DNA of 64,000 bases from Desulfoscipio gibsoniae DSM 7213 (lineage in GTDB: Bacteria > Bacillota > Desulfotomaculia > Desulfotomaculales > Desulfallaceae): NCBI RefSeq assembly GCF_000233715.2, contig NC_021184.1:1946001-2010000 (forward strand). The letters run 5' to 3'. The position numbers and the translations under genes are program-made. Shown piece by piece: positions 1 to 64,000 of this stretch. The notes beneath the pieces are model-generated. The model did not search any database, had not been told where the DNA came from, and saw nothing but the letters and a program-made list of their open reading frames with translations. Position 1 is the first letter of the stretch. Each line of letters starts with the position of its first letter.

Positions 1-436
1 AAGCTTGTAATTGTCGCCAGCCTTTTTTAATGCGCTCAATAATGGCCTTAATGGATAATCTGCCGGGGTTTAGTTTATATACATTGCGAATAAAATTTAT
101 GGGGTACAAGCGGGGTGGTTCAAATACAATCATTTCTACGGGGTGCCCCAGGTCATGCAATATTTTTTTATGTAATCCGGCGTAAAGCCCGGCCCTGCAT
201 GGTCCTACCCCTCCGGAGGTGACCAAAACGTTGGCCCCCTTTTCGATAGTTTCAAGGTAAGTTCCTATCAATATTTTTAAAGGGAAACAGGCAAATTCAG
301 GGGTATGCTGTACACCCAGGTTTAAAGTTTTACGGCTGGGCCGGGGTGGTAATATTACCTCATTGCCCAAATCGTTTAATAACATTTTAAAAGAGCGATA
401 AGATTCACCCATATGGGGGAAGGAAATTTTACGCAT
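1..436 (-). CDS. acyl-CoA dehydratase activase-related protein (CoA protein activase), partial
   Basis: The open frame starts at an ATG on the minus strand (434-436) and runs off the left edge, so only about 145 N-terminal residues are visible. They begin MRKISFPHMGESYRSFK and contain a GGVGPCRAGLYAGLHKK segment. A GPCRxGxY-type motif like this is typical of the protein family that accompanies 2-hydroxyacyl-CoA dehydratase activases (COG3580/3581). The start overlaps the stop of the upstream minus-strand gene by 8 bp, which indicates translational coupling. Inferred role: ATP-dependent electron activation, or an accessory role, for a 2-hydroxyacyl-CoA dehydratase or benzoyl-CoA-reductase-like enzyme. 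The catalytic partner is not visible here. The family call is fairly secure; the substrate is unknown. Confidence 0.6.
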   Translation of the reverse strand, partial: MRKISFPHMGESYRSFKMLLNDLGNEVILPPRPSRKTLNLGVQHTPEFACFPLKILIGTYLETIEKGANVLVTSGGVGPCRAGLYAGLHKKILHDLGHPVEMIVFEPPRLYPINFIRNVYKLNPGRLSIKAIIERIKKGWRQLQA

Positions 437-1412
437 TATGGTATGCCCCTTTTTTTCTTTTAACCATATCCACAAAGGCTTCCAATCTGGTACTAATTCC
501 AGCTTCACCGCTGTGCTCGTCAATGGTTAAGCTCATAAAAGGTATGGTGCTTGAGTAGTTATTCAATTGGATAAACCTGTCTACTATAGAGTCCGGTCCG
601 CATCCGAAGGCTGTCAGGTGTATAATACCATCAATGTCTTTTTGTCGGGCAAAATAACGAGTTGCTCGCAGTGTGCGCTCGCTAAATGTCCAAAATAATC
701 GTTTGGCCGATGCATGACGCTGAATCCTCAAGGTAAATGGGGAAAGGTTATCTGAAGTAATAACGTTTACTTTCATTTTACGTAATTTATCCACTATGCC
801 AATGCTGATATACTGGTCGTGAATAATGTAAGGATAGCCAACCACTGCAAATTTTAATTGTCCTTTATTTTCGGGCGGGTAATTTTTTTTACCGTTATAA
901 ATGTTATCTATCGCCTCTATTGGCTGTAGACCGCCGCATAATAATTTTTGAAACCTGAACTGATTTATTCCAGCCTTTAAAAAGGCGCGGGTGATGTGCA
1001 TTGAGGTTTTGCCAAGCATCTCCCCTATCTTATAGTATGCAGAATATAAACTATATTTACGGTCCCGGGCGTCTATGCGCACATCAATGATGGGGGGCAT
1101 ATTGGCTAATCCATAACGAATCATGTCAGGTAATCCTAAAAATTTAGGGCAGTAGACAGTTTTTTTATTTAAACATACGATGCGTGGTATAAATAAATAA
1201 TCCACCCGGTCAATCAAGGCCATAGCGTGTCCGAAGTAAACTTTAACGGGTACACAAGCATCGGCGAGCGCTTCGCGCACGCCGTTATCTAACAATTGCC
1301 TTGTTGTTTTTCCCGAGGTTACCACTTGAAGGCCCAGTTCTTCGAAATAGGTCTTCCATATGGGGTAATATACATAATAAAACAAAGCGCTGGGTATGCC
1401 AATACGAAGCAC
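429..1412 (-). CDS. acyl-CoA dehydratase activase-related protein (DUF2229)
   Basis: This 327-residue protein starts at GTG. Its N-terminus (MLRIGIPSALFYYVYYPIWK) is characteristic of DUF2229, and the near-C-terminal stretch SLTIDEHSGEAGISTRLEAF is the family's best signature. Conserved cysteines lie in ADACVPVK, VYCPKF and FGCGPD and could bind an Fe-S cluster. It is the upstream member of a two-gene minus-strand unit with the next activase-like gene, overlapping it by 8 bp. In the family these proteins are related to, or fused with, the BadF/BcrAD ATPases that inject electrons into 2-hydroxyacyl-CoA dehydratases. The upstream GGGAG is a weak ribosome site. No dehydratase lies beside it; BcrC/BcrB-like genes occur about 31 kb away, but any functional link is speculation. 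Confidence 0.65.
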   Translation of the reverse strand: MLRIGIPSALFYYVYYPIWKTYFEELGLQVVTSGKTTRQLLDNGVREALADACVPVKVYFGHAMALIDRVDYLFIPRIVCLNKKTVYCPKFLGLPDMIRYGLANMPPIIDVRIDARDRKYSLYSAYYKIGEMLGKTSMHITRAFLKAGINQFRFQKLLCGGLQPIEAIDNIYNGKKNYPPENKGQLKFAVVGYPYIIHDQYISIGIVDKLRKMKVNVITSDNLSPFTLRIQRHASAKRLFWTFSERTLRATRYFARQKDIDGIIHLTAFGCGPDSIVDRFIQLNNYSSTIPFMSLTIDEHSGEAGISTRLEAFVDMVKRKKGAYHNA

Positions 1413-1665
1413 GACGTCTACACTCCCGAACGGTATTGATAATATACATATTATATATTTCTCGCAAATAGAAAAAAATCCTACTAAATGAAAAAAATAT
1501 AGTAGCAGTTTGAAATTATGCCTCTGCTGAAAAGTAATTATCCTTAATACTTTTGTGGTAAAATGCTTTTAATATAGCAACTAGTTTGGTAAAAGTTGCA
1601 AAGTATTAATGATAATCTGTACTGTTACCGGGCTTGATTAATTAAGAAGGAGGCATTTGATTTTT

Positions 1666-2280
1666 ATGGCACTTATAAATTTAAAACCAGCTCACGCTAA
1701 GGCTTTGGAAGAATTCGCCCAGGCTGCTCCCGAGGTAATGGCTGATAATGCTTTAGTTGATTTTGACCGCTCCGGCTCTTTTTTTATTGTACCTTTTTTA
1801 GGCAATGAATATCGAGTATATTATCCCGGTGGTGATATAGAATACTGTGCTGGGACAGGGGAAGTAAAGATTGACTATAAGGTGGCAATGCTGCACTATC
1901 TTACCCATTGTAGCTCCCGTATGGTGGAAAATACCAGGTTGTCCTTTAAGGAGTTACCCAGCGGCTCAATATATATAGGGCCTTTTACCAACCGGGCCAT
2001 CAAACCATTAGTGTCTATCTTTGCTGATAAAACTGGTAAGCTGGTGGAAGCGGCTGAGAAACTAGGCGGGTGGAAGGATGATATCGGTGATGTGTCCGTA
2101 ACGGTACCGGTATTTCCTAAAATCCCCATCACTTTTGTTTTGTGGGAAGGGGATGATGAGTTTCCCCCATCGGGTAATGTCTTATTTGACGCTTCGGCAC
2201 CCAGTCACCTGCACACAGAAGATTATGCTACGTTGCCGGGATTGGCCCTGTGGGAAATGAAAAGAATCGCTCAAATTTAA
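1666..2280 (+). CDS. DUF3786 domain protein
   Basis: The 204-residue product resembles the DUF3786 family, which is common in anaerobic Firmicutes and sulfate reducers and has no firm biochemical role. Family-like features are the N-terminal ALEEFAQAAPEVM helix, the VYYPGGDIEY strand region and the C-terminal HTEDYATLPGLALWEMKR. There is no signal peptide and no membrane segment. The AAGGAGG site at 1647-1653 is 12 nt from the ATG chosen here. A TTG at 1657 is too close to that site to be the start. It lies 15 bp upstream of the Nudix gene and probably shares its transcript, ending at the hairpin at 2821-2852. No function is claimed. Confidence 0.7.
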   Translation: MALINLKPAHAKALEEFAQAAPEVMADNALVDFDRSGSFFIVPFLGNEYRVYYPGGDIEYCAGTGEVKIDYKVAMLHYLTHCSSRMVENTRLSFKELPSGSIYIGPFTNRAIKPLVSIFADKTGKLVEAAEKLGGWKDDIGDVSVTVPVFPKIPITFVLWEGDDEFPPSGNVLFDASAPSHLHTEDYATLPGLALWEMKRIAQI

Positions 2281-2295
2281 TTTTGGAGGTTATTT

Positions 2296-2826
2296 ATGCC
2301 TGAAAAAATAATTGAGAGTGAAAAGGTTTTTACTGGTAGAGTTATAGCCGTGCGCAAGGACAGGATACAATTACCCGATGGCGGTAAGAGTATTCGTGAG
2401 GTGGTGAGTTGCGCCGATGCCGTGGCGGTGGTGGCGTTAACAGATGGTGGTGAGGTACTAATGGTTAAACAGTATCGCCATCCTGCGGGTAAAGAGCTTT
2501 GGGAAATACCGGCCGGGAAAATAGAGGCGGGTGAGTACCCGCTACACTGTGCTCAAAGGGAACTGGAAGAGGAAACTGGTTACCGGGCTCAAAATTGGCG
2601 CCAAGTATATTCTTTTTATACCTCACCCGGGTTTTGCACAGAACAGTTGCATTTATTTCTAGCCAGTGACCTGACTAAATATGATCAAAAACTTGATCAG
2701 GATGAATTTATTGAAGTAGAAAAAATACCATTGTCAGAAGCGGTACAAATGGCAGGCAAAGGTAAAATTGTGGACGCCAAAACTATTATTGGGTTACTGG
2801 CTGCTGACAGAGATATAGATAAATAA
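2296..2826 (+). CDS. nudF: Nudix hydrolase, ADP-ribose pyrophosphatase type
   Basis: The 176-residue protein has a complete Nudix box: G-x5-E followed by RELEEETGY at about residues 88-98. The preceding ALTDGGEVLMVKQYRHPAGK and WEIPAGK segments are typical of NudF-type ADP-ribose diphosphatases, which split ADP-ribose to AMP and ribose 5-phosphate with Mg2+. It is cytoplasmic and has the usual length for the family. It follows the DUF3786 gene after 15 bp behind a TTGGAGG site. Its stop codon sits inside the left arm of a perfect 14-bp hairpin that ends the unit. The exact substrate cannot be fixed by motif alone. Confidence 0.82.
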   Translation: MPEKIIESEKVFTGRVIAVRKDRIQLPDGGKSIREVVSCADAVAVVALTDGGEVLMVKQYRHPAGKELWEIPAGKIEAGEYPLHCAQRELEEETGYRAQNWRQVYSFYTSPGFCTEQLHLFLASDLTKYDQKLDQDEFIEVEKIPLSEAVQMAGKGKIVDAKTIIGLLAADRDIDK

Positions 2827-2852
2827 ACCGGACATATTTGTCCGGTTTATTT
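2821..2852 (+). terminator. hairpin terminator after the Nudix gene
   Basis: A perfect 14-bp inverted repeat (AAATAAACCGGACA / TGTCCGGTTTATTT) with a 4-nt loop is followed by an A/T-rich tail. The Nudix stop codon lies in its left arm. It could act in both directions. Confidence 0.75.
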
Positions 2853-2986
2853 ATAAAAAAGAAACTTAACAGTGGACAGGTGTTTGGGAACAACTTAATG
2901 TATTCACTTGCTTTACCCATTTTAGCTGTAAATGTGAGATATTTTGCTTGCCAATTGGCTGTAATATACGATTCCGATTTAATTGC

Positions 2987-3643
2987 TTAAGGGCGCTTAT
3001 TTATATAATCAGCCAAAGTAATTTTATTCTGATTTATGCTGGCTATTACAGGTCCGGTGAGTGATGTTTCCATTTCGGGATAAAGTATATGGTCCGCAAT
3101 TCTTAAGTGTCCGTTTTTAATATTTAAAGCTATAATATAGGCTTTTTGATTACCGGATTGGCCGGCATGGACCGACCCGGAGCAGGTTCCCAATATGACT
3201 ATATTACCCGTGGCCGTTACCTGGGCACCCGGATGAATGTTGCCCAGAACTGTGACATGTCCATCGTATGTAACCGTTTGTCCGGAACGCATGGTGCGCT
3301 TTACCAGTAAGGTATCTTCTCCTGGTGTGGCAAACTTTTTAGCTTGAGTGTGATGAACATGTTTTTCTGCCTTGCCGTTTATTTTGCGTTGGGTTGGTGG
3401 CCATTGGACCTCCGGGCTGGGAATAAGACCATATGCCCTGCAGATAGACTCTAATTCATTTTTTTCCGCTGGGAAAAGTTGTTTTTCTCGATATAGTGTA
3501 AATTGGGCACCGGAAAAGAAACCACTGGAGGATTCCATTTTATTCTTCAGCCCGGTTTTAATGTCTTCAAAATCCCGGTTTGGGTCCAAAAGTATAATTA
3601 GACCCTGTTTAGTTCCTTTTATGTCAATCGCTTCCCTCGGCAA
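2987..3643 (-). CDS. minC: septum site-determining protein MinC
   Basis: The 218-residue product has the C-terminal MinC beta-helix: VKRTMRSGQTVTYDGHVTVL, then NIHPGAQVTATGNIVILG, then the HAG motif and LRIADHI near the end. The N-terminal domain starts with a DIKGTKQGLIILLD strand. MinC inhibits FtsZ polymerisation to keep septa from the poles and needs MinD for membrane recruitment, but neither minD nor minE is in the window. Start choice: a GTG nine bases upstream (3650-3652) lies inside a near-perfect ribosome site (AAAGGAAGTGAT). The TTG at 3641-3643, 8 nt beyond that site, is therefore the likelier start. Confidence 0.85.
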   Translation of the reverse strand: MPREAIDIKGTKQGLIILLDPNRDFEDIKTGLKNKMESSSGFFSGAQFTLYREKQLFPAEKNELESICRAYGLIPSPEVQWPPTQRKINGKAEKHVHHTQAKKFATPGEDTLLVKRTMRSGQTVTYDGHVTVLGNIHPGAQVTATGNIVILGTCSGSVHAGQSGNQKAYIIALNIKNGHLRIADHILYPEMETSLTGPVIASINQNKITLADYINKRP

Positions 3644-4072
3644 ATAGATCACTTCCTTTCCAGGATTTGCATATATTATTCGATAAATGTTTTTATATTC
3701 CTGCCTATACTTCCATATTAAGTGTTTGGGCGCAAAAAAAATATAGACAGTGATTGTTTATTTAATAGGTTTTTGCAAAAATGTAGTCAATTGTGACGCA
3801 GTTATAGCAACTATAGTAATAAAGTATTGTATTTTGAGGGTTAAATACCCTGTTAAAAAATGACTTGTGGTATATGAATTTTATTAAGCAGGAAATAGCG
3901 ATTCAAGCGCGTATTATTGATTAAGAAAAAAATAATTTTTGAACATTGAGAATATTGCCAAATTGGAAGAGAGCTATTTTATTCTAATGGTGATTTCCTA
4001 ATGATGATTTCCCTTAACAGCTTATTTTGTTGGTTACTTGAATTTAAATGTAATAAGATAGGAGGTCTTTAA
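3644..4072. other. intergenic region between divergent minC and acyl-CoA synthetase
   Basis: About 430 bp of A/T-rich sequence must hold promoters for both divergent genes. Only small inverted repeats are visible (TATAG-N3-CTATA near 3805, GGGT-N5-ACCC near 3838). An AGGAGG ribosome site lies at 4061-4066. No convincing sigma-A or sigma-54 box was found. Confidence 0.5.
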
Positions 4073-5752
4073 ATGAACGTACCCCAGTTTGAAATTGGTA
4101 AAATTACCATTGGGCAGCTGGTTGATTTAATGGCTGCTGAGCTTGGAGATAATCTTGCTTTGGCATATCACGAACGTGATATTAAATATAGCTACCGGAA
4201 GTTCAGAGATATCTGCATCCAAGTGGCTAAAGGTCTGATGGCTTTGGGTATTGAGAAGGGGGAACATGTATCAATATGGGCCAATAATGTGCAGGAATGG
4301 GTGTTGACCCAATTTGGCAGCGCTAAAATAGGTGCTGTTTTGGTTACCGTTAATACTAGTTATCGTGTCTTTGAATTGGAATACTTATTAAAACAATCCG
4401 ATTCAACCACTATTATTCTTGTTAATGGTGTAAAACAGCCTAATGAGTACTTGAACATTATGTATGAATTATGCCCAGAGCTGAATTCTTGTGCGCCCGG
4501 ACAGTTAAAGTGTGCCCGGTTACCCAAACTAAAAAATGTTATATATATCGGTGAGGAAAAAATGCCTGGCATGTATAATTGGGCTGACCTTTATGAATTA
4601 GGCAAGCAAATTGCTGATGAGGAGTTTGTGAACCGGGAGTCCTCTTTGCATCCTGACGAAGTAATCAATATGCAATACACCTCGGGTACTACAGGCTTTC
4701 CAAAAGGTGTAATGCTTACTCACACAAATATCATCGGCAATGCCTTTAGTCAGGCGGAATGCCTTAATTTTACACCGGATGATTGTTTGTGCATTCCGGT
4801 ACCTTTTTTCCATTGCTTTGGTTGTGTCATGGGTACGATGCTCTGTGTGGTTTCCGGTGCTGCCATGGCACCGGTAGAGTCCTTTAATGCTAAAAATGTG
4901 CTTGAAACTGTTGAGCGGAATAGTTGTACGGCATTGCACGGCGTTCCCACTATGTTTATAGCCGAATTGGAAGAGATGGAAAAAAACAAGTATAATACAA
5001 ACGCATTACGTACCGGTATAATGGCTGGTTCTCCATGTCCAATAGAAGTTATGAAGTCTGTGGTTAATAAAATGGGGGCCAGCGAAATATGCATAACTTA
5101 TGGACAAACAGAGGCTTCTCCCGGCATTACTATGACCAGGGCCACAGACCCTATACAACTCCGGGTTAGTACGGTGGGTAGGGCATTACCCAATGTGGAA
5201 GTTAAGATTGTTGACCCGGAAACCGGTGAAGAACTATTACCAGGGATGCAGGGTGAGCTTTGTACCAGAGGTTATCACGTCATGAAAGGTTATTATAAAA
5301 TGCCCGAGGCCACCGCACAGACCGTGGACAGAGAAGCCTGGTTGCATACCGGTGATCTGGCTGTGATGGACGAAAACGGTTACTGCAAAATAACAGGCAG
5401 GTTAAAAGATATGATTATTCGTGGTGGAGAAAATATTTACCCGCGGGAAATTGAAGAGTTTTTATATACCAACCCCAAAATTAAGGATGTCCAGGTTGTA
5501 GGAGTGCCTAGCGAAAGATATGGTGAAGAGGTGGTGGCGTTTGTACAGTTAAAACCTGGTGAAATAGCTGAAGAAGCCGAAATTAAAGAGTTTTGTAATG
5601 GCAAAATTGCCCGTCATAAAATACCCGCATTTATTCTGTTTATAGGTGAATATCCTTCAACGGCCAGTGGCAAGATCCAAAAATACAAGTTGCGGGAAAT
5701 GGTAACTAAAGTTTTGGGCAGGGAAGAGGACGCAAAAATTGAAACGGCCTAA
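4073..5752 (+). CDS. AMP-forming acyl-CoA synthetase (fatty-acid CoA ligase type)
   Basis: The 559-residue adenylate-forming enzyme carries the standard motifs in order: the phosphate loop YTSGTTGFPKGVMLTH near residue 203, YGQTEASPGIT near 343, HTGDLAVMDENGYCKITGR near 425, and the catalytic lysine motif TASGKIQKYKLRE near 528. The reaction is ATP + acid + CoA giving acyl-CoA, AMP and PPi. The overall sequence resembles medium/long-chain fatty-acid ligases of the FadK/AcsA group, but the chain length accepted cannot be read from motifs. An AGGAGG site precedes the ATG by 7 nt. It stands alone, upstream of a second ligase and the acyl-CoA dehydrogenase/ETF genes, so it probably feeds that beta-oxidation set. 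Confidence 0.85.
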   Translation: MNVPQFEIGKITIGQLVDLMAAELGDNLALAYHERDIKYSYRKFRDICIQVAKGLMALGIEKGEHVSIWANNVQEWVLTQFGSAKIGAVLVTVNTSYRVFELEYLLKQSDSTTIILVNGVKQPNEYLNIMYELCPELNSCAPGQLKCARLPKLKNVIYIGEEKMPGMYNWADLYELGKQIADEEFVNRESSLHPDEVINMQYTSGTTGFPKGVMLTHTNIIGNAFSQAECLNFTPDDCLCIPVPFFHCFGCVMGTMLCVVSGAAMAPVESFNAKNVLETVERNSCTALHGVPTMFIAELEEMEKNKYNTNALRTGIMAGSPCPIEVMKSVVNKMGASEICITYGQTEASPGITMTRATDPIQLRVSTVGRALPNVEVKIVDPETGEELLPGMQGELCTRGYHVMKGYYKMPEATAQTVDREAWLHTGDLAVMDENGYCKITGRLKDMIIRGGENIYPREIEEFLYTNPKIKDVQVVGVPSERYGEEVVAFVQLKPGEIAEEAEIKEFCNGKIARHKIPAFILFIGEYPSTASGKIQKYKLREMVTKVLGREEDAKIETA

Positions 5753-6090
5753 AAACTTATTTTATTGGTCTTGTGAATGTGTTTATTGAAAACATATCAA
5801 CCAATGTTTACACTGGGCATTAACCATCATTATTACAATATATCTTTGCTCTTATTAACAAATTAAGGAGTGTCTTTATTCGTTGACGATAGCTATTATT
5901 CACTAGATAGCCAATAACCTGTTAAGAGCATTTGAAGGCATTTGAACATTAAAAATAAACCATTGAATATATTTTCAGAAAAGTGGCTAAGTTTTTGCAA
6001 TATACAAAATTGTGAAAAGGGTGCGAGAATTGTGGACAGCATTTTTTCTGTATATAAGAAAATATTATAGCAAAAAAAGGGGGATATTCT
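5753..6090. other. intergenic region between the two acyl-CoA synthetases
   Basis: About 340 bp, A/T rich. A GGGGG ribosome site precedes the next ATG. No clear terminator, promoter or repeat was identified. A TTGACG at 5882-5887 has no good -10 partner. Confidence 0.5.
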
Positions 6091-7728
6091 ATGAGCCAGA
6101 CACATAATATGGTGGACTATGACAAAACCTATGCAGAGTTTAAATGGGAAGTTCCGGAATATTATAATTTTGCCAGGGACGTACTTGATAAGTGGGCCGA
6201 AGACCCGGAAAAATTGGCTATTTGGTGGGTGGACGATAATGATCACGAAGTAAAGAAAACTTTTGCGGAGCTGTGTCAGAGATCCCGTCAACTATGTAAT
6301 GTTCTGGCCGGCCAGGGTGTTAAACAGGGCGATGTGGTTGTAGTAATCATGCCCAGATTAATTGAATGGTGGGAAATAAATATTGCTTGTTTGCGGATGG
6401 GTGCCGTGATCAGCCCAGGTACCACCCAGTTAACCCCCAAAGATTTGAAATATCGGTTTGATTCAGCTGAGGCTGTTTGTATAATCACCGATACTGATAG
6501 CGCACCAAAAGTTGATGAAGTGCGCAGCGATTGCCCCACTGTTAAAAGTTTTATTTTAGTTGGGGACAAGAGAGAGGGCTGGACCAACTATGAAGATGCT
6601 GTAAGCAGTGCTTCAGACCAGTTTGAAACAGTAAATACTCACAGTAATGATAATGCCATTTTATACTTCACCTCCGGAACCACTGGATATCCCAAAATGA
6701 CTGTGCATACACATACCAGTTATCCAATTGGTCATATGGTGACAGGAAAATATTGGTTGGATTTAGGGCCTGATGATTTGCACTGGAACCTATCCGATAC
6801 TGGTTGGGCCAAGGCGGCATGGAGTAGTTTATTTGGACCTTGGAGTTGCGGTGCGGCATTATTTGTGCACCATACTTATAGATTTGACGTGCAAAAAACC
6901 TTAACCAATTTGGAAAAATATCCTGTTACCACCATGTGTGGACCACCTACAGCTTATCGGATGTTTGTGCTGGAGGACTTATCAAAATATAGTTTCAAAT
7001 CATTGCGCCATGTGGTAGCAGCTGGGGAGCCGCTAAACCCGGAAATTATCGAAACTTGGGAAGAGCACACAGGCCTGAAAATCAGAGATGGTTATGGACA
7101 AACCGAAAGCGTGTGTATGGTGGGTTCCTTCCCCTGCCTAGAAGTGCGGGCTGGTTCGATGGGCAAGCCCAGCCCTGGTTTTGTAGTTGAGGTCATCGGT
7201 GATGATGGAAATATTGTCCCCCGCGGTAAAGAAGGTGATATTGCAGTTAAAGTCAAACCTGTAAGACCGGTGGGCTTGTTTAAAGAATATTGGAAAAACC
7301 CGGATAAGACAGCATCATCCTACCGGGATGATTGGTATATCACCGGTGACCGCGCCATTAAGGATGAGGACGGATACCTTTGGTTTGTCGGCCGGGCCGA
7401 TGACGTTATCCTAGCCTCCGGTTACCGGATCGGTCCTTTCGAAGTGGAAAGTGCCCTTATTGAGCACCCGGCGGTTGCTGAGTCCGCAGTGGTATCTAGC
7501 CCCGACGAAGTGAGAGGTGAAGTAGTTAAAGCATTCATAATTCTTGCCCCCGGATACAATGCCTCAGACGATTTGGTCAAAGAATTACAGGACTATGTTA
7601 AAAAGGTCACTGCGCCTTATAAATACCCGCGGAAAATTGAGTTTGTTGACAGCTTGCCCAAGACAATCAGCGGTAAGATCAGGCGTATTGAATTGCGTGA
7701 AAGAGAATGGGTTGCCTTTAAAAAATAA
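6091..7728 (+). CDS. AMP-forming acyl-CoA synthetase, medium-chain (ACSM/acetyl-CoA-synthetase-like)
   Basis: The 545-residue product starts MSQTHNMVDYDKTYAEFKWE, a beginning typical of ACSM-like ligases. Motifs: FTSGTTGYPKMTVHTH near residue 192 (Met replaces the usual Gly after PK, as in this subgroup), YGQTESVCMVG near 336, WYITGDRAIKDEDGYLWFVG near 416 and TISGKIRRIELRE near 525. It makes acyl-CoA with release of AMP and PPi. Medium-chain fatty acids or aromatic acids such as benzoate are typical substrates, so with benzoyl-CoA-pathway genes in the same window an aromatic acid is possible. It has its own downstream terminator and seems monocistronic. Confidence 0.83.
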   Translation: MSQTHNMVDYDKTYAEFKWEVPEYYNFARDVLDKWAEDPEKLAIWWVDDNDHEVKKTFAELCQRSRQLCNVLAGQGVKQGDVVVVIMPRLIEWWEINIACLRMGAVISPGTTQLTPKDLKYRFDSAEAVCIITDTDSAPKVDEVRSDCPTVKSFILVGDKREGWTNYEDAVSSASDQFETVNTHSNDNAILYFTSGTTGYPKMTVHTHTSYPIGHMVTGKYWLDLGPDDLHWNLSDTGWAKAAWSSLFGPWSCGAALFVHHTYRFDVQKTLTNLEKYPVTTMCGPPTAYRMFVLEDLSKYSFKSLRHVVAAGEPLNPEIIETWEEHTGLKIRDGYGQTESVCMVGSFPCLEVRAGSMGKPSPGFVVEVIGDDGNIVPRGKEGDIAVKVKPVRPVGLFKEYWKNPDKTASSYRDDWYITGDRAIKDEDGYLWFVGRADDVILASGYRIGPFEVESALIEHPAVAESAVVSSPDEVRGEVVKAFIILAPGYNASDDLVKELQDYVKKVTAPYKYPRKIEFVDSLPKTISGKIRRIELREREWVAFKK

Positions 7729-7740
7729 TTATCATAATTT

Positions 7741-7768
7741 AGGGTGGGTTATTGCCCGCCCTTTTTTT
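7741..7768 (+). terminator. terminator after the second acyl-CoA synthetase
   Basis: A 7-bp G/C stem (GGGTGGG with CCCGCCC, one G-U pair) is followed directly by seven Ts, a textbook intrinsic terminator. Confidence 0.85.
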
Positions 7769-8083
7769 ATTTTGGATTTATAACATATCAAAAATATTAC
7801 AAGCTATGTAATTATGATATGACTTTATTATGTGTTGTGGCGAATATTCAGTGATTGGTAAACACTGAAAAAGACAGAGGGGGTTGATTGCCAAGTCTCT
7901 TTTTGTCTATTGATGTAGACATATAAATAATCGTGGATATGCTAATAAGCCTAATGATAATGCTTAAAAGTTTATATATATGCTGTTATGCGTTTACTAT
8001 AATTAATTGGTTTTAGGTCTTAAGCGGCTACAGACATATTGCTTTCTTATTTATTCCTTAGGGATATTATATCTTTTTGACTT
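7769..8083. other. intergenic region upstream of the acyl-CoA dehydrogenase
   Basis: A/T-rich non-coding sequence with no open frame of note. The only structured signal is the sigma-54-like box just downstream at 8084-8099. An upstream activator site would be expected in this stretch, but no clear palindrome was picked out. Confidence 0.4.
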
Positions 8084-8099
8084 TGGTATGCCTTTTGCA
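8084..8099 (+). promoter_or_regulatory. sigma-54-like -24/-12 promoter for the acyl-CoA dehydrogenase
   Basis: TGGTATGCCTTTTGCA has GG (8085-8086) and GC (8097-8098) exactly 10 nt apart, as sigma-54 needs. The -12 half is perfect (TTGCA); the -24 half is 5 of 7 (TGGTATG against TGGCACG). It would start transcription about 97 nt upstream of the GTG. Two sigma-54 activators are encoded elsewhere in the window. Confidence 0.5.
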
Positions 8100-8206
8100 T
8101 GGTTTATATAGTTAAAACGGGGACATCTTATATTGATGGTGGTATTTTGTGTACTTAAAGAATATTCTTAAAGGTATTGTCTCCATACCATAAAGGAGGA
8201 ATAAGT

Positions 8207-9346
8207 GTGGAATTTAAACTTAGCGAAGAACAAGAAATGATTCGTAAAACAGTACGGGATTTTGCGGAAAAGGAGGTTGCCCCCAAAGCTGGCCCCATGG
8301 ATGAAGCCGAGGAATATGACTGGAAACTGTGGGATGATATGGCCGGGATGGGTCTTAGTGGCATTCCTTTTCCTGAGGAGTACGGCGGTTCTGGTATGGA
8401 CAATCTTTGTTATGCTATTGCTGTTGAAGAACTTTCTCGGGTATGCGCTTCCACCGGAGTTTTAGTTTCCGCCCATACTTCACTGGGTTCCTGGCCTATC
8501 TATGCCTTTGGTACCGAAGAGCAAAAACAAAAATTTTTGGTGCCCCTGGCCAGTGGTGAAAAAATTGGGGCTCTTGGTCTAACCGAGCCCTCAGCAGGAT
8601 CAGATGCTGGTTCTGTAAAGACAACAGCTGTGGCCGATGGTGATGAGTATATACTAAATGGCAGCAAAATCTTTATTACCAATGGTGAAAAGGCGGATAT
8701 TTATGTTGTTATAGCTTGCACCGATAAATCCAAAGGCAATAAAGGAACATCAGCTTTTATTGTGGAGAAAGGTACACCTGGCTTTACTTTTGGTAAAAAG
8801 GAACACAAAATGGGCATCAGGGCGTCTTCAACATATGAGCTCGTGTTTGAAAATTGCCGAATTCCTAAAGAAAACTTGCTTGGTGAGGCAGGCAAAGGAT
8901 TTAAAGTAGCTTTAATGACCCTTGACGGCGGTCGGATTGGTATTGCTGCCCAGGCATTAGGTATTGCCCAGGGTGCATTTGATGAAGCTGTTAAGTATAG
9001 TAAAATCCGTGAGCAATTTAATACACCGATAAGTTCATTTCAAGGCCTGCAATGGATGATGGCTGATATGGCTACCCGTATAGATGCAGCCCGACTGCTT
9101 GTGTATCGCGCTGCTTATATGAAAGACAATGGGCTGCCGTATAGCAAGGAATCGGCCATGGCTAAATTATATGCTTCTGAGTGTGCAATGTGGGTTACAA
9201 CCAAAGCCGTCCAAATTTTCGGTGGTTATGGTTATACTCGAGAGTACCCGGTGGAACGCATGATGCGAGATGCTAAAATAACGGAAATATACGAGGGCAC
9301 CAGTGAGGTGCAGCGCATAGTCATTGCGGCTAATATTTTAAAATAA
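8207..9346 (+). CDS. bcd: short-chain (butyryl-type) acyl-CoA dehydrogenase
   Basis: The 379-residue flavoprotein starts [20 protein letters not shown] and ends with the [14 protein letters not shown] signature, whose Glu (about residue 364) is the catalytic base of short-chain acyl-CoA dehydrogenases. [13 protein letters not shown] and the central FITNGEKAD match the FAD/substrate site. It oxidises acyl-CoA to 2-enoyl-CoA and passes electrons to ETF. The start is a GTG 6 nt after AAAGGAGGA; an in-frame ATG at 8177 has no ribosome site. The following genes are etfB, etfA, the ETF:quinone oxidoreductase, thiolase, hbd and crt, so butyryl-CoA is the likely substrate, though this is inferred from context. 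Confidence 0.88.
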
Positions 9347-9390
9347 AATAGCGCTAATGCTATCCGTAAAAATTTTGCTATGTTATATAT

Positions 9391-9416
9391 AAGGGCGCCA
9401 AGACGCCCATTTTTAT
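9391..9416 (+). terminator. terminator after the acyl-CoA dehydrogenase
   Basis: GGGCG (9393-9397) pairs with CGCCC (9404-9408) and is followed by ATTTTTATT. It separates bcd from the etf genes. Confidence 0.65.
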
Positions 9417-9695
9417 TGAGTAAAGTTTTTTTGTGTGGTGAAACTGTATTTTACTTATTGCAACAAATGTGCTATGGATATAGGTTAGTGAAGTTTTTCA
9501 ATGCAGTACTATTAGTATTTATAATAATAACTATTTTTAAAAATCATAACAAGGTTTCAAAGAAAAAAAGGAATTCTGACATTAATAACGAAATGATAAT
9601 TATCGATGGCATGTATCCCACAGTTTACACCAATAACCTGTGCTTAACCGCTATGATTAGTGAAGTGTATCAAGTCTTCTCCCGTGAGCATTCCG
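9417..9695. other. intergenic region, no supported gene
   Basis: Non-coding A/T-rich stretch between the bcd terminator and the paired palindromes upstream of etfB. A 106-codon open frame spanning it begins before the terminator hairpin, lacks a ribosome site and resembles no family, so it is not called. Confidence 0.5.
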
Positions 9696-9727
9696 AATAG
9701 TTACACTATTAGAATAGTTACACTATT
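9696..9727. promoter_or_regulatory. two tandem palindromic operator-like sites upstream of etfB
   Basis: AATAGTTACACTATT occurs twice (9696-9710 and 9713-9727), each an inverted repeat AATAGT-N3-ACTATT with a 17-bp centre-to-centre spacing. A degenerate AGTG...CACT pair follows at about 9746. Tandem dyads 160-190 bp before etfB suggest binding of a dimeric regulator. The regulator is unknown. Confidence 0.5.
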
Positions 9728-9885
9728 AAAATGATGCTTTGGGATAGTGTGCGGTATCACTAATTAATTGTGGTATATCATGGGTTAAGCGACCAATTAT
9801 TGCCATCATCCACCCAAATATTGGTCCGATCCACGTGAGGGACCCATACATTAAGTTTAATTTTAATCAGCAAAGGAGGAAGCGT

Positions 9886-10656
9886 ATGAAAATCCTAGTT
9901 TGCCTGAAGCAAACCTTCGACACTGAGGCAAAAATCAATCTGGACAGTAACGGCAAAATAGAGCGTAAAGGGGTTAGTATGATAATGAACCCCTACGATG
10001 AGTTTGCTGTGGAAGAAGCCCTGCGCATTAAAGAAAAGGGCGAAGGTGAAGTCACCGTAATCAGTGTTGGTGGCCAACAAACCCAGGATGCGCTGAGACA
10101 GGCTCTGGCTATGGGCGCTGACAAGGCTGTGTTGGTTGATGCCGGCGACATGGAACTGGATGAGTTTTCTACTGCTACAATTTTGGCTAAAGTTATCAGC
10201 GGCATGGAATATGATATTATTCTCGGCGGCTTCAGGGCTATTGATGACGGTTCGGCGCAGGTGGCCGGTAGAGTGGCGGAAATTTTAAATATTCCGGTAG
10301 TTAATGTGGTTACCAAATTAGAAATTGACGGTGGCAAAGCGCTGGCTACCCGCGAAATTGAAGGTGGCAGTGAAGTGGTTGAGGTTTCCCTGCCGGCAGT
10401 TGTTACCGCTCAGAAAGGTTTAAATGAGCCCCGTTATCCATCCATGAAGGGTATTATGAAGGCTAAGAAAAAGCCCATGCAGAAAATGGCACTGGCAGAT
10501 GCCGGTTTAGATGAAAGCCAGATTGCTCCTAAAACAAAGGCAATTTCCTTCTCGCTGCCGGAAGCGCGTCAGGCTGGTAAAATTATTCCGGGCGAAGCAG
10601 CTGAAGCCGCCTCTGAACTTGCCAAGCTGTTGCGCGAAGAAGCAAAAGTTATCTAG
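9886..10656 (+). CDS. etfB: electron transfer flavoprotein, beta subunit
   Basis: The 256-residue product starts MKILVCLKQTFDTEAKINLD and has the FixA/EtfB signatures NPYDEFAVEEALRIKE, GGFRAIDDGSAQVAGRVAE and the lysine-rich MKAKKKPMQK near the C-terminus. With EtfA it carries FAD (and AMP or a second FAD) and takes electrons from the acyl-CoA dehydrogenase. The ATG follows an AAAGGAGGA site by 6 nt; the 17 extra in-frame codons upstream have no ribosome site. etfA follows after 35 bp. There is no sign here of the caffeyl-CoA/bifurcating gene set, and the downstream partner is a membrane quinone reductase. Confidence 0.92.
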   Translation: MKILVCLKQTFDTEAKINLDSNGKIERKGVSMIMNPYDEFAVEEALRIKEKGEGEVTVISVGGQQTQDALRQALAMGADKAVLVDAGDMELDEFSTATILAKVISGMEYDIILGGFRAIDDGSAQVAGRVAEILNIPVVNVVTKLEIDGGKALATREIEGGSEVVEVSLPAVVTAQKGLNEPRYPSMKGIMKAKKKPMQKMALADAGLDESQIAPKTKAISFSLPEARQAGKIIPGEAAEAASELAKLLREEAKVI

Positions 10657-10691
10657 TTAATAGCATATTTTTTGAAGGAGGGAAATAGTTA

Positions 10692-11666
10692 ATGGCTAAA
10701 GGAATTTGGGTTTTTGCCGAACAGCTTGGAGGACAGATAAAAAAAGTTTCTTTTGAACTTTTAAGTGAAGGTCGTAAAGCAGCTGATCAGCTTGGAGAAG
10801 AGTTGTGTGCGGTTTTAGTTGGTAAAGATGTGACTGGATTAGCTGAATCTCTCGGCGAGTACAGCGCTGATAAAGTATATGTTGTTGATAGCGATGCTTT
10901 GGAAAACTACACCACCGATGGTTACACCAATGTTGTGGCTGATTTAATTAAGCAATATGAACCAAGTGCTTTCTTGCTCGGCTGCACAGTAACTGGTCGT
11001 GACCTGGCTGCCCAGGTGGCCCAGCGCTTGCAAACCGGTTTGATGACCGACTGCACAGCCATGGAAATCGCTGATGGACAGCTGGTATTTACTCGCCCGT
11101 TATATGCCGGCAAAGTTTTTGTCAAGGCTGCCTGCCCTGAGGCACGTCCTGTTATGGCTACCATTCGTCCCAATACTTTTGCTGCTGTGGCCAATCCCAA
11201 GTCGGCCGAAGTGGTTAAGGTTGATGCCAATGCCGGTGATATCCGCCAGGTTATCAAGGATATCGTGCGCCAGGTTTCCGAGCGTCCGGAGCTTACTGAA
11301 GCCGATATTATTGTCAGCGGTGGCCGTGGTATGAAGGGTCCTGAAAACTTTGGTATTTTAGAAGAACTAGCTGATGTGCTTGGCGCTGCAGTGGGCGCTT
11401 CAAGGGCAGCAGTGGATGCCGGTTGGGTATCCCATAGTTTCCAGGTGGGTCAAACCGGTAAAACGGTTTCCCCTGTACTATACATTGCCTGTGGTATTTC
11501 CGGAGCTATTCAGCACCTTGCAGGTATGAGCTCTGCCAAATGCATCGTGGCCATTAACAAAGATGAAGAAGCCAACATTTTCAAAGTGGCCGACTATGGT
11601 ATTGTTGGTGACCTGTTTGAAGTTGTGCCCATTTTAAAAGAAGAATTAAAGAAAGTACTTGCTTAA
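10692..11666 (+). CDS. etfA: electron transfer flavoprotein, alpha subunit
   Basis: The 324-residue product has the EtfA C-terminal FAD domain: SGGRGMKGPENFGILEELAD near residue 212, ASRAAVDAGW, VGQTGKTVSPVLYIACGISG and INKDEEANIFKVADYGIVGD. The N-terminal half is the usual alpha/beta domain with LLGCTVTGRDLAAQVA. It forms the heterodimer with EtfB and shuttles beta-oxidation electrons to the Fe-S quinone oxidoreductase encoded next. GAAGGAGGG lies about 11 nt before the ATG. A perfect 13-bp hairpin (11675-11710) follows, so the next gene may be partly uncoupled. Confidence 0.93.
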   Translation: MAKGIWVFAEQLGGQIKKVSFELLSEGRKAADQLGEELCAVLVGKDVTGLAESLGEYSADKVYVVDSDALENYTTDGYTNVVADLIKQYEPSAFLLGCTVTGRDLAAQVAQRLQTGLMTDCTAMEIADGQLVFTRPLYAGKVFVKAACPEARPVMATIRPNTFAAVANPKSAEVVKVDANAGDIRQVIKDIVRQVSERPELTEADIIVSGGRGMKGPENFGILEELADVLGAAVGASRAAVDAGWVSHSFQVGQTGKTVSPVLYIACGISGAIQHLAGMSSAKCIVAINKDEEANIFKVADYGIVGDLFEVVPILKEELKKVLA

Positions 11667-11674
11667 TAATTAGT

Positions 11675-11710
11675 TTTACAGCAGAGCGGATAATATTGCT
11701 CTGCTGTAAA
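11675..11710 (+). terminator. hairpin after etfA
   Basis: A perfect 13-bp inverted repeat, TTTACAGCAGAGC / GCTCTGCTGTAAA, with a 10-nt loop. No run of Ts follows, so it may attenuate rather than fully terminate, or stabilise the etf mRNA. Confidence 0.6.
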
Positions 11711-11812
11711 TTATCTTGCTAATTATTGGGTTAATTGGGAAAAGAGGTTATATGTTGACCGATCGGGCGTTGACCCGGGAATGCCGTAATAATTGGTGAG
11801 GTGAAGGTCAAC

Positions 11813-13822
11813 ATGATAACTGTAAAAATTATTCTTTTTGTGCTTTTGGCAGTATTTAGCCTGTATTCCTTTGGTATGGGTATCAAGGAGCGCTATGAAG
11901 TGCTGGCCATGGCCAAGCCTGAAGACAGGTTTGACCAACCGGGGAAAAGATTATGGGGTGCCTTAAGTATAGTATTGGGGCAAAGAAGATTACTGCGGGA
12001 ACCCGGAGCGGGTTTAATGCACCTGCTTATTTTTTGGGGTCTAGCGGTTTTTGCCCTTGGTATAGTTGGGTTTATACTGGAAGGATTGTTTCCCGGATTA
12101 GTATTGCCGATTCTGGGAAGTAATCCATATTTTTACTTGCTAATCGATGTTTTTGGCTTAATGGCTATTGTTGGGATGCTGGTATCCGCCTATCGCAGGT
12201 ATATTGCCAAAGTGCCGCGCCTTGGAGTTGGGGACTGGTCAGAAGAAAGAACTATCGTTGCCTTAATTGCCGGTATCGTAATTATGGTTATCAGTTATTA
12301 TATAGGCAGTGCTGCGCATGCCGTATCTGCCGGTGTAGATCGCTATGTGCTTGCTCCTATAACTGGTATATTAGCAGGTGGTATGTCACTATCGGCCAGC
12401 CAGGTCTTATATGAAGTCTTTTGGTGGTTAAATGTTTTAATGGCCTTAGGGTTACTTGTTTTTTTCCGCTACTCCCATCTGGTGCATCCACTGGCGGCAC
12501 CTATAAATATTTACCTGCGTAATTTGCAGCCCCGGGGCGGATCCATTAAAAATCTCGATTTGGAAAACGAAGAAGAAGAGAATTTCGGGGTAAGTAAAAT
12601 TACCGATTATACATGGAAGCAGTTGCTGGATTGTTTTGCTTGCGCCGAGTGTGGGCGCTGTCAAGATAATTGTCCTGCCTATATCAGTGGCAAACCATTA
12701 TCACCAAAAAAATTAATAGCCGTTTTGAAAGAGAATTTACCCAATAAAACAAAGTCATTGGGTAATTTAAAAGAGGCTTATGCAGCCACTGCAATAGATA
12801 GTGAAAAGGCTGATTTGCCGGAACTGGCCGGTGAAATAATCAATGAAGATGTTATTTGGTCCTGCACAACGTGTTATGCCTGTCAGGAGCACTGTCCACA
12901 ATTAAACGAGCACATTAATAAAATTATTGATTTAAGACGCAACCTGGTACTGGATCGCAGCGAGTTTCCCAGTGAGGCTCAATTGGCTTTTACAAATTTG
13001 GAACGCAATTTTAACCCATGGGGTGTGGGCTGGTCCAATAGGGGGGATTGGGCCGATGAGCTCGATGTGCCTACCATGGAAGATAATAAAGATGCTGAGT
13101 ATTTACTCTTTGTGGGCTGCGCAGGTTCCTTTGATGACCGTACCAAAAATGTAACCATTGCTCTGGTGAAAATACTCCAAGCTGCGGGCATCAGTTTTGC
13201 TATATTAGGCAGTGAAGAGAAGTGCTGCGGTGATTCGGCCCGTAGATTGGGTAATGAATACTTATATCAATCTCTGGTGGAAGAAAATATTGAAGTGTTC
13301 AACGAATATGGAGTTAAAAAGGTTATTACTGCCTGTCCGCACTGTTTTAATACGCTGAAAAATGAATATCCCAACTTTGGTGGTAATTACGAGGTTATTC
13401 ACCATACTCAATTGATCAATCGCCTGATTGAGGATAAAAAACTGAACTTACAAGGTGTCGGTGACTCATTAAAGCTTACTTATCATGATTCCTGCTATCT
13501 TGGCCGTTATAATGATGAATATGAAGCGCCCCGTCGCATTATCGGGCATTTGCCGGGTGCCTCCCTGGTTGAAATGGGTAGGAATAAAAATAGGGCATTT
13601 TGCTGTGGCGCGGGTGGCGGCAGAATGTGGTTGGAGGAAAACATTGGTAATAGGATCAACGTAATGAGAACAGAACAGGCCTTGCAAACCAAACCTGAAG
13701 TAATAGCAGTTAACTGCCCGTTCTGTCTGACGATGATTGAAGACGGACTTAAAGAACATGATCAATCGGAGTATGTGCAGGCTAAAGATATCGCAGAACT
13801 CGTGGCGCGGTATTTGCAATAA
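11813..13822 (+). CDS. membrane Fe-S ETF:(mena)quinone oxidoreductase, HdrD/CCG-domain type
   Basis: This 669-residue membrane protein has about five N-terminal helices in a nitrate-reductase-gamma-like domain (roughly residues 3-22, 60-82, 100-122, 141-160, 196-222). Two 4Fe-4S motifs follow, CAECGRCQDNCP near 275 and CTTCYACQEHCP near 350. Then come two CCG domains with EEKCCGDSARR near 470, CPHCFNTL, YHDSCYLGRYN and FCCGAGGGRMW near 596. Proteins of this type take electrons from ETF and reduce menaquinone through heme in the membrane part, and they replace classical ETF-QO in many anaerobes. The ATG at 11813 is preferred; the GTG at 11801 lies inside its ribosome site GAGGTGA. It follows etfBA and precedes thlA. 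Confidence 0.85.
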   Translation: MITVKIILFVLLAVFSLYSFGMGIKERYEVLAMAKPEDRFDQPGKRLWGALSIVLGQRRLLREPGAGLMHLLIFWGLAVFALGIVGFILEGLFPGLVLPILGSNPYFYLLIDVFGLMAIVGMLVSAYRRYIAKVPRLGVGDWSEERTIVALIAGIVIMVISYYIGSAAHAVSAGVDRYVLAPITGILAGGMSLSASQVLYEVFWWLNVLMALGLLVFFRYSHLVHPLAAPINIYLRNLQPRGGSIKNLDLENEEEENFGVSKITDYTWKQLLDCFACAECGRCQDNCPAYISGKPLSPKKLIAVLKENLPNKTKSLGNLKEAYAATAIDSEKADLPELAGEIINEDVIWSCTTCYACQEHCPQLNEHINKIIDLRRNLVLDRSEFPSEAQLAFTNLERNFNPWGVGWSNRGDWADELDVPTMEDNKDAEYLLFVGCAGSFDDRTKNVTIALVKILQAAGISFAILGSEEKCCGDSARRLGNEYLYQSLVEENIEVFNEYGVKKVITACPHCFNTLKNEYPNFGGNYEVIHHTQLINRLIEDKKLNLQGVGDSLKLTYHDSCYLGRYNDEYEAPRRIIGHLPGASLVEMGRNKNRAFCCGAGGGRMWLEENIGNRINVMRTEQALQTKPEVIAVNCPFCLTMIEDGLKEHDQSEYVQAKDIAELVARYLQ

Positions 13823-13842
13823 TTTGTGGTAAATGTTTGGTT

Positions 13843-13875
13843 TTTAAGCCGGCGGGACATTTCCGTCGGCTTAAA
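13843..13875 (+). terminator. terminator after the ETF:quinone oxidoreductase
   Basis: A 15-bp stem with two G-U pairs (TTTAAGCCGGCGGGA with TTCCGTCGGCTTAAA) around a 3-nt loop. It would also work in the reverse direction. Confidence 0.7.
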
Positions 13876-13978
13876 GTGGACTAAGCAGAAGTTGGTATGA
13901 ATGCTGAAAAAATGTGGCATTGAAGGAAAATGTTTTATCATATTTTAAAATTAAGAAGATTGGGAGGAGAGAGTATTT

Positions 13979-15160
13979 ATGCGTGAAGCCGTTATTGTTA
14001 GCTCAGTTCGCACAGCGGTAGGTAAATACGGTGGTTCACTGACGGCCATACCTGCTGCGGATATGGGGGCCCTGGTTATAGCCGAAGCCCTGCGCAGAGC
14101 CGGTATTGAGCCCGGTCAGGTTGAAGAAGTAATTATGGGTAATGTATTGCAGGCCGGTTTAGGACAAAACCCTGCCCGCCAGGCATCCGTCAAGGCGGGT
14201 ATACCCTATGAAGTGCCGGCATGGACACTGAATAAGGTATGTGGCTCGGGTTTAAAAACAGTTGGTCTGGCCGCCCAATTAATTGCTGCCGGTGAAGCAG
14301 ATATAATCGTGGCCGGGGGTACTGAAAACATGTCCGCAGCTCCTTATCTAGTGGAAAAGGGACGCTGGGGTTACCGTATGGGCGATGCCAAACTTGTGGA
14401 TGCCATGATTAGGGATGGGTTATGGTGTGCATTTAATGATGTACATATGGGCATAACCGCTGAGAATATTGCATCTAAATATGGCATTACCAGGGAAGAC
14501 CAGGATGTTTTTTCGCTTGGCAGCCAGCAAAAAGCTATTGCGGCCATTGATGAAGGACGCTTTAAAGATGAAATTTTACCTGTACAAATGCCATCTAAAA
14601 AAGGAGAACCCGTATATTTTGATACCGATGAGTTTCCTCGCCGGGGAACTACATTAGAAGGACTGGCCAAGTTAAAGCCTGCCTTCAAAAAAGACGGCAC
14701 TGTAACAGCGGGCAACGCTTCGGGCATTAATGATGCTGCGGCTGCGGTGGTGGTTATGTCTGCAGAAAAAGCTACTGAGCTGGGCTTGAAACCACTGTTT
14801 ACCATTAGGTCGGCGGCATCTGCCGGGGTTGATCCCGCCTATATGGGTCTTGGTCCGATTCCTTCCAGTAGAAAAGCGCTGGCCAAAGCCGGTCTTACTA
14901 TTGCGGATATGGATTTAATAGAGGCCAACGAAGCATTTGCTGCCCAGGCACTGGCAGTGGTACGGGAACTTGAAATGCCGGCTGATATAACCAATGTTAA
15001 CGGTGGTGCCATAGCCATAGGGCACCCAATTGGCTGCAGTGGTACTAGAATACTGGTAAGTCTATTGTATGAAATGAAACGGCGGGGCAGTAAGTATGGC
15101 TTAGCCACATTATGTATTGGTGGTGGGCAAGGTACAGCAATGGTGGTGGAAAATATATAA
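13979..15160 (+). CDS. thlA: acetyl-CoA C-acetyltransferase (thiolase)
   Basis: The 393-residue thiolase starts [20 protein letters not shown]. The acylated cysteine is Cys88 in [16 protein letters not shown], the GHPIG histidine near 348 and the second active cysteine in CIGGGQG near 378 complete the site. In the oxidative direction it cleaves acetoacetyl-CoA to two acetyl-CoA, the last step of butyrate oxidation. A GGGAGGAGAG site precedes the ATG. hbd and crt follow at 75 and 24 bp, giving a thl-hbd-crt operon that ends at the terminator at 16917. Length and motifs match biosynthetic/degradative short-chain thiolases. Confidence 0.92.
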
Positions 15161-15235
15161 CGGGGTCATTGCTATGGATAATAAATGGCCCGGCTATAAA
15201 TAATGAATATTATAAATTAGGTTGGAGGGGTTAAT

Positions 15236-16090
15236 GTGGAAATTAAAAAAATAATGGTTATTGGTGCCGGACAAATGGGCTCGGGTATTGCCCAGGTATC
15301 CGCAATGGCCGGTTTGGATGTGGTTTTGAACGACATTAAAGACGAATTTGTCAATAGAGGTATGGGTATTATAGAAAAGAATTTAAGCCGTGATGTAAGT
15401 AAAGGCCGGTTGGATGAAGCAGGTAAAGAAGCAATAATGAAGCGCTTTAAACCGTCCACCAGTTTGCAGGATGCTGCTGATGTTGATATAGTGGTTGAAG
15501 CAGCTATTGAAAATATGGAAATTAAAGGCAAAATATTCCGGGATTTAGATGAAATTACGCCACAACACACAATTTTAGCCACTAATACATCCTCATTACC
15601 GATTACCGAAATAGGCGCTGTAACAAAGCGTCCGGAAAAGGTCATCGGCATGCACTTTATGAATCCCGTGCCGGTAATGAAGCTTATAGAAGTTATCAGG
15701 GGACTGGCTACCAGCGATGATACCTTTAATGCTGTGAAGGAACTCAGTGAGCGGATGAACAAAGTACCCGTAGAAGTGAATGATGCCCCCGGCTTTGTAG
15801 CAAACCGCGTGCTAATCCCTATGATAAACGAAGCTGTATACTGTGTATATGAAGGGATTGCCACTCCCGAAGCGGTGGACCAGGTAATGAAACTGGGTAT
15901 GAACCATCCCATGGGACCGCTGGCCCTGGCTGATTTAATCGGTCTTGATACTTGCCTTTACATTATGGAAGTGTTGCATGACGGCCTTGGTGACAGTAAA
16001 TACCGCCCCTGTCCACTGCTGCGCAAGTACGTAGCGGCCGGTTGGCTGGGCAGAAAATCTGGACGCGGTTTTTATGTATATGATAAATAA
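15236..16090 (+). CDS. hbd: 3-hydroxybutyryl-CoA dehydrogenase
   Basis: The 284-residue enzyme has the Rossmann motif [14 protein letters not shown] at the N-terminus, the catalytic histidine in [17 protein letters not shown] (about residues 139-155), and the C-terminal dimer domain with [19 protein letters not shown]. It converts 3-hydroxybutyryl-CoA and NAD(P)+ to acetoacetyl-CoA. The start is GTG, 5 nt after GGAGGGG; an overlapping ATG two bases earlier is out of frame. It lies between thlA and crt. Confidence 0.93.
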
Positions 16091-16114
16091 TAGATACCGC
16101 CGGGAGGGTTTATA

Positions 16115-16897
16115 ATGGATTGGAAAAATATATTGTTAGAAAAGGAAAACGGCATTGCCGTATTGACCATCAACAGGCCTAAGGTACTTAATGCCCTGAA
16201 CGGGGAAACTTTGCAAGAAATTGGTGCAGCCATGGATCAGCTGGATGGCGATGATGACGTGCGGGTGGTAATTATTACTGGTGCAGGCGATAAAGCATTT
16301 GTGGCTGGTGCTGATATTGCCTTTATGCAAACATTAAAACCTCTCGAGGCTAGACAATTCTCCCGGCTGGGCCAAAAGGTTTTCAGCAAGATCGAAAACC
16401 TGTCTAAACCGGTGATTGCTGCCGTTAACGGTTTTGCTCTAGGCGGTGGTTGTGAGCTTTCCATGGCCTGCGACATTCGCATTGCTGCAGAAAATGCCAA
16501 ACTTGGCCAACCTGAAGTTAGCCTGGGTATAATTGCTGGTTTTGGTGGAACACAACGTTTAACCAGATTAGTTAATCCGGGTATAGCTAAAGAAGTTTTA
16601 TTTACCGCTGATATGTATGACGCTGAAGCTGCGCATCGCATGGGGTTGATTAACCATGTAGTGCCTACTGGAGAACTGATGAATTTTTGTAAAAATATGG
16701 CCAAGCGTATTGCTGCCCGCGGTCCCGTGGCCGTGCAGTTGACCAAGGAAGCGATAAATGAAGGGCTGGAGATGGACCTGGAAAAAGGGTTCACTCATGA
16801 AGCTGATTTATTTGGTGTGGTGTTTGCCACGGAGGATAGGGACGAAGGAATTTCCTCCTTCATTGGTAAGAAGAAGCCCGAATTTAAAGGTAAATAG
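16115..16897 (+). CDS. crt: crotonase / 3-hydroxybutyryl-CoA dehydratase
   Basis: The 260-residue enoyl-CoA hydratase has the oxyanion-hole regions KAFVAGADIAFM and NGFALGGGCELSMACD and the second catalytic glutamate in LGQPEVSLGIIAGFGG. These match the two-Glu arrangement of crotonases that hydrate crotonyl-CoA. The C-terminal TKEAINEG and FGVVFATEDRDEGISSF are typical. It lies 24 bp after hbd behind a GGGAGGG site and is closed by a strong terminator. With bcd, hbd and thlA it completes butyryl-CoA to acetyl-CoA. Confidence 0.92.
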   Translation: MDWKNILLEKENGIAVLTINRPKVLNALNGETLQEIGAAMDQLDGDDDVRVVIITGAGDKAFVAGADIAFMQTLKPLEARQFSRLGQKVFSKIENLSKPVIAAVNGFALGGGCELSMACDIRIAAENAKLGQPEVSLGIIAGFGGTQRLTRLVNPGIAKEVLFTADMYDAEAAHRMGLINHVVPTGELMNFCKNMAKRIAARGPVAVQLTKEAINEGLEMDLEKGFTHEADLFGVVFATEDRDEGISSFIGKKKPEFKGK

Positions 16898-16916
16898 ACG
16901 TAAATAAACAATGCAA

Positions 16917-16948
16917 GGGACGGCATCATTCGTTGGCCGTCCTTTTTT
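16917..16948 (+). terminator. terminator of the thlA-hbd-crt operon
   Basis: GGACGGC (16918-16924) pairs with GCCGTCC (16936-16942), followed directly by six Ts. Confidence 0.85.
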
Positions 16949-17037
16949 ATGACCCGAAGCAATTATAAATAGTTTGAAGTACATTTAACAGATTACTCTA
17001 CTTGGAAAGTTGCAAGCAATAAGTAGCAAAGCGCTTT

Positions 17038-17065
17038 TTGTAAACGTCAAAGTTTGTGTTATAAT
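17038..17065 (+). promoter_or_regulatory. sigma-A-type promoter for miaB
   Basis: TTGTAA (17038-17043) and TATAAT (17060-17065) are separated by 16 nt, with an extended -10 TG at 17057-17058. Transcription would begin near 17072. This is only 5 nt before the ATG at 17077 but about 29 nt before the TTG at 17101, and so it supports the TTG start. Confidence 0.65.
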
Positions 17066-17100
17066 AACCAAAAGTTATGCAGCCAAAAGATGGTGAAAAT

Positions 17101-18426
17101 TTGAAGAAATATCACATTATAACGTTTGGATGTCAAATGAACGAGCACGATTCTGAGTTAATTGCCGGCATGCTGGAGAATAAAGGTTTTTTACCCGCAG
17201 AGAACCAACATGATGCCGATATAATTGTATTGAACACCTGTTGTGTGCGGGAAACAGCTGAGAATAAAGTGTTCGGCCTTTTGGGCAGGCTCGGCCAGCT
17301 AAAAAAGCAAAAGCCCCAGCTGATAATTGCAATGGGTGGGTGCATGAGCCAGCAAGAGCATATTGGCAAAAGGGTGAAGCAGCGTTTTAAGTATGTTGAT
17401 ATTGTGTTCGGTACTCACAATATCCACGCTCTGCCGGAACTAATAGACCGAGTGGAGAGCCAAAAAAAGCAGGTCATTGATATATGGCCCGACAGGAAAG
17501 ATATTTGCGAAGGTTTGTCGGTTAAACGCTTTCATGGTATTCGGGCCTGGGTTAATATTATGTATGGGTGCAATAATTATTGCACTTATTGCATAGTGCC
17601 TTACGTGAGGGGCAGGGAGAAAAGCAGACAGCCTGAGGCTATTATTAATGAAGTTGAGGAACTGGTGCGCCAGGGTTATCAAGAAGTAACCCTGCTGGGG
17701 CAAAATGTTAATTCATATGGTAAAGATTTAACGCTTAATATTGATTTTGCCGATTTACTGGTTAAAATAAGCGAAATAAAAGATCTAAATAGAATTCGAT
17801 ATATGACTTCTCATCCCAAGGACTTTTGTGATAAACTAATTATGACTATCTCAAGTTTACCTAAAGTATGCGAACACATCCATTTGCCTGTGCAGGCGGG
17901 AAGTAATCATATACTAAAAAAAATGAACCGGGGATATACACGGGAGTACTACTTGGAGTTGGTGGAAAAAATCAAAAAGGCAATGCCCGGTGTATCTTTA
18001 ACCACCGATATAATGGTGGGTTTTCCCGGTGAATCGGATGCGGATTTTACGGATACAGTTGAATTAATAAAGTATGTTGAGTTTGACAGTGCCTTTACCT
18101 TTATTTTTAACAAAAGGCAGGGCACCCCTGCGGCGAGTATGACGGATCAAGTTCCGGATGAGGTAAAAGTGGCCCGTATTGAGGAACTCATTGCTTTACA
18201 AAATGAAATAAGTCTACGTAAAAATAAGCTGGAAGTTGGTAGAACGCTTCCCTGCCTGGTGGAGGGACCGAGCAAAACAAATGCAGATTTAATGAGCGCG
18301 CGGACAAGAACCAATAAAATTGTTGTTTTCCGGGGTAAACAAGATATGGTGGGTATGCTGATGCCTTTAAGAATTACTGGATATGGTCTTACTCATCTTG
18401 AGGGAGAGGTTATCCCGGCGGAATAA
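17101..18426 (+). CDS. miaB: tRNA-2-methylthio-N6-dimethylallyladenosine synthase
   Basis: The radical-SAM methylthiotransferase has the N-terminal cluster cysteines in TFGCQMNEHDSE, LNTCCVRE and MGGCMSQ, the radical-SAM CxxxCxxC in CNNYCTYCIVPYVRG near residue 155, and a C-terminal TRAM domain. It adds the 2-methylthio group to i6A37 of tRNAs, after MiaA, which is also encoded in this window. Start choice: the TTG here (MKKYHIITFGCQM, 441 aa) matches the usual family start. It has an AAGATGGTGA-like site and fits the promoter. The ATG at 17077 would make a nearly leaderless mRNA. Confidence 0.9.
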   Translation: MKKYHIITFGCQMNEHDSELIAGMLENKGFLPAENQHDADIIVLNTCCVRETAENKVFGLLGRLGQLKKQKPQLIIAMGGCMSQQEHIGKRVKQRFKYVDIVFGTHNIHALPELIDRVESQKKQVIDIWPDRKDICEGLSVKRFHGIRAWVNIMYGCNNYCTYCIVPYVRGREKSRQPEAIINEVEELVRQGYQEVTLLGQNVNSYGKDLTLNIDFADLLVKISEIKDLNRIRYMTSHPKDFCDKLIMTISSLPKVCEHIHLPVQAGSNHILKKMNRGYTREYYLELVEKIKKAMPGVSLTTDIMVGFPGESDADFTDTVELIKYVEFDSAFTFIFNKRQGTPAASMTDQVPDEVKVARIEELIALQNEISLRKNKLEVGRTLPCLVEGPSKTNADLMSARTRTNKIVVFRGKQDMVGMLMPLRITGYGLTHLEGEVIPAE

Positions 18427-18444
18427 ATATATGGGGGTTATAAG

Positions 18445-18825
18445 ATGTCAATATTGGAAAAAGCCTATGAGCTGGGGCAGGAGATAGCGGCTTCCGAGGA
18501 ACTAAACAATATGAAAAACGCGGAGCAATCAATGATGGCGGATCCAGAGGCCCAGAGCATTATTCAGGAGTTTAATACTAAACAAAAACAATACCTGGAT
18601 ATGCAAAAGCAAGGTCAGCAATTAACAGATGCTCAAAAAAGTGAAGTGGCTGATTTGGAAAAGCGCATGCTGGACAATTCATTGATATATAGTTTTTTCC
18701 AGGCTCAGCAAAATTTTGAAAAAGTTTTAGAGGAAATTAATAATATTATTTCCAGTGCTATAACGGGTCAACAAGCCTCATGCAGCGATGAGTGTTGTTC
18801 TTCTTGCAGTGGCTGTGGTCACTAA
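18445..18825 (+). CDS. YlbF/YmcA family protein with cysteine-rich tail
   Basis: The 126-residue helical protein belongs to the YlbF/YmcA (DUF964) family: an ILEKAYELGQEIAASEEL start, a long amphipathic middle and QAQQNFEKVLEEINNII. The last 14 residues, CSDECCSSCSGCGH, hold six cysteines. In Bacillus, YlbF, YmcA and YaaT form a complex that steers RNase Y and binds 4Fe-4S clusters. By analogy the tail may bind a cluster, but this is inference. It lies 18 bp after miaB, inside the miaB transcript, and a terminator follows at once. The same miaB-ylbF-mutS order is known in related Firmicutes. Confidence 0.75.
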   Translation: MSILEKAYELGQEIAASEELNNMKNAEQSMMADPEAQSIIQEFNTKQKQYLDMQKQGQQLTDAQKSEVADLEKRMLDNSLIYSFFQAQQNFEKVLEEINNIISSAITGQQASCSDECCSSCSGCGH

Positions 18826-18830
18826 GCGGA

Positions 18831-18865
18831 AAAAACCCCGGCCTACTTGTGCCGGGTTTTTTTTT
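18831..18865 (+). terminator. terminator after ylbF
   Basis: CCCGGC (18837-18842) pairs with GCCGGG (18851-18856), with flanking A and T runs (nine Ts after). It closes the miaB-ylbF unit. Confidence 0.85.
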
Positions 18866-18930
18866 GAGGCGAATTGGACCCAAAACCGGTGCTGTATTAC
18901 AGATAGTGATCGAATGATTAATTTTCTTTA

Positions 18931-18939
18931 TGTTATAAT
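18931..18939 (+). promoter_or_regulatory. extended -10 promoter element for mutS
   Basis: TGTTATAAT is a full TGnTATAAT extended -10 about 20 nt before the mutS start. No -35 hexamer is recognisable at 16-18 nt upstream, which is acceptable for an extended -10 promoter. Confidence 0.45.
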
Positions 18940-18959
18940 ATTCCCAGGAGGGACATTGT

Positions 18960-21614
18960 GTGGCTTATACTCCAATGATGCAGCAATACTTACAAATTAA
19001 GCAAAATTATCAAAATTATATCCTTATGTTTCGTATGGGTGATTTTTATGAAATGTTTTTTGATGATGCACTCGTTGCTTCCAAAGATTTAGAAATCGCA
19101 TTAACTGCCCGTGACGGGGGTGGTGGCGAAAAGGTACCCATGTGTGGTGTGCCTCATCATGCTGCCCAGTCCTATATAGCCCGGCTTATTGAAAAAGGCC
19201 ACCGGGTGGTTATATGCGAACAAGTTGAGGATCCCAGGCAGGCCAAGGGGCTGGTAAAAAGAGAGGTGACTAGAATTGTCACCCCTGGTACTGTAATGGA
19301 AGGGCAGTGCCTGGATGATAAAAAAAATAATTACCTGGTAGCGGTGCTGGCGGAAGACAATGGTTGTGGGCTGGCCTTTTGTGATATTTCAACAGGTTTG
19401 TTCTGGGTTACGCAATTTACCGGCATCAACGCTTATCATGAAATGACCGATGAACTGCATCGACTGCAGCCCGCCGAGTTGTTGTTGCCGCGCAGCTATA
19501 AATGTGATTTGCCCAAAAGGCTGGCTGGAATTGCGAATGTGCTGATAACCCCGATTGATGACGATTTATTTACATCGGAAGCGGCCAGAAATGCAATGGA
19601 ACGTCAGTTTGGTGATAATTGGCTGGAAACAGGTATAGATCATCTGATTTTTGGATTGCGTGCTGCTGGAGTTATATTGTTATACCTGCTGGACACTCAG
19701 AAAAGAAGTCTGCATCAAATTAACAGGCCCCGGATATACAATACTAATCAATATATGAAAATAGACGCGGTGTCAAGGCGTAATTTGGAACTGACAGGTT
19801 CAATAAAAGATGGAATGCGCTGGGGTACACTTATCTGGGTACTTGATTATTCAAGCACGGCTATGGGAGGCCGGTTGTTGAAACAGTGGATTGAACAACC
19901 ACTGTTGGATACGGTAATAATAAACAAACGTTTGGATGCAGTGGAGGAATTATTAAATAATTTAATTTTGCGTAAACAGATCAAGGAGGCTCTAAAACAA
20001 GTTTATGATTTAGAACGGTTGGCGGGACGGGTTGCATACGGCAGTGCCAACGCCAGGGATTTACTGGCATTAAGGAAATCCTTTGATCTTTTACCCGCAA
20101 TTAAGGGATTGATTAGCGATGTGCATGCTAAATTACTAGTTGATATAATAGGCTTACTAGATGATATGTCTGATATAAATGAGTTGTTGCATGAAGCGCT
20201 GGTTGATGATCCCCCGATGCAAATCAGAGAAGGTGGTATTTTTAAAACTGGCTATCATCCCGAGGTAGATCGCCTGCGTACGGCTAGTCGTAACGGCAAA
20301 GACTGGCTTGCCCGGTTGGAGTCCGAAGAACGGCAAAGGACGGGTATTAAATCCCTAAAGGTAGGTTACAATAAAATATTTGGCTATTACTTAGAGGTTA
20401 CTAAAGCCAACTTATCTCAAGTGCCTGATCATTATATACGTAAACAAACTCTTGTTAATGCAGAGCGGTTTATTACCAACCAGTTAAAAGAGTATGAAGA
20501 CATGATTATGGGCGCGGAAGACCGGCTGATGCAACTGGAATTCCAATTGTTTGGTGAAATTAGGCAAAAAGTGGCCGATGAATTGCTCCGCATGCAGAAT
20601 GCTGCCAGAAAACTGGCTATTTTAGATGTTCTGGTTTCCCTGGCTGAGGCGGCAGAACGGTCAAATTTAGTAAGGCCTGTTGTTAATACTGATAAAAAAA
20701 TAGTTATTCGGGATGGCAGGCATCCAGTGGTGGAGCGAGTATTGAATGCGGGCAATTTTGTGCCTAACGATACATATATGGATGAAAACAGCACATTTAT
20801 ATTACTCACAGGGCCCAATATGGCCGGAAAAAGTACATATATGCGCCAGGTAGCATTGATTATATTAATGGCGCAATTGGGGAGCTTTGTGCCTGCAACC
20901 GAAGCTGAAATAGGTTTGGTAGACTATATATTTACTCGCATCGGTGCGGCGGACGATTTGGCCGGTGGCCGCAGTACGTTTATGGTTGAAATGAGCGAGT
21001 GTCGAGATATTGTTAATAATGCCACCCCAAATAGTTTAATAATTATGGATGAAGTCGGCAGGGGCACAAGCACATACGACGGTATAAGTATTGCCAGGGC
21101 TCTGGTAGAATACATCCACGATATAATTGGGGCAAGAACGCTTTTTTCTACCCATTACCACGAATTAACTGATTTGGACAGTTTGCCCGGGGTGGTTAAT
21201 TGTACTGTCAGTGTCCATGAAGAAAACGATGAGATAATTTTTTTAAGAAAGGTGTTACCCGGTAAGGTAGACAAAAGTTATGGTATCCAGGTGGCTCGGC
21301 TAGCCGGCCTGCCTGAGAAGGTTTTAAAGCGAGCCCAGGATGTCCTGCGCAGGATGGAAATTCGCAGTGGCGGTGCAGGTGGTGCTGTGACACATCACAT
21401 TGAAAAAAACGATATGGTTACGACCGGTTGTAAAGAACAATGTGCCCACTGTCGGGAAAAACTATTGCTCGGGGAACTGGCAAAAATAAATGTGATGCAA
21501 ATAACCCCACTGGAAGCGATAAACTTATTACATGAATGGACGGAAAAAATTAAAAATGAAGTGGATACAGGGGGTAATTTATTGAAGGAGATTAATGTAA
21601 GTTCAGAGAATTGA
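18960..21614 (+). CDS. mutS: DNA mismatch repair protein MutS
   Basis: The 884-residue MutS1 has the mismatch-binding Phe-x-Glu in RMGDFYEMF (about residues 23-31), the Walker A motif GPNMAGKST near residue 617, the Walker B/signature DEVGRGTSTYDG near 700 and STHYHELT. It binds mismatches as a dimer and recruits MutL. The start is GTG behind AGGAGGG. The C-terminal region contains an extra CAHC-type pair (EQCAHCREKLLLGELA). It heads a run of genes (hydantoinase-like, HDAC-like, mutL, methyltransferase, miaA, hfq) with small gaps, probably co-transcribed. Confidence 0.95.
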   Translation: MAYTPMMQQYLQIKQNYQNYILMFRMGDFYEMFFDDALVASKDLEIALTARDGGGGEKVPMCGVPHHAAQSYIARLIEKGHRVVICEQVEDPRQAKGLVKREVTRIVTPGTVMEGQCLDDKKNNYLVAVLAEDNGCGLAFCDISTGLFWVTQFTGINAYHEMTDELHRLQPAELLLPRSYKCDLPKRLAGIANVLITPIDDDLFTSEAARNAMERQFGDNWLETGIDHLIFGLRAAGVILLYLLDTQKRSLHQINRPRIYNTNQYMKIDAVSRRNLELTGSIKDGMRWGTLIWVLDYSSTAMGGRLLKQWIEQPLLDTVIINKRLDAVEELLNNLILRKQIKEALKQVYDLERLAGRVAYGSANARDLLALRKSFDLLPAIKGLISDVHAKLLVDIIGLLDDMSDINELLHEALVDDPPMQIREGGIFKTGYHPEVDRLRTASRNGKDWLARLESEERQRTGIKSLKVGYNKIFGYYLEVTKANLSQVPDHYIRKQTLVNAERFITNQLKEYEDMIMGAEDRLMQLEFQLFGEIRQKVADELLRMQNAARKLAILDVLVSLAEAAERSNLVRPVVNTDKKIVIRDGRHPVVERVLNAGNFVPNDTYMDENSTFILLTGPNMAGKSTYMRQVALIILMAQLGSFVPATEAEIGLVDYIFTRIGAADDLAGGRSTFMVEMSECRDIVNNATPNSLIIMDEVGRGTSTYDGISIARALVEYIHDIIGARTLFSTHYHELTDLDSLPGVVNCTVSVHEENDEIIFLRKVLPGKVDKSYGIQVARLAGLPEKVLKRAQDVLRRMEIRSGGAGGAVTHHIEKNDMVTTGCKEQCAHCREKLLLGELAKINVMQITPLEAINLLHEWTEKIKNEVDTGGNLLKEINVSSEN

Positions 21615-21653
21615 TAATTTTAAAGGTTTGATACGGGTCGGGGGTGTATAGAT

Positions 21654-23339
21654 ATGTATATTGGTATTGATGTAGGGGGCACTAGTACCAACGCGGTACT
21701 TTTGGATGATGGTTTGGTTAAAGCTTCTGCCACAGTGCCCAGTAGGGATGATATCATTACCTCTTTAATGGAAGCGCTTGATAGAATTATGAAAGGTGTG
21801 CCTGCAGAATTAATCGAACGGGTTGTTTTTAGCACTACTTTAATTACGAATTTAATTGCGGAGAAAAAATATGACCCTGTGGGCATTATTCTGATACCCG
21901 GACCCGGTTTAAGCCATGTGCATTATCAGTATAACACCGATACCTTATTTATTTCTGGTGCCATGGATTACAGGGGGCGGGAAATTATGCCCCTGCGTGA
22001 TCAGGAAATAGCAAATGCAATTAGTTGTTTAAGCACTAAGGGATATAAAAAGGTAGCCGTGGTGGGCAAATTTTCCTCGCGAAACAATAAACATGAAAAA
22101 GAGGTTGCCTCGAGGATAAAATCTTTACACCCGGACTGGCACGTGGAAATGGGACACCAGGTGGCCGGTCAGCTGAACTTTCCGCGGCGTGTAGTTTCCA
22201 CCATGCTGGCCTGTGCCACCAGGGACAAATATTCCTTTTTTGTGGAGTCGGTTCAGGCTGCTCTTAACAGGCGGGGTGTTGAGGGTTTAGTATATATACT
22301 CAAAGCGGACGGCGGCACAATGCCGTTAAGCAAGGTAACCGGTGTACCTATAGAAACAATTTTCAGCGGGCCGGCGGCCAGCACCCTGGGTGTTCAGGCA
22401 CTAATACCACCCGGGGAAACAGCGGTGGTGGTGGATATAGGTGGTACCACTACTGATCTGGCCTTGATTTTAAGCGGTCAGCCTCTACTTTCCTCTAGAG
22501 GCGCTCCGGTTTACGATCAGCTTACCCAGGTTCGGGCCCTGGCAGTTAAATCCGTGGCTGTTGGTGGGGACAGTATAGTAGAGCGGGTGGGCAAAGAGAT
22601 TTTGGTATATTCTGAAAGACTGGGGGCGCCTTTCTGCTTGGGCGGGCCAATGCCCACACCAACAGATGCATTAAGGGTGCTGGGACTTACTAGATTGGGC
22701 AATGCCAAGAAAGCCTTGGAGGCTATGGATATGCTGGGCCAGCCGCTGGGTATGAGCCATAGTGAAGTGGCACAAAGAATAATTAATATGGTTATAGACC
22801 TGGTTGTGCAGGAGATAGAGGCCATTTTCAAACAGTGGGAGCAGGAACCGGCGTACCGCGTCTGGGAGGTATTACAAAAGCGTAAGGAGCGTCCCAATAT
22901 GGTTGTAGGGGTGGGCGGTGCCGCGTCTGGTTTTATCACCCAGATAGCAGCTAAAATAGGCGCAAACCCGGTGATCCCACCTTATGCTCAGGTGGCGAAT
23001 GCCATAGGGGCTGCGGTGGCGGTGCCTACTTTACAGGTCAACCTGCGGGCGGATACCGAACAGGGCTATTATACAATTGAGCAAGAGGGTTATCAGGGGA
23101 AAATAGAAAAAGACCCCTTTACTGAAGAGGATGCCCTGCTTTTAGCCGGTGAATGGCTTAAAAAAAGGGCGGAAAAGTATGGATTAAACCAAGCGGTGGA
23201 AAAAAAGGAATTTACCCGACGGGATGTGTTTACAATGGTACGCAACTGGATTACCACCGGAAGAATATATGATATAAGCGTACAGACACCCAGGGGTATT
23301 ATTGGCCATATTGGAGCAAGGGGTGGGTTTAGTGATTAA
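21654..23339 (+). CDS. hydantoinase/oxoprolinase family protein (HyuA-type)
   Basis: The 561-residue protein has an ASKHA-type N-terminus, MYIGIDVGGTSTNAVLLDDG, the FSTTLITNLIAE segment, and an internal second phosphate-binding motif AVVVDIGGTTTDLALI near residue 260. These are hallmarks of HyuA-type ATP-dependent amide-ring hydrolases (hydantoins, 5-oxoproline, acetone or acetophenone carboxylases). No HyuB partner is present, so the substrate cannot be named. Its stop overlaps the HDAC-like gene's start by 8 bp, a strong sign that the two proteins work together. It lies between mutS and mutL. Confidence 0.75.
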   Translation: MYIGIDVGGTSTNAVLLDDGLVKASATVPSRDDIITSLMEALDRIMKGVPAELIERVVFSTTLITNLIAEKKYDPVGIILIPGPGLSHVHYQYNTDTLFISGAMDYRGREIMPLRDQEIANAISCLSTKGYKKVAVVGKFSSRNNKHEKEVASRIKSLHPDWHVEMGHQVAGQLNFPRRVVSTMLACATRDKYSFFVESVQAALNRRGVEGLVYILKADGGTMPLSKVTGVPIETIFSGPAASTLGVQALIPPGETAVVVDIGGTTTDLALILSGQPLLSSRGAPVYDQLTQVRALAVKSVAVGGDSIVERVGKEILVYSERLGAPFCLGGPMPTPTDALRVLGLTRLGNAKKALEAMDMLGQPLGMSHSEVAQRIINMVIDLVVQEIEAIFKQWEQEPAYRVWEVLQKRKERPNMVVGVGGAASGFITQIAAKIGANPVIPPYAQVANAIGAAVAVPTLQVNLRADTEQGYYTIEQEGYQGKIEKDPFTEEDALLLAGEWLKKRAEKYGLNQAVEKKEFTRRDVFTMVRNWITTGRIYDISVQTPRGIIGHIGARGGFSD

Positions 23340-24690
23340 TAAGAAAACCGGCTTAATCTTTTTCCCGGCGTTTGACTGGGCTATATCTCCTACTCACCCC
23401 GAAAGGGAGGAAAGATTGCTTTATACCCGTGATCAAATTTTTGAAGAGGGTGTAATGGATTTGCCCCAGATTCATGAATATGCTCCCCGTTTGGCCTCTT
23501 TGCATGATGTATCAAGGACGCATTTTTGCGTGCCCCGGGTGCAAAGCCAGGTGACAGAGGCCCATTTAATTGCCGCTGGGTCTACACTGCAGCTGGGCGA
23601 CAGTGTTGTTAGTGGGGAAATAAAGAACGGATTTGCCATGGTTCGTCCGCCGGGTCACCATGCTATGCGTGTTGTTCATGGCAATCGCGGGTTCTGCAGT
23701 ATTAACAACGAAGCTATTCTTGTGGAGTACCTGCGCCGTCGTCATGGTATTAGGAAAATTGCTATTGTAGACTCTGATGCCCATCATGGTGATGGTACCC
23801 AGGATCTCTTTTACCATGACCCCGATGTATTGTTTATTTCATTTCACCAGGACGGGCGCACCATTTTCCCTGGTACTGGTTTTACCAATGAATTAGGTGG
23901 TCCCGGAGCCTATGCAAGAACATTAAATGTACCTTTGCCCCCGGGTACCGCAGACGAGACTTTTATGTACGTGGTGGATAACTTGGTATTACCTGTGGTT
24001 AAGGACTTTCAACCGGAAATTATTATCAATTCAGCGGGGCAGGATAATCACTATACCGACCCGCTGGGCAGTATGAGGTTTACTGCCAGGGCCTATGCTG
24101 ATTTTACAAAAAAGTTAAAGCCCCACCTGGCTGTGTTGGAGGGTGGATATGCTATTGAAACCGCTCTGCCCTATATTAACCTGGCTATTATCCTAGCTCT
24201 AGCTGATGTAGATTATTCTTATGTAATGGAACCTGATTACTGGCCGGGGAGATTTAAGGAAAGCCCGGAAAAAACAGCACAGGTGCATCGTATGGTTGAA
24301 CAATTGCTGGAATCCTGGGCCAATAGAGATAAAGTTGATATACCAAAGATATTTGGTGTGGGTAAATATTACCAGCGCAAGAAGTTTATTTACTACGATA
24401 CTGACTATATTGAAGAAGAACAGATTGAGAAAGTGCGCATGTGTGCCGATTGTCCCGGTTATATAATTATTGAATCCCGTGCTGAAAGGGGATACCGGGC
24501 GCCGGTCAGGATTTATGCTGTTTCCATACCTTTTCAGGCCTGTCATTCATGTCAGAGCGAAGCTTATGATGTCTACGAACAGGCTAAAAAACAAGGGGAA
24601 TGCGATTATATTTATATGCAAGATAAATCCACAGATACCTGCATTACTTATGAGAAGGATAAGGGGCAGGAGTGGGTATCGGAAGGGTAA
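23332..24690 (+). CDS. HDAC-like deacetylase (acetylpolyamine amidohydrolase/AcuC superfamily) with C-terminal Cys motif
   Basis: The 452-residue product has all catalytic residues of class I/II deacetylases: RPPGHHA near residue 108, the zinc ligands in VDSDAHHGDG near 147 and in SAGQDNHYTDPLG near 232, and EGGYAIE near 270. It hydrolyses an N- or O-acetyl or amide bond with zinc. Beyond the catalytic domain lies a roughly 110-residue extension with paired cysteines (MCADC near 370, CHSC near 404) that may bind metal. The GTG start follows AAGGGGTGG and overlaps the HyuA-like stop by 8 bp; longer starts lack a ribosome site. The true substrate is unknown; small acylated amides are as likely as proteins. 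Confidence 0.82.
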   Translation: MINKKTGLIFFPAFDWAISPTHPEREERLLYTRDQIFEEGVMDLPQIHEYAPRLASLHDVSRTHFCVPRVQSQVTEAHLIAAGSTLQLGDSVVSGEIKNGFAMVRPPGHHAMRVVHGNRGFCSINNEAILVEYLRRRHGIRKIAIVDSDAHHGDGTQDLFYHDPDVLFISFHQDGRTIFPGTGFTNELGGPGAYARTLNVPLPPGTADETFMYVVDNLVLPVVKDFQPEIIINSAGQDNHYTDPLGSMRFTARAYADFTKKLKPHLAVLEGGYAIETALPYINLAIILALADVDYSYVMEPDYWPGRFKESPEKTAQVHRMVEQLLESWANRDKVDIPKIFGVGKYYQRKKFIYYDTDYIEEEQIEKVRMCADCPGYIIIESRAERGYRAPVRIYAVSIPFQACHSCQSEAYDVYEQAKKQGECDYIYMQDKSTDTCITYEKDKGQEWVSEG

Positions 24691-24696
24691 TGAAAA

Positions 24697-26601
24697 ATGC
24701 CTAGAATTTTTTTATTGAATGAATCTACCGCCTGCCGCATTGCGGCAGGCGAAGTGATTGAACGACCTGTTTCTATTGTTAAAGAGTTGGTGGAAAATTC
24801 ACTGGATGCCGGGGCCGATCGGATTAATATAGCTATTACCGCTGGGGGCATCGAAGCTATTGAGGTGGTTGATAATGGATGCGGAATAAGCCAGGAGGAC
24901 ACCCCCCTGGCTTTTCAGCGTCACGCCACAAGTAAAATTAAAAGCGCTGCGGACTTGGATGATATTAAAACTTTGGGCTTCAGGGGGGAAGCGCTGCCCA
25001 GTATTGCCGCTGTGGCTCGTCTATCTATAAAAACAAGGGTGCCGGAAAAAAACGAAGGCTATCAAATGGTCATAAAGGGCGGCCAAGTACAGCAAAAGGG
25101 ACCGACCGGCTGTCCGGTTGGTACAATGATTAGTGTGCAGGATATTTTTTTTAACACGCCCGCACGCCGTAAACATTTGAAGTCTAAATCCACAGAAGGT
25201 GGGCTTATTACCGATTTGGTTTATAAATTGGCACTCACAAGACCTCAGGCCAAATTTGCTTTTAAACATAACGGAAGGGAGATTTTCCGTTCCCCGGGTT
25301 CCGGTAAAATGATGGATGTGCTGGCATCGGTTTATGATGTGCGTACTGCGAACATGATGCTGGCGGTTAATGGCCATGAAGACGGTGTTAAACTGGAAGG
25401 TTTTATAAGTAAACCCGAAATAAGTCGCAGTACACGTCAGCAAATAACAGTAGCGGTGAATGGTCGTATAGTGCGTAACGCAGCCGTCAATATGGCCCTT
25501 GAGGAAGCATACCGGGGTAAGTTGACTGTCGGTCGCTACCCAGTGGCGGTTTTGTTAATTTGGCTTCCGCCGGACAAAATAGATGTTAACGTACACCCGG
25601 CTAAAATGGAAATAAAAATGGAAAATGAAGAGCAAATAAAGTCACTGGTTACCACTGTGACTGGTAGAGCTTTAAGGAAAACTGATCTAATCCCACGTCA
25701 GACAAAATTGCCTCCCAGCAGCGAGCCATATAAACTGCATTTTCCTTCACCCGGGGCTCAATATACATTGCCCCAAAGGAGCATCACCAGTGTGCATATA
25801 GATAAGGGTGAAGCAAATGATGTCGGGGTGGTGCAAAATGTTACGGCGAAAGTTTCAACCGTGCCTGATTTACATAATACCACTGTCCGGCAGCAATCTA
25901 CAGGCCCTGCATTAAGTGCTGATAGTAAAAAAAAATCAGCCAACTCCCAGGAATCAGTAACAAGTGTTATTATCTCATCTGCACAGTTGGCTGAAGTGGA
26001 TGGGGATTACAAAAAATATCCAGAATTTCCGGATTTGCAAGTTATTGGGCAGCTAATGAATGCTTACATTTTGGCGCAGACAAGGGATGGATTATTTATT
26101 GTCGATCAACATGCCGCCCATGAGCGAATTATGTATGAAAAATATTTCTGTAATTTGATTACCACCGCACCGGAAGTGCAATACTTGCTGACACCAGAGA
26201 ATATCAATTTGAGATTCCATGAAAAAGAGCTACTCAAGGAATATCGGGATAATTTGCAGGCCGTCGGATTTGTTTTTGAAGACTTTGGGCAGGATAGTTT
26301 TTTGCTGCGTGGTATACCGGCGGATTTCTCCCCAGGCCAGGGTGAAGTATTAATAGCCGATGTGGTAGAGGCTATTATGGAGCGCGGAAGGGCCAGTGAC
26401 GCTGAAAATAAGCACGCATTAGCAGCTCTTTTGGCGTGTAAAGCGGCTATTAAGGCAGGAGAAAGGCTTTCTATGGAAGCCATGCAAATTCTAATTGCGC
26501 GATTGGCTGTAGCCGATGAACCATATACCTGCCCCCATGGCCGTCCTACTGTAGTTTCCTTCACCCGCCGGGAGTTGGATGTTATGTTTAAACGAACTTA
26601 A
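24697..26601 (+). CDS. mutL: DNA mismatch repair protein MutL
   Basis: The 634-residue MutL has the GHKL ATPase motifs ELVENSLDAGADRI, DNGCGI and TLGFRGEALPSIAAVA in the first 110 residues. It has a variable linker around 330-440 and an endonuclease-type C-terminal domain with DQHAAHERIMYE near residue 469, ACKAAIKAGE and CPHGRPT. The presence of DQHA(x)2E(x)4E means it nicks DNA itself, as expected in bacteria lacking MutH. It starts 6 bp after the HDAC-like gene and probably is co-transcribed with mutS although two unrelated genes lie between them. Confidence 0.95.
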   Translation: MPRIFLLNESTACRIAAGEVIERPVSIVKELVENSLDAGADRINIAITAGGIEAIEVVDNGCGISQEDTPLAFQRHATSKIKSAADLDDIKTLGFRGEALPSIAAVARLSIKTRVPEKNEGYQMVIKGGQVQQKGPTGCPVGTMISVQDIFFNTPARRKHLKSKSTEGGLITDLVYKLALTRPQAKFAFKHNGREIFRSPGSGKMMDVLASVYDVRTANMMLAVNGHEDGVKLEGFISKPEISRSTRQQITVAVNGRIVRNAAVNMALEEAYRGKLTVGRYPVAVLLIWLPPDKIDVNVHPAKMEIKMENEEQIKSLVTTVTGRALRKTDLIPRQTKLPPSSEPYKLHFPSPGAQYTLPQRSITSVHIDKGEANDVGVVQNVTAKVSTVPDLHNTTVRQQSTGPALSADSKKKSANSQESVTSVIISSAQLAEVDGDYKKYPEFPDLQVIGQLMNAYILAQTRDGLFIVDQHAAHERIMYEKYFCNLITTAPEVQYLLTPENINLRFHEKELLKEYRDNLQAVGFVFEDFGQDSFLLRGIPADFSPGQGEVLIADVVEAIMERGRASDAENKHALAALLACKAAIKAGERLSMEAMQILIARLAVADEPYTCPHGRPTVVSFTRRELDVMFKRT

Positions 26602-26616
26602 CCGGAGGGACTTTAC

Positions 26617-27423
26617 TTGATCAAAGAAAGTAAATGGCCAGGCATTATCACAACATCCCTCGAAGCTCGCAAGGAGCATTGGGATTTGGCTGAAAAAATA
26701 AGCATTGACACAGGTCTTCCGGTGGTGGCAAGAGGCAAGAAAACCATTAAAGAGCTGTCTGAAGAATGGCAAGCTGAGCATATTATAGTGGTCAAAGCCC
26801 AAAAGGTTATTTGTATTACCGGTGCAACAGAGCTTTTTTTTCACCCCAGCATGGCTGTTTTGCGTATTAAAGAGATCAGATCTGGTAAAAATGATACGAT
26901 GATTAATGCTATGAATTTAAAACCCGGTGAAAAGTTGTTGGACTGCACTCTGGGTTTGGGGGTTGACGCTATAGTAGCCAGTTATGTGCTGGGCAAAGAC
27001 GGTCTTGTGGTGGGGTGGGAATCATCTCCTATAGTGGCGTCTATAGTGCGGATTGGTTTGAATAGTGGCTATAAACAAACAAAAAAGGTTGTGCAGGAGG
27101 CCATGAAACGTATTGTTGTAGAGCATGCCGACCATCGTGAAGCGCTAAATACTCTGCCGGCCAACTGCTTTGACGTGGTTTATTTTGATCCCATGTTTCG
27201 CCGGCCACATCATAAATCAAGCGCTGTTAATGCGCTCAGACCATTGGCAGACAACCGTTTTCTTACGACTGAGGTGATTGCTTCAGCAATACGAGTGGCC
27301 AGGCGGCGGGTGGTAGTGAAAGATAATAAAATGGGAAGTGAATTAGTTAGATTGGGTTTTAACCGTTTCGAGGGAGGAAAGCATTCCAGAGTAGTATATG
27401 GTGTCATGATAAAAGAAGAATGA
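26617..27423 (+). CDS. class I SAM-dependent methyltransferase (RsmJ/YpiP-like)
   Basis: The 268-residue protein has a roughly 100-residue N-terminal part, then a methyltransferase fold: LLDCTLGLGVDAIVASYVLG near residue 108 as the SAM loop, VGWESSPIVASIV as the acidic strand, and FDVVYFDPMFRRPHH near 188. The DPMF motif is typical of RsmJ/YhiQ rRNA methyltransferases and the Bacillus YpiP group. It is probably an RNA methyltransferase, but the target is not established. It starts at TTG 9 nt after a GGAGGG site, 15 bp after mutL, and abuts miaA. Confidence 0.7.
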   Translation: MIKESKWPGIITTSLEARKEHWDLAEKISIDTGLPVVARGKKTIKELSEEWQAEHIIVVKAQKVICITGATELFFHPSMAVLRIKEIRSGKNDTMINAMNLKPGEKLLDCTLGLGVDAIVASYVLGKDGLVVGWESSPIVASIVRIGLNSGYKQTKKVVQEAMKRIVVEHADHREALNTLPANCFDVVYFDPMFRRPHHKSSAVNALRPLADNRFLTTEVIASAIRVARRRVVVKDNKMGSELVRLGFNRFEGGKHSRVVYGVMIKEE

Positions 27424-27435
27424 TTGGAGATGGTT

Positions 27436-28392
27436 ATGGGAAATAATAGAAAGATACCGCTTCTGGTTGTTGCTGGACCTACGGCCACCGGCAAGACCGC
27501 AGTTGCCGTGGAGGTGGCCCTTGGACTTAATGGAGAAGTAGTGTCTGCTGATTCCATGCAAATATATCGCTTCATGGATATTGGTACGGCCAAACCCACG
27601 GCACAGGAAATGAAAGGCGTTCCCCACCATTTAATTGACATTGTTTATCCTGATGCAGACTTTACTGTGGCAGTTTTTCAAAGGTTGGCCAGGGAAGCCA
27701 TAGAAAATATTTATCGTTGTGGCAGAGTACCGTTATTGGTGGGGGGTACCGGATTTTATATTGACGCGGTAATTTACGACTATGATTTCAGTGGCACAGG
27801 GGCAGATGAGGAATTTAGAAAATCTTTGCAGGAAAAGGCTGAACAAAAAGGAAAAAAAGCTGTGCACGAAATGCTTGAAGAAGTTGATCCGGTTATAGCA
27901 TCTCGTATTCATGTTAATGATTTAAAAAGAACTATCCGGGCGCTGGAGATACACAGGCAAACCGGAGATGCGGGCGCGCTGTTTAGAAACAACAATAAAC
28001 TGGCTTACCCGGAGTATAATATATTATTCATAGTACTTTACTACCAGCGGAAAAAACTTTACAGTCGCATCGAAAAACGGGTAGATAAGATGATTGATCG
28101 CGGGTTGGTGACAGAAGTGCAGGGTTTATTGGATGCCGGTTATCATCGTAATTTGGTATCTATGCAGGGATTGGGATATAAAGAAATTGTGGGCTATCTA
28201 CATCACGAGTATTCTTTGGACGAAGCCGTTAATTTATTGAAAAGAAATACCAGAAGATTTGCCAAGCGACAGTTGACTTGGTTTAGACGATATAGTAGTA
28301 TCAAATGGATAGATATGGAGAAGTATGATACAATAAATAATGTTGCGGAAGAGATTAAATATCATATGGCTGAACTTACCCGGTGTCGATAA
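27436..28392 (+). CDS. miaA: tRNA dimethylallyltransferase
   Basis: The 318-residue enzyme starts MGNNRKIPLLVVAGPTATGK with the P-loop, then SADSMQIYRFMDIGTAKP, GVPHHLIDIV, VGGTGFYIDAV and IRALEIHRQTG, all MiaA signatures. It adds a dimethylallyl group to A37 of tRNA, the substrate for MiaB. The ATG here is 6 nt after GGAG; two earlier in-frame codons (TTG 27424, ATG 27430) are less well placed. The last 206 bases plus hfq are duplicated at 39594. This copy is the intact one. Confidence 0.94.
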   Translation: MGNNRKIPLLVVAGPTATGKTAVAVEVALGLNGEVVSADSMQIYRFMDIGTAKPTAQEMKGVPHHLIDIVYPDADFTVAVFQRLAREAIENIYRCGRVPLLVGGTGFYIDAVIYDYDFSGTGADEEFRKSLQEKAEQKGKKAVHEMLEEVDPVIASRIHVNDLKRTIRALEIHRQTGDAGALFRNNNKLAYPEYNILFIVLYYQRKKLYSRIEKRVDKMIDRGLVTEVQGLLDAGYHRNLVSMQGLGYKEIVGYLHHEYSLDEAVNLLKRNTRRFAKRQLTWFRRYSSIKWIDMEKYDTINNVAEEIKYHMAELTRCR

Positions 28393-28701
28393 AAAGAAAA
28401 GTATAAAATACCAACGGAGGGAATTATATGACAAAGCCTCAGATAAATTTACAGGATGCTTTTTTAAACCAGGTTAGAAAGGATAATATACCTGTAACAA
28501 TCTTTTTGGTTAATGGATTTCAATTAAAAGGTATGGTTAAGGGTTTTGATAATTTTACAGTAATTATGGAAAGTGACGGCAAACAAATGATGGTATATAA
28601 ACACGCTATTTCTACAGTTAGTCCTATGAAACCGGTAAATACTTCTTTTTCGGAAGTTAAGCCTGGCTAAATAAAAGGTGTAGGTCATGTCTTTTAGTAT
28701 A
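28187..28701 (+). repeat. direct repeat copy 1 (miaA 3' end + hfq)
   Basis: This 515-bp segment matches 39594-40108 without any gap (constant offset 11,407). By hand count there are about 17 mismatches, near 97% identity. Identity stops abruptly at both ends. The repeats bound the 10.9-kb island. Confidence 0.92.
28428..28670 (+). CDS. hfq: RNA chaperone Hfq, copy 1
   Basis: The 80-residue Sm-like protein has Sm1 ([20 protein letters not shown]-type start, [20 protein letters not shown]) and Sm2 ([12 protein letters not shown], including the YKH motif). It forms a hexamer that binds A- or U-rich RNA. It follows miaA by 35 bp behind a GGAGGG site, the usual miaA-hfq order. A second copy at 39835 differs at four bases, three of them silent; the fourth changes the last residue from Gly (here) to Ser. 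A terminator follows, so transcription of this copy ends at the edge of the island. Confidence 0.95.
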
Positions 28702-28734
28702 TTCCACTTAGAAAACATTCCAAATTCAATCATT

Positions 28735-28774
28735 CCGCCTGGCTTTTCATTGAAAAGCAGGCGGTTTCTATTTT
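28735..28774 (+). terminator. terminator after hfq copy 1
   Basis: CCGCCTGGCTTTTCA pairs with TGAAAAGCAGGCGG (one bulged G), followed by TTTCTATTTTA. It lies just outside the duplicated segment, so it differs from the one after copy 2. Confidence 0.75.
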
Positions 28775-28926
28775 ATAGCGCAACTTTGGTATTGATTGGG
28801 ATGACTATAATAGTCCATAATTACACATATACATAATCATTTAATCAAGCGTGGTTATGTGACTGTAATTCCACTGTTCGTTTGGAATTGAATATACTCT
28901 TTGGGATTGAGAAGGGAAGTGAATAA

Positions 28927-30384
28927 ATGGGGCAGGATAGGCAAAATTCCCAAGAGTTACTGAATGAGCTTAATTATTTGCGTCAAAGGTTGGCTGAACT
29001 AGAAGAGATGAACAGGGACTATCTGGGGATGATCGAAAACTCTTACGACGCTATGAGTATAGCTGATTGTGACGGTAGGCTTCTTTTGATCAATCCGGCT
29101 TTTGAGAGAATTATGGGCATAACCAAATCGGAAACACTGAGCCGGACAATTCAGGACTTGACAAATGACGGGATTACCGATGCCAGCGCGGCCTTGAAGG
29201 CATTTGAAACCGGCAAGCAGGAATCGGTAATTATAAATACGCGTGCAGGGAGGCAAGTTTTAAGTACCGGAGTCCCGTTTTATGACCAGACCGGTAAAAT
29301 TGTCAGAGTATACTGTAATATACGTGACGTAACGGAGTTGAATCATTTAAGGCAAAAATTTGAACAATCACAAAAACTGGCTTCGAGATATTTGTTTGAG
29401 TTATTGGAATTCAAAAGGGGGAAAACATTTAAATTTGTCGCCCACAGCAACAAGATCAAACAAATGTTGGAAACAGTCCATAGAATCGCCGTCGTGGACA
29501 GTACGGTGCTTATCCTCGGTGAATCCGGTGTGGGCAAGGACCTTGTGGCTCGTATAATCCACGAAGCCAGTTCGCGAAACGATTCCGGTTCTTTTTTAAA
29601 AATCAATTGTGCCGCCATCCCAGCCGAATTGTTGGAATCCGAACTTTTTGGTTATGAGGGAGGGGCGTTTACCGGAGCAAAAAAAGACGGCAAAGCCGGC
29701 TATTTTGAAATAGCGGATAAAGGAACCCTATTTCTTGATGAAATAGGGGAGCTTCCCCAAAAACTACAGGTAAAACTGCTGGCGGTAATTCAGGATCAAA
29801 AAATCACCCGGATTGGCGGGGTAAAAGAAAAGGACGTTGATGTCCGTATCATTGCCGCTACCAACCGGGATCTGGAGGAAATGGTGAAGCAAGGTAATTT
29901 TAGGGAAGATCTTTTTTACAGGCTAAATGTAATTCCAATCACCATTCCCCCGTTACGGGAAAGGAAAGAAGATATCCCTTTCCTGATCGTCCATTATACC
30001 GAACTTTTTAACAAGAAATATAACCGGGCGGTTAAGTTCAGCAAAGAGGCCATTGAAATGTTATGTAAGTATAATTGGCCCGGCAATGTCAGGGAACTTG
30101 CCAATCTTGTCGAAAGAGTCATCGTAATCGGCCAGGAGTCAATACTTAACCCGGAACATATACCCGGCAAGTACCATACAGCGGCCCAAAACATGGCCGA
30201 AACAGTTTCAGATTTCAAGTCCCTCAGTGATGCGGTGGAAAAATACGAGTTAAAGCTTGTCAAAAATACCCTGGAACTGTGCAAAACCCGGGAAGAGGCC
30301 GCCAGTAAACTTGGCATAAGTCTTTCGGGTTTAAGTAGAAGAATAAGAAGGCTGAAACAACTCGAAAATGAAGGTTTTATTTAA
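28927..30384 (+). CDS. sigma-54-dependent transcriptional activator with PAS domain
   Basis: The 485-residue regulator has an N-terminal coiled coil (LLNELNYLRQRLAELEEMNR), one PAS domain at about 35-145, a sigma-54 AAA+ domain (Walker A GESGVGKD near 197, the sigma-54-contact loop GAFTGA near 246, Walker B LFLDEIGE) and a Fis-type helix-turn-helix at the C-terminus (TREEAASKLGISLSGLSRR). PAS probably senses an aromatic or acyl-CoA effector. It is encoded 180 bp upstream of a consensus -24/-12 promoter and a 14-bp palindrome that precede the acyl-CoA ligase operon, so it is almost certainly that operon's activator. The G+C content is close to that of the flanks, unlike the genes it controls. 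Confidence 0.9.
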   Translation: MGQDRQNSQELLNELNYLRQRLAELEEMNRDYLGMIENSYDAMSIADCDGRLLLINPAFERIMGITKSETLSRTIQDLTNDGITDASAALKAFETGKQESVIINTRAGRQVLSTGVPFYDQTGKIVRVYCNIRDVTELNHLRQKFEQSQKLASRYLFELLEFKRGKTFKFVAHSNKIKQMLETVHRIAVVDSTVLILGESGVGKDLVARIIHEASSRNDSGSFLKINCAAIPAELLESELFGYEGGAFTGAKKDGKAGYFEIADKGTLFLDEIGELPQKLQVKLLAVIQDQKITRIGGVKEKDVDVRIIAATNRDLEEMVKQGNFREDLFYRLNVIPITIPPLRERKEDIPFLIVHYTELFNKKYNRAVKFSKEAIEMLCKYNWPGNVRELANLVERVIVIGQESILNPEHIPGKYHTAAQNMAETVSDFKSLSDAVEKYELKLVKNTLELCKTREEAASKLGISLSGLSRRIRRLKQLENEGFI

Positions 30385-30499
30385 ATGTTTTTTCAAGTTT
30401 AAGTATAAATTAAAAAACTAGGTCAAAGTTGAATGTCATGTTTAACCTTGTCAAAAGTCTTTATTTTAGTACAATAACAGTTTCATATTTGGTTTTGTA

Positions 30500-30513
30500 T
30501 GTCAAATTTGACA
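30500..30513. promoter_or_regulatory. palindromic upstream activator site
   Basis: TGTCAAATTTGACA is a perfect 14-bp palindrome, centred about 60 bp upstream of the -24 element. Additional GTCAAA half-sites occur at about 30422 and 30450. This is the expected type of site for the Fis-like HTH of the adjacent activator. Confidence 0.65.
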
Positions 30514-30564
30514 CCCTCAAAATCTGACAATTCTGAAGATCGGGCTGAAAAGATGGTCTAAAAG

Positions 30565-30581
30565 TTGGCACGTATTTTGCG
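30565..30581 (+). promoter_or_regulatory. sigma-54 -24/-12 promoter of the ligase/BcrCB/Ior operon
   Basis: TTGGCACGTATTTTGCG matches TGGCACG-N4-TTGC exactly: GG at 30567-30568 and GC at 30579-30580 with 10 nt between. Transcription would start near 30592, about 30 nt upstream of a strong AAGGAGGG site. Confidence 0.88.
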
Positions 30582-30636
30582 TAAAATACCATTATCATAC
30601 ATGAATAGAACATTAATGGTTAAGGAGGGAACATCT

Positions 30637-30648
30637 ATGACAGCTTGA
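30637..30648 (+). other. three-codon leader minigene (Met-Thr-Ala-stop) behind the best ribosome site
   Basis: AAGGAGGG at 30622-30629 is ideally spaced from ATG 30637, but that frame reads ATG ACA GCT TGA. Beyond the TGA the frame stays open to a second TGA that overlaps the ligase ATG as ATGA (30720-30723), a coupling junction. It may be a leader peptide, a decayed small gene or a sequence error. Confidence 0.4.
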
Positions 30649-30719
30649 GGGAATGCTTTGCCTGTTCTATGGTGGATGTTTTCAGAACCTTCGGACTTGT
30701 CAAAAGAGAGGGATATGAA

Positions 30720-32306
30720 ATGACGGTTAGTAAATGGATGCACGTCGGGGTGGCACTGAAGATGAATGCCCGCAATTACCCCGATAAGCTGGGTTGCCAG
30801 GACAAGAGAAAAAGTTATACCTTCAAGGAATGGAACGAGCGGTCGTGCCGCCTGGCATCCGCATTGAAGGACATGGGAGTGGGCTACGGTGAGCGGGTGG
30901 CCGTAATTGCCTACAACAGGGTGGAATGGATGGAAATTTACGCCGCCTGCGCCAAGGGCGGTCAGATTGTCGTTCCGGTAATGTTTCGCCTGACACCGCA
31001 TGAATTTGAGTATATTGTTAATCATTCGGGCTGTAAAGCATTCATTGTGGAGGAACCTTTCGTGAAAGGGGTCGACAGTGTTCGCGACATTCTGACCACT
31101 ATTCCCGAAGGGAATTATATTTACCTGGGTGACGGTGAGGCTCCGGAGGGCTATATCCATTACGAGTCGGTTATGGCTCAGGGCGACCCGTCCGAACCGG
31201 ACATCTCGGTGGACGCCGCCGATCCCTGGACCATTATGTATACATCCGGGACCACCGGCAGGCCGAAGGGGGTTGTGCGGACCCATGAAAATTATCTGGG
31301 CCAGTATTTAATCAACAACATTAACATGGGAGTGCGGCCCAACGACAAGCCCTTGCTGGTCATGCCCATGTGTCATGTTAATTCCATTTATTATTCTTTT
31401 TGTTACACCTATATCAGCGCTCCGGTAATGGTTTATAACATGGTTAGCTTTGATCCTGAAGACCTGTTAAAAACCATTGTCGATTACAGGGTAACCTTTA
31501 CTTCCCTGGTGCCGACCCACTACATCATGATCCTGGCCCTGCCCGATGAAATCAAACAAAAGTACGACACCAGTTGTATACGGCAGCTTTTAATCTCTTC
31601 GGCACCAGCCCGGCGGGATTTGAAACTGGCCATTATGAAGTATTTCAAATCGGCTGAGCTTTGGGAAGCTTACGGTTCCACGGAAACGTCCCTGGTCACT
31701 TACCTGCGCCCGGAAGACCAGTTAACTAAACTGGGTTCCATCGGTAAAGAAGTTTTTGGGTGCGACGAAATCAAGCTGCTGGATGAAAACGGGGAGGAAG
31801 TGCCGGTTGGGGAGGTGGGTGAACTCTACAGCCGTTCGCCGGGTATGTTCAAGGAGTATTGGAAAGACCCCGGCAAGACCAGTGAAGTGTTTCGCGGGAA
31901 GTGGTGCACCGCGGGCGACATGGGCAGACGGGACGAGGACGGTTATTACTACCTGGTGGACCGTAAAGCGAACATGATCATCTCGGGCGGTGAAAATGTC
32001 TACCCGTCGGAGGTGGAAAATGTCGTGGGTGCCCACCCGGCGGTGAAAGATGGGGCGGTAATCGGCGTTCCCGACCAGAAGTGGGGTGAGATTGTATTGG
32101 CCTTCATAATACTGCACGAGGGTTACCAGGCGGGAGATGAACTGGCCGGGGAGATTATCAACTTCTGTAAAGACCGGGTTGCCGGTTACAAGCGCCCCAA
32201 GTCGATCCGTTTTATTAGCGAGGAAGAAATGCCCCGGACCGGCAACGGCAAAATCATGCACCGGGTCTTGCGTGAAAAGTACGGCAAGTGGAGTGACTCT
32301 GTGTAA
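30720..32306 (+). CDS. AMP-forming acyl-CoA ligase of the island operon
   Basis: The 528-residue adenylate-forming enzyme starts MTVSKWMHVGVALKMNARNY. It carries MYTSGTTGRPKGVVRTHENY near residue 175, YGSTETSLVTY near 318, TAGDMGRRDEDGYYYLVDRK near 396, SGGENVYPSEVE and the catalytic MPRTGNGKIMHRVLRE near 510. It belongs to the fatty/aryl acid CoA ligase group; from context an aromatic or unsaturated acid is plausible. The ATG has AGAGAGGG before it; upstream in-frame TTG 30645 would add 25 residues that look unlike the family. The gene is the first large one after the sigma-54 promoter and is clearly richer in G+C than miaA or mutL. Confidence 0.85.
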   Translation: MTVSKWMHVGVALKMNARNYPDKLGCQDKRKSYTFKEWNERSCRLASALKDMGVGYGERVAVIAYNRVEWMEIYAACAKGGQIVVPVMFRLTPHEFEYIVNHSGCKAFIVEEPFVKGVDSVRDILTTIPEGNYIYLGDGEAPEGYIHYESVMAQGDPSEPDISVDAADPWTIMYTSGTTGRPKGVVRTHENYLGQYLINNINMGVRPNDKPLLVMPMCHVNSIYYSFCYTYISAPVMVYNMVSFDPEDLLKTIVDYRVTFTSLVPTHYIMILALPDEIKQKYDTSCIRQLLISSAPARRDLKLAIMKYFKSAELWEAYGSTETSLVTYLRPEDQLTKLGSIGKEVFGCDEIKLLDENGEEVPVGEVGELYSRSPGMFKEYWKDPGKTSEVFRGKWCTAGDMGRRDEDGYYYLVDRKANMIISGGENVYPSEVENVVGAHPAVKDGAVIGVPDQKWGEIVLAFIILHEGYQAGDELAGEIINFCKDRVAGYKRPKSIRFISEEEMPRTGNGKIMHRVLREKYGKWSDSV

Positions 32307-32377
32307 AATATAAGTCAGAATATAATGGAATATAGGAAAGATAATGGATTATTTAATAAGTTAATCCAAAGCAGCAA

Positions 32378-32470
32378 TGGTGCCAGGTGTTTAAAGGTTG
32401 AAAGTTGAAAGTTTAAAGATGAAGACGATTAGGGTTAATGGCTCAATAAGTAATTTTCGCTGTATTATTA
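32378..32470 (+). repeat. imperfect direct repeat A (matches 37541-37625)
   Basis: Both units begin TGGTGCCAGGTGTT, contain GTTGAAA heptamers and ATGAAGACGAT, and go on to TAATGGCT-N-AATAAGTAATTTT-N-GCTGTA. They flank the BcrC/BcrB/IorA/IorB-like genes as direct repeats. Confidence 0.75.
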
Positions 32471-32490
32471 TGCAGTATTTACTCCAATTA

Positions 32491-32546
32491 TCAACCACCA
32501 ACCACCAACCACCAATCACCAATCATTAACTACTAACCACCATTTA
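32491..32546. repeat. heptanucleotide tandem repeats
   Basis: Eight successive 7-nt units related to CCAACCA (TCAACCA, CCAACCA twice, CCAATCA twice, TTAACTA, CTAACCA, CCATTTA), directly after repeat A, which itself holds four GTTGAAA-type heptads at 32397-32424. Such degenerate heptads are non-coding and prone to slippage. Confidence 0.8.
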
Positions 32547-32588
32547 ACCATCCTGGAAAGGAGCGAACCGGTTTTACACGGTTATAAA

Positions 32589-32616
32589 CCTTCTTCCGCG
32601 GGTCGACGGAAGAGGG
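32589..32616 (+). promoter_or_regulatory. stable hairpin in the leader of the BcrC-like gene
   Basis: CCTTCTTCCG pairs with CGGAAGAGGG (10 bp, one G-U) around an 8-nt loop, about 50 nt before the ATG. There is no T run, so it is more likely an mRNA-processing or stability element, or a promoter-proximal control structure, than a terminator. No known riboswitch class was recognised. Confidence 0.5.
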
Positions 32617-32665
32617 CCGGGGGCCGTATATGTGACTGTGTTTTGAAAAACCGGTATACTTAATC

Positions 32666-33844
32666 ATGACTGACCGTAAAACCATTAAAGAAATCTGTGC
32701 ACAATTTAAAGAAATTATTGCCGAGCCTGGTCTAAAGATTCAGCGGCTGCAAGCCGAAAAACCTGCTCCGGTAATCGGGTTTTTGCCCACTGACGTGCCT
32801 GAAGAATTAATCCATGCCTCGGGCGCTTACCCCTTCGGGCTGGTGGCTTATGATGGATTATGGGTCAACCGGGCCGACGCCCACTTGCAGACCTGGGCAT
32901 GCTCTCTGGCACGATGTTCCTTCGGGATGTCTCTGGCCGGGAAGTTCGATTACCTGAACGGGCTGATCATCCCTCATATTTGCGACACCACCCGGATGAT
33001 TTCAGACATTTGGAAACAAAACCGGCCTTACGATTTCATGGAGAACTTTATACTGCCCCGGCAGGTTGATCGTCCCAGTGCCAGGAGTTATCTCACCGGT
33101 GAATTGGGCCGGTTGAAGGCGCGTTTGGAGCAGTTTACGGGCAGGTCTATTAACGGTGAAAAATTAAACCGGAGCATCAACCTTTACAACAAGCATCGTG
33201 CTTTATTAAGAAAACTCTACCAGCTCCATGGCCACCACCCGGATCTGATCACCAACCTGGACTTATTCAATGCCATCAAATCTTCCATGCTGATCCCGAA
33301 AGGACTGCACAACACCATGGTCAGTGAACTGATCAGCGCTGTTGAGCAGCAGGCCCGGGAAAAACAGGCGGAAGATAACCACGGCCGGGTTAGGGTGGTA
33401 GTTACGGGTAAAGTCTGGGAACCCCCGGACATTATGGAGATCCTGGACCAGTCGAAAGTTGTGTGCGTGGCCGACGACCTGTGCACCGGCTACCGCTATA
33501 TTGCCAACGATGCAGCAGAGGATGGCGATCCGCTGGAAACGCTGGCCGTTCGCCAAATAAATCGCCCACCGTCCCCCTGTTTTGTAAACCGCGAGCAGGA
33601 CCGCCTAGAATACTTGACCCGTAAGGTAAATGAGTGCGGGGCAAAGGGTGTGATTTTCCTGCATTTGAAATTCTGCGAGACGGAAAATTATGACTACCCG
33701 CTGCTGCGTGATGCTCTGTCAGCCGCCAATATACCAAGCGTTCGGGTTGAAACGGAGATTGGAAACATGTCCCAGGGGCAGATTAGCACGCGCATTCAGG
33801 CTTTTGCGGAAATGTTGGGGGGAGGCGATATCTATGGCAGTTAG
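32666..33844 (+). CDS. BcrC/HgdB-like subunit, 2-hydroxyacyl-CoA dehydratase family
   Basis: The 392-residue protein belongs to the HgdB/BcrC family. It has IGFLPTDVPEELIHASGAYP near residue 32, WACSLARCSFG near 78, PHICDTTRMISDIW near 105 and FLHLKFCETENYDYPLLRD near 335. The three cysteines in CSLAR, HICDT and KFCE are in the positions that bind the [4Fe-4S] cluster in 2-hydroxyacyl-CoA dehydratases and class I benzoyl-CoA reductases. It overlaps the next gene by 11 bp, so the two should form a heterodimer. No ribosome site is evident before the ATG. No ATPase/activator gene (HgdC/BcrAD) is in the island. Reaction: either dehydration of a 2-hydroxyacyl-CoA or reduction of an aryl-CoA. Confidence 0.8.
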   Translation: MTDRKTIKEICAQFKEIIAEPGLKIQRLQAEKPAPVIGFLPTDVPEELIHASGAYPFGLVAYDGLWVNRADAHLQTWACSLARCSFGMSLAGKFDYLNGLIIPHICDTTRMISDIWKQNRPYDFMENFILPRQVDRPSARSYLTGELGRLKARLEQFTGRSINGEKLNRSINLYNKHRALLRKLYQLHGHHPDLITNLDLFNAIKSSMLIPKGLHNTMVSELISAVEQQAREKQAEDNHGRVRVVVTGKVWEPPDIMEILDQSKVVCVADDLCTGYRYIANDAAEDGDPLETLAVRQINRPPSPCFVNREQDRLEYLTRKVNECGAKGVIFLHLKFCETENYDYPLLRDALSAANIPSVRVETEIGNMSQGQISTRIQAFAEMLGGGDIYGS

Positions 33845-35036
33845 CCAGTCTTTTAAAACAGCCGGCCTCTTGAAAGAGTTAATGGCCAAATATTACGAGC
33901 AGGGCAATTTGGCCCGGGAACAGGGATTACCGGTGGTATGGGTGACCGCTGTTTCCCCGGTGGAGCTGGTTTATGCCGCCGGCCTATTCCCTTACTACCC
34001 GGAGAATTTCGGAGCCCTGGCGGCAGCGAGAAAAGTGGCCGATAAAATATCCCTGGCGGCGGAAGCGCGGGGCTTCTTCTCCGACCTTTGCGGTTATGCC
34101 CGGTGCGGTCTGGGGGACGCTTACGCAAAGGAGCACCCGGTGGGTAAAATCGTGCCGCCGGATTTGTTGTTCAGCTGTAACACCCAGTGCGGCAGCCTGC
34201 AAAAGTGGTTTGAAACCGCCGCCCGCATGTACCGGGCGCCCTATTTCCTGCTGGATGCCCCACTAATCGAAGCCCCCACCACTCGGTTGATTAAAAATTA
34301 TTTTGTTGAACAATTGGAAGAAGCAATCAACTTTTTTGAAGTGGCCACCCGCACCCCTTTCAACTTCGACCGCTTGGCCGAAGTGCTTGCCCTGGCCAAC
34401 GAAGCCTGTCGTCTGTGGAACGAAATATTGGACATGGCGGCATTGAAACCCGCTCCCTTCGGCTTTTTTGACGCCTGCTTCCACATGGCGCCTATAGTCA
34501 CCTGGCGCGGCACCAAAGAGGCGGTAATGTATTACCGGGAGTTGAAAAAAGAACTGGAGGATAGGCTGGACAAAAAGATATACGCGGTACCCGGCGAACG
34601 CTTCAAAATTTACTGGGATCACATTCCAGTATGGCCCAAACTGCGCTGGTTTTCCGAGCTCTTTGCCGAACACGGCGCCCTGGTGGCGGTTTCCCAGTAC
34701 ACCCATTCCTGGGCCTACCAGTTCGATTTGGATCGGCCACTGGAAAGCATGGCTGAAAATTACAGCGAGGGGTTTTCCAACCGTTGTTTTGAGGATCGGA
34801 TTAATCTTAAAACCAGCTTTATGAAAAAGTACCAGGTTGACGGTTTCGTGCTGTTTTCCAACCGCAGTTGCAAGCCCACCGCCTTCGGGCTTTACGACAA
34901 GCGCAGCATTATCAGCGAGCGTACCGGTTTGCCGGGCATCGTCTTTGAAGCGGACATGTCGGATTTACGATACTTTTCCGATGAACAGGTACGCGATAAG
35001 TTTACAGTTTTCTTTGAGCAATTAGCTGCTAAATAA
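33834..35036 (+). CDS. BcrB/HgdA-like subunit, 2-hydroxyacyl-CoA dehydratase family
   Basis: The 400-residue partner has VSPVELVYAAGLFPYYPEN near residue 42, FSCNTQCGSLQKWFE near 114, RFKIYWDHIPVWPKLRW near 256, and FSNRSCKPTAFG near 340 followed by EADMSDLRY. CNTQCxxxxKW and SNRSCKP are the cysteine motifs of BcrB-type subunits, and the resemblance is closer to BcrB than to HgdA. With the BcrC-like product it should build an [4Fe-4S]-containing heterodimer acting on a CoA ester. Start: the ATG at 33834 overlaps the upstream stop by 11 bp and is preceded by GGGGGGAGG; a longer frame from 33690 would run through the upstream gene. High G+C like its neighbours. Confidence 0.8.
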   Translation: MAVSQSFKTAGLLKELMAKYYEQGNLAREQGLPVVWVTAVSPVELVYAAGLFPYYPENFGALAAARKVADKISLAAEARGFFSDLCGYARCGLGDAYAKEHPVGKIVPPDLLFSCNTQCGSLQKWFETAARMYRAPYFLLDAPLIEAPTTRLIKNYFVEQLEEAINFFEVATRTPFNFDRLAEVLALANEACRLWNEILDMAALKPAPFGFFDACFHMAPIVTWRGTKEAVMYYRELKKELEDRLDKKIYAVPGERFKIYWDHIPVWPKLRWFSELFAEHGALVAVSQYTHSWAYQFDLDRPLESMAENYSEGFSNRCFEDRINLKTSFMKKYQVDGFVLFSNRSCKPTAFGLYDKRSIISERTGLPGIVFEADMSDLRYFSDEQVRDKFTVFFEQLAAK

Positions 35037-35132
35037 CTCTTATGCCCAAAGTATTACAAATAAAGAACCTGGATTGATTATTTAACTTCCATAGTAAGTT
35101 TTCATTAAAATTATGAAATAAGGTGGTGTGGT

Positions 35133-36902
35133 ATGAAAAAAATCATGACTGGCAACGATGCTTTTGCCTACGGTGCCTATCTGGCCGGAATCAATGTTGC
35201 GGCTGCCTATCCGGGCACTCCCAGTACCGAGATACTGGAGAACTTCAGTAAATACCCCGGTGTGTACGCCGAGTGGTCAACCAACGAAAAGGTCGCCATG
35301 GATGTGGGTGTGGGTGCCGCCTACGCCGGCGGGCGCGCCCTGGTCACCATGAAACACGTGGGAATGAACGTGGCGTCCGATTCACTGTTTTACATTTCAT
35401 ACACCGGTATGAAAGGCGGCCTGGTCATCATCAACGCTGATGACCCTTCCATGCACAGTTCCCAAAATGAACAGGACAACCGTCATTACGCCCGGTCCGC
35501 CAAAGTACCCATGTTGGAACCCGCCGACTCCGAAGAGGCCAAGCAATCAGTGAAGGCGGCCCTGGAAATTAGTGAAACCTTTGATACCCCGGTGATTATC
35601 CGGACTACCACCCGGCTGTCCCATTCTTTAAGCATTGTGGAGACTGAGGATGAACCGGCACTGAAGGCTCCGTCCGAACCGGCTGCCTATGAGAGAAATC
35701 CGGTCAAATACGTAATGGTACCGGCATACGCGCACCTGCGGCATCCGGTGGTGGAAGAGCGGCTGAAAAAACTGGCCGAGTTTGCCGAGACCACTGCGCT
35801 AAACCGTATCGAACCGGGCAATGATGAAATCGGGATCATTGTTTCCGGCGTAGTTTACCAGTATGCCCGGGAGGTGTTTCCCAATGCCACCTTCTTGAAG
35901 CTGGGCATGGTATATCCGCTCCCTGACAAGCTAATCCGGGAACTGGCCGCGCGGGTGAAGCAAGTGGTGGTCATTGAGGAACTCGACCCCTTCATTGAAG
36001 AACAGGTACGGCTGGTGGGCATCCCGGCCCGAGGGAAAGATATTTTCCCCAATATTGGAGAATTTAACCCCGGGCGCGTTCGCCGGTGTGCCCAAGAAGC
36101 CGGGCTGATTCCCGGGCCGGCCCAACCGTCCCCCGCCGTGTCGGTACCCCAGCTGCCCGGACGGCCGCCCATGCTCTGTCCGGGTTGCGGTCACCGGGGC
36201 CTGTTTTACGCTCTTCAGCGTTTAAATGCGACTGTATTTGGAGACATCGGCTGTTACACCCTGGGTGCGGCGCCCCCTCTGAACGCCATGCATACCACCG
36301 GCTGTATGGGCGCCAGCATCGGCGTCGTACACGGGGTTGACCGGATAGGCGTGAAGGACCGCACCGTTGCCGTAATCGGTGACTCCACCTTTTTCCACAG
36401 CGGTGTGGCTCCATTGATTAACCTTCATTATAACAACGGTACCAGTACGGTAATTGTTGTTGACAACCGGGTGACGGCCATGACCGGGCACCAGACAAAT
36501 CCCGGCACGGGTAATACATTGCTGGGTATAGAGTCCCCCGTGGTTAAAATTGACGAGCTGGCCCGCGGCATCGGTTTTAAAAAGGTGGATGTGGTGAACC
36601 CGTATGACTTTAAGACCGTGGTGGCCACTATCAAGGACCACCTACAATCCGAAGAACCTTCATTAATTGTGGCCCAGTACCCCTGTGTTTTGTATAAACG
36701 GGAACGGAAGCCGGCCCTGGTGGTGGATGTGGAGAAATGCAACGAGTGCGGCAACTGTTTGTGAATCGGTTGTTCTCCCATCACCAAAGTAGAAGGGGGC
36801 GTCAGCATCAACGCCGCGCTGTGCATTGGCTGCGGTTTTTGTGCCACCATTTGCAATCAGGGCGCCATTAGCCTGCCAAATAAAGAAAGGGGGGCTGAAT
36901 AA
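35133..36902 (+). CDS. iorA: indolepyruvate:ferredoxin oxidoreductase alpha-like subunit, with in-frame TGA
   Basis: This is the TPP enzyme of the IorA type: the N-terminal pyrimidine domain has AAAYPGTPSTEILENF and VMKHVGMNVASDSLF-like segments, and MLCPGCGHRGLFYAL near residue 348 and GDSTFFHSGVAPLINL bind TPP. It ends in a two-cluster ferredoxin domain. After 543 residues a TGA (36762-36764) occurs at codon 544, between the third and fourth cysteines of cluster 1 (C536, C539, C542, C547). The frame then stays open with cluster 2 (C564, C567, C570, C574) to TAA at 36900-36902, which overlaps the iorB ATG as TAATG. It should oxidise an aryl- or 2-oxoacid to acyl-CoA with reduction of ferredoxin. 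The TGA may be a mutation (CGA to TGA), a sequencing error or selenocysteine. Confidence 0.78.
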
Positions 36903-37492
36903 TGAAAAAGAAATTGGATTTCCTGTTTGCCGGAGTGGGGGGCCAGGGTACCATACTGGCCAGCAATATCGTCTCCGAAGTGGGTATGCGCTGCGGGTAT
37001 GACATCAAGAAATCGGAAGTACATGGCATGTCCCAGCGGGGGGGTGCTGTGGAAAGCCATGTGCGCTGGGCGGAAAAAGTCTATTCCCCGTTGATTGAAG
37101 AGGGCAGTGCCGATTTCCTGCTGGCCTTTGAAATGCTGGAGGCGGCCCGCTGGCCCCAATACATGGCACCCGGTTCGGTGGTTCTGGTCAACAACCACCG
37201 GGTGATGCCGCCGTCGGTAAACCTGGGCCAGGCGCAATATCCGGAGGTAAAGGAAATTGAATCCATCATGACCGCGGCCGGCAGTCAGGTAATCTGGGTC
37301 GAGGGCGCAGCCAAGGCGGAAGAATTGGGGAACCCCGCCCTGGCCGGGGTGGTGCTGCTGGGCGTGCTGTCCGCCCGCCTGGACGAGCCGGTGGAAACCT
37401 GGCTGCAGGCCGTGCAGGATCTAGTTCCTGCAAAATTCAAGGAACTTAACGTAAAAGCTTTTCTGGCCGGGCGAGAAATGGCGGCGAAATAG
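36902..37492 (+). CDS. iorB: indolepyruvate:ferredoxin oxidoreductase beta-like subunit
   Basis: The 196-residue product has the 2-oxoacid:acceptor oxidoreductase gamma-domain signatures FLFAGVGGQGTILASNIV at the N-terminus and SEVHGMSQRGGAVESHVRW near residue 40. It pairs with IorA to form the CoA-dependent 2-oxoacid:ferredoxin oxidoreductase, cytoplasmic and oxygen sensitive. Its ATG shares one base with the TAA that ends the iorA frame beyond the in-frame TGA. GGGGGGCTG lies just before. It is the last gene of the operon; the repeat element 37504-37630 follows in place of a clear terminator. Confidence 0.85.
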   Translation: MKKKLDFLFAGVGGQGTILASNIVSEVGMRCGYDIKKSEVHGMSQRGGAVESHVRWAEKVYSPLIEEGSADFLLAFEMLEAARWPQYMAPGSVVLVNNHRVMPPSVNLGQAQYPEVKEIESIMTAAGSQVIWVEGAAKAEELGNPALAGVVLLGVLSARLDEPVETWLQAVQDLVPAKFKELNVKAFLAGREMAAK

Positions 37493-37503
37493 CCTATAAT
37501 TGA

Positions 37504-37630
37504 ATTAGCACTACAGCAAAAAGTATAAGCGGATTTACCGTGGTGCCAGGTGTTGAAAAGTTGAAAGTTGAAAATGAAGACGATCAGGAGTAATGGCTTA
37601 ATAAGTAATTTTTGCTGTAGTATTAGTAAT
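37504..37630. mobile_element. MITE-like element with terminal inverted repeats
   Basis: CTACAGCAAAAA (37511-37522) and TTTTTGCTGTAG (37609-37620) are a perfect 12-bp inverted repeat, roughly extended by AATTA...TAATT outside. Between them lies repeat B, which recurs at 32378. There is no coding capacity. It is consistent with a small non-autonomous element; the second copy at 32378 lacks the left arm. Confidence 0.5.
37541..37625 (+). repeat. imperfect direct repeat B (matches 32378-32470)
   Basis: See the sequence features shared with repeat A: TGGTGCCAGGTGTT start, GTTGAAA heptads, ATGAAGACGATC, and AATAAGTAATTTTTGCTGTAG end. It lies directly downstream of iorB. Confidence 0.75.
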
Positions 37631-37659
37631 TGAATTGAATAAATAAGAAGGGGGTTACA

Positions 37660-37818
37660 TCGCCCGTGGTGGAAGCAGTGTTCAATGCGATGTTTATGAC
37701 CGGCTACCGGGGATACTTTCAGAGCACGTTCAATGGCAGTGCAGGCGGCCATAATTTGCTTTTCCTCAATGGCGTGGAGGACTGCTTGATATCCTGCCTG
37801 ATGTATCTGCAGGACCAT
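37660..37818 (-). pseudogene. fragment of a YtcJ-type amidohydrolase
   Basis: On the minus strand the frame reads MVLQIHQAGYQAVLHAI, then an ERAL segment, then HKHRIEHC. This matches the middle of amidohydrolase family 3 (YtcJ) proteins, where HAIGDxA and DHRHRIEHC carry metal-binding histidines. The conserved GD is replaced (HAIEEKQ) and the rest of the gene is absent. It joins a nitroreductase fragment in another frame at about 37820. A decayed remnant. Confidence 0.55.
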
Positions 37819-38045
37819 TTCATGAAATAGGACGCTGCGAGCGCACAGTCTGCCTCGATGGACAGCAGCTTTTTCGGGCCCACAATAAATATCAGGCACG
37901 GGGCAATATAGAAAACGTTGAAATGCTGATTGCGCAGTATATTCTTATATTTGCTACTCATAAAGTCGGGATTCTGCTCGAGATGATGTAGAAGATTACG
38001 TTTGCTTTCGTCCGAAAGCCTTTTGATGACCTCCCTATTTTCAAG
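37819..38045 (-). pseudogene. fragment of an Fe-S nitroreductase-family gene
   Basis: The minus-strand frame reads NREVIKRLSDESKRNLLHHL and continues to NVFYIAPCLIFIVG and DCALAASYFM. In nitroreductase-family proteins FYxAPxxIxI and DCALAAxNxM are the typical FMN-binding region. Both ends of the gene are missing, a stop lies just upstream, and the frame shifts into the amidohydrolase fragment. This is a remnant, not a working gene. Confidence 0.55.
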
Positions 38046-38119
38046 CTAGGCTATAATGGGTGTTGTCACAAGCTCTTTAATGATTAACTACCTCCGCACA
38101 AATGAACGTGCTTCTAACT

Positions 38120-39094
38120 TTAGTTTTCCAGTTCTTTCTTAAGTTCCAATACGGTCTCCACGGATAGTCCGGTTATTTCTGCCACGTCATTCACCGTGAA
38201 GCCCTTTTTCAAAGCAATCTTGGCAACCTCAACTTTGCCTTCAAGCTTGCCTGCAATTAGGGTCTGTTTTTTCATATCATCCAGGGTCCGCTCAATGTTG
38301 GTAATCATTTTTTCCACCTCCCGGGGTTCGGTTTCATCCAGTACACGTTCAATTTCCTTTTGCAGTGTACCTGGTAATTTGCGCTTGATCACGTTCCTCA
38401 TCCAGACTGTTATTTGCCGGAATTGTTCCTGGTCTAGTTCCTTTAATATGTCGGCTAGTTTCCTGAGCCGGACCCCCAGTTCTTGCGGCTCAAGGGTCTG
38501 GTCCAGGTAGAATATGCTGGACACCACGTTAGCTGCACGGTGAAGGTCTTCCTCATTGTAACGAACGACGTCGAAAAGAATGTAGGAAAAGTCCAGTAAA
38601 CGTCCAGGGAATTGTTCGTGCCCCGACTGGTACTCTCTGAAGCTTTGGTGGGCTGTCCAGCCTTTCTTGCCGTTGTAGAGAACTGCTGGTACGATAGCCG
38701 GCAGTTTGAAGTTCTTGCGTCTTCGTTCCTTTTCCGGGGCATTTTTGTAAATGTCCCGCCATATCTCAACCATGTATTGCAGCAAGCGAAAGGGCATAGT
38801 GTGGTCTACAGTCGACTGTAGTTCTAGAAGTACATAGAAGATTATTTCGGACCCGCCCAACCGCATTCTGTATACTATGTCGGCCTCTTTATCGCTAAAG
38901 TCCTGCAGTACATAGGATTTGTTGATCAACGTCAGGTCGCCCTCTTTTATTTCACGCACCCAACCCTCAGCCACAAATGTCTGCAGCAGTTCCAGGAAGG
39001 TCTTTTTGTTAGTCAGAAGCTGCCTGTATCCTTTGTCGTGAGGGTGGTGAGGCGGATTTTGTGCTGATTTCCCTCGGTTTGGCAATTTGTTCAC
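38120..39094 (-). CDS. Rpn-family recombination-promoting nuclease / putative transposase (PD-(D/E)XK)
   Basis: The 324-residue product opens with HDKGYRQLLTNKKTFLELLQ and has the nuclease core ADIVYRMRLGG...FYVLLELQSTVDHTMPFRLL (about residues 73-105), with Asp, Glu and Gln of the PD-(D/E)XK site, then PAIVPAVLYNGKKGWTA. These are features of Transposase_31/Rpn proteins. The C-terminus is coiled with IALKKGFTVNDVAEITGLS, a helix-turn-helix. Rpn proteins are DNA endonucleases that raise RecA-independent recombination; they are not classical transposases, and no inverted terminal repeats were seen. The GTG at 39094 lies inside an AAGGAAGTGA site, so TTG 39085 may be the true start. Confidence 0.8.
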   Translation of the reverse strand: MNKLPNRGKSAQNPPHHPHDKGYRQLLTNKKTFLELLQTFVAEGWVREIKEGDLTLINKSYVLQDFSDKEADIVYRMRLGGSEIIFYVLLELQSTVDHTMPFRLLQYMVEIWRDIYKNAPEKERRRKNFKLPAIVPAVLYNGKKGWTAHQSFREYQSGHEQFPGRLLDFSYILFDVVRYNEEDLHRAANVVSSIFYLDQTLEPQELGVRLRKLADILKELDQEQFRQITVWMRNVIKRKLPGTLQKEIERVLDETEPREVEKMITNIERTLDDMKKQTLIAGKLEGKVEVAKIALKKGFTVNDVAEITGLSVETVLELKKELEN

Positions 39095-39250
39095 TTCCTT
39101 ACTGGTATTATATCATGGGGTTAGCTAGGGTGACAGAGGTTATGAAACTTATATTCCCTAACAAGCGATGCATCAGATATGGGCTTTGGCGATATGGCTA
39201 CTGCTGGGCAAATGAGTCTATTAAAAGCTAAGAATGGTGGAGAAAAATAA

Positions 39251-39535
39251 ATGGCCAAACCATCTTTTGACAAGTTCGCTGCCATGCTTAATCGAGCCGT
39301 AGACAGCATTCCACCACATTTCCTACGAGGCTTGACCGGCGGTTTTAACTTGCAGGAGGACGAAAAGTGTGAAGGCGAATACTATATTTTGGGTGAGTAC
39401 ATTGAGGATAGTATCCTGGGCTGCTTTATTGTGTTTTATTATGGTTCCTTCGTGGGACTGCTGAAAAACGAGCCCGACGATTGCTGGGAAGCAGAGATTG
39501 TTGATACGGTGCTGTATTTGTGCGCGCATCCCTGA
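39251..39535 (+). pseudogene. zincin-like metallopeptidase, truncated before the HExxH motif
   Basis: The 94-residue frame starts MAKPSFDKFAAMLNRAVDSI and contains LTGGFNLQED, YILGEYIEDSILGCFIVFYYG and WEAEIVDTVLYLCAHP. This is the N-terminal part of the small zincin-like metallopeptidase family, in which TVxHExxHH follows here. In this copy the sequence changes at that exact place and ends, so the metal site is lost. Sixty bases later the second miaA-hfq repeat begins. It is probably a broken gene at the recombination joint. Confidence 0.6.
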
Positions 39536-39593
39536 CCCCGGTTGTTGAACAGGCTATTACCTCTGCCGGCACTCATCATACCCTGGTTTCCAT

Positions 39594-39799
39594 TTGTGGG
39601 TTATCTACATCACGAGTATTCTTTGGACGAAGCCGTTAATTTATTGAAAAGAAATACCAGAAGGTTTGCCAAGCGACAGTTGACTTGGTTTAGACGATAT
39701 AGTAGTATCAAATGGATAGATATGGAGAAGTATGATATAATAAATAATGTTGCGGAAGAGATTAAATGTTTTATAGCTGAACTTATCCGGTGTCCATAG
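39594..39799 (+). pseudogene. miaA: 3' fragment of miaA (second copy)
   Basis: These bases repeat the last 206 bases of miaA (28187-28392) with about 12 differences, several of which change residues near the end (EEIKCFIAELIRCP in place of EEIKYHMAELTRCR). Everything upstream of the joint is unrelated. The clustering of changes here rather than in hfq fits loss of selection on a non-functional fragment. Confidence 0.9.
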
Positions 39800-39834
39800 A
39801 AGGAAAAGTATAAAATACCAACAGAGGGAATTAT

Positions 39835-40077
39835 ATGACAAAGCCTCAGATAAATTTACAGGATGCTTTTTTAAACCAGGTTAGAAAGGATAATATACCT
39901 GTAACAATCTTTTTGGTTAATGGATTTCAATTAAAGGGTATGGTTAAGGGTTTTGATAATTTTACAGTAATTATGGAAAGTGACGGCAAACAAATGATGG
40001 TATATAAACATGCTATTTCTACAGTTAGTCCTATGAAACCAGTAAATACTTCTTTTTCGGAAGTTAAGCCTAGCTAA
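39835..40077 (+). CDS. hfq: RNA chaperone Hfq, copy 2
   Basis: The 80-residue protein is identical to copy 1 except for the last residue (Ser in place of Gly). The three other base changes are silent, so both copies appear to be under selection to keep function. It has an AGAGGG ribosome site (GGAGGG in copy 1). It lies next to spoVK, as expected for the ancestral right flank. Whether it is transcribed is uncertain, since the only upstream sequence is the miaA fragment and the island end. Confidence 0.9.
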
Positions 40078-40168
40078 ATAAAAGGTGCAGGTCATGTCTT
40101 TTAGTATACTATAGACAATCAGTTTCATTGTTTAATGTGTCTGTATTTAAAACCAGCTGATTGACTTG

Positions 40169-40199
40169 GTCTCTCTTTTCAGAGAGACTTTAATTTTTA
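40169..40199 (+). terminator. terminator after hfq copy 2
   Basis: GTCTCTCT (40169-40176) pairs with AGAGAGAC (40181-40188) around TTTC, followed by TTTAATTTTTA. Confidence 0.75.
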
Positions 40200-40213
40200 G
40201 TCAGGTTAACCCG

Positions 40214-40246
40214 ACCGGGCGCATAAACATTAATATAACGCCCGGT
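40214..40246. promoter_or_regulatory. inverted repeat before spoVK
   Basis: ACCGGGCG (40214-40221) and CGCCCGGT (40239-40246) form a perfect 8-bp dyad ending next to the GAGGTGA ribosome site of spoVK. It could be an operator or a leader hairpin limiting translation. Confidence 0.45.
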
Positions 40247-40257
40247 GAGGTGATGGA

Positions 40258-41208
40258 ATGGTTAAAATCAAAATGTGGCATACAGCTGGTGATAAAGGAA
40301 CTGCCAACGAACGTGATGCCAGAGGAAGCGACAAAATAGTATTAATTACCGAAAAACACGGGGCCAGGGCTTCAGATTCGGATAATAAAGTCCATGAGAT
40401 AAGAAAAGAGCTGGACGCACTAGTTGGATTAGATAATGTGAAAAAACATATAAATGAAATTTATGCCTTTGTAGAAATACAAAAACGACGCTCAAGGGAA
40501 AAACTACACACTGAATCTCAAGTGCTGCATATGGTATTTAAAGGAAACCCCGGCACCGGTAAAACCACTGTAGCCAGGATACTGGGTAAATTGTTTCGAG
40601 AAGCAGGCATTTTACCAAAAGGTCACTTGGTGGAGGTGGAGCGAGCTGATTTGGTGGGAGAATATATTGGCCATACAGCTCAAAAATCCAGGGACCAAAT
40701 TAAAAAATCACTGGGTGGTATTCTATTTATAGACGAGGCGTATTCATTGGCGCGGGGCGGCGAAAAGGATTTTGGTAAAGAAGCTATAGACACAATAGTC
40801 AAAGGTATGGAGGACCATAAAGATAACTTAATTATTATACTAGCCGGTTATAAAGATGAAATGAATAAATTTATGCAAACCAATCCGGGTTTACGTTCTC
40901 GCTTTCCCATACATATTAATTTTCCCGATTACTCCACCGATGAATTACTTGCCATAGCTGATATGATGCTGCAGCAAAGGCAGTATAGTCTATCCAGTGG
41001 AGCAAGGGAAGAAATGCGGATGATTATTGAATCCATGCCCAGACTGCACGAGCATAATGGCAATGCCAGGTTGGTACGCAACTTGATTGAAAGAGCCATA
41101 CGTGTACAGGCGGTTAGGCTGATGGACCAAAGGGAAATAACTAGAGAAGATCTAATGGTGTTAAGCAGGGGAGATATGGTGGGTGCCCGGGATAGTGTGC
41201 AAAATTAA
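40258..41208 (+). CDS. spoVK: stage V sporulation protein K, AAA ATPase
   Basis: The 316-residue CbbX/SpoVK-type AAA+ protein has LVGLDNVKKHINEIYAFVEI, Walker A FKGNPGTGKTTVARIL near residue 97, Walker B GGILFIDEAYSL near 155, and an arginine finger in NPGLRSRFP near 220. SpoVK is made in the mother cell and is needed for late spore maturation. Its position directly after hfq matches Bacillus and clostridial chromosomes and marks the host as a spore former. GGTGAGGTGA precedes the ATG. Confidence 0.88.
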   Translation: MVKIKMWHTAGDKGTANERDARGSDKIVLITEKHGARASDSDNKVHEIRKELDALVGLDNVKKHINEIYAFVEIQKRRSREKLHTESQVLHMVFKGNPGTGKTTVARILGKLFREAGILPKGHLVEVERADLVGEYIGHTAQKSRDQIKKSLGGILFIDEAYSLARGGEKDFGKEAIDTIVKGMEDHKDNLIIILAGYKDEMNKFMQTNPGLRSRFPIHINFPDYSTDELLAIADMMLQQRQYSLSSGAREEMRMIIESMPRLHEHNGNARLVRNLIERAIRVQAVRLMDQREITREDLMVLSRGDMVGARDSVQN

Positions 41209-41236
41209 TAGCATGCCAAGGAGTGAGTAGGTACAA

Positions 41237-42469
41237 TTGAAAGACATAAAGGTTATCGCTGCCGGAGTAGAAAAAAGGACCGAGGAAATTTTTTGCACCT
41301 TAAAGCCCGTGGAATATGCCAACCATTGCAAAGTATTGAATGCTTTCAGGGAAGCGCGGGTAAGCTCCTATCACTTAAGGGGATCAACCGGCTATGGCTA
41401 CGATGATGACGGACGTGATACTCTGGAAAGGGTGTTTGCCAAGGTTCTGGGTACGGAAGATGCGCTGGTGCGGGGGCAGATTGTTAGCGGGACCCATGCT
41501 ATTGCACTATGTTTGTTTGGGGTATTAAAAAGCGGTGATACATTATTGACGGTGCAGGGCAAGCCGTATGACACGCTGGAGGAGATAATCGGCGTTGATA
41601 ACGCTGCTCAAGGCTCATTGATAAGCATGGGGGTGCGCTACCGGCAAATTGAATTGATGCCCGGTGATGAGCTTAATTGGCAGGCTATAGACGAGGCGTT
41701 ACGGAAGCCGGTTAAAATGGTAATGCTACAGCGTTCTTGTGGTTACAGTATCAGGCCGTCTCTTAACATGGCGCAGTTGGACAAACTCTGCCGGTTTATT
41801 AAAGAAAGGCAGCCGGGTACAGTTATATTTGTGGATAATTGTTATGGTGAATTTGTGGAACAATCGGAGCCAACTGAACATGGTGCTGATTTAATAGCCG
41901 GTTCACTCATCAAAAACCCCGGTGGAGGGCTGGCACCTACCGGTGGTTATGTAGCCGGAAGGCGACAACTAGTGCAGTTGGCTGCCAGGCGGTTGACTGC
42001 CCCCGGTATCGGGTCCGATGTGGGACCTACTTTGGGCTGGCAGCGCCAGTTTTACCAAGGGTTTTACATAGCCCCGCATACTGTTATGGAGGCTTTACGC
42101 GGGGCGATTTGGGGGGCATGTTTATTCCAAGAACTTGGCTATGACGTTTATCCAACCCCAGAAATGCCCCGCACCGATATTATTCAAGCCATAGTGCTCG
42201 GGTCTGCGGATCGCCTGCAGGCATTTTGCCGGGGTGTGCAGAGTGCTTCACCAGTGGACAGCCATGTGGCACCTGTCCCGTCTCCCATGCCCGGCTACAA
42301 CTATCCAGTTATTATGGCGGCCGGCACCTTTGTCCAGGGTGCCTCGTTGGAATTTACAGCTGATGCACCTTTGCGGGAACCTTATGTGGTTTTTTTCCAG
42401 GGAGGGCTTTCTTTAAATTACACCCAAATAGGTTTGATAAAAGCGGCCGAGGAGATTTTACGGCGGTGA
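41237..42469 (+). CDS. PLP-dependent methionine gamma-lyase-family protein (aluminium-resistance/YnbB-like)
   Basis: The 410-residue protein has LRGSTGYGYDDDGRDTLERV near residue 47, QIVSGTHAIALCLFGVL, SIRPSLNM, VDNCYGEFVE with the PLP-ring Asp, and the PLP lysine in AGSLIKNPGGGLAPTGGYVA near residue 225. It belongs to the YnbB (aluminium resistance) family of Cys/Met-metabolism fold-type I enzymes, whose true reaction is unknown. The start is TTG with AAGGAG 13 nt upstream, a weak arrangement. The order spoVK-ynbB is conserved in Firmicutes. Confidence 0.82.
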   Translation: MKDIKVIAAGVEKRTEEIFCTLKPVEYANHCKVLNAFREARVSSYHLRGSTGYGYDDDGRDTLERVFAKVLGTEDALVRGQIVSGTHAIALCLFGVLKSGDTLLTVQGKPYDTLEEIIGVDNAAQGSLISMGVRYRQIELMPGDELNWQAIDEALRKPVKMVMLQRSCGYSIRPSLNMAQLDKLCRFIKERQPGTVIFVDNCYGEFVEQSEPTEHGADLIAGSLIKNPGGGLAPTGGYVAGRRQLVQLAARRLTAPGIGSDVGPTLGWQRQFYQGFYIAPHTVMEALRGAIWGACLFQELGYDVYPTPEMPRTDIIQAIVLGSADRLQAFCRGVQSASPVDSHVAPVPSPMPGYNYPVIMAAGTFVQGASLEFTADAPLREPYVVFFQGGLSLNYTQIGLIKAAEEILRR

Positions 42470-42475
42470 TAGCTA

Positions 42476-43375
42476 GTGAATTTTAAACAATTAGAAGCAT
42501 TTGTTAGGGTGGCTGAACTGCAAAGCTTTACCAGGGCTGCCAAGCAGTTGTATATGAGCCAGCCTGCTGTCAGCTTTCAAATAAAAGCTCTGGAGGAGGA
42601 TCTCAGCGTTACGCTCTTTCTGCGCAGCGAAAGAAAAGTTGCGCTTACCGAGGCTGGACGATTGCTTTATCCTGAGGCTAAACAGATGTTGGGCCACTAT
42701 AATAAAATCAGAGCGGGTTTAGATGCTCTACGGGGTCTGAAAGCCGGCCATATGTTAATCGGTGCTAGCACTATACCAGGGGAATACATTTTGCCCGGCA
42801 TTATTGGTTCTTTTAGGATTAAATATCCCGGAGTGCAGGTGGGCATGCGTATAGCGGGCAGTGGGGATGTGCTTAGGTGGGTGCAGGAAAGGGATATCGA
42901 CCTTGGCGTGGTAGGTGCTATTGGCCGGCAGGAGAATTTGCAGTTTGAGAAATGGCTTGATGATGAACTGGTGCTGGTAGTTCCTCCAGGACACTGCTGG
43001 TCAGGGGAAAACATCGATATTTCTGAATTGGTCGGTGAAAAACTGATCCTGCGGGAAGAAGGTTCGGGAACGCGCAGGTCTATGTTCGATATACTGATTA
43101 AACATGGCATAAATATAGATCATTTAAATGTAGAAATGGAACTGGGAAGTACCCGGTCGGTAATTAGTGCTGTGCAGGCCGGTATGGGTATAGCCTTTGT
43201 TTCCAGATGGGCTGCTGCAGATGTTATTGAAGCCGGTAAAGTTGGAAAGACCGAATTGCAAGGTATAAGCATGAACCGGAGTTTTTATGTGGTTCAATTT
43301 CAACCGTGTATGGTCAATTATGCTGCTGATGCATTTGTTAAAATGTTGAAAGAATATAAAGAACATCAAAAATGA
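42476..43375 (+). CDS. LysR-family transcriptional regulator
   Basis: The 299-residue regulator has the LysR winged helix (MNFKQLEAFVRVAELQSFTR, MSQPAVSFQIKALEEDL) and a periplasmic-binding-like effector domain starting GASTIPGEYILPGII. It resembles the CysL/CbbR-like group, which includes regulators annotated near selenium metabolism in related bacteria, but its target is not shown here. It begins at GTG 4 bp after the PLP enzyme, with no divergent gene, so it is probably in an operon with that enzyme. A terminator follows. Confidence 0.82.
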   Translation: MNFKQLEAFVRVAELQSFTRAAKQLYMSQPAVSFQIKALEEDLSVTLFLRSERKVALTEAGRLLYPEAKQMLGHYNKIRAGLDALRGLKAGHMLIGASTIPGEYILPGIIGSFRIKYPGVQVGMRIAGSGDVLRWVQERDIDLGVVGAIGRQENLQFEKWLDDELVLVVPPGHCWSGENIDISELVGEKLILREEGSGTRRSMFDILIKHGINIDHLNVEMELGSTRSVISAVQAGMGIAFVSRWAAADVIEAGKVGKTELQGISMNRSFYVVQFQPCMVNYAADAFVKMLKEYKEHQK

Positions 43376-43382
43376 TACCATT

Positions 43383-43421
43383 AAAAACTCCTTATTACCA
43401 GAGGTGAATAAGGAGTTTTTT
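43383..43421. terminator. bidirectional terminator between the LysR gene and lexA
   Basis: AAAAACTCCTTATT pairs with AATAAGGAGTTTTT around a 10-nt loop; the A and T runs on both sides allow it to serve the two converging genes. Confidence 0.88.
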
Positions 43422-43427
43422 GATGCC

Positions 43428-44042
43428 TTAAAACTTTCTTACCAGACCTGCAACCTTACCTAATATTTGTACTTCCTTGACTAGTAAAGGTGAAAGTCTG
43501 TAGTTTTCGGGTTGTAGGCGTATATGGTCGTTTTCTTTAAAAAACCTTTTAATAGTAGCTTCATCCTCAATCAACGCAACGCAGATATCCCCGTTTTCCA
43601 CACATGGCTGGCGTCTTACCAACACCAGGTCACCTTCTAGGATACCAGCTTCAATCATGCTGTCACCTTTAATACTGAGCATGAAGAATTCTCCGTGACC
43701 GACAAAATCCACTGGTAAGGGAAATGAGTCATCGTAGTTTTCTAACGCCAGTAAAGGTTCACCGGCTGCAACCTTGCCCAGCACCGGTACTGAGATCATT
43801 TCTTTAGATGGTTTGCCATGATTTTGCATTAATTCAATGGCCCTCGGTTTAGCAGGATCTCTCCTGAGCAGTCCCATGCTTTCAAGTCTGCGCAGGTAAC
43901 TATGTACAGTAGAACTTGACTTTAATCCCACGGCTTGACCTATTTCTCTCACAGAAGGAGGATATCCTTTATTATGAATGTTATTTTTGATAAAATTTAA
44001 AATTTCTTCCTCGCGTTTATTTAGGTTATATTTCAATGCCAA
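43428..44042 (-). CDS. lexA: SOS repressor LexA
   Basis: LexA of about 204 residues: the N-terminal winged helix ([36 protein letters not shown]), the Ala-Gly autocleavage site in [13 protein letters not shown], the catalytic Ser in GDSMIEAGI and Lys in [13 protein letters not shown]. RecA-stimulated self-cleavage lifts repression of DNA-repair genes. The start is taken as TTG 44042, 6 nt after AAAGG; TTG 44036 ([11 protein letters not shown]) is also possible, while the more distal ATGs at 44069 and 44090 lack ribosome sites. A LexA box lies about 50 bp upstream, consistent with autoregulation. Confidence 0.92.
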
Positions 44043-44091
44043 ACAACACCTTTCCAAGTATATAACCATTATAACATAATCAATGAGCAAG

Positions 44092-44105
44092 TAAACATTT
44101 GTTCG
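44092..44105 (-). promoter_or_regulatory. LexA box (Gram-positive type) upstream of lexA
   Basis: On the minus strand CGAACAAATGTTTA matches the Bacillus-type consensus CGAACRNRYGTTYC at 13 of 14 positions. Confidence 0.78.
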
Positions 44106-44205
44106 CTAAGAAATAATTTTATATTTTAGAAGGATTTATAGTTTAATCGTCGAATTTATCAGAACAATGGAAATTTATTTGGTGATTATGAGAAGGTGGT
44201 GAATT

Positions 44206-45900
44206 ATGCAAAAGGTAGCTATTATTGGTATAGGCAATGATGGGGTGTCTGTTTATAATTTATTGAAAAATATTGAGGATATAAAAATTGTATGCTTATT
44301 TAAAGCAGGCGCTGATGAAAAAATAGGCAAATTTTGGACTGATGAAAACGTAAAAATTTTAGATATTAATAGACTTCATGAGTTAAAAAATTTAGATGTA
44401 ATTATTAATACGTTGAATAGCAATGTTGTTAACGATATTATCAAAGGTGTTAGCGGTCCAACTTCAGTTATTGAAACAAGGGCGGTTAATATAATGCTGC
44501 GCCTGTTTAGAGAAAAAAAAGAATTACTACAGATAAAAAGGGTTCAGGGAGAGTTGTCTACTATTTTAAATTCAATTCAGGAAGCCGTTGAAGTGGCGGA
44601 TGAAAATGGCGTGATTAAATACGTTAATCCAGCTTTTACCCGCGTTACCGGGATACCCGCAGAGCAAAGAATTGGCCAGAATGTTTTTGAAATATCGCCT
44701 GATGGCGCGCTGGCCATGGCGCTAAAAACAGGTAAAAATGTTTTTGGCCATCGCACCCAGGTGGGGGGAAGTAATGCCGAAGTTGTAAGCAATGCTTCGC
44801 CCATTATTGTCGATGGTAATTTGGCAGGGTCGGTAGTGGTTTTTCAGCATTTTACCGATGTAATGAAATTAATGGATGAACTGCGTCAGCGAACTACTAT
44901 GATTGAGAATTTATGTGATAAATTTGGTCAGGTAACTACATGTAAATATAGCTTTGCGGATATTTTGGGCACCAGTCCTGATTTAAAAAAAAGTATTCAG
45001 GTGGCTGAGAGAGCAGCCCGCAGCAATTCAACCGTATTGTTACTGGGTGAAAGCGGTACGGGTAAGGAATTGTTCGCCCATGCAATTCACTTTGCCAGTT
45101 CAAGGAGAGATAAGCCATTTATTAAGGTAAACTGTGCAGCTATCCCGGAAAACCTCTTGGAAAGTGAATTCTTTGGCTACGCCAAGGGTGCCTTTACTGG
45201 TGCTACTAAATCAAAAATAGGTAAATTTGAACTAGCTAATGGGGGCACAATATTTCTGGATGAAATTGGCGACATGAATTTGATTTTACAGGGAAAGCTA
45301 CTACGTGTTTTGCAAGAAATGGAGTTTGAAAAGGTAGGCGGCAATCAAACCATACGAGTTGATGTGCGGGTGATTGCGGCTACCAACAGAAATCTCAGGG
45401 ACTTGATTAGGTCGGGAAAATTTAGGGAAGACCTTTATTACAGGCTTAATGTCGTAGAAATAACCATACCCCCTTTGCGTGTGCGAAAAGAGGATTTGTC
45501 ATCATTGGTTAATCATTTAATTGTCAAACTTAACCGTAAACTTGGCAAGAAAGTTAAAGGACTTTCCCAAGATGCTGAGGAGGTTCTATATAGTTACGAT
45601 TGGCCAGGTAATGTGCGGGAATTGGAAAATGTGGTAGAAAGAGTAATGGTTACCGTTGATGAAGAGATACTGTCCAAGAAAAATTTTATCCAGCACGTCA
45701 GCCAGTTAAAAATTGCACCGGAAAGGGATGTGGAATTGTTACCTATTGACCAAATGGAACAAATATTAATTAAAAAGGCCCTGGCTAAGTATGGGAATAC
45801 AGTTGAAGGTAAAAGAAGAGCGGCCCAGGCATTAAATATATCTTTGGCTACTTTGTACAATAAACTAAAAAGGGCAAAGTTTGAAAATTCAAGCATTTAG
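44206..45900 (+). CDS. sigma-54-dependent activator of the methylmalonyl-CoA operon
   Basis: The 564-residue regulator has an N-terminal Rossmann-like domain (MQKVAIIGIGNDGVSVYNLL), a PAS domain at about 118-225, a AAA+ sigma-54 domain (GESGTGKE near 281, GAFTGA near 328, TIFLDEIGDM) and a Fis-type HTH at the end (GKRRAAQALNISLATLYNKL). The N-terminal domain is unlike that of the activator at 28927 and may sense a nucleotide or redox state. It is encoded 270 bp upstream of the fumarase gene, whose promoter has a good -24/-12 box. The arrangement equals the regulator-first layout of the mmc cluster described in Pelotomaculum thermopropionicum. Ribosome site AAGGTGGTG. Confidence 0.9.
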   Translation: MQKVAIIGIGNDGVSVYNLLKNIEDIKIVCLFKAGADEKIGKFWTDENVKILDINRLHELKNLDVIINTLNSNVVNDIIKGVSGPTSVIETRAVNIMLRLFREKKELLQIKRVQGELSTILNSIQEAVEVADENGVIKYVNPAFTRVTGIPAEQRIGQNVFEISPDGALAMALKTGKNVFGHRTQVGGSNAEVVSNASPIIVDGNLAGSVVVFQHFTDVMKLMDELRQRTTMIENLCDKFGQVTTCKYSFADILGTSPDLKKSIQVAERAARSNSTVLLLGESGTGKELFAHAIHFASSRRDKPFIKVNCAAIPENLLESEFFGYAKGAFTGATKSKIGKFELANGGTIFLDEIGDMNLILQGKLLRVLQEMEFEKVGGNQTIRVDVRVIAATNRNLRDLIRSGKFREDLYYRLNVVEITIPPLRVRKEDLSSLVNHLIVKLNRKLGKKVKGLSQDAEEVLYSYDWPGNVRELENVVERVMVTVDEEILSKKNFIQHVSQLKIAPERDVELLPIDQMEQILIKKALAKYGNTVEGKRRAAQALNISLATLYNKLKRAKFENSSI

Positions 45901-45974
45901 AAATAAGTTAAAAAAATTAGATAATAAGAATACATAGTATAATCAAGGGTTTGCAGTCAAATTGCTTCTAAAAA

Positions 45975-46041
45975 ATAAAATTTTATGGCTTAATTTGATG
46001 GAATTGTATTTTTTAAAAATAAAATATGTTAGAATTTTATT
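45975..46041. promoter_or_regulatory. candidate activator-binding palindromes upstream of the fumarase promoter
   Basis: ATAAAATTTTAT (45975-45986) and AATAAAAT-N8-ATTTTATT (46018-46041) share half-sites and lie 50-120 bp upstream of the -24 box, the usual place for sigma-54 activators. The region is A/T rich, so chance is not excluded. Confidence 0.4.
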
Positions 46042-46093
46042 GGCAGACATATTGGTAGCGCTACAGGGAAGTGCAAAGAGTTTTTTTATTTAA

Positions 46094-46109
46094 TGGCACA
46101 AATATTGCG
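46094..46109 (+). promoter_or_regulatory. sigma-54 -24/-12 promoter of the methylmalonyl-CoA operon
   Basis: TGGCACAAATATTGCG: GG at 46095-46096 and GC at 46107-46108 with 10 nt between; TGGCAC and TTGC are both perfect. Transcription should start near 46120, with an AGGGAGGGG site 21 nt further on. Confidence 0.85.
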
Positions 46110-46155
46110 TGTTTATTGTAATTGTACATCCTTTTAAAAGAGGGAGGGGTTTACT

Positions 46156-46998
46156 ATCAAGTCAATTAATGTGGCTAATATATCGCAAGCGGTGGCCAAA
46201 CTATGCATGGATGCTAACTATTTCCTGGGACAGGATATGATAGATGCTTTGCAAGGAGCGTATGATCAGGAAATTTCCCTTACCGGCAAAGAAATTATTC
46301 AACAAATTATCGATAATGCCGGTATTGCTAAGTCGGAAGAAGTACCAATGTGCCAGGATACTGGGTTTGCAGTGGTTTTTGTGGAATTGGGGCAGGATGT
46401 ACATATTGAGGGAGGTTCTCTGGAGGACGCTATTAATGAAGGTGTGCGTAGAGGATATACCGACGGTTACCTGAGAAAATCCATAGTGGGACACCCGCTG
46501 GAGCGGGTTAACACCGGTGACAACACACCTGCGGTGGTTCACTTAAAATTAGTACCTGGTGATAAGTTAAAAATAATCGTGGCTCCAAAGGGCGGCGGCA
46601 GTGAAAACATGAGTGCCATTAAAATGTTGAAACCCGCTGAGGGGGTTGAAGGGGTTAAGCAGTTTGTGCTGGACACTGTTATGGCCGCTGGACCAAACCC
46701 ATGCCCGCCCATTGTTGTTGGTGTTGGTATCGGTGGTACATTTGAAAAGGCTGCTCTGCTCTCCAAAGAATCGTTATTAAGAGCGGTGGGCACACCAAAC
46801 CCCAGGCCGGAAATCGCCGAATTGGAAAAGGAACTGTTTGACAGTATTAATAATCTAGGTGTTGGGCCGCAGGGTCTCGGTGGCCGTATAACAGCTCTGG
46901 CCGTGCATGTGAATATTTATCCCGCTCACATTGCCAGCTTGCCCGTGGCGGTCAATATCAACTGCCATGCCAGCAGGCACAAAGAAGTAATTTTATAG
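46156..46998 (+). CDS. fumA: class I (Fe-S) fumarase, alpha subunit
   Basis: The protein has the class I fumarate hydratase alpha signatures AVAKLCMDANYFLGQD, SEEVPMCQDTGFAVVFVELG, GHPLERVNTGDNTPAVVH and KGGGSENMSAIKMLKPAEG. The cysteine in MCQDTG and others hold a [4Fe-4S] cluster that hydrates fumarate to malate with the beta subunit. Start: the first usual codon is GTG 46171, but AGGGAGGGG lies 21 nt before it. Homology reaches further back: a start at ATC 46156, 6 nt after that site, gives a KSINVANISQAV beginning that equals the family's MREI-type N-terminus. ATC is therefore proposed; the GTG start gives 275 residues. Confidence 0.88.
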   Translation: MKSINVANISQAVAKLCMDANYFLGQDMIDALQGAYDQEISLTGKEIIQQIIDNAGIAKSEEVPMCQDTGFAVVFVELGQDVHIEGGSLEDAINEGVRRGYTDGYLRKSIVGHPLERVNTGDNTPAVVHLKLVPGDKLKIIVAPKGGGSENMSAIKMLKPAEGVEGVKQFVLDTVMAAGPNPCPPIVVGVGIGGTFEKAALLSKESLLRAVGTPNPRPEIAELEKELFDSINNLGVGPQGLGGRITALAVHVNIYPAHIASLPVAVNINCHASRHKEVIL

Positions 46999-47016
46999 GA
47001 CTATGGGGTGAAAAAT

Positions 47017-47577
47017 ATGGCAATGACAAAAATAAAACTGACTACACCTGTTACCGATGCGGTTTTAGAAAAATTACGCATAGGACAAAAAGTGTTGCTA
47101 AACGGAGTTTTGTATACCGGCCGGGATGCAGCGCATAAAAAACTGGTGGAATTATTGGATAAGGGACAGGAATTACCAGTAGATCTTAAGGGGCAAATAA
47201 TTTATTATGTTGGACCTTCTCCTGCCAAGCCAGGCCAGATAATCGGATCAGCCGGACCTACTACCAGCGGCAGAATGGATCTATACGCTCCTAAACTAAT
47301 TGCTCTGGGGTTAAAAGGCATGGTGGGTAAAGGCAAGCGGTCACCTGAAGTTATCAAGGCCATAAAACAATATAAAGCTGTATATTTTGCCGCTGTGGGT
47401 GGAGCGGCCGCGTTAATCAGTAAATGTATCAAAAAATGTGAAGTGGTAGCTTATCCGGAACTGGGACCCGAGGCGATACATCGTTTGGAAGTTGAAGATT
47501 TCCCTGTAATTGTAGTTAACGATACCCTGGGCGGGGATTTATATGAAGAAGGCACCAAAATATATGCTACTAGATAA
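47017..47577 (+). CDS. fumB: class I fumarase, beta subunit
   Basis: The 186-residue product has the beta-subunit features LRIGQKVLLNGVLYTGRDAA, IIYYVGPSPAKPGQIIGSAG, PTTSGRMDLYAP, GMVGKGKRS and YKAVYFAAVGGAAAL. It completes the fumarase encoded just upstream. A GGGGTGA site precedes ATG 47017 by about 6 nt; ATG 47023 is also possible, while GTG 47008 lies inside the site. The succinyl-CoA synthetase genes follow, 22 bp on, in the same operon. Confidence 0.92.
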   Translation: MAMTKIKLTTPVTDAVLEKLRIGQKVLLNGVLYTGRDAAHKKLVELLDKGQELPVDLKGQIIYYVGPSPAKPGQIIGSAGPTTSGRMDLYAPKLIALGLKGMVGKGKRSPEVIKAIKQYKAVYFAAVGGAAALISKCIKKCEVVAYPELGPEAIHRLEVEDFPVIVVNDTLGGDLYEEGTKIYATR

Positions 47578-47599
47578 AAAATAAAAGGGAGGATCAGTT

Positions 47600-48712
47600 G
47601 TGAAACTATTTGAGTACATGGGTAAGGATCTCTTTTCATCCTATGGCATAACAGTGCCCCGTGGTAGGATGGTGACTACCCCGGACGAGGCAGCTAAGGT
47701 GGCCCAGGAAATAGGCGGCACTGTGGTGGTGAAATCCCAAATTTTGGCCGGCAAAAGGGGCAAGGGTGGCGGAATTAAGTTTGCCGATAACCCTGAAGAG
47801 GCCAGGGAAGCAACATCCCAGGTATTGTCAATGGTCCTGAACGGCCATAAAGTGGAAAAGGTGTTGGTAGAGGAAAAAATTAAAATCGATAAAGAATTAT
47901 ACCTGGCCATCACCGTCGACGGTTCAGCCAAAAAGCCCGTAATCATTGCTTCTATCCAGGGCGGCATGGACATAGAGGAAGTACCGGATGAGCATATTGT
48001 AAAACAGCACATTGATTTACCCATGGGAGTGCCACCATTCTTGTGCCGGGAAATATCCAGGCGGTTAGGTCTTACCGGACAAGTCGGCAATGAATTTAAT
48101 AGCTTGTTGCCTCTTCTATATAAACTATTCCGTGAAAAGGATGCCGAATTGGTGGAAATCAACCCGCTGGTAATTAGCGGCGATACTTTGATTGCCGCGG
48201 ATTCCAAAGTAACCATCGATGACGATGCCCTGTTCCGGCAAAAGGATATTCCCTACGTGGAGGATCGTACAAATATTGAAAAGCAAGCCCATGACCTGGG
48301 ACTGGCATTTGTAGAGCTGGGCGGCGATATTGCTGTCATGGCCAATGGAGCCGGGATGTCCATGGGCAGCTTGGATACGCTGTCCCACTACGGCGGTAAA
48401 CCGGCTAATTTTTTGGATGCCGGCGGTGGCACGGGTATGGAGGGTACTGTAAAGGCTATCGAGTTGCTGCTGCAGACCAATCCCAAGGTTATTTTTATTA
48501 ATATATTTGGAGGCATTACTCGATGCGATGATGTGGCCAATGCCCTTATCCAGGTTAAAAAAGCCAGAGAAATTCCGGTCCCTGTTGTTATCCGGTTGGT
48601 TGGCACCAATGAGGAGGAAGGGGTCAGAATAATTAAAGAAAACGGTATGGAAGCTTATAAAGTAATGCAAGAAGCTGCAGCCAAGGCCGTAGAAATAGCA
48701 AACGCTAATTAA
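47600..48712 (+). CDS. sucC: succinyl-CoA synthetase, beta subunit
   Basis: The 370-residue ATP-grasp subunit starts MKLFEYMGKDLFSSYGI and has VVKSQILAGKRGKGGGIKFA, VEINPLV, NGAGMSMGSLDTL and INIFGGITRCDDVANAL near the C-terminus. It binds the nucleotide and, with SucD, links succinyl-CoA + ADP/GDP + Pi to succinate + CoA + NTP, the substrate-level phosphorylation of propionate oxidation. GTG start 6 nt behind GGGAGGA. sucD follows after 26 bp. Confidence 0.94.
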   Translation: MKLFEYMGKDLFSSYGITVPRGRMVTTPDEAAKVAQEIGGTVVVKSQILAGKRGKGGGIKFADNPEEAREATSQVLSMVLNGHKVEKVLVEEKIKIDKELYLAITVDGSAKKPVIIASIQGGMDIEEVPDEHIVKQHIDLPMGVPPFLCREISRRLGLTGQVGNEFNSLLPLLYKLFREKDAELVEINPLVISGDTLIAADSKVTIDDDALFRQKDIPYVEDRTNIEKQAHDLGLAFVELGGDIAVMANGAGMSMGSLDTLSHYGGKPANFLDAGGGTGMEGTVKAIELLLQTNPKVIFINIFGGITRCDDVANALIQVKKAREIPVPVVIRLVGTNEEEGVRIIKENGMEAYKVMQEAAAKAVEIANAN

Positions 48713-48738
48713 CGTGCAGATAAAGGAGTGTTTATATA

Positions 48739-49605
48739 GTGGCCATTATTATAGATGAAAAGACCGATGTTATTATTCAGGGGATTACAGGTAAACAGGG
48801 CAGTTTCCATGCTGGCCAAATGCTTGCTTACGGTACTAAGGTTGTAGGTGGAGTCTCCCCCGGTAAGGGCGGGCAAGAAGTGGAAGGTATTCCGGTGTAT
48901 GATACCGTTTTTGCCGCGTGTGAAGAAAATCAGGTGGATGCCTCGGTATTATTCGTATCGGCAATCTTTGCCAAGTATGCGGCATTTGAGGCAATTACCG
49001 CAGGTGTTAAAGTACTGGTCATAGTTACCGAGCATATTCCCTTACATGATGAAATGGAAATAGTTGAGTTCGCTCGCCGTAATGGAACCACTGTGATAGG
49101 ACCTAATACTTTTGGTATTGTATCTTCTGGTAAATGCAAAATAGGCATTCCTCCCAACCAATTTTTTGTTGAGGGGCCCATTGGTGTGGTAGCCCGCAGT
49201 GGAACCTTGACTTATGAAATTGTGGGCAACCTTACGGCCAACGGTTTTGGCCAATCCACGGTGGTTGGCCTGGGTGGTGATAGAGTAGTGGGACTTTCCT
49301 TTATAGATGTATTGGAAAAATTTGAAAAAGATCCGCAAACTAAAGCAGTGATACTGGTAGGGGAAATCGGTGGCAACGCCGAGGAGGAAGCTTCCTTGTT
49401 CATTAAAGAAATGACCAAACCAGTAGTGGCTTATATTGCCGGAAAGAGTGCACCGCCAGGAAAACGTATGGGGCACGCTGGTGCCATCATTGAAAGGGGC
49501 AAGGGTACTTTTGACGGCAAAGTAGAAGCTTTACAAGCCGCAGGTGTCAAGGTGGCTACACTGCCCTTTGAAGTGCCCGATTTACTTCGCCAGGTATTAA
49601 AATAA
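48739..49605 (+). CDS. sucD: succinyl-CoA synthetase, alpha subunit
   Basis: The 288-residue subunit has the CoA-binding start [61 protein letters not shown] and the phosphohistidine site [11 protein letters not shown] near residue 245. It forms the CoA/succinyl-phosphate half of the enzyme with SucC. The GTG is 9 nt after AAAGGAG. It lies directly before the mutase genes, so succinyl-CoA passes from one to the next. Confidence 0.94.
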
Positions 49606-49636
49606 TCCCCCGTTGTTCGCAAAAGGAGGAGATAGT

Positions 49637-51304
49637 TTGTTTGACAAGGAAATGGTGGAAAACATTAAAGGGAAAAGGCAAAAATATAATGAAAAATTGG
49701 AAAAACTTGCTGCCAAACGCCCGGAACGGCAAACTAATTTTGCCACCGATTCAGGTATTGACATTAATACCGTTTATACACCTGAAAATTTAACAGGTGT
49801 GCAATACAACGACCTTGGTTTTCCTGGTGAATATCCTTACACCAGGGGAGTGCAACCCAACATGTATCGGGGACGTCTTTGGACGATGCGGCAATATGCC
49901 GGGTTTGGGACGTCCGAGGAGACTAACAAGCGGTTCCGGTACCTGTTGGACCAGGGGCAAACCGGTCTCAGTGTAGCCTTTGACTTACCCACCCAAATTG
50001 GTTATGACTCTGATGACCAGCTTTCTATGGGAGAAGTGGGCAAAGTGGGGGTAGCTATTGATTCCATGCTGGATATGGAAACACTTTTTGATCAAATTCC
50101 ACTGGATAAAGTAAGCACTTCCATGACTATTAACTCCCCGGCAGCTATATTGCTGGCTATGTACATTGCTGTGGCGGAAAAACAGGGAGTTAAACAGCAA
50201 CAGTTAAAGGGGACAATCCAAAACGATATTCTCAAGGAATATGTGGCCAGGGGAACTTATATATTCCCGCCGGATCATTCCATGCGTCTGATAACTGATA
50301 TATTTGCTTATTGTGCTAAAAATGTGCCCAATTGGAACACAATTAGTATCAGTGGCTATCACATCAGGGAGGCAGGTTCCACGGCGGTTCAGGAAGTGGC
50401 CTTTACTCTCGCGGATGGCATAGCCTATGTACAGGCTGCTGTGGATGCCGGTTTGGATGTAGATGAATTTGCTCCCCGGTTGAGTTTTTTCTTTAACGCC
50501 CACTTGAATTTTTTTGAAGAAATTGCCAAGTTCCGGGCGGCCCGCAGGCTATGGGCAAAAATAATGAAGGAACGTTTCGGTGCTAAAAATGCCAAATCCA
50601 TGATGCTGCGCTTTCATACTCAAACAGCCGGCTGCACATTGACAGCCCAGCAGCCCGATGTCAATATTATGCGCGTAGCCTATCAAGCCTTAAGCGCTGT
50701 ACTGGGTGGCACCCAATCTTTGCATACCAACTCACGGGATGAGGCCCTGGCCTTGCCCAGTGACAGTTCCGTTTTAATTGCTTTAAGAACCCAGCAGGTT
50801 ATTGGTTATGAAATAGGCGCGGCTGACACCGTGGATCCGCTGGGCGGTTCTTATTTTGTGGAAAATCTCACCAATGAAATAGAGCGAAGAGCCGGTGAAT
50901 ATATCAAAAAAATCGATGACTTGGGTGGAGCACCTAAAGCTATTGAATTTATGCAAAAGGAAATTCATACTAGTGCCTACAAGTATCAAAAGGATATTGA
51001 AAAAGGTGCAAAAGTAGTTATTGGAGTTAACAAGTTTCAGATGCAGGAAGAACGTCCCAAGGATTTGCTCAGAGTGGATCCTCTGGTTGGTCAAAGACAG
51101 GCGGATAAATTGGCCAAACTGCGTGCAGAGCGGGATAATGAAAAGGTGCAAAAATTACTCAAGGATATTGAAAAAGTTGCCGGTACCAGCGAGAATTTAA
51201 TGCCCTACTTTATAGAGGCGGTTAAAAACTATGCTACACTGGGTGAGATTTGTAATGTGCTAAGGGGTGTTTTTGGTGAATATCAGCAGCAAATCGTTTT
51301 TTAG
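49637..51304 (+). CDS. mcmA: methylmalonyl-CoA mutase, large (catalytic) subunit
   Basis: The 555-residue subunit has [19 protein letters not shown] near residue 73, [64 protein letters not shown] and [17 protein letters not shown]. These form the TIM-barrel active site that isomerises methylmalonyl-CoA and succinyl-CoA by a B12 radical. The B12-binding domain is a separate protein encoded next. The TTG start is 6 nt after AAAGGAGGAG; the in-frame start 24 bases earlier has no site. Confidence 0.94.
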
Positions 51305-51322
51305 CCGAGGAGGAGTGCGTGG

Positions 51323-51718
51323 ATGAGCGGAAAACCAATCAGGGTGCTGGTGGCTAAACCGGGGCTGGACGGCCATGACAGGGGGGCCAAGGTGATTGCC
51401 CAGGCACTCAGGGACGCCGGCATGGAAGTTATATATACGGGTTTGCGTCAGACACCGGACCAAATAGTTGGAGCGGCTTTACAGGAAGACGTTGCTGTTG
51501 TAGCCCTCAGTTGTCTCTCCGGTGCCCATATGCACCTGTTCCCAGCTGTGGTTGAGGGTTTGCGCAAGCAAAACGCCGACGATATTTTGGTGCTGGGCGG
51601 CGGTATTATTCCGGATGAGGATATTCCTGAATTAAAGGAAAAAGGGATATCCGAAATATTTACACCGGGAACCAGTACTCAGACGATAATTGAGTACATT
51701 GAGAGCAAGGTTGGTTAA
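51323..51718 (+). CDS. mcmB: methylmalonyl-CoA mutase, small cobalamin-binding subunit
   Basis: The 131-residue domain protein contains the B12-binding motif [16 protein letters not shown] (DxHxxG, with His ligand of cobalt), [18 protein letters not shown] and [16 protein letters not shown]. It supplies adenosylcobalamin to the large subunit. It lies 18 bp downstream with GAGGAGG before ATG. A separate small subunit is the usual arrangement in syntrophic propionate oxidisers and archaea. Confidence 0.94.
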
Positions 51719-51795
51719 GCCTAAAAAAGGTTAAAATAGTAAATGAAGCAGTAAATCCATATTCGGCGGTAGTTAATGAATAAGGAGGGTTTGCG

Positions 51796-52197
51796 GTGAT
51801 TAAAAAAGTAGATCATATAGGTATAGCCGTTAAAAACCTTGATGCGGCCAAAGAGTTTTATGAAAAAATTCTGGGTTTAAAGGTGGTTGAAGAAGAAGTA
51901 GTGGAGGATCAAAAGGTCAAGGTGGCCTTTATCCCCACCGGCGATAGTGAAGTGGAACTGCTGGAGAGCACCACACCCGACGGACCAATAGCCCGCTATA
52001 TTGAGAAAAACGGCGAAGGCATTCAGCACATCGCCTTCAGGGTGGATAACCTGGAAGAAAAATTGGCTCAGCTTAAAGCGGCAGGCGTCAGGTTAATCGA
52101 TGAAAAACCCAGGCGGGGAGCTGGTGGCGCCCAAATTGCTTTCCTGCACCCCAAGGCAACCTGTGGCACGCTTGTTGAATTGTGTGAACGCGAATAG
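51796..52197 (+). CDS. mce: methylmalonyl-CoA epimerase
   Basis: The 133-residue vicinal-oxygen-chelate protein has [20 protein letters not shown], the metal ligands His (VDHIGI), His in [10 protein letters not shown] and Glu in VELCERE, and the C-terminal [16 protein letters not shown]. It interconverts the R and S forms of methylmalonyl-CoA between carboxyltransferase and mutase. GTG start, 7 nt behind AAGGAGGG. Confidence 0.94.
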
Positions 52198-52211
52198 AGG
52201 GGGTTTACAAA

Positions 52212-53735
52212 GTGAGCATGCAGGTAAAGCTGGAACAACTGCAGGCATTAAGGGGAAAAGTACAATCCGGCGGTGGTGATAAACGGATTGCCAAGCAGCA
52301 CGAGACAGGCAAAAAGACTGCACGGGAAAGGATAGATTATATTTTTGATCCCAACACCTTCAAGGAACTAGAAGTTTTTGCCGGGGACCCTAATAAAAAC
52401 CCGGGAGAAGGCGTGGTTACCGGCTATGGATTGGTAAATGGCCGAAAAGTATACATTTATGCACAGGACTTTACTGTTATAGGTGGTTCACTGGGTAAAA
52501 TCCATGCCCAAAAGATTTGTAAAGTGCTGGATTTGGCCATGCGCACTGGTGCTCCGGTAATAGGTTTGAACGATTCCGGTGGGGCGCGAATCCAGGAGGG
52601 TGTTGATGCTTTAAACGGGTATGGAGAAATTTTTTTCCGTAATACTGTTGCCTCGGGGGTTATACCGCAATTGTCCGTTATCATGGGACCGTGCGCCGGG
52701 GGGGCTGTGTATTCACCCGCTTTGATGGACTTTATATTTATGGTGGATGGCACTTCCCAAATGTTTATCACCGGACCACAGGTGATCAAAGCTGTCACCG
52801 GTGAGGAAGTTTCCATGGAGCAGCTGGGTGGTGCCTTAACCCATAACCAAATCAGCGGTGTAGCTCACTTCATGGGTAAAAGTGAGGAACACTGCCTGGA
52901 TATGGTCAAAGAACTTTTAAGCTATCTTCCTTCCAATAACCAGGAGTATGCTCCTTGTTATGAAGCCAATGAACCGGCAGTTAACCGTGAAGAGTTGCTC
53001 AATATTGTTCCTGTTCAGCCTAATATGCCCTATGATGTAAAAAAAGTTATTACTGCCGTTGTTGATGGTGGTGATTTTCTCGAAGTATTGCCTCTGTATG
53101 CTAAAAATGCGGTTATTGGTTTTGCCAGAGTAAACGGTCAATCCGTCGGTGTTATAGCTAACCAGCCCGACTATTTAGCGGGGTGTTTAGATATTAATGC
53201 ATCGGATAAAATAAGCCGTTTTGTACGCTTCTGTGATGCTTTTAATGTTCCACTGGTTACTTTTATGGATGTGCCCGGTTTCTTACCAGGTACGGCCCAG
53301 GAATTTGGTGGAATTATCAGGCATGGAGCCAAGATGTTATACGCTTATTCAGAAGCCACAGTACCCAAAATAACTGTTATATTACGTAAAGCATACGGAG
53401 GTGCATACCTGGCCATGTGTAGCAGCTCATTGAGGGCGGATATGGTTTATGCATGGCCTACAGCGGAAATTGCTGTTATGGGCCCTGAGGGCGCAGTTAA
53501 CATCATTAATCGCAGAGAAATTGCCGATGCTGCAGATCCTACGGAAGAAAGAAACCGCCTGGTGCAAGAGTATAGGGATAACTTTGCCAATCCCTATGTG
53601 GCCAGCGCCCGGGGTTTTGTGGATGATGTTATTGACCCGCGTGATACCAGGGCTAGAATTATTGACGCCCTGGGTATTTTAAATAGCAAACGGGAAAACA
53701 GGCCCAGTAAGAAGCATGGCAATTTGCCCGTATAG
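52212..53735 (+). CDS. mmdA: methylmalonyl-CoA/propionyl-CoA carboxyltransferase (12S/decarboxylase alpha type)
   Basis: The 507-residue carboxyltransferase has [18 protein letters not shown], a first CoA site with [38 protein letters not shown], and in the second domain [20 protein letters not shown] and [12 protein letters not shown]. It moves CO2 between methylmalonyl-CoA/propionyl-CoA and biotin. Here it should work with the 5S transcarboxylase at 55217 to transfer CO2 from oxaloacetate. GTG start behind GAGGGGG. A biotin-carrier protein is needed and is not encoded nearby. The next 514 bp hold no gene of normal size. Confidence 0.93.
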
Positions 53736-55176
<1,441 letters not shown>

Positions 55177-55216
55177 TGGTAATATCCTGGCATTTGGAAA
55201 ACTGGGAGGTTTTATT

Positions 55217-56569
55217 ATGGGAGAGAATAGAAAAGTTAAAATAATGGATACAACTATGCGGGACGGCCATCAGTCATTATTAGCCACCCGTATGCGTACC
55301 GAGCATATGCTGCCAATTGCGGAGAAGGTAGAACAGGTGGGGTTCCACGCTGTGGAAATATGGGGCGGTGCCACGTTTGACTCTTGCATGCGCTTTCTTA
55401 ATGAAGATCCCTGGGAAAGGTTGCGGGAGGTACGCCGTCATTTTAAAAATAGTAAGCTGCAAATGTTGCTGCGCGGTCAAAACGTGGTGGGCTACAAGCA
55501 TTACGCGGATGATGTATTAGAGGAGTTTATAAAAAGAACAGTAGATAACGGTTTAGATATCTTTAGAATATTTGATGCTTTAAATGATACACGCAATATG
55601 GAGAAATCTATTGAGTATGTTAAACGGGAAGGAGCCCATGCCCAGGGTACGGTGGTTTATACCATCAGCCCGGTACACGATTATGAATTTTATATGCGTA
55701 TGGGTGCTGAACTTAAGGAAATGGGCGTTGATTCGCTTTGCTTAAAAGATATGGCTGGTATACTAGCGCCTCAGCCCGCTTATGATATTGTCAAAGGTTG
55801 GAAAGAAAAACTGGATATCATGGTTCAATTACATTGCCACTACACCAGCGGTATGGCCTCTATGACATATATGAAGGCAGTGGAGGCGGGAGTGGATGTG
55901 ATTGACTGTGCCATATCCTCCATGGCATTACAAAGCTCACAGCCATCCATTGAAAGTATGGTGGCGGCTCTAAAAGATACCCCTTATGACACAGGACTGG
56001 ATCTCGAGCTGCTTTCGGAAATTGCCGATTATTTCAAAGAAGTCCGTAAGCATTACGCTGAATTTGATAATGCCAGCTGTAGTCCGGATACCAATGTGTT
56101 AACTTATCAAATCCCTGGAGGTATGATTTCAAACTTTATCAATCAGCTTAAGGAACAAAATGCTCTGGATAAATTGCCTGAAGTATTGGCTGAGGTACCC
56201 CGGGTGAGAGAAGACTTTGGCTATCCGCCGCTGGTTACTCCCTCCAGTCAAATTGTGGGCTCTCAGGCAGCTTTGAATGTGCTGTTGGGTCAACGTTATA
56301 TGATTGCTACCAATGAGGTAAAGGACTACATGCGCGGCTTTTATGGTCGTCCTCCCGCGTCGGTTAATGAAGAAGCCCGGAAGAAAATTATTGGCGATGA
56401 GGAACCAATTAAATGTCGCCCCGCGGATTTGATTGAGCCGGAGTTGCCCAAAGCCAGGGAAGAATGCACGTCTTATATGGAGAAAGAGGAAGACGTTGTT
56501 TCGGTGGCCTTGTTCCCGCAGGTGGCACCTAAATTTTTGCAGGAAAGAAAGGCTAAGAATATTAAGTAG
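55217..56569 (+). CDS. oxaloacetate/pyruvate carboxyltransferase (transcarboxylase 5S type)
   Basis: The 450-residue DRE-TIM-barrel protein has MDTTMRDGHQSLLATRM, IWGGATFDSCMRFL, LRGQNVVGYKHYADDV, LCLKDMAGIL (carbamylated or active-site Lys) and the metal-ligand VQLHCHYTSGMASM. It moves a carboxyl group between oxaloacetate/pyruvate and biotin. With the 12S-type carboxyltransferase at 52212 it can make methylmalonyl-CoA and pyruvate from propionyl-CoA and oxaloacetate. The terminal domain that carries biotin in related enzymes is absent, and no carrier gene follows. A strong terminator ends the operon. Confidence 0.9.
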   Translation: MGENRKVKIMDTTMRDGHQSLLATRMRTEHMLPIAEKVEQVGFHAVEIWGGATFDSCMRFLNEDPWERLREVRRHFKNSKLQMLLRGQNVVGYKHYADDVLEEFIKRTVDNGLDIFRIFDALNDTRNMEKSIEYVKREGAHAQGTVVYTISPVHDYEFYMRMGAELKEMGVDSLCLKDMAGILAPQPAYDIVKGWKEKLDIMVQLHCHYTSGMASMTYMKAVEAGVDVIDCAISSMALQSSQPSIESMVAALKDTPYDTGLDLELLSEIADYFKEVRKHYAEFDNASCSPDTNVLTYQIPGGMISNFINQLKEQNALDKLPEVLAEVPRVREDFGYPPLVTPSSQIVGSQAALNVLLGQRYMIATNEVKDYMRGFYGRPPASVNEEARKKIIGDEEPIKCRPADLIEPELPKAREECTSYMEKEEDVVSVALFPQVAPKFLQERKAKNIK

Positions 56570-56627
56570 ATCTTGAAATTGTCCCAAATAAATACTGAAT
56601 TTTTTCCTGTTTAACTTTACAAAATGA

Positions 56628-56660
56628 AGCAGGCCCATTTTAATTGGGCCTGTTTTCTAT
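56628..56660 (+). terminator. terminator of the methylmalonyl-CoA operon
   Basis: CAGGCCCA (56630-56637) pairs with TGGGCCTG (56645-56652), followed by TTTTCT. Confidence 0.85.
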
Positions 56661-56814
56661 TAAACGTTTCATGTTTGTTCACTGTTTACCGGGTGATATA
56701 GGTGTAAATTTTGTTGGCTGGTTATCACCCAATGGGATTAACCCGAAAAGATGGTCGCTGCATTGCTTTTCTCATTGCTACCCGAACTGAACCTTGGTTT
56801 AAGATGAATGGCCA

Positions 56815-57486
56815 TTAATTGAAAGATAGGGAATTAAAATATTTTATACCATGGTTAATTGCCTGGGAACGGTTCTTAACATTAAGTTTCCTGAAAATAT
56901 TGCGCAGATGTGTTTTTATGGTATCCACAGAAAGGTGGGTGACTACGGATATTTCCTTGTTAGTCATGCCCTTGGTGAGGTGGAAAAGTATTTCCTTTTC
57001 CCTGGGGGTAAACTGTACAGTTTGCACCATAGTTTTTTCCGGTATGTTGGGGGTTTTTGTCAGCTTAATATAGTCGGTGACAATAGTATTAAATACAGTG
57101 GGATCAATTATCTTTTCCCCCAGGTGTACCCTGCGAATAGAATCAATGAGTTTTTCTTTAGAAATATGTTTTAAAATATACCCAGCAGCCCCAGCCTGCA
57201 GCGCTTGGCGCATAAATTCGCTATCCTCAAAAACAGTGAGGAAAATTATTTTTATTTCAGGATGTTCGTTAATTATTTTTCTGGCGGCTTCAATACCGTT
57301 AGTGGCCCCCATTTTTATATCCATCAGGACAATATCCGGCTGAATTTTGCGGGCCATCAGATTGGCCTCATCACCATCTCCGCAAGTGCCCACAATAGAA
57401 ATATCCTCACAGTCGCCCAGCATGGTTGTCAGTCCCTCTCTAATCATAAGGTGATCGTCTACTATCATGAGGTTTATCAGTGACAT
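56815..57486 (-). CDS. LuxR/NarL-type response regulator
   Basis: The 223-residue regulator has a receiver domain (LINLMIVDDHLMIREGLTTM, phosphorylation Asp in IVLMDIKMG, Thr in IFLTVFED and Lys in YILKHISKEK) and a LuxR HTH (FTPREKEILFHLTKGMTNKE, LSVDTIKTHLRNIFRKLNV). A cognate kinase is not next to it. The ATG at 57486 follows AAGGAGGTAAG, while the start ten codons upstream has no better site. A palindrome lies 40 bp upstream. Confidence 0.9.
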   Translation of the reverse strand: MSLINLMIVDDHLMIREGLTTMLGDCEDISIVGTCGDGDEANLMARKIQPDIVLMDIKMGATNGIEAARKIINEHPEIKIIFLTVFEDSEFMRQALQAGAAGYILKHISKEKLIDSIRRVHLGEKIIDPTVFNTIVTDYIKLTKTPNIPEKTMVQTVQFTPREKEILFHLTKGMTNKEISVVTHLSVDTIKTHLRNIFRKLNVKNRSQAINHGIKYFNSLSFN

Positions 57487-57526
57487 ATGCCTTACCTCCT
57501 TAAATTTTTCTAACATTACCCTGCTG

Positions 57527-57548
57527 AACGGGTTTTTAAAAACCTGTT
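57527..57548. promoter_or_regulatory. palindrome upstream of the LuxR-type regulator
   Basis: AACGGGTTTTTAAAAACCTGTT holds the perfect core GGTTTTTAAAAACC and near-matching ends. It sits about 40 bp before the regulator's start, a position suited to autoregulation. Confidence 0.45.
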
Positions 57549-57951
57549 TGTAAGAGTTTCAACCACCTAACTAATTATTGGGATCAAAGACAATATTCCC
57601 GTTGGTTTGTCCATCGGTATTACGCCATAACTTTGTGAAATAATTCCTTTTCGACACAAAACAACAATTAGCAAGTAAATTCGCTAAAATTTTTGGCAGT
57701 TCTAAAAAATCTGATATTAAATTTTACACCTTGTTATAAATAAGTGTCAATATTATAACCGGTTAGTTTAGCCTGAAAAGGTTAATCCCCGATTCACCCT
57801 TATCTAACCTGGCTTTCATGCTTTTAAGCGATTTTTTTTTCAAGTCCCTTGTCTTATTATCATAATAACACTTCGGAACCTGGCTTGCCAGCAGGGCTTC
57901 ACCTCCAAGGCCATAAAACACCGCTGCTGCCCAATATAAGGGGGTTAGGCC
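57549..57951. other. intergenic region between the LuxR regulator and the methyltransferase
   Basis: About 400 bp between divergent genes. A/T rich with no open frame of note; no clear sigma-A or sigma-54 promoter was identified. A GGGGG ribosome site lies before the methyltransferase ATG. Confidence 0.45.
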
Positions 57952-58701
57952 ATGGGAAAAGTAAGTGACTTACAACCCTTTATCTGGGGTCTCACTGAAG
58001 GACATCGTAAAATAATCAATAAATTGGTTGAAAACAATAATATTAAATGTGCTTTGGACGTTGCCTGTGGTTATGGTGAAACTGCAATTATGTTGGCCAG
58101 CCTTGGTGTTGAGGTTGTTTCCCTGGGCACTGACCCCCGAATTGTTGAGAGGGCCAAACACAGAGCAGTAGAGGCGGGGCATAATCCTACCTTTTTGCTG
58201 GGGGATATGCGAGATGTTTCCACCTATTATGCAAAGAGGTGTGACCTGATAACATGTATGGGAAATTCCCTTTCCTATCTCACAAACACTGATGATATTT
58301 GGGGAACGTTGGCTCAGTTTTACACTTTGCTGCTTCCCGGTGGGATGCTTGTGATACATACCCTGAATTACGACTTAATTTGGGAAAGGGAGAAAAAATT
58401 TTCTCTGCCAGAGTTTATGGGGTCAGGGATGACCGTAATGGCACAACTTCAGGGTAATCCGGGCCACGGTGATACCAAAATTGTTTTTAGCGTTGTAACT
58501 GTGCAAAAAGGTAAGGTAACTCAGACATTTGAATACCCTATTAAACCGCTATTTTGTCGTGATCTTAATATGTTGCTTGCAGAGATGGGTTTTCAAAAAA
58601 TCAAGAATTACAATCCTGATGGCAGGAAAAATGGCAACGAATGTTTGCATAATATTACCTTGGCTTACCGGCCCGGGGGCCGGGAAAATAATGTCGGTTA
58701 A
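57952..58701 (+). CDS. class I SAM-dependent methyltransferase
   Basis: The 249-residue protein has the SAM-binding motif ALDVACGYGETAIMLASLGV near residue 34, GTDPRIVERAKHRA as the acidic motif, LGDMRDVSTY, LITCMGNSLSYL and LLPGGMLVIHTLN. It resembles small-molecule or glycine/sarcosine-type methyltransferases, but the substrate cannot be named. It starts the gene run leading into SDR, thiolase and the benzoyl-CoA genes, 15 bp before the SDR, so a link to that pathway is possible though not obvious. Confidence 0.72.
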   Translation: MGKVSDLQPFIWGLTEGHRKIINKLVENNNIKCALDVACGYGETAIMLASLGVEVVSLGTDPRIVERAKHRAVEAGHNPTFLLGDMRDVSTYYAKRCDLITCMGNSLSYLTNTDDIWGTLAQFYTLLLPGGMLVIHTLNYDLIWEREKKFSLPEFMGSGMTVMAQLQGNPGHGDTKIVFSVVTVQKGKVTQTFEYPIKPLFCRDLNMLLAEMGFQKIKNYNPDGRKNGNECLHNITLAYRPGGRENNVG

Positions 58702-58716
58702 CAGGGAGTGATAGAT

Positions 58717-59463
58717 GTGAAGCTTCAGGATAAAGTGGCCATAGTTACGGGGGCGCGGCAGGGGATAGGCGAGTCGGCAGCGCTGGCACTGGCCAAGGAA
58801 GGTGCAGCGGTAGTTATGGTCAGCCGCAGCATCAGCCCGGATAGTCCGGTGGTAGCAAAAGTAAAGGAACTGGGTGCCCGGTACCTCGCAATGAGTGTAG
58901 ATATATCTGACCGGGAACAAGTTCAGAAAATGGTGGATGAAACCCTGGCAGCGTTTGGTAGGGTAGACATTTTATTTAATAATGCGGGAATCAGCAAGCC
59001 CGCTATGTTGTGGAAAATGACACCTGAGCAATGGGATGAAGTAATAAAGATCAACCTGACAGGTACATTTTACTGCATGCAGGCAGTGGCAAAACCAATG
59101 ATGGAGCAAAAAACCGGTTCAATAATAAATGTAACATCCTCTGCTGGATTGCTCGGTACGATTGGCCAGGTTAACTATACGGCGGCCAAAGGTGGAGTCT
59201 ACGCACTCACCAAATCCGCTGCTAAAGAATTGGCCAGGTATAATATCCGGGTTAATAACATAGCACCCATGGCCGAAACTGAAATGACCAAAAAGATATC
59301 AAGTGATCCTAAATTTAGTGCTAAATATCTTGAGCGTATTCCGTTGGGCCGTTTTGCACAGCCTGAAGAAATCGGCCCGATGATAGTATTTTTGGCATCT
59401 GATGAATCAGCGTATATAACAGGCCAGACCATCTGTATAGATGGCGGTATGGTAATGTTGTAA
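58717..59463 (+). CDS. short-chain dehydrogenase/reductase (3-hydroxyacyl-CoA dehydrogenase type)
   Basis: The 248-residue SDR has the cofactor motif TGARQGIGESAALALAKEG, the structural NNAG, the Ser in NVTSSAGLLG, the YxxxK in YTAAKGGVYALTKS, and the typical end GQTICIDGGMVML. It fits a 3-hydroxyacyl-CoA or 3-oxoacyl reductase. The chosen GTG is 8 nt after GGAG; the GTG at 58708 is part of that site. The following thiolase and DUF35 genes suggest that it oxidises a hydroxyacyl-CoA which the thiolase then cleaves. Confidence 0.85.
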   Translation: MKLQDKVAIVTGARQGIGESAALALAKEGAAVVMVSRSISPDSPVVAKVKELGARYLAMSVDISDREQVQKMVDETLAAFGRVDILFNNAGISKPAMLWKMTPEQWDEVIKINLTGTFYCMQAVAKPMMEQKTGSIINVTSSAGLLGTIGQVNYTAAKGGVYALTKSAAKELARYNIRVNNIAPMAETEMTKKISSDPKFSAKYLERIPLGRFAQPEEIGPMIVFLASDESAYITGQTICIDGGMVML

Positions 59464-59505
59464 TTTTACTAACCGGTTAAAGTATTTATCCCGGGGAGGT
59501 TCAAT

Positions 59506-60660
59506 ATGTCAAAAGATGTAGCTATAATTGGCGTAGGCCAAAGTGCATTTGTGAGGGGCTATCAGGGATCGATAAGAGAGTTGGCCTTTGAGGCTTTTAG
59601 AGAAGCTATGCAAGACGCTGGAATAAGCAAAAGTGACATTGACGCATCAATTATTTGTTCTGCGCCAGAATATGACAGCCAGCGTAGCCCTTCGGGGATC
59701 ATTGCCGAGTATCTCGGGCTAAACCCTCAGCCTACCTTTGCGGTAGAGACAGTATGCTCATCCAGTACCACAGGACTACGGGCAGGTTATGCGATGGTTA
59801 AATCGGGCCTACATGATATTATAGTGGTTCTGGGTTTTCAAAAAATGTCGGAAATCTCTTCAGCTGATTCCCAAGAACGGATGGGTCGGGGTGGCGACAT
59901 TATGTGGGAATCACCTTTTGGCTCTATGATGCCCGCATATTACGCTATGCACGCCTGCGCTCATTTTGATAAATACGGCAGCACGGAAAAAGATCTGGCT
60001 ATGATTAGGGTAAAGGCTGCCAAGTACGGCACGATTAATGAAAAGGCCGTGTACCGCAAGGAGGTCAGCTTGGAGGATGCATTAAACGCTCCATATGTCA
60101 GTAGTCCCCTCAAGCGATTTGACTGCTGTGCCAATGCTGACGGTGCTTCTTGCATAATCATTGCAAACAAGGACAGAGCTAAGGATATTTGCCCAAAGCC
60201 GGTTTGGTTTATGGGTTTGGGTTCAGCTACGGCATCCATGACGCTTACGAACCGTGACACCCTTTACGGTATAGCATGCGCCCGCAAGGCCGCTCAAGAG
60301 GCTTATGCCATGGCGGGGGTAACACCCCAGGATATTGATGTGGCAGAAGTTCATGATTGTTTTACCATAGCTGAACTGCTGGCTTATGAAGCCCTGGGGT
60401 TTGCCGAGCCGGGTAAGGGAGTCGAGCTGATCCGTGAAGGGCAAACATATATTGGCGGCAAAATACCGGTCAATGTTGACGGTGGCTTGCTCTCCAAGGG
60501 ACACCCCATCGGTGCAACGGGTGGCTCGCAAGTGCGCACCATCGTGTTGCAGTTGCGTGATGAAGCTGGGGGCATGCAGGTTCCAGGGGCCGAAATAGGA
60601 TTGATTCATAATATTGGCGGAGTGGGTGTTTACGGCAACGTGATCATCCTGGGGAGGTAG
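59506..60660 (+). CDS. thiolase-family protein (SCP-x/BbsB-like)
   Basis: The 384-residue thiolase has an N-terminus SKDVAIIGVGQSAFVRGYQG, the nucleophile Cys in ETVCSSSTTGLRAGYAM near residue 84, VHDCFTIAELLAYEALGF near 285 and LLSKGHPIGATGGSQVRTIV near 330. It belongs to the lipid-transfer/SCP-x group rather than the ThlA group, and lacks the second Cys motif of classical thiolases. Proteins of this group work with a DUF35 zinc-ribbon partner, which is encoded 5 bp downstream. BbsB of toluene degraders is such an enzyme; benzoylsuccinyl-CoA or another 3-oxoacyl-CoA is the inferred substrate. Confidence 0.82.
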   Translation: MSKDVAIIGVGQSAFVRGYQGSIRELAFEAFREAMQDAGISKSDIDASIICSAPEYDSQRSPSGIIAEYLGLNPQPTFAVETVCSSSTTGLRAGYAMVKSGLHDIIVVLGFQKMSEISSADSQERMGRGGDIMWESPFGSMMPAYYAMHACAHFDKYGSTEKDLAMIRVKAAKYGTINEKAVYRKEVSLEDALNAPYVSSPLKRFDCCANADGASCIIIANKDRAKDICPKPVWFMGLGSATASMTLTNRDTLYGIACARKAAQEAYAMAGVTPQDIDVAEVHDCFTIAELLAYEALGFAEPGKGVELIREGQTYIGGKIPVNVDGGLLSKGHPIGATGGSQVRTIVLQLRDEAGGMQVPGAEIGLIHNIGGVGVYGNVIILGR

Positions 60661-60665
60661 AAGTG

Positions 60666-61076
60666 ATGGGATTTGAGAAGTTCGGAAGAAAAAGTTTTGC
60701 TTCCCAGACCAAGGTTGAATCTTTTGTTGAATACCTTGCAAAGGGTGAACTAAGTGGAACACAATGTAAGTCCTGCGGGAAGCAATATTTCCCCCCACGG
60801 GCGGATTGCGCAGAATGCCTGGGTAACGAAATGGACTGGTTTAAAATTGAGGGAACAGGCAACCTGGTTAGTTTTACTAAGGCGGGCTTTGCGCCCACCG
60901 GTTTCGAGGCAGATGTGCCCTATACTCTTGCCTTGGCGGATTTTAACGGTATAAAAGTTTTCGGCAGGCTTGACAGCAGTATTCCAAAAGAAGAAGTAAG
61001 TGTTGGCATGGCCTTGCAAATAAATATTTTAAATCTGCCCGATGGCCAGTTGTCTTATGAATTTGTTAAATCATAA
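60666..61076 (+). CDS. DUF35 zinc-ribbon/OB-fold protein, thiolase partner
   Basis: The 136-residue protein has the rubredoxin-like zinc ribbon CKSCGKQYFPPRADCAEC at about residues 34-51 and an OB-fold with GTGNLVSFTKAGFAP, PYTLALADF and GIKVFGRL. DUF35 proteins bind acyl-CoA and assemble with SCP-x-type thiolases (for example BbsA with BbsB). The ribosome site GGGGAGG overlaps the thiolase stop codon, showing tight coupling; ATG 60666 is preferred, GTG 60663 is possible. Confidence 0.85.
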   Translation: MGFEKFGRKSFASQTKVESFVEYLAKGELSGTQCKSCGKQYFPPRADCAECLGNEMDWFKIEGTGNLVSFTKAGFAPTGFEADVPYTLALADFNGIKVFGRLDSSIPKEEVSVGMALQINILNLPDGQLSYEFVKS

Positions 61077-61227
61077 AACATAATGTGTTTAATTAGTTCC
61101 TTAAACAGGGGGTGGTTAACGACGACAAGTGTAACTGCCGGCGTGACTAATGCTAGAATTGATTGGTTAGAATGGTGTAAGTAGTAAATTATTAATAAAA
61201 TAAAAGTTATGTATGGGAGGAATAAGA

Positions 61228-62358
61228 ATGGATCTTAATAAGTGGCCCCGCCAAACCGATGTTAAAAACCATGAGTTGTTTGATGAACAGCATTTTGGTA
61301 CCGAAGCACCGTGCGTACTTTATGAGAAAAGACCTGTAAAAGACAATAAAGGTAATGAGGTTCCTGGCCTTTATTCCGCTTGGATTATTCTTAACAACCC
61401 TAAACAGTACAACTCCTATACCACGGAAATGGTTAAAGGCGTTATTGCTGGTTGTGCCAAGGCATCCGCGGACAGGTCAGTGGTGGCCGTTATATTTACC
61501 GCTGTGGGAGACAAAGCATTCTGCACCGGTGGCAATACTGTTGAGTATGCCGAATATTACAGCAGCAACCCCAGTGAATATATGCAATACATGGATCTGT
61601 TCAATGGCATGGTTGATGGCCTCCTCGATTGCAAGAAGCCGGTTATTTGCCGGGTCAATGGCATGCGGGTAGCTGGTGGACAAGAAATCGGCATGGCCTG
61701 TGACATTGCCATTGCTTCAGACTTGGCCATTTTCGGTCAGGCCGGTCCCAGACATGGTTCCGCACCGGTTGGCGGTAGCACTGACTTCCTGCACTGGAAT
61801 TTGAGCATGGAGAATGCCATGTGGAACTGCGTTTCCTGCGAAATGTGGAGTGCCTATAAAATGGTGAATAAGGGATTAATATCCAAGGCAGTTCCTGTGC
61901 TCAAAGTTAATGGTGAATTTATCCGCAACCCGCAGGTAATTACTGATAAATTTGTTGAAAACGGTGAAATTGTCTACGGGGACCCTGTCACGGGTGAAGC
62001 TGCAGCCAAGGCCAAGCAGCTAGTGAAGGAAGCAGAAGTTGACTTTTCACTTCTAGATGCTGAAATTGAGAAATTAATCTGGACCTTTACAAACCTGTTC
62101 CCCAACTGTCTGCAAATGTCCATTGACATGATGAGGCAAAAGAAGAAATTCTTCTGGGATATGAACAAACTGGCGTACCGTCATTGGCTGGGTACCAATA
62201 TGAGCAGTGAGGCGTACCTTGGATTTAACGCATTTAGCACTAAGAGGCTGACTGGCAAGGACACCATTGATTTCATTAAATACCGTCAACTGCTTGCCGA
62301 AGCTAAGCCGTTTGACCAGGAATTGGTCGATGCGGTTATGGCGCCGCGTAAAGAATAA
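61228..62358 (+). CDS. oah: 6-oxocyclohex-1-ene-1-carbonyl-CoA hydrolase (ring-opening)
   Basis: The 376-residue crotonase-superfamily enzyme (also called BamA) starts MDLNKWPRQTDVKNHELFDE and contains LILNNPKQYNSYTTEMVKGV-like sequence, DKAFCTGGNTVEYAEYYSSN near 100, RVNGMRVAGGQEIGMACDIA and FGQAGPRHGSAPVGGSTDFL. It adds two waters to 6-oxocyclohexenecarbonyl-CoA, opening the ring to 3-hydroxypimelyl-CoA, and is a standard marker of anaerobic aromatic degradation. The ATG is 6 nt after GGGAGGA; an ATG 15 bases upstream lies in that site. dch and had follow. Confidence 0.93.
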   Translation: MDLNKWPRQTDVKNHELFDEQHFGTEAPCVLYEKRPVKDNKGNEVPGLYSAWIILNNPKQYNSYTTEMVKGVIAGCAKASADRSVVAVIFTAVGDKAFCTGGNTVEYAEYYSSNPSEYMQYMDLFNGMVDGLLDCKKPVICRVNGMRVAGGQEIGMACDIAIASDLAIFGQAGPRHGSAPVGGSTDFLHWNLSMENAMWNCVSCEMWSAYKMVNKGLISKAVPVLKVNGEFIRNPQVITDKFVENGEIVYGDPVTGEAAAKAKQLVKEAEVDFSLLDAEIEKLIWTFTNLFPNCLQMSIDMMRQKKKFFWDMNKLAYRHWLGTNMSSEAYLGFNAFSTKRLTGKDTIDFIKYRQLLAEAKPFDQELVDAVMAPRKE

Positions 62359-62398
62359 GGTTGTTTTAAATAATTCCTTTATATTTGATTATGAAAAA

Positions 62399-62428
62399 GG
62401 TGGAGGGGCGAGGCTTAGTCTCTCCGCC
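62399..62428 (+). terminator. weak hairpin between oah and dch
   Basis: GGTGGAG (62399-62405) pairs with CTCCGCC (62422-62428, one G-U). No T run follows; it may only attenuate. Confidence 0.35.
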
Positions 62429-62437
62429 TGTTATAAT
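62429..62437 (+). promoter_or_regulatory. extended -10 element upstream of dch
   Basis: TGTTATAAT is a TGnTATAAT extended -10 about 48 nt before the dch start, directly after a hairpin. No clear -35 box is visible. It suggests that dch-had can be transcribed apart from oah. Confidence 0.4.
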
Positions 62438-62484
62438 ATATAGTCCAAGTTGGCATCTTAATTAGATGTACATGGGGGGATAAT

Positions 62485-63249
62485 ATGAGTTACAATTTTA
62501 TCAAGGTAAGTAATGAAGATGGATTGATTTCCATAACTCTTAACAGCCCGCCACTTAATGTTTTAACTATTCCGATGATGGAGGAATTAGCTGACGCATT
62601 TGCATGGGCCAAGGAGCAGTCTGGTAGTCTTATCGTTTTAGGTGCCGAAGGGAAGGCCTTTTCGGCAGGTGTGGACGTTGCTGACCACACGCCGGATAAG
62701 GTATCAAGAATGATTGAGGTATTTGACAGCATATTCCATAATATGTATGCCAATGACAAGCCCATTGTGGCAGCCGTTAACGGCGCGGCTTTGGGTGGTG
62801 GTTATGAGTTGGTTCTTTTCTGTGATATGGTCGTAGCTTCAGAAAAAGCGAAATTCGGGCAGCCGGAAATTGCTGTCGGCGTATTTCCACCCCTGGCTTC
62901 CTATATGCTCCCCAGGTTAACCTCTATGCCCCATGCCATGGAATTGCTTTTGAGTGGTGAAGTATTTAATGCCGCCAAGGCTGATAAGCTGGGACTGGTG
63001 AACACTGTTCTGCCCGTTGATTCCTTTGATGAAGGCGTGATGCAATTTTTACAAAGGTTTATGACCATGAGTCCAATAGTGCTTGCGATGACTAAAAAGG
63101 CTATTAAAGCCGGCCTAAATAAGGGCTTTGTTGATGGTCTAAAGGCTATCGATGATATTTACCTGAATGAATTAATGCCAACCGCGGATGCCGTGGAAGG
63201 ATTAAAAGCTTTTATGGAAAAGCGCAAACCTGTCTGGCAGGGTAAATAA
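62485..63249 (+). CDS. dch: cyclohexa-1,5-diene-1-carbonyl-CoA hydratase
   Basis: The 254-residue crotonase-fold protein has LNSPPLNVLTIPMMEELADA, GKAFSAGVDVADHTPDK, NGAALGGGYELVLFCDMVVA and KFGQPEIAVGVFPPLASYML. The VFPPLASYMLP and short N-terminus are typical of dienoyl-CoA hydratases (Dch/BamR). It adds water to the diene made by benzoyl-CoA reductase, giving 6-hydroxycyclohex-1-ene-1-carbonyl-CoA, the substrate of the next gene's product. GGGGGG site 6 nt before ATG. The order oah-dch-had is the lower benzoyl-CoA pathway. Confidence 0.88.
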   Translation: MSYNFIKVSNEDGLISITLNSPPLNVLTIPMMEELADAFAWAKEQSGSLIVLGAEGKAFSAGVDVADHTPDKVSRMIEVFDSIFHNMYANDKPIVAAVNGAALGGGYELVLFCDMVVASEKAKFGQPEIAVGVFPPLASYMLPRLTSMPHAMELLLSGEVFNAAKADKLGLVNTVLPVDSFDEGVMQFLQRFMTMSPIVLAMTKKAIKAGLNKGFVDGLKAIDDIYLNELMPTADAVEGLKAFMEKRKPVWQGK

Positions 63250-63278
63250 AATTAATATATATAAGGAGGTTTCAGTAT

Positions 63279-64000
63279 ATGACCGTACCGACCAAGATAG
63301 ATACCTGGCAAATGGTGGAACCTGGTAAACTTGTTGAAACCAGTATTGATGTGCCGGCATTGCAAGAGGGCGAAGTACTGGTTGAAATAGCCGGATGCGG
63401 CGTGTGCCATACTGACGTGGGTTATTATTTTGATGGAGTGCCCACAGTAACTAAGCCACCATTGACACTGGGCCATGAAATTAGTGGGGTAGTTGTGGAT
63501 GGTGTTGGTGATTATGCTAAATCATTAATTGGCAAGGAAGTTATTATTCCTGCGGTTATGCCGTGCAATAATTGTGATATCTGTGCTTCGGGACGTGGTA
63601 ATCGTTGCTTAAAACAAAAAATGCCGGGCAACAGTTTAGGTATTTATGGCGGTTTCTCCAGTCATATACCTGTACCGGCTGCTGATCTTTGCGTAGTGGA
63701 AGACCGTAAGGACTTCTCTCTGGAGACATTATCAGTAGTGGCCGATGCCATTACCTCTCCTTATCAGGCCGCCATGAAGGCTGAACTGAAAGAGGGGGAT
63801 TTAGTAGTTGTTACCGGTGCCACCGGGGGCATTGGGGTTTATATGACTCAGATAGCTTCTGTGTTGGGAGCCAAACAGGTGGTGGCCATTGCAAGAAACA
63901 AAGAGAAGTTACAGCGTTCCCTTGACTTTGGGGCCACTTATGCAATAAGTACGCTGGATAAGAGCGTAAAAGATGTTGCGGCTGAATTTAAGGCTTATTG
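63279..64000 (+). CDS. had: 6-hydroxycyclohex-1-ene-1-carbonyl-CoA dehydrogenase, partial (right edge)
   Basis: The first 240 codons of a zinc-type alcohol dehydrogenase run to the window's edge. They include the catalytic zinc ligands in AGCGVCHTDVGYY and LGHEISG, the structural zinc motif CNNCDICASGRGNRC, and the NAD-binding VVTGATGGIGVYMTQIAS. The sequence MTVPTKIDTWQMVEPGKLVE and the setting after oah and dch identify the NAD-dependent dehydrogenase (Had/BamQ) that forms the 6-oxo compound opened by Oah. AAGGAGG precedes the ATG by 9 nt. Confidence 0.9.
   Translation, partial: MTVPTKIDTWQMVEPGKLVETSIDVPALQEGEVLVEIAGCGVCHTDVGYYFDGVPTVTKPPLTLGHEISGVVVDGVGDYAKSLIGKEVIIPAVMPCNNCDICASGRGNRCLKQKMPGNSLGIYGGFSSHIPVPAADLCVVEDRKDFSLETLSVVADAITSPYQAAMKAELKEGDLVVVTGATGGIGVYMTQIASVLGAKQVVAIARNKEKLQRSLDFGATYAISTLDKSVKDVAAEFKAY

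Follow-up and report, generated by a model that had tools for sequence, protein, structure and literature searches.

An in-frame TGA in the first ferredoxin motif of an iorA copy of Desulfotomaculum gibsoniae, very probably a recent nonsense mutation

In an anaerobe that encodes selenocysteine, does a TGA lodged between two cysteines of a ferredoxin motif end translation, or is it read as an amino acid? The question is raised by an iorA gene in a stretch of 64,000 nucleotides from the single-contig genome of the sulfate reducer Desulfoscipio (Desulfotomaculum) gibsoniae (contig NC_021184.1, positions 1,946,001 to 2,010,000; hereafter the window). We consider it very probable that a recent nonsense mutation turned an arginine codon into this TGA, in one of the four iorA copies of Desulfotomaculum gibsoniae.

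The interrupted iorA frame and its surroundings

The first ferredoxin motif of the window copy reads CNECGNCL, then the TGA (codon 544 of 589), then IGC (Table 1). As the first-pass annotation had claimed, the TGA lies between the third and fourth cysteines of the first cluster, where it ends an ORF of 543 amino acids (35133-36764), and the frame past it encodes that fourth cysteine together with all four of the second motif and runs into a TAATG junction with iorB. Its placement of the motif likewise held except for a start at 36739, which has to move by one base, as the codon of the first motif cysteine begins at 36738. When read through, the frame closes with a TAA at 36900-36902 that overlaps the iorB ATG at 36902, and its product matches the IorA equivalog model TIGR03336 over the full length with 686.1 bits (cut-off 650.9). 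With iorB directly downstream, the locus thus resembles IorA of this family and differs from it in carrying a stop in the first ferredoxin motif, where the homologues have a sense codon. The product formed without read-through retains only the first three cysteines of motif 1 and does not contain two complete ferredoxin motifs. The iorB product scores slightly below the cut-offs of the best NCBIfam iorB models (228.4 of 237 bits).

Table 1. Coordinates of the features discussed (positions in the window unless a genome is named)
Feature	Position	Strand	Remarks
Left 515-bp direct repeat	28187..28701	+	miaA 3' end and hfq copy at 28428; island boundary
AMP-dependent CoA ligase	30645-32306	+	upstream gene of the iorAB cassette
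HGD-D protein	32666-33844	+	upstream of iorAB, same cassette
HGD-D protein	33690-35036	+	upstream of iorAB, same cassette
iorA frame	35133..36902	+	589 codons and TAA; interrupted at codon 544
First ferredoxin motif	36738..36773	+	Cys536 to Cys547
In-frame TGA, codon 544	36762..36764	+	between Cys542 and Cys547
45 codons 3' of the TGA	36765..36899	+	last Cys of motif 1, all four of motif 2
iorB	36902..37492	+	Pfam POR, 119.3 bits; start overlaps iorA TAA (TAATG)
Right 515-bp direct repeat	39594..40108	+	miaA 3' end and hfq 39835-40077
tRNA-Sec-like tRNA-Cys L011	G000 (own genome) C1:1322398-1322490		
tRNA-Sec-like tRNA-Cys L013	G000 (own genome) C1:2999043-2999134		
tRNA-Sec-like tRNA-Cys L014	G000 (own genome) C1:1798285-1798376		

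The order ligase-HGD-HGD-iorA-iorB of this cassette recurs in genome G011 (locus L156), with full-length matches throughout. In the window, the cassette lies within an 11-kb segment that is bordered by two 515-bp direct repeats (96.7% identical, with a complete hfq in each) and carries a sigma-54 regulator, the CoA ligase, the two HGD-D genes, iorAB and an Rpn-family nuclease. This segment looks like an inserted island, with hfq present twice, that could be removed again by recombination between the repeats. G+C content is 0.51 at 32-36 kb, which is part of the cassette, versus 0.43-0.45 on either side, and the best iorA copies in six other searched genomes of the genus reach 53-55% identity; the window copy looks like an acquired, accessory one. 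An 86-bp dispersed repeat flanks HGD-HGD-iorAB (32397-32470 and 37552-37625, 88% identical over 75 bp) and has, among the 40 of 90 candidates that were scored, at least seven genome copies of at least 74 bp including these two. Comparison of the window with itself further revealed near-perfect palindromes at 2819-2854 and 43383-43420 (94% over 36 bp and 87% over 39 bp) that are possibly terminators.

The genome holds three further, stop-free iorA copies of 64, 54 and 45% identity, with glutamate, lysine and glutamate, respectively, at the position of the TGA. Each is followed by a full-length iorB match; a seemingly short iorB beside one of them (L153) proved to be an effect of BLAST statistics. 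Like the window copy, the 64% paralogue (L155) sits behind two HGD-D genes.

The site in homologues and the age of the stop

We tallied the residue at codon 544 in a tblastn alignment of 124 homologue loci, from which eight duplicates (same identity, context and codon) were dropped to leave 116 distinct ones. A sense codon is present in 116/116, encoding arginine (43), lysine (26), glutamate (11), glutamine (8), glycine (8), aspartate (7), alanine (4), leucine (4), asparagine (2) or, once each, histidine, serine and methionine, and the search for Cys or Sec homologues that the first-pass annotation had proposed returned neither a cysteine nor a stop or gap at any of these 116 loci. The 13 nearest distinct loci (67-89% identity) all have arginine, encoded by CGN, which supports the simple idea already put forward in that annotation, that an arginine codon (there CGA) became a stop. 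Because the residue varies among homologues more distant than these 13, arginine is, as judged from the alignment, not essential across the family. In the nearest homologues the codon is CGT or CGC, two changes away from TGA, and CGG is also seen among near relatives; CGA occurs at 1 of the 116 loci.

Stop-tolerant searches in overlapping sets that include the organism's own genome gave matches in 96/120 relatives (at 1e-100), 9/398 genomes of the phylum (at 1e-215) and 4/16 genomes of the family, and none of the other iorA copies found across these sets carries the TGA. Seemingly shared TGA codons in G036, G085, G112 and contig 14 of G088, as well as a TAG in G363, are natural terminators at the end of the frame.

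Compared with its nearest homologue (L018, 89% identity), the window copy has a dN of 0.055 and a dS of 0.767 before the TGA, versus 0.051 and 1.71 after it, where the 45 codons offer few sites and dS is near saturation. As these 45 codons also align with stop-free homologues, such values indicate that the frame past the TGA is not a product of chance. With L019-L021 as outgroup, private residue changes number 8 in the window copy versus 15 in L018 before the stop, and 2 versus 1 after it. Besides the TGA, we thus found no other decay in iorA, with low dN/dS on both sides and no excess of private amino-acid changes, and for this reason the stop should be recent or, less likely, read through. 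Such intactness would fit a young nonsense allele, though functional read-through would fit it as well. The gene shares with nonsense pseudogenes of redundant families a lone stop where homologues have a sense codon and the presence of stop-free copies in the same genome, but differs from them in being very young, with neither a second lesion nor an excess of amino-acid changes. The genome is rich in ordinary pseudogenes, of which 314 are given in the available text of the report on Desulfotomaculum gibsoniae strain Groll (PMC4148979). Against a nonsense mutation speak the lack of decay in the gene, the full selenocysteine machinery of the genome and the two changes required from CGT or CGC.

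Other readings of the UGA

Background read-through of UGA by tRNA-Trp is well established, and a near-cognate tRNA, be it this one or a tRNA-Cys including those that resemble tRNA-Sec, might leak through the stop and yield full-length IorA at a low level. The undecayed state of iorA agrees with such leakage, as does the existence, next to the ordinary tRNA-Cys, of three unusual ones that resemble tRNA-Sec (Table 1). However, the site bears no mark of programmed read-through, background leakage occurs at any UGA, and apart from tRNA-Sec no anticodon matches UGA among the 50 own-genome loci that ARAGORN scanned around Rfam tRNA and tRNA-Sec matches (150 of 257 candidates scored in the Rfam tRNA search). 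We therefore regard leakage as improbable. As tRNA-Sec alone has a tca anticodon in these 50 loci, an opal suppressor tRNA was also rejected; one weak Rfam match (L197) was not called a tRNA by ARAGORN.

The three unusual tRNAs (L011, L013 and L014) have U73 and the anticodons gca, aca and gca, none of which matches UGA. A second SelB dedicated to them was considered and rejected, given a single match above the selB cut-off. Following the available text of PMC7609411, selC* tRNA-Cys are a described class in which an opal anticodon occurs in some members. A model of the tRNA-Sec-like tRNA-Cys finds matches in 45/60 relatives (at 1e-6), with three matches in this genome only, and the aca anticodon was seen in this genome only among the loci examined. 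ARAGORN called gca in 27 of 30 fetched loci of this kind and tca in one, and found no tRNA in two that show a GCA pattern by eye. The locus L229 (G046 C1:1122100-1122194) is called tRNA-Sec (tca), has stems resembling the tRNA-Cys group and an A before CCA, and could be either a tRNA-Sec variant or one of that group that reads opal codons.

We give very little credence to a genuine recoding event, by which the UGA would be read as cysteine or tryptophan by a near-cognate tRNA (perhaps a tRNA-Sec-like tRNA-Cys), or as selenocysteine with the help of an unrecognised SECIS, so that an arginine position beside an Fe-S cluster were recoded. The review PMC13188914, in the text available to us, does state that some bacterial SECIS elements deviate from the model.

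If the reference sequence had been miscalled or misassembled here, iorA would likewise be free of other decay. The genome report (PMC4148979) gives, in its available text, a combined coverage of 506x for the 4,855,529-bp sequence, Illumina polishing and an error rate below 1 in 100,000, and because of this coverage and error rate such an error is highly unlikely.

Selenocysteine beside the first Fe-S cluster, inserted by SelB and tRNA-Sec, had been raised as possible by the first-pass annotation. The genes it proposed to look for are there: selA (619.5 bits), an adjoining selB (390.6 bits, above cut-off), two selD genes (both above cut-off) and a tRNA-Sec with the anticodon tca. Its expectation for a plain nonsense mutation, homologues with arginine or lysine combined with a lack of Sec genes, hence came true for the homologues and failed for the Sec genes. 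An in-frame TGA stands at the expected site of both selD genes and of three genes resembling formate dehydrogenase, of which one is a split match and stays below the family cut-off. Like such bacterial selenoproteins, the iorA product is a redox protein with a TGA in a genome that has selA, selB, selD and tRNA-Sec, and its frame is conserved past the TGA. Yet the Sec machinery by itself cannot decide the case, and iorA differs from formate dehydrogenase and SelD in having neither a SECIS by the published model nor a Cys or Sec homologue.

As positive controls for a SECIS script we used the genuine Sec sites, five in number, in the selD and formate dehydrogenase-like genes. The script applies the published bacterial constraints as given in a figure legend of PMC13188914, the part of that review it follows, and counts upper stems that have 4 or more uninterrupted pairs; the hairpin has to lie 16-37 nt past the UGA and carry a G within the first two positions of its loop. 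All five controls qualify, their core stems having -6.8 to -11.7 kcal/mol, whereas 3/14 arginine homologue sites qualify with weak cores of -1.2 to -2.0 and, among such uninterrupted stems, no hairpin at the iorA TGA passes. The minimum-energy fold after this TGA, at -11.6 kcal/mol, contains the weak five-pair stem noticed on first inspection (CUCCC/GGGGG) and has the apical loop CAAA, whose first two positions lack a G. Thirteen arginine homologue sites, two row pairs of which are identical in sequence, fold at -4.2 to -19.4 kcal/mol, 11 of them more stably than the iorA site. The shuffle z-score of the iorA site (-1.75) is lower than two of those of the genuine sites (-3.22, -3.13, -1.99, -0.82 and -0.45), which would favour selenocysteine, but the groups are not separated by this measure. 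The evidence against a SECIS rests on the loop and the model, not on stability.

According to the accessible portion of PMC13188914, nearly all selenoproteins possess Cys homologues, against which stands the absence of any Cys or stop from the distinct iorA loci. The terms indolepyruvate, 2-oxoacid and TIGR03336 do not appear in the portion of this review available to us, IorA is not among the eight selenoproteins tabulated for Desulfotomaculum reducens in the accessible part of PMC1794560, and a literature search for indolepyruvate ferredoxin oxidoreductase with selenocysteine gave no paper on the subject as judged by title. On the homologues and the SECIS test, we reject selenocysteine at the iorA TGA, which we hold to be exceedingly improbable.

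Consequences of a nonsense mutation in iorA

If, as we favour, an arginine codon mutated to TGA, translation would stop after Leu543, as follows from the sequence, and the truncated IorA would lack the fourth cysteine of motif 1 and the whole of motif 2. Judging by how two-cluster ferredoxin domains are known to be built, neither [4Fe-4S] cluster should then assemble, and the TPP active site should be unable to pass its electrons on. Separate synthesis of the Fe-S part by re-initiation was considered and rejected: the stretch from the TGA to the TAA has no in-frame ATG, GTG or TTG, so that this part would not be made from the usual start codons. The nonsense allele is probably tolerated, with the affected copy borne on an island and three other iorA-iorB pairs in the genome; these paralogues would presumably compensate and render the loss harmless.

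Were the codon recoded after all, Sec, Cys or Trp would occupy a former arginine position, unlike in the Cys-to-Sec route that, in the available text of PMC13188914, is proposed for many selenoproteins. The nonsense mutation that we prefer would be an ordinary one in a redundant iorA copy. It calls for caution, as a TGA within the frame of an Fe-S protein mimics a new selenoprotein when the anaerobe encodes Sec; here the homologues speak against that reading, and so does a SECIS check in which the Sec genes of the genome itself serve as the standard.
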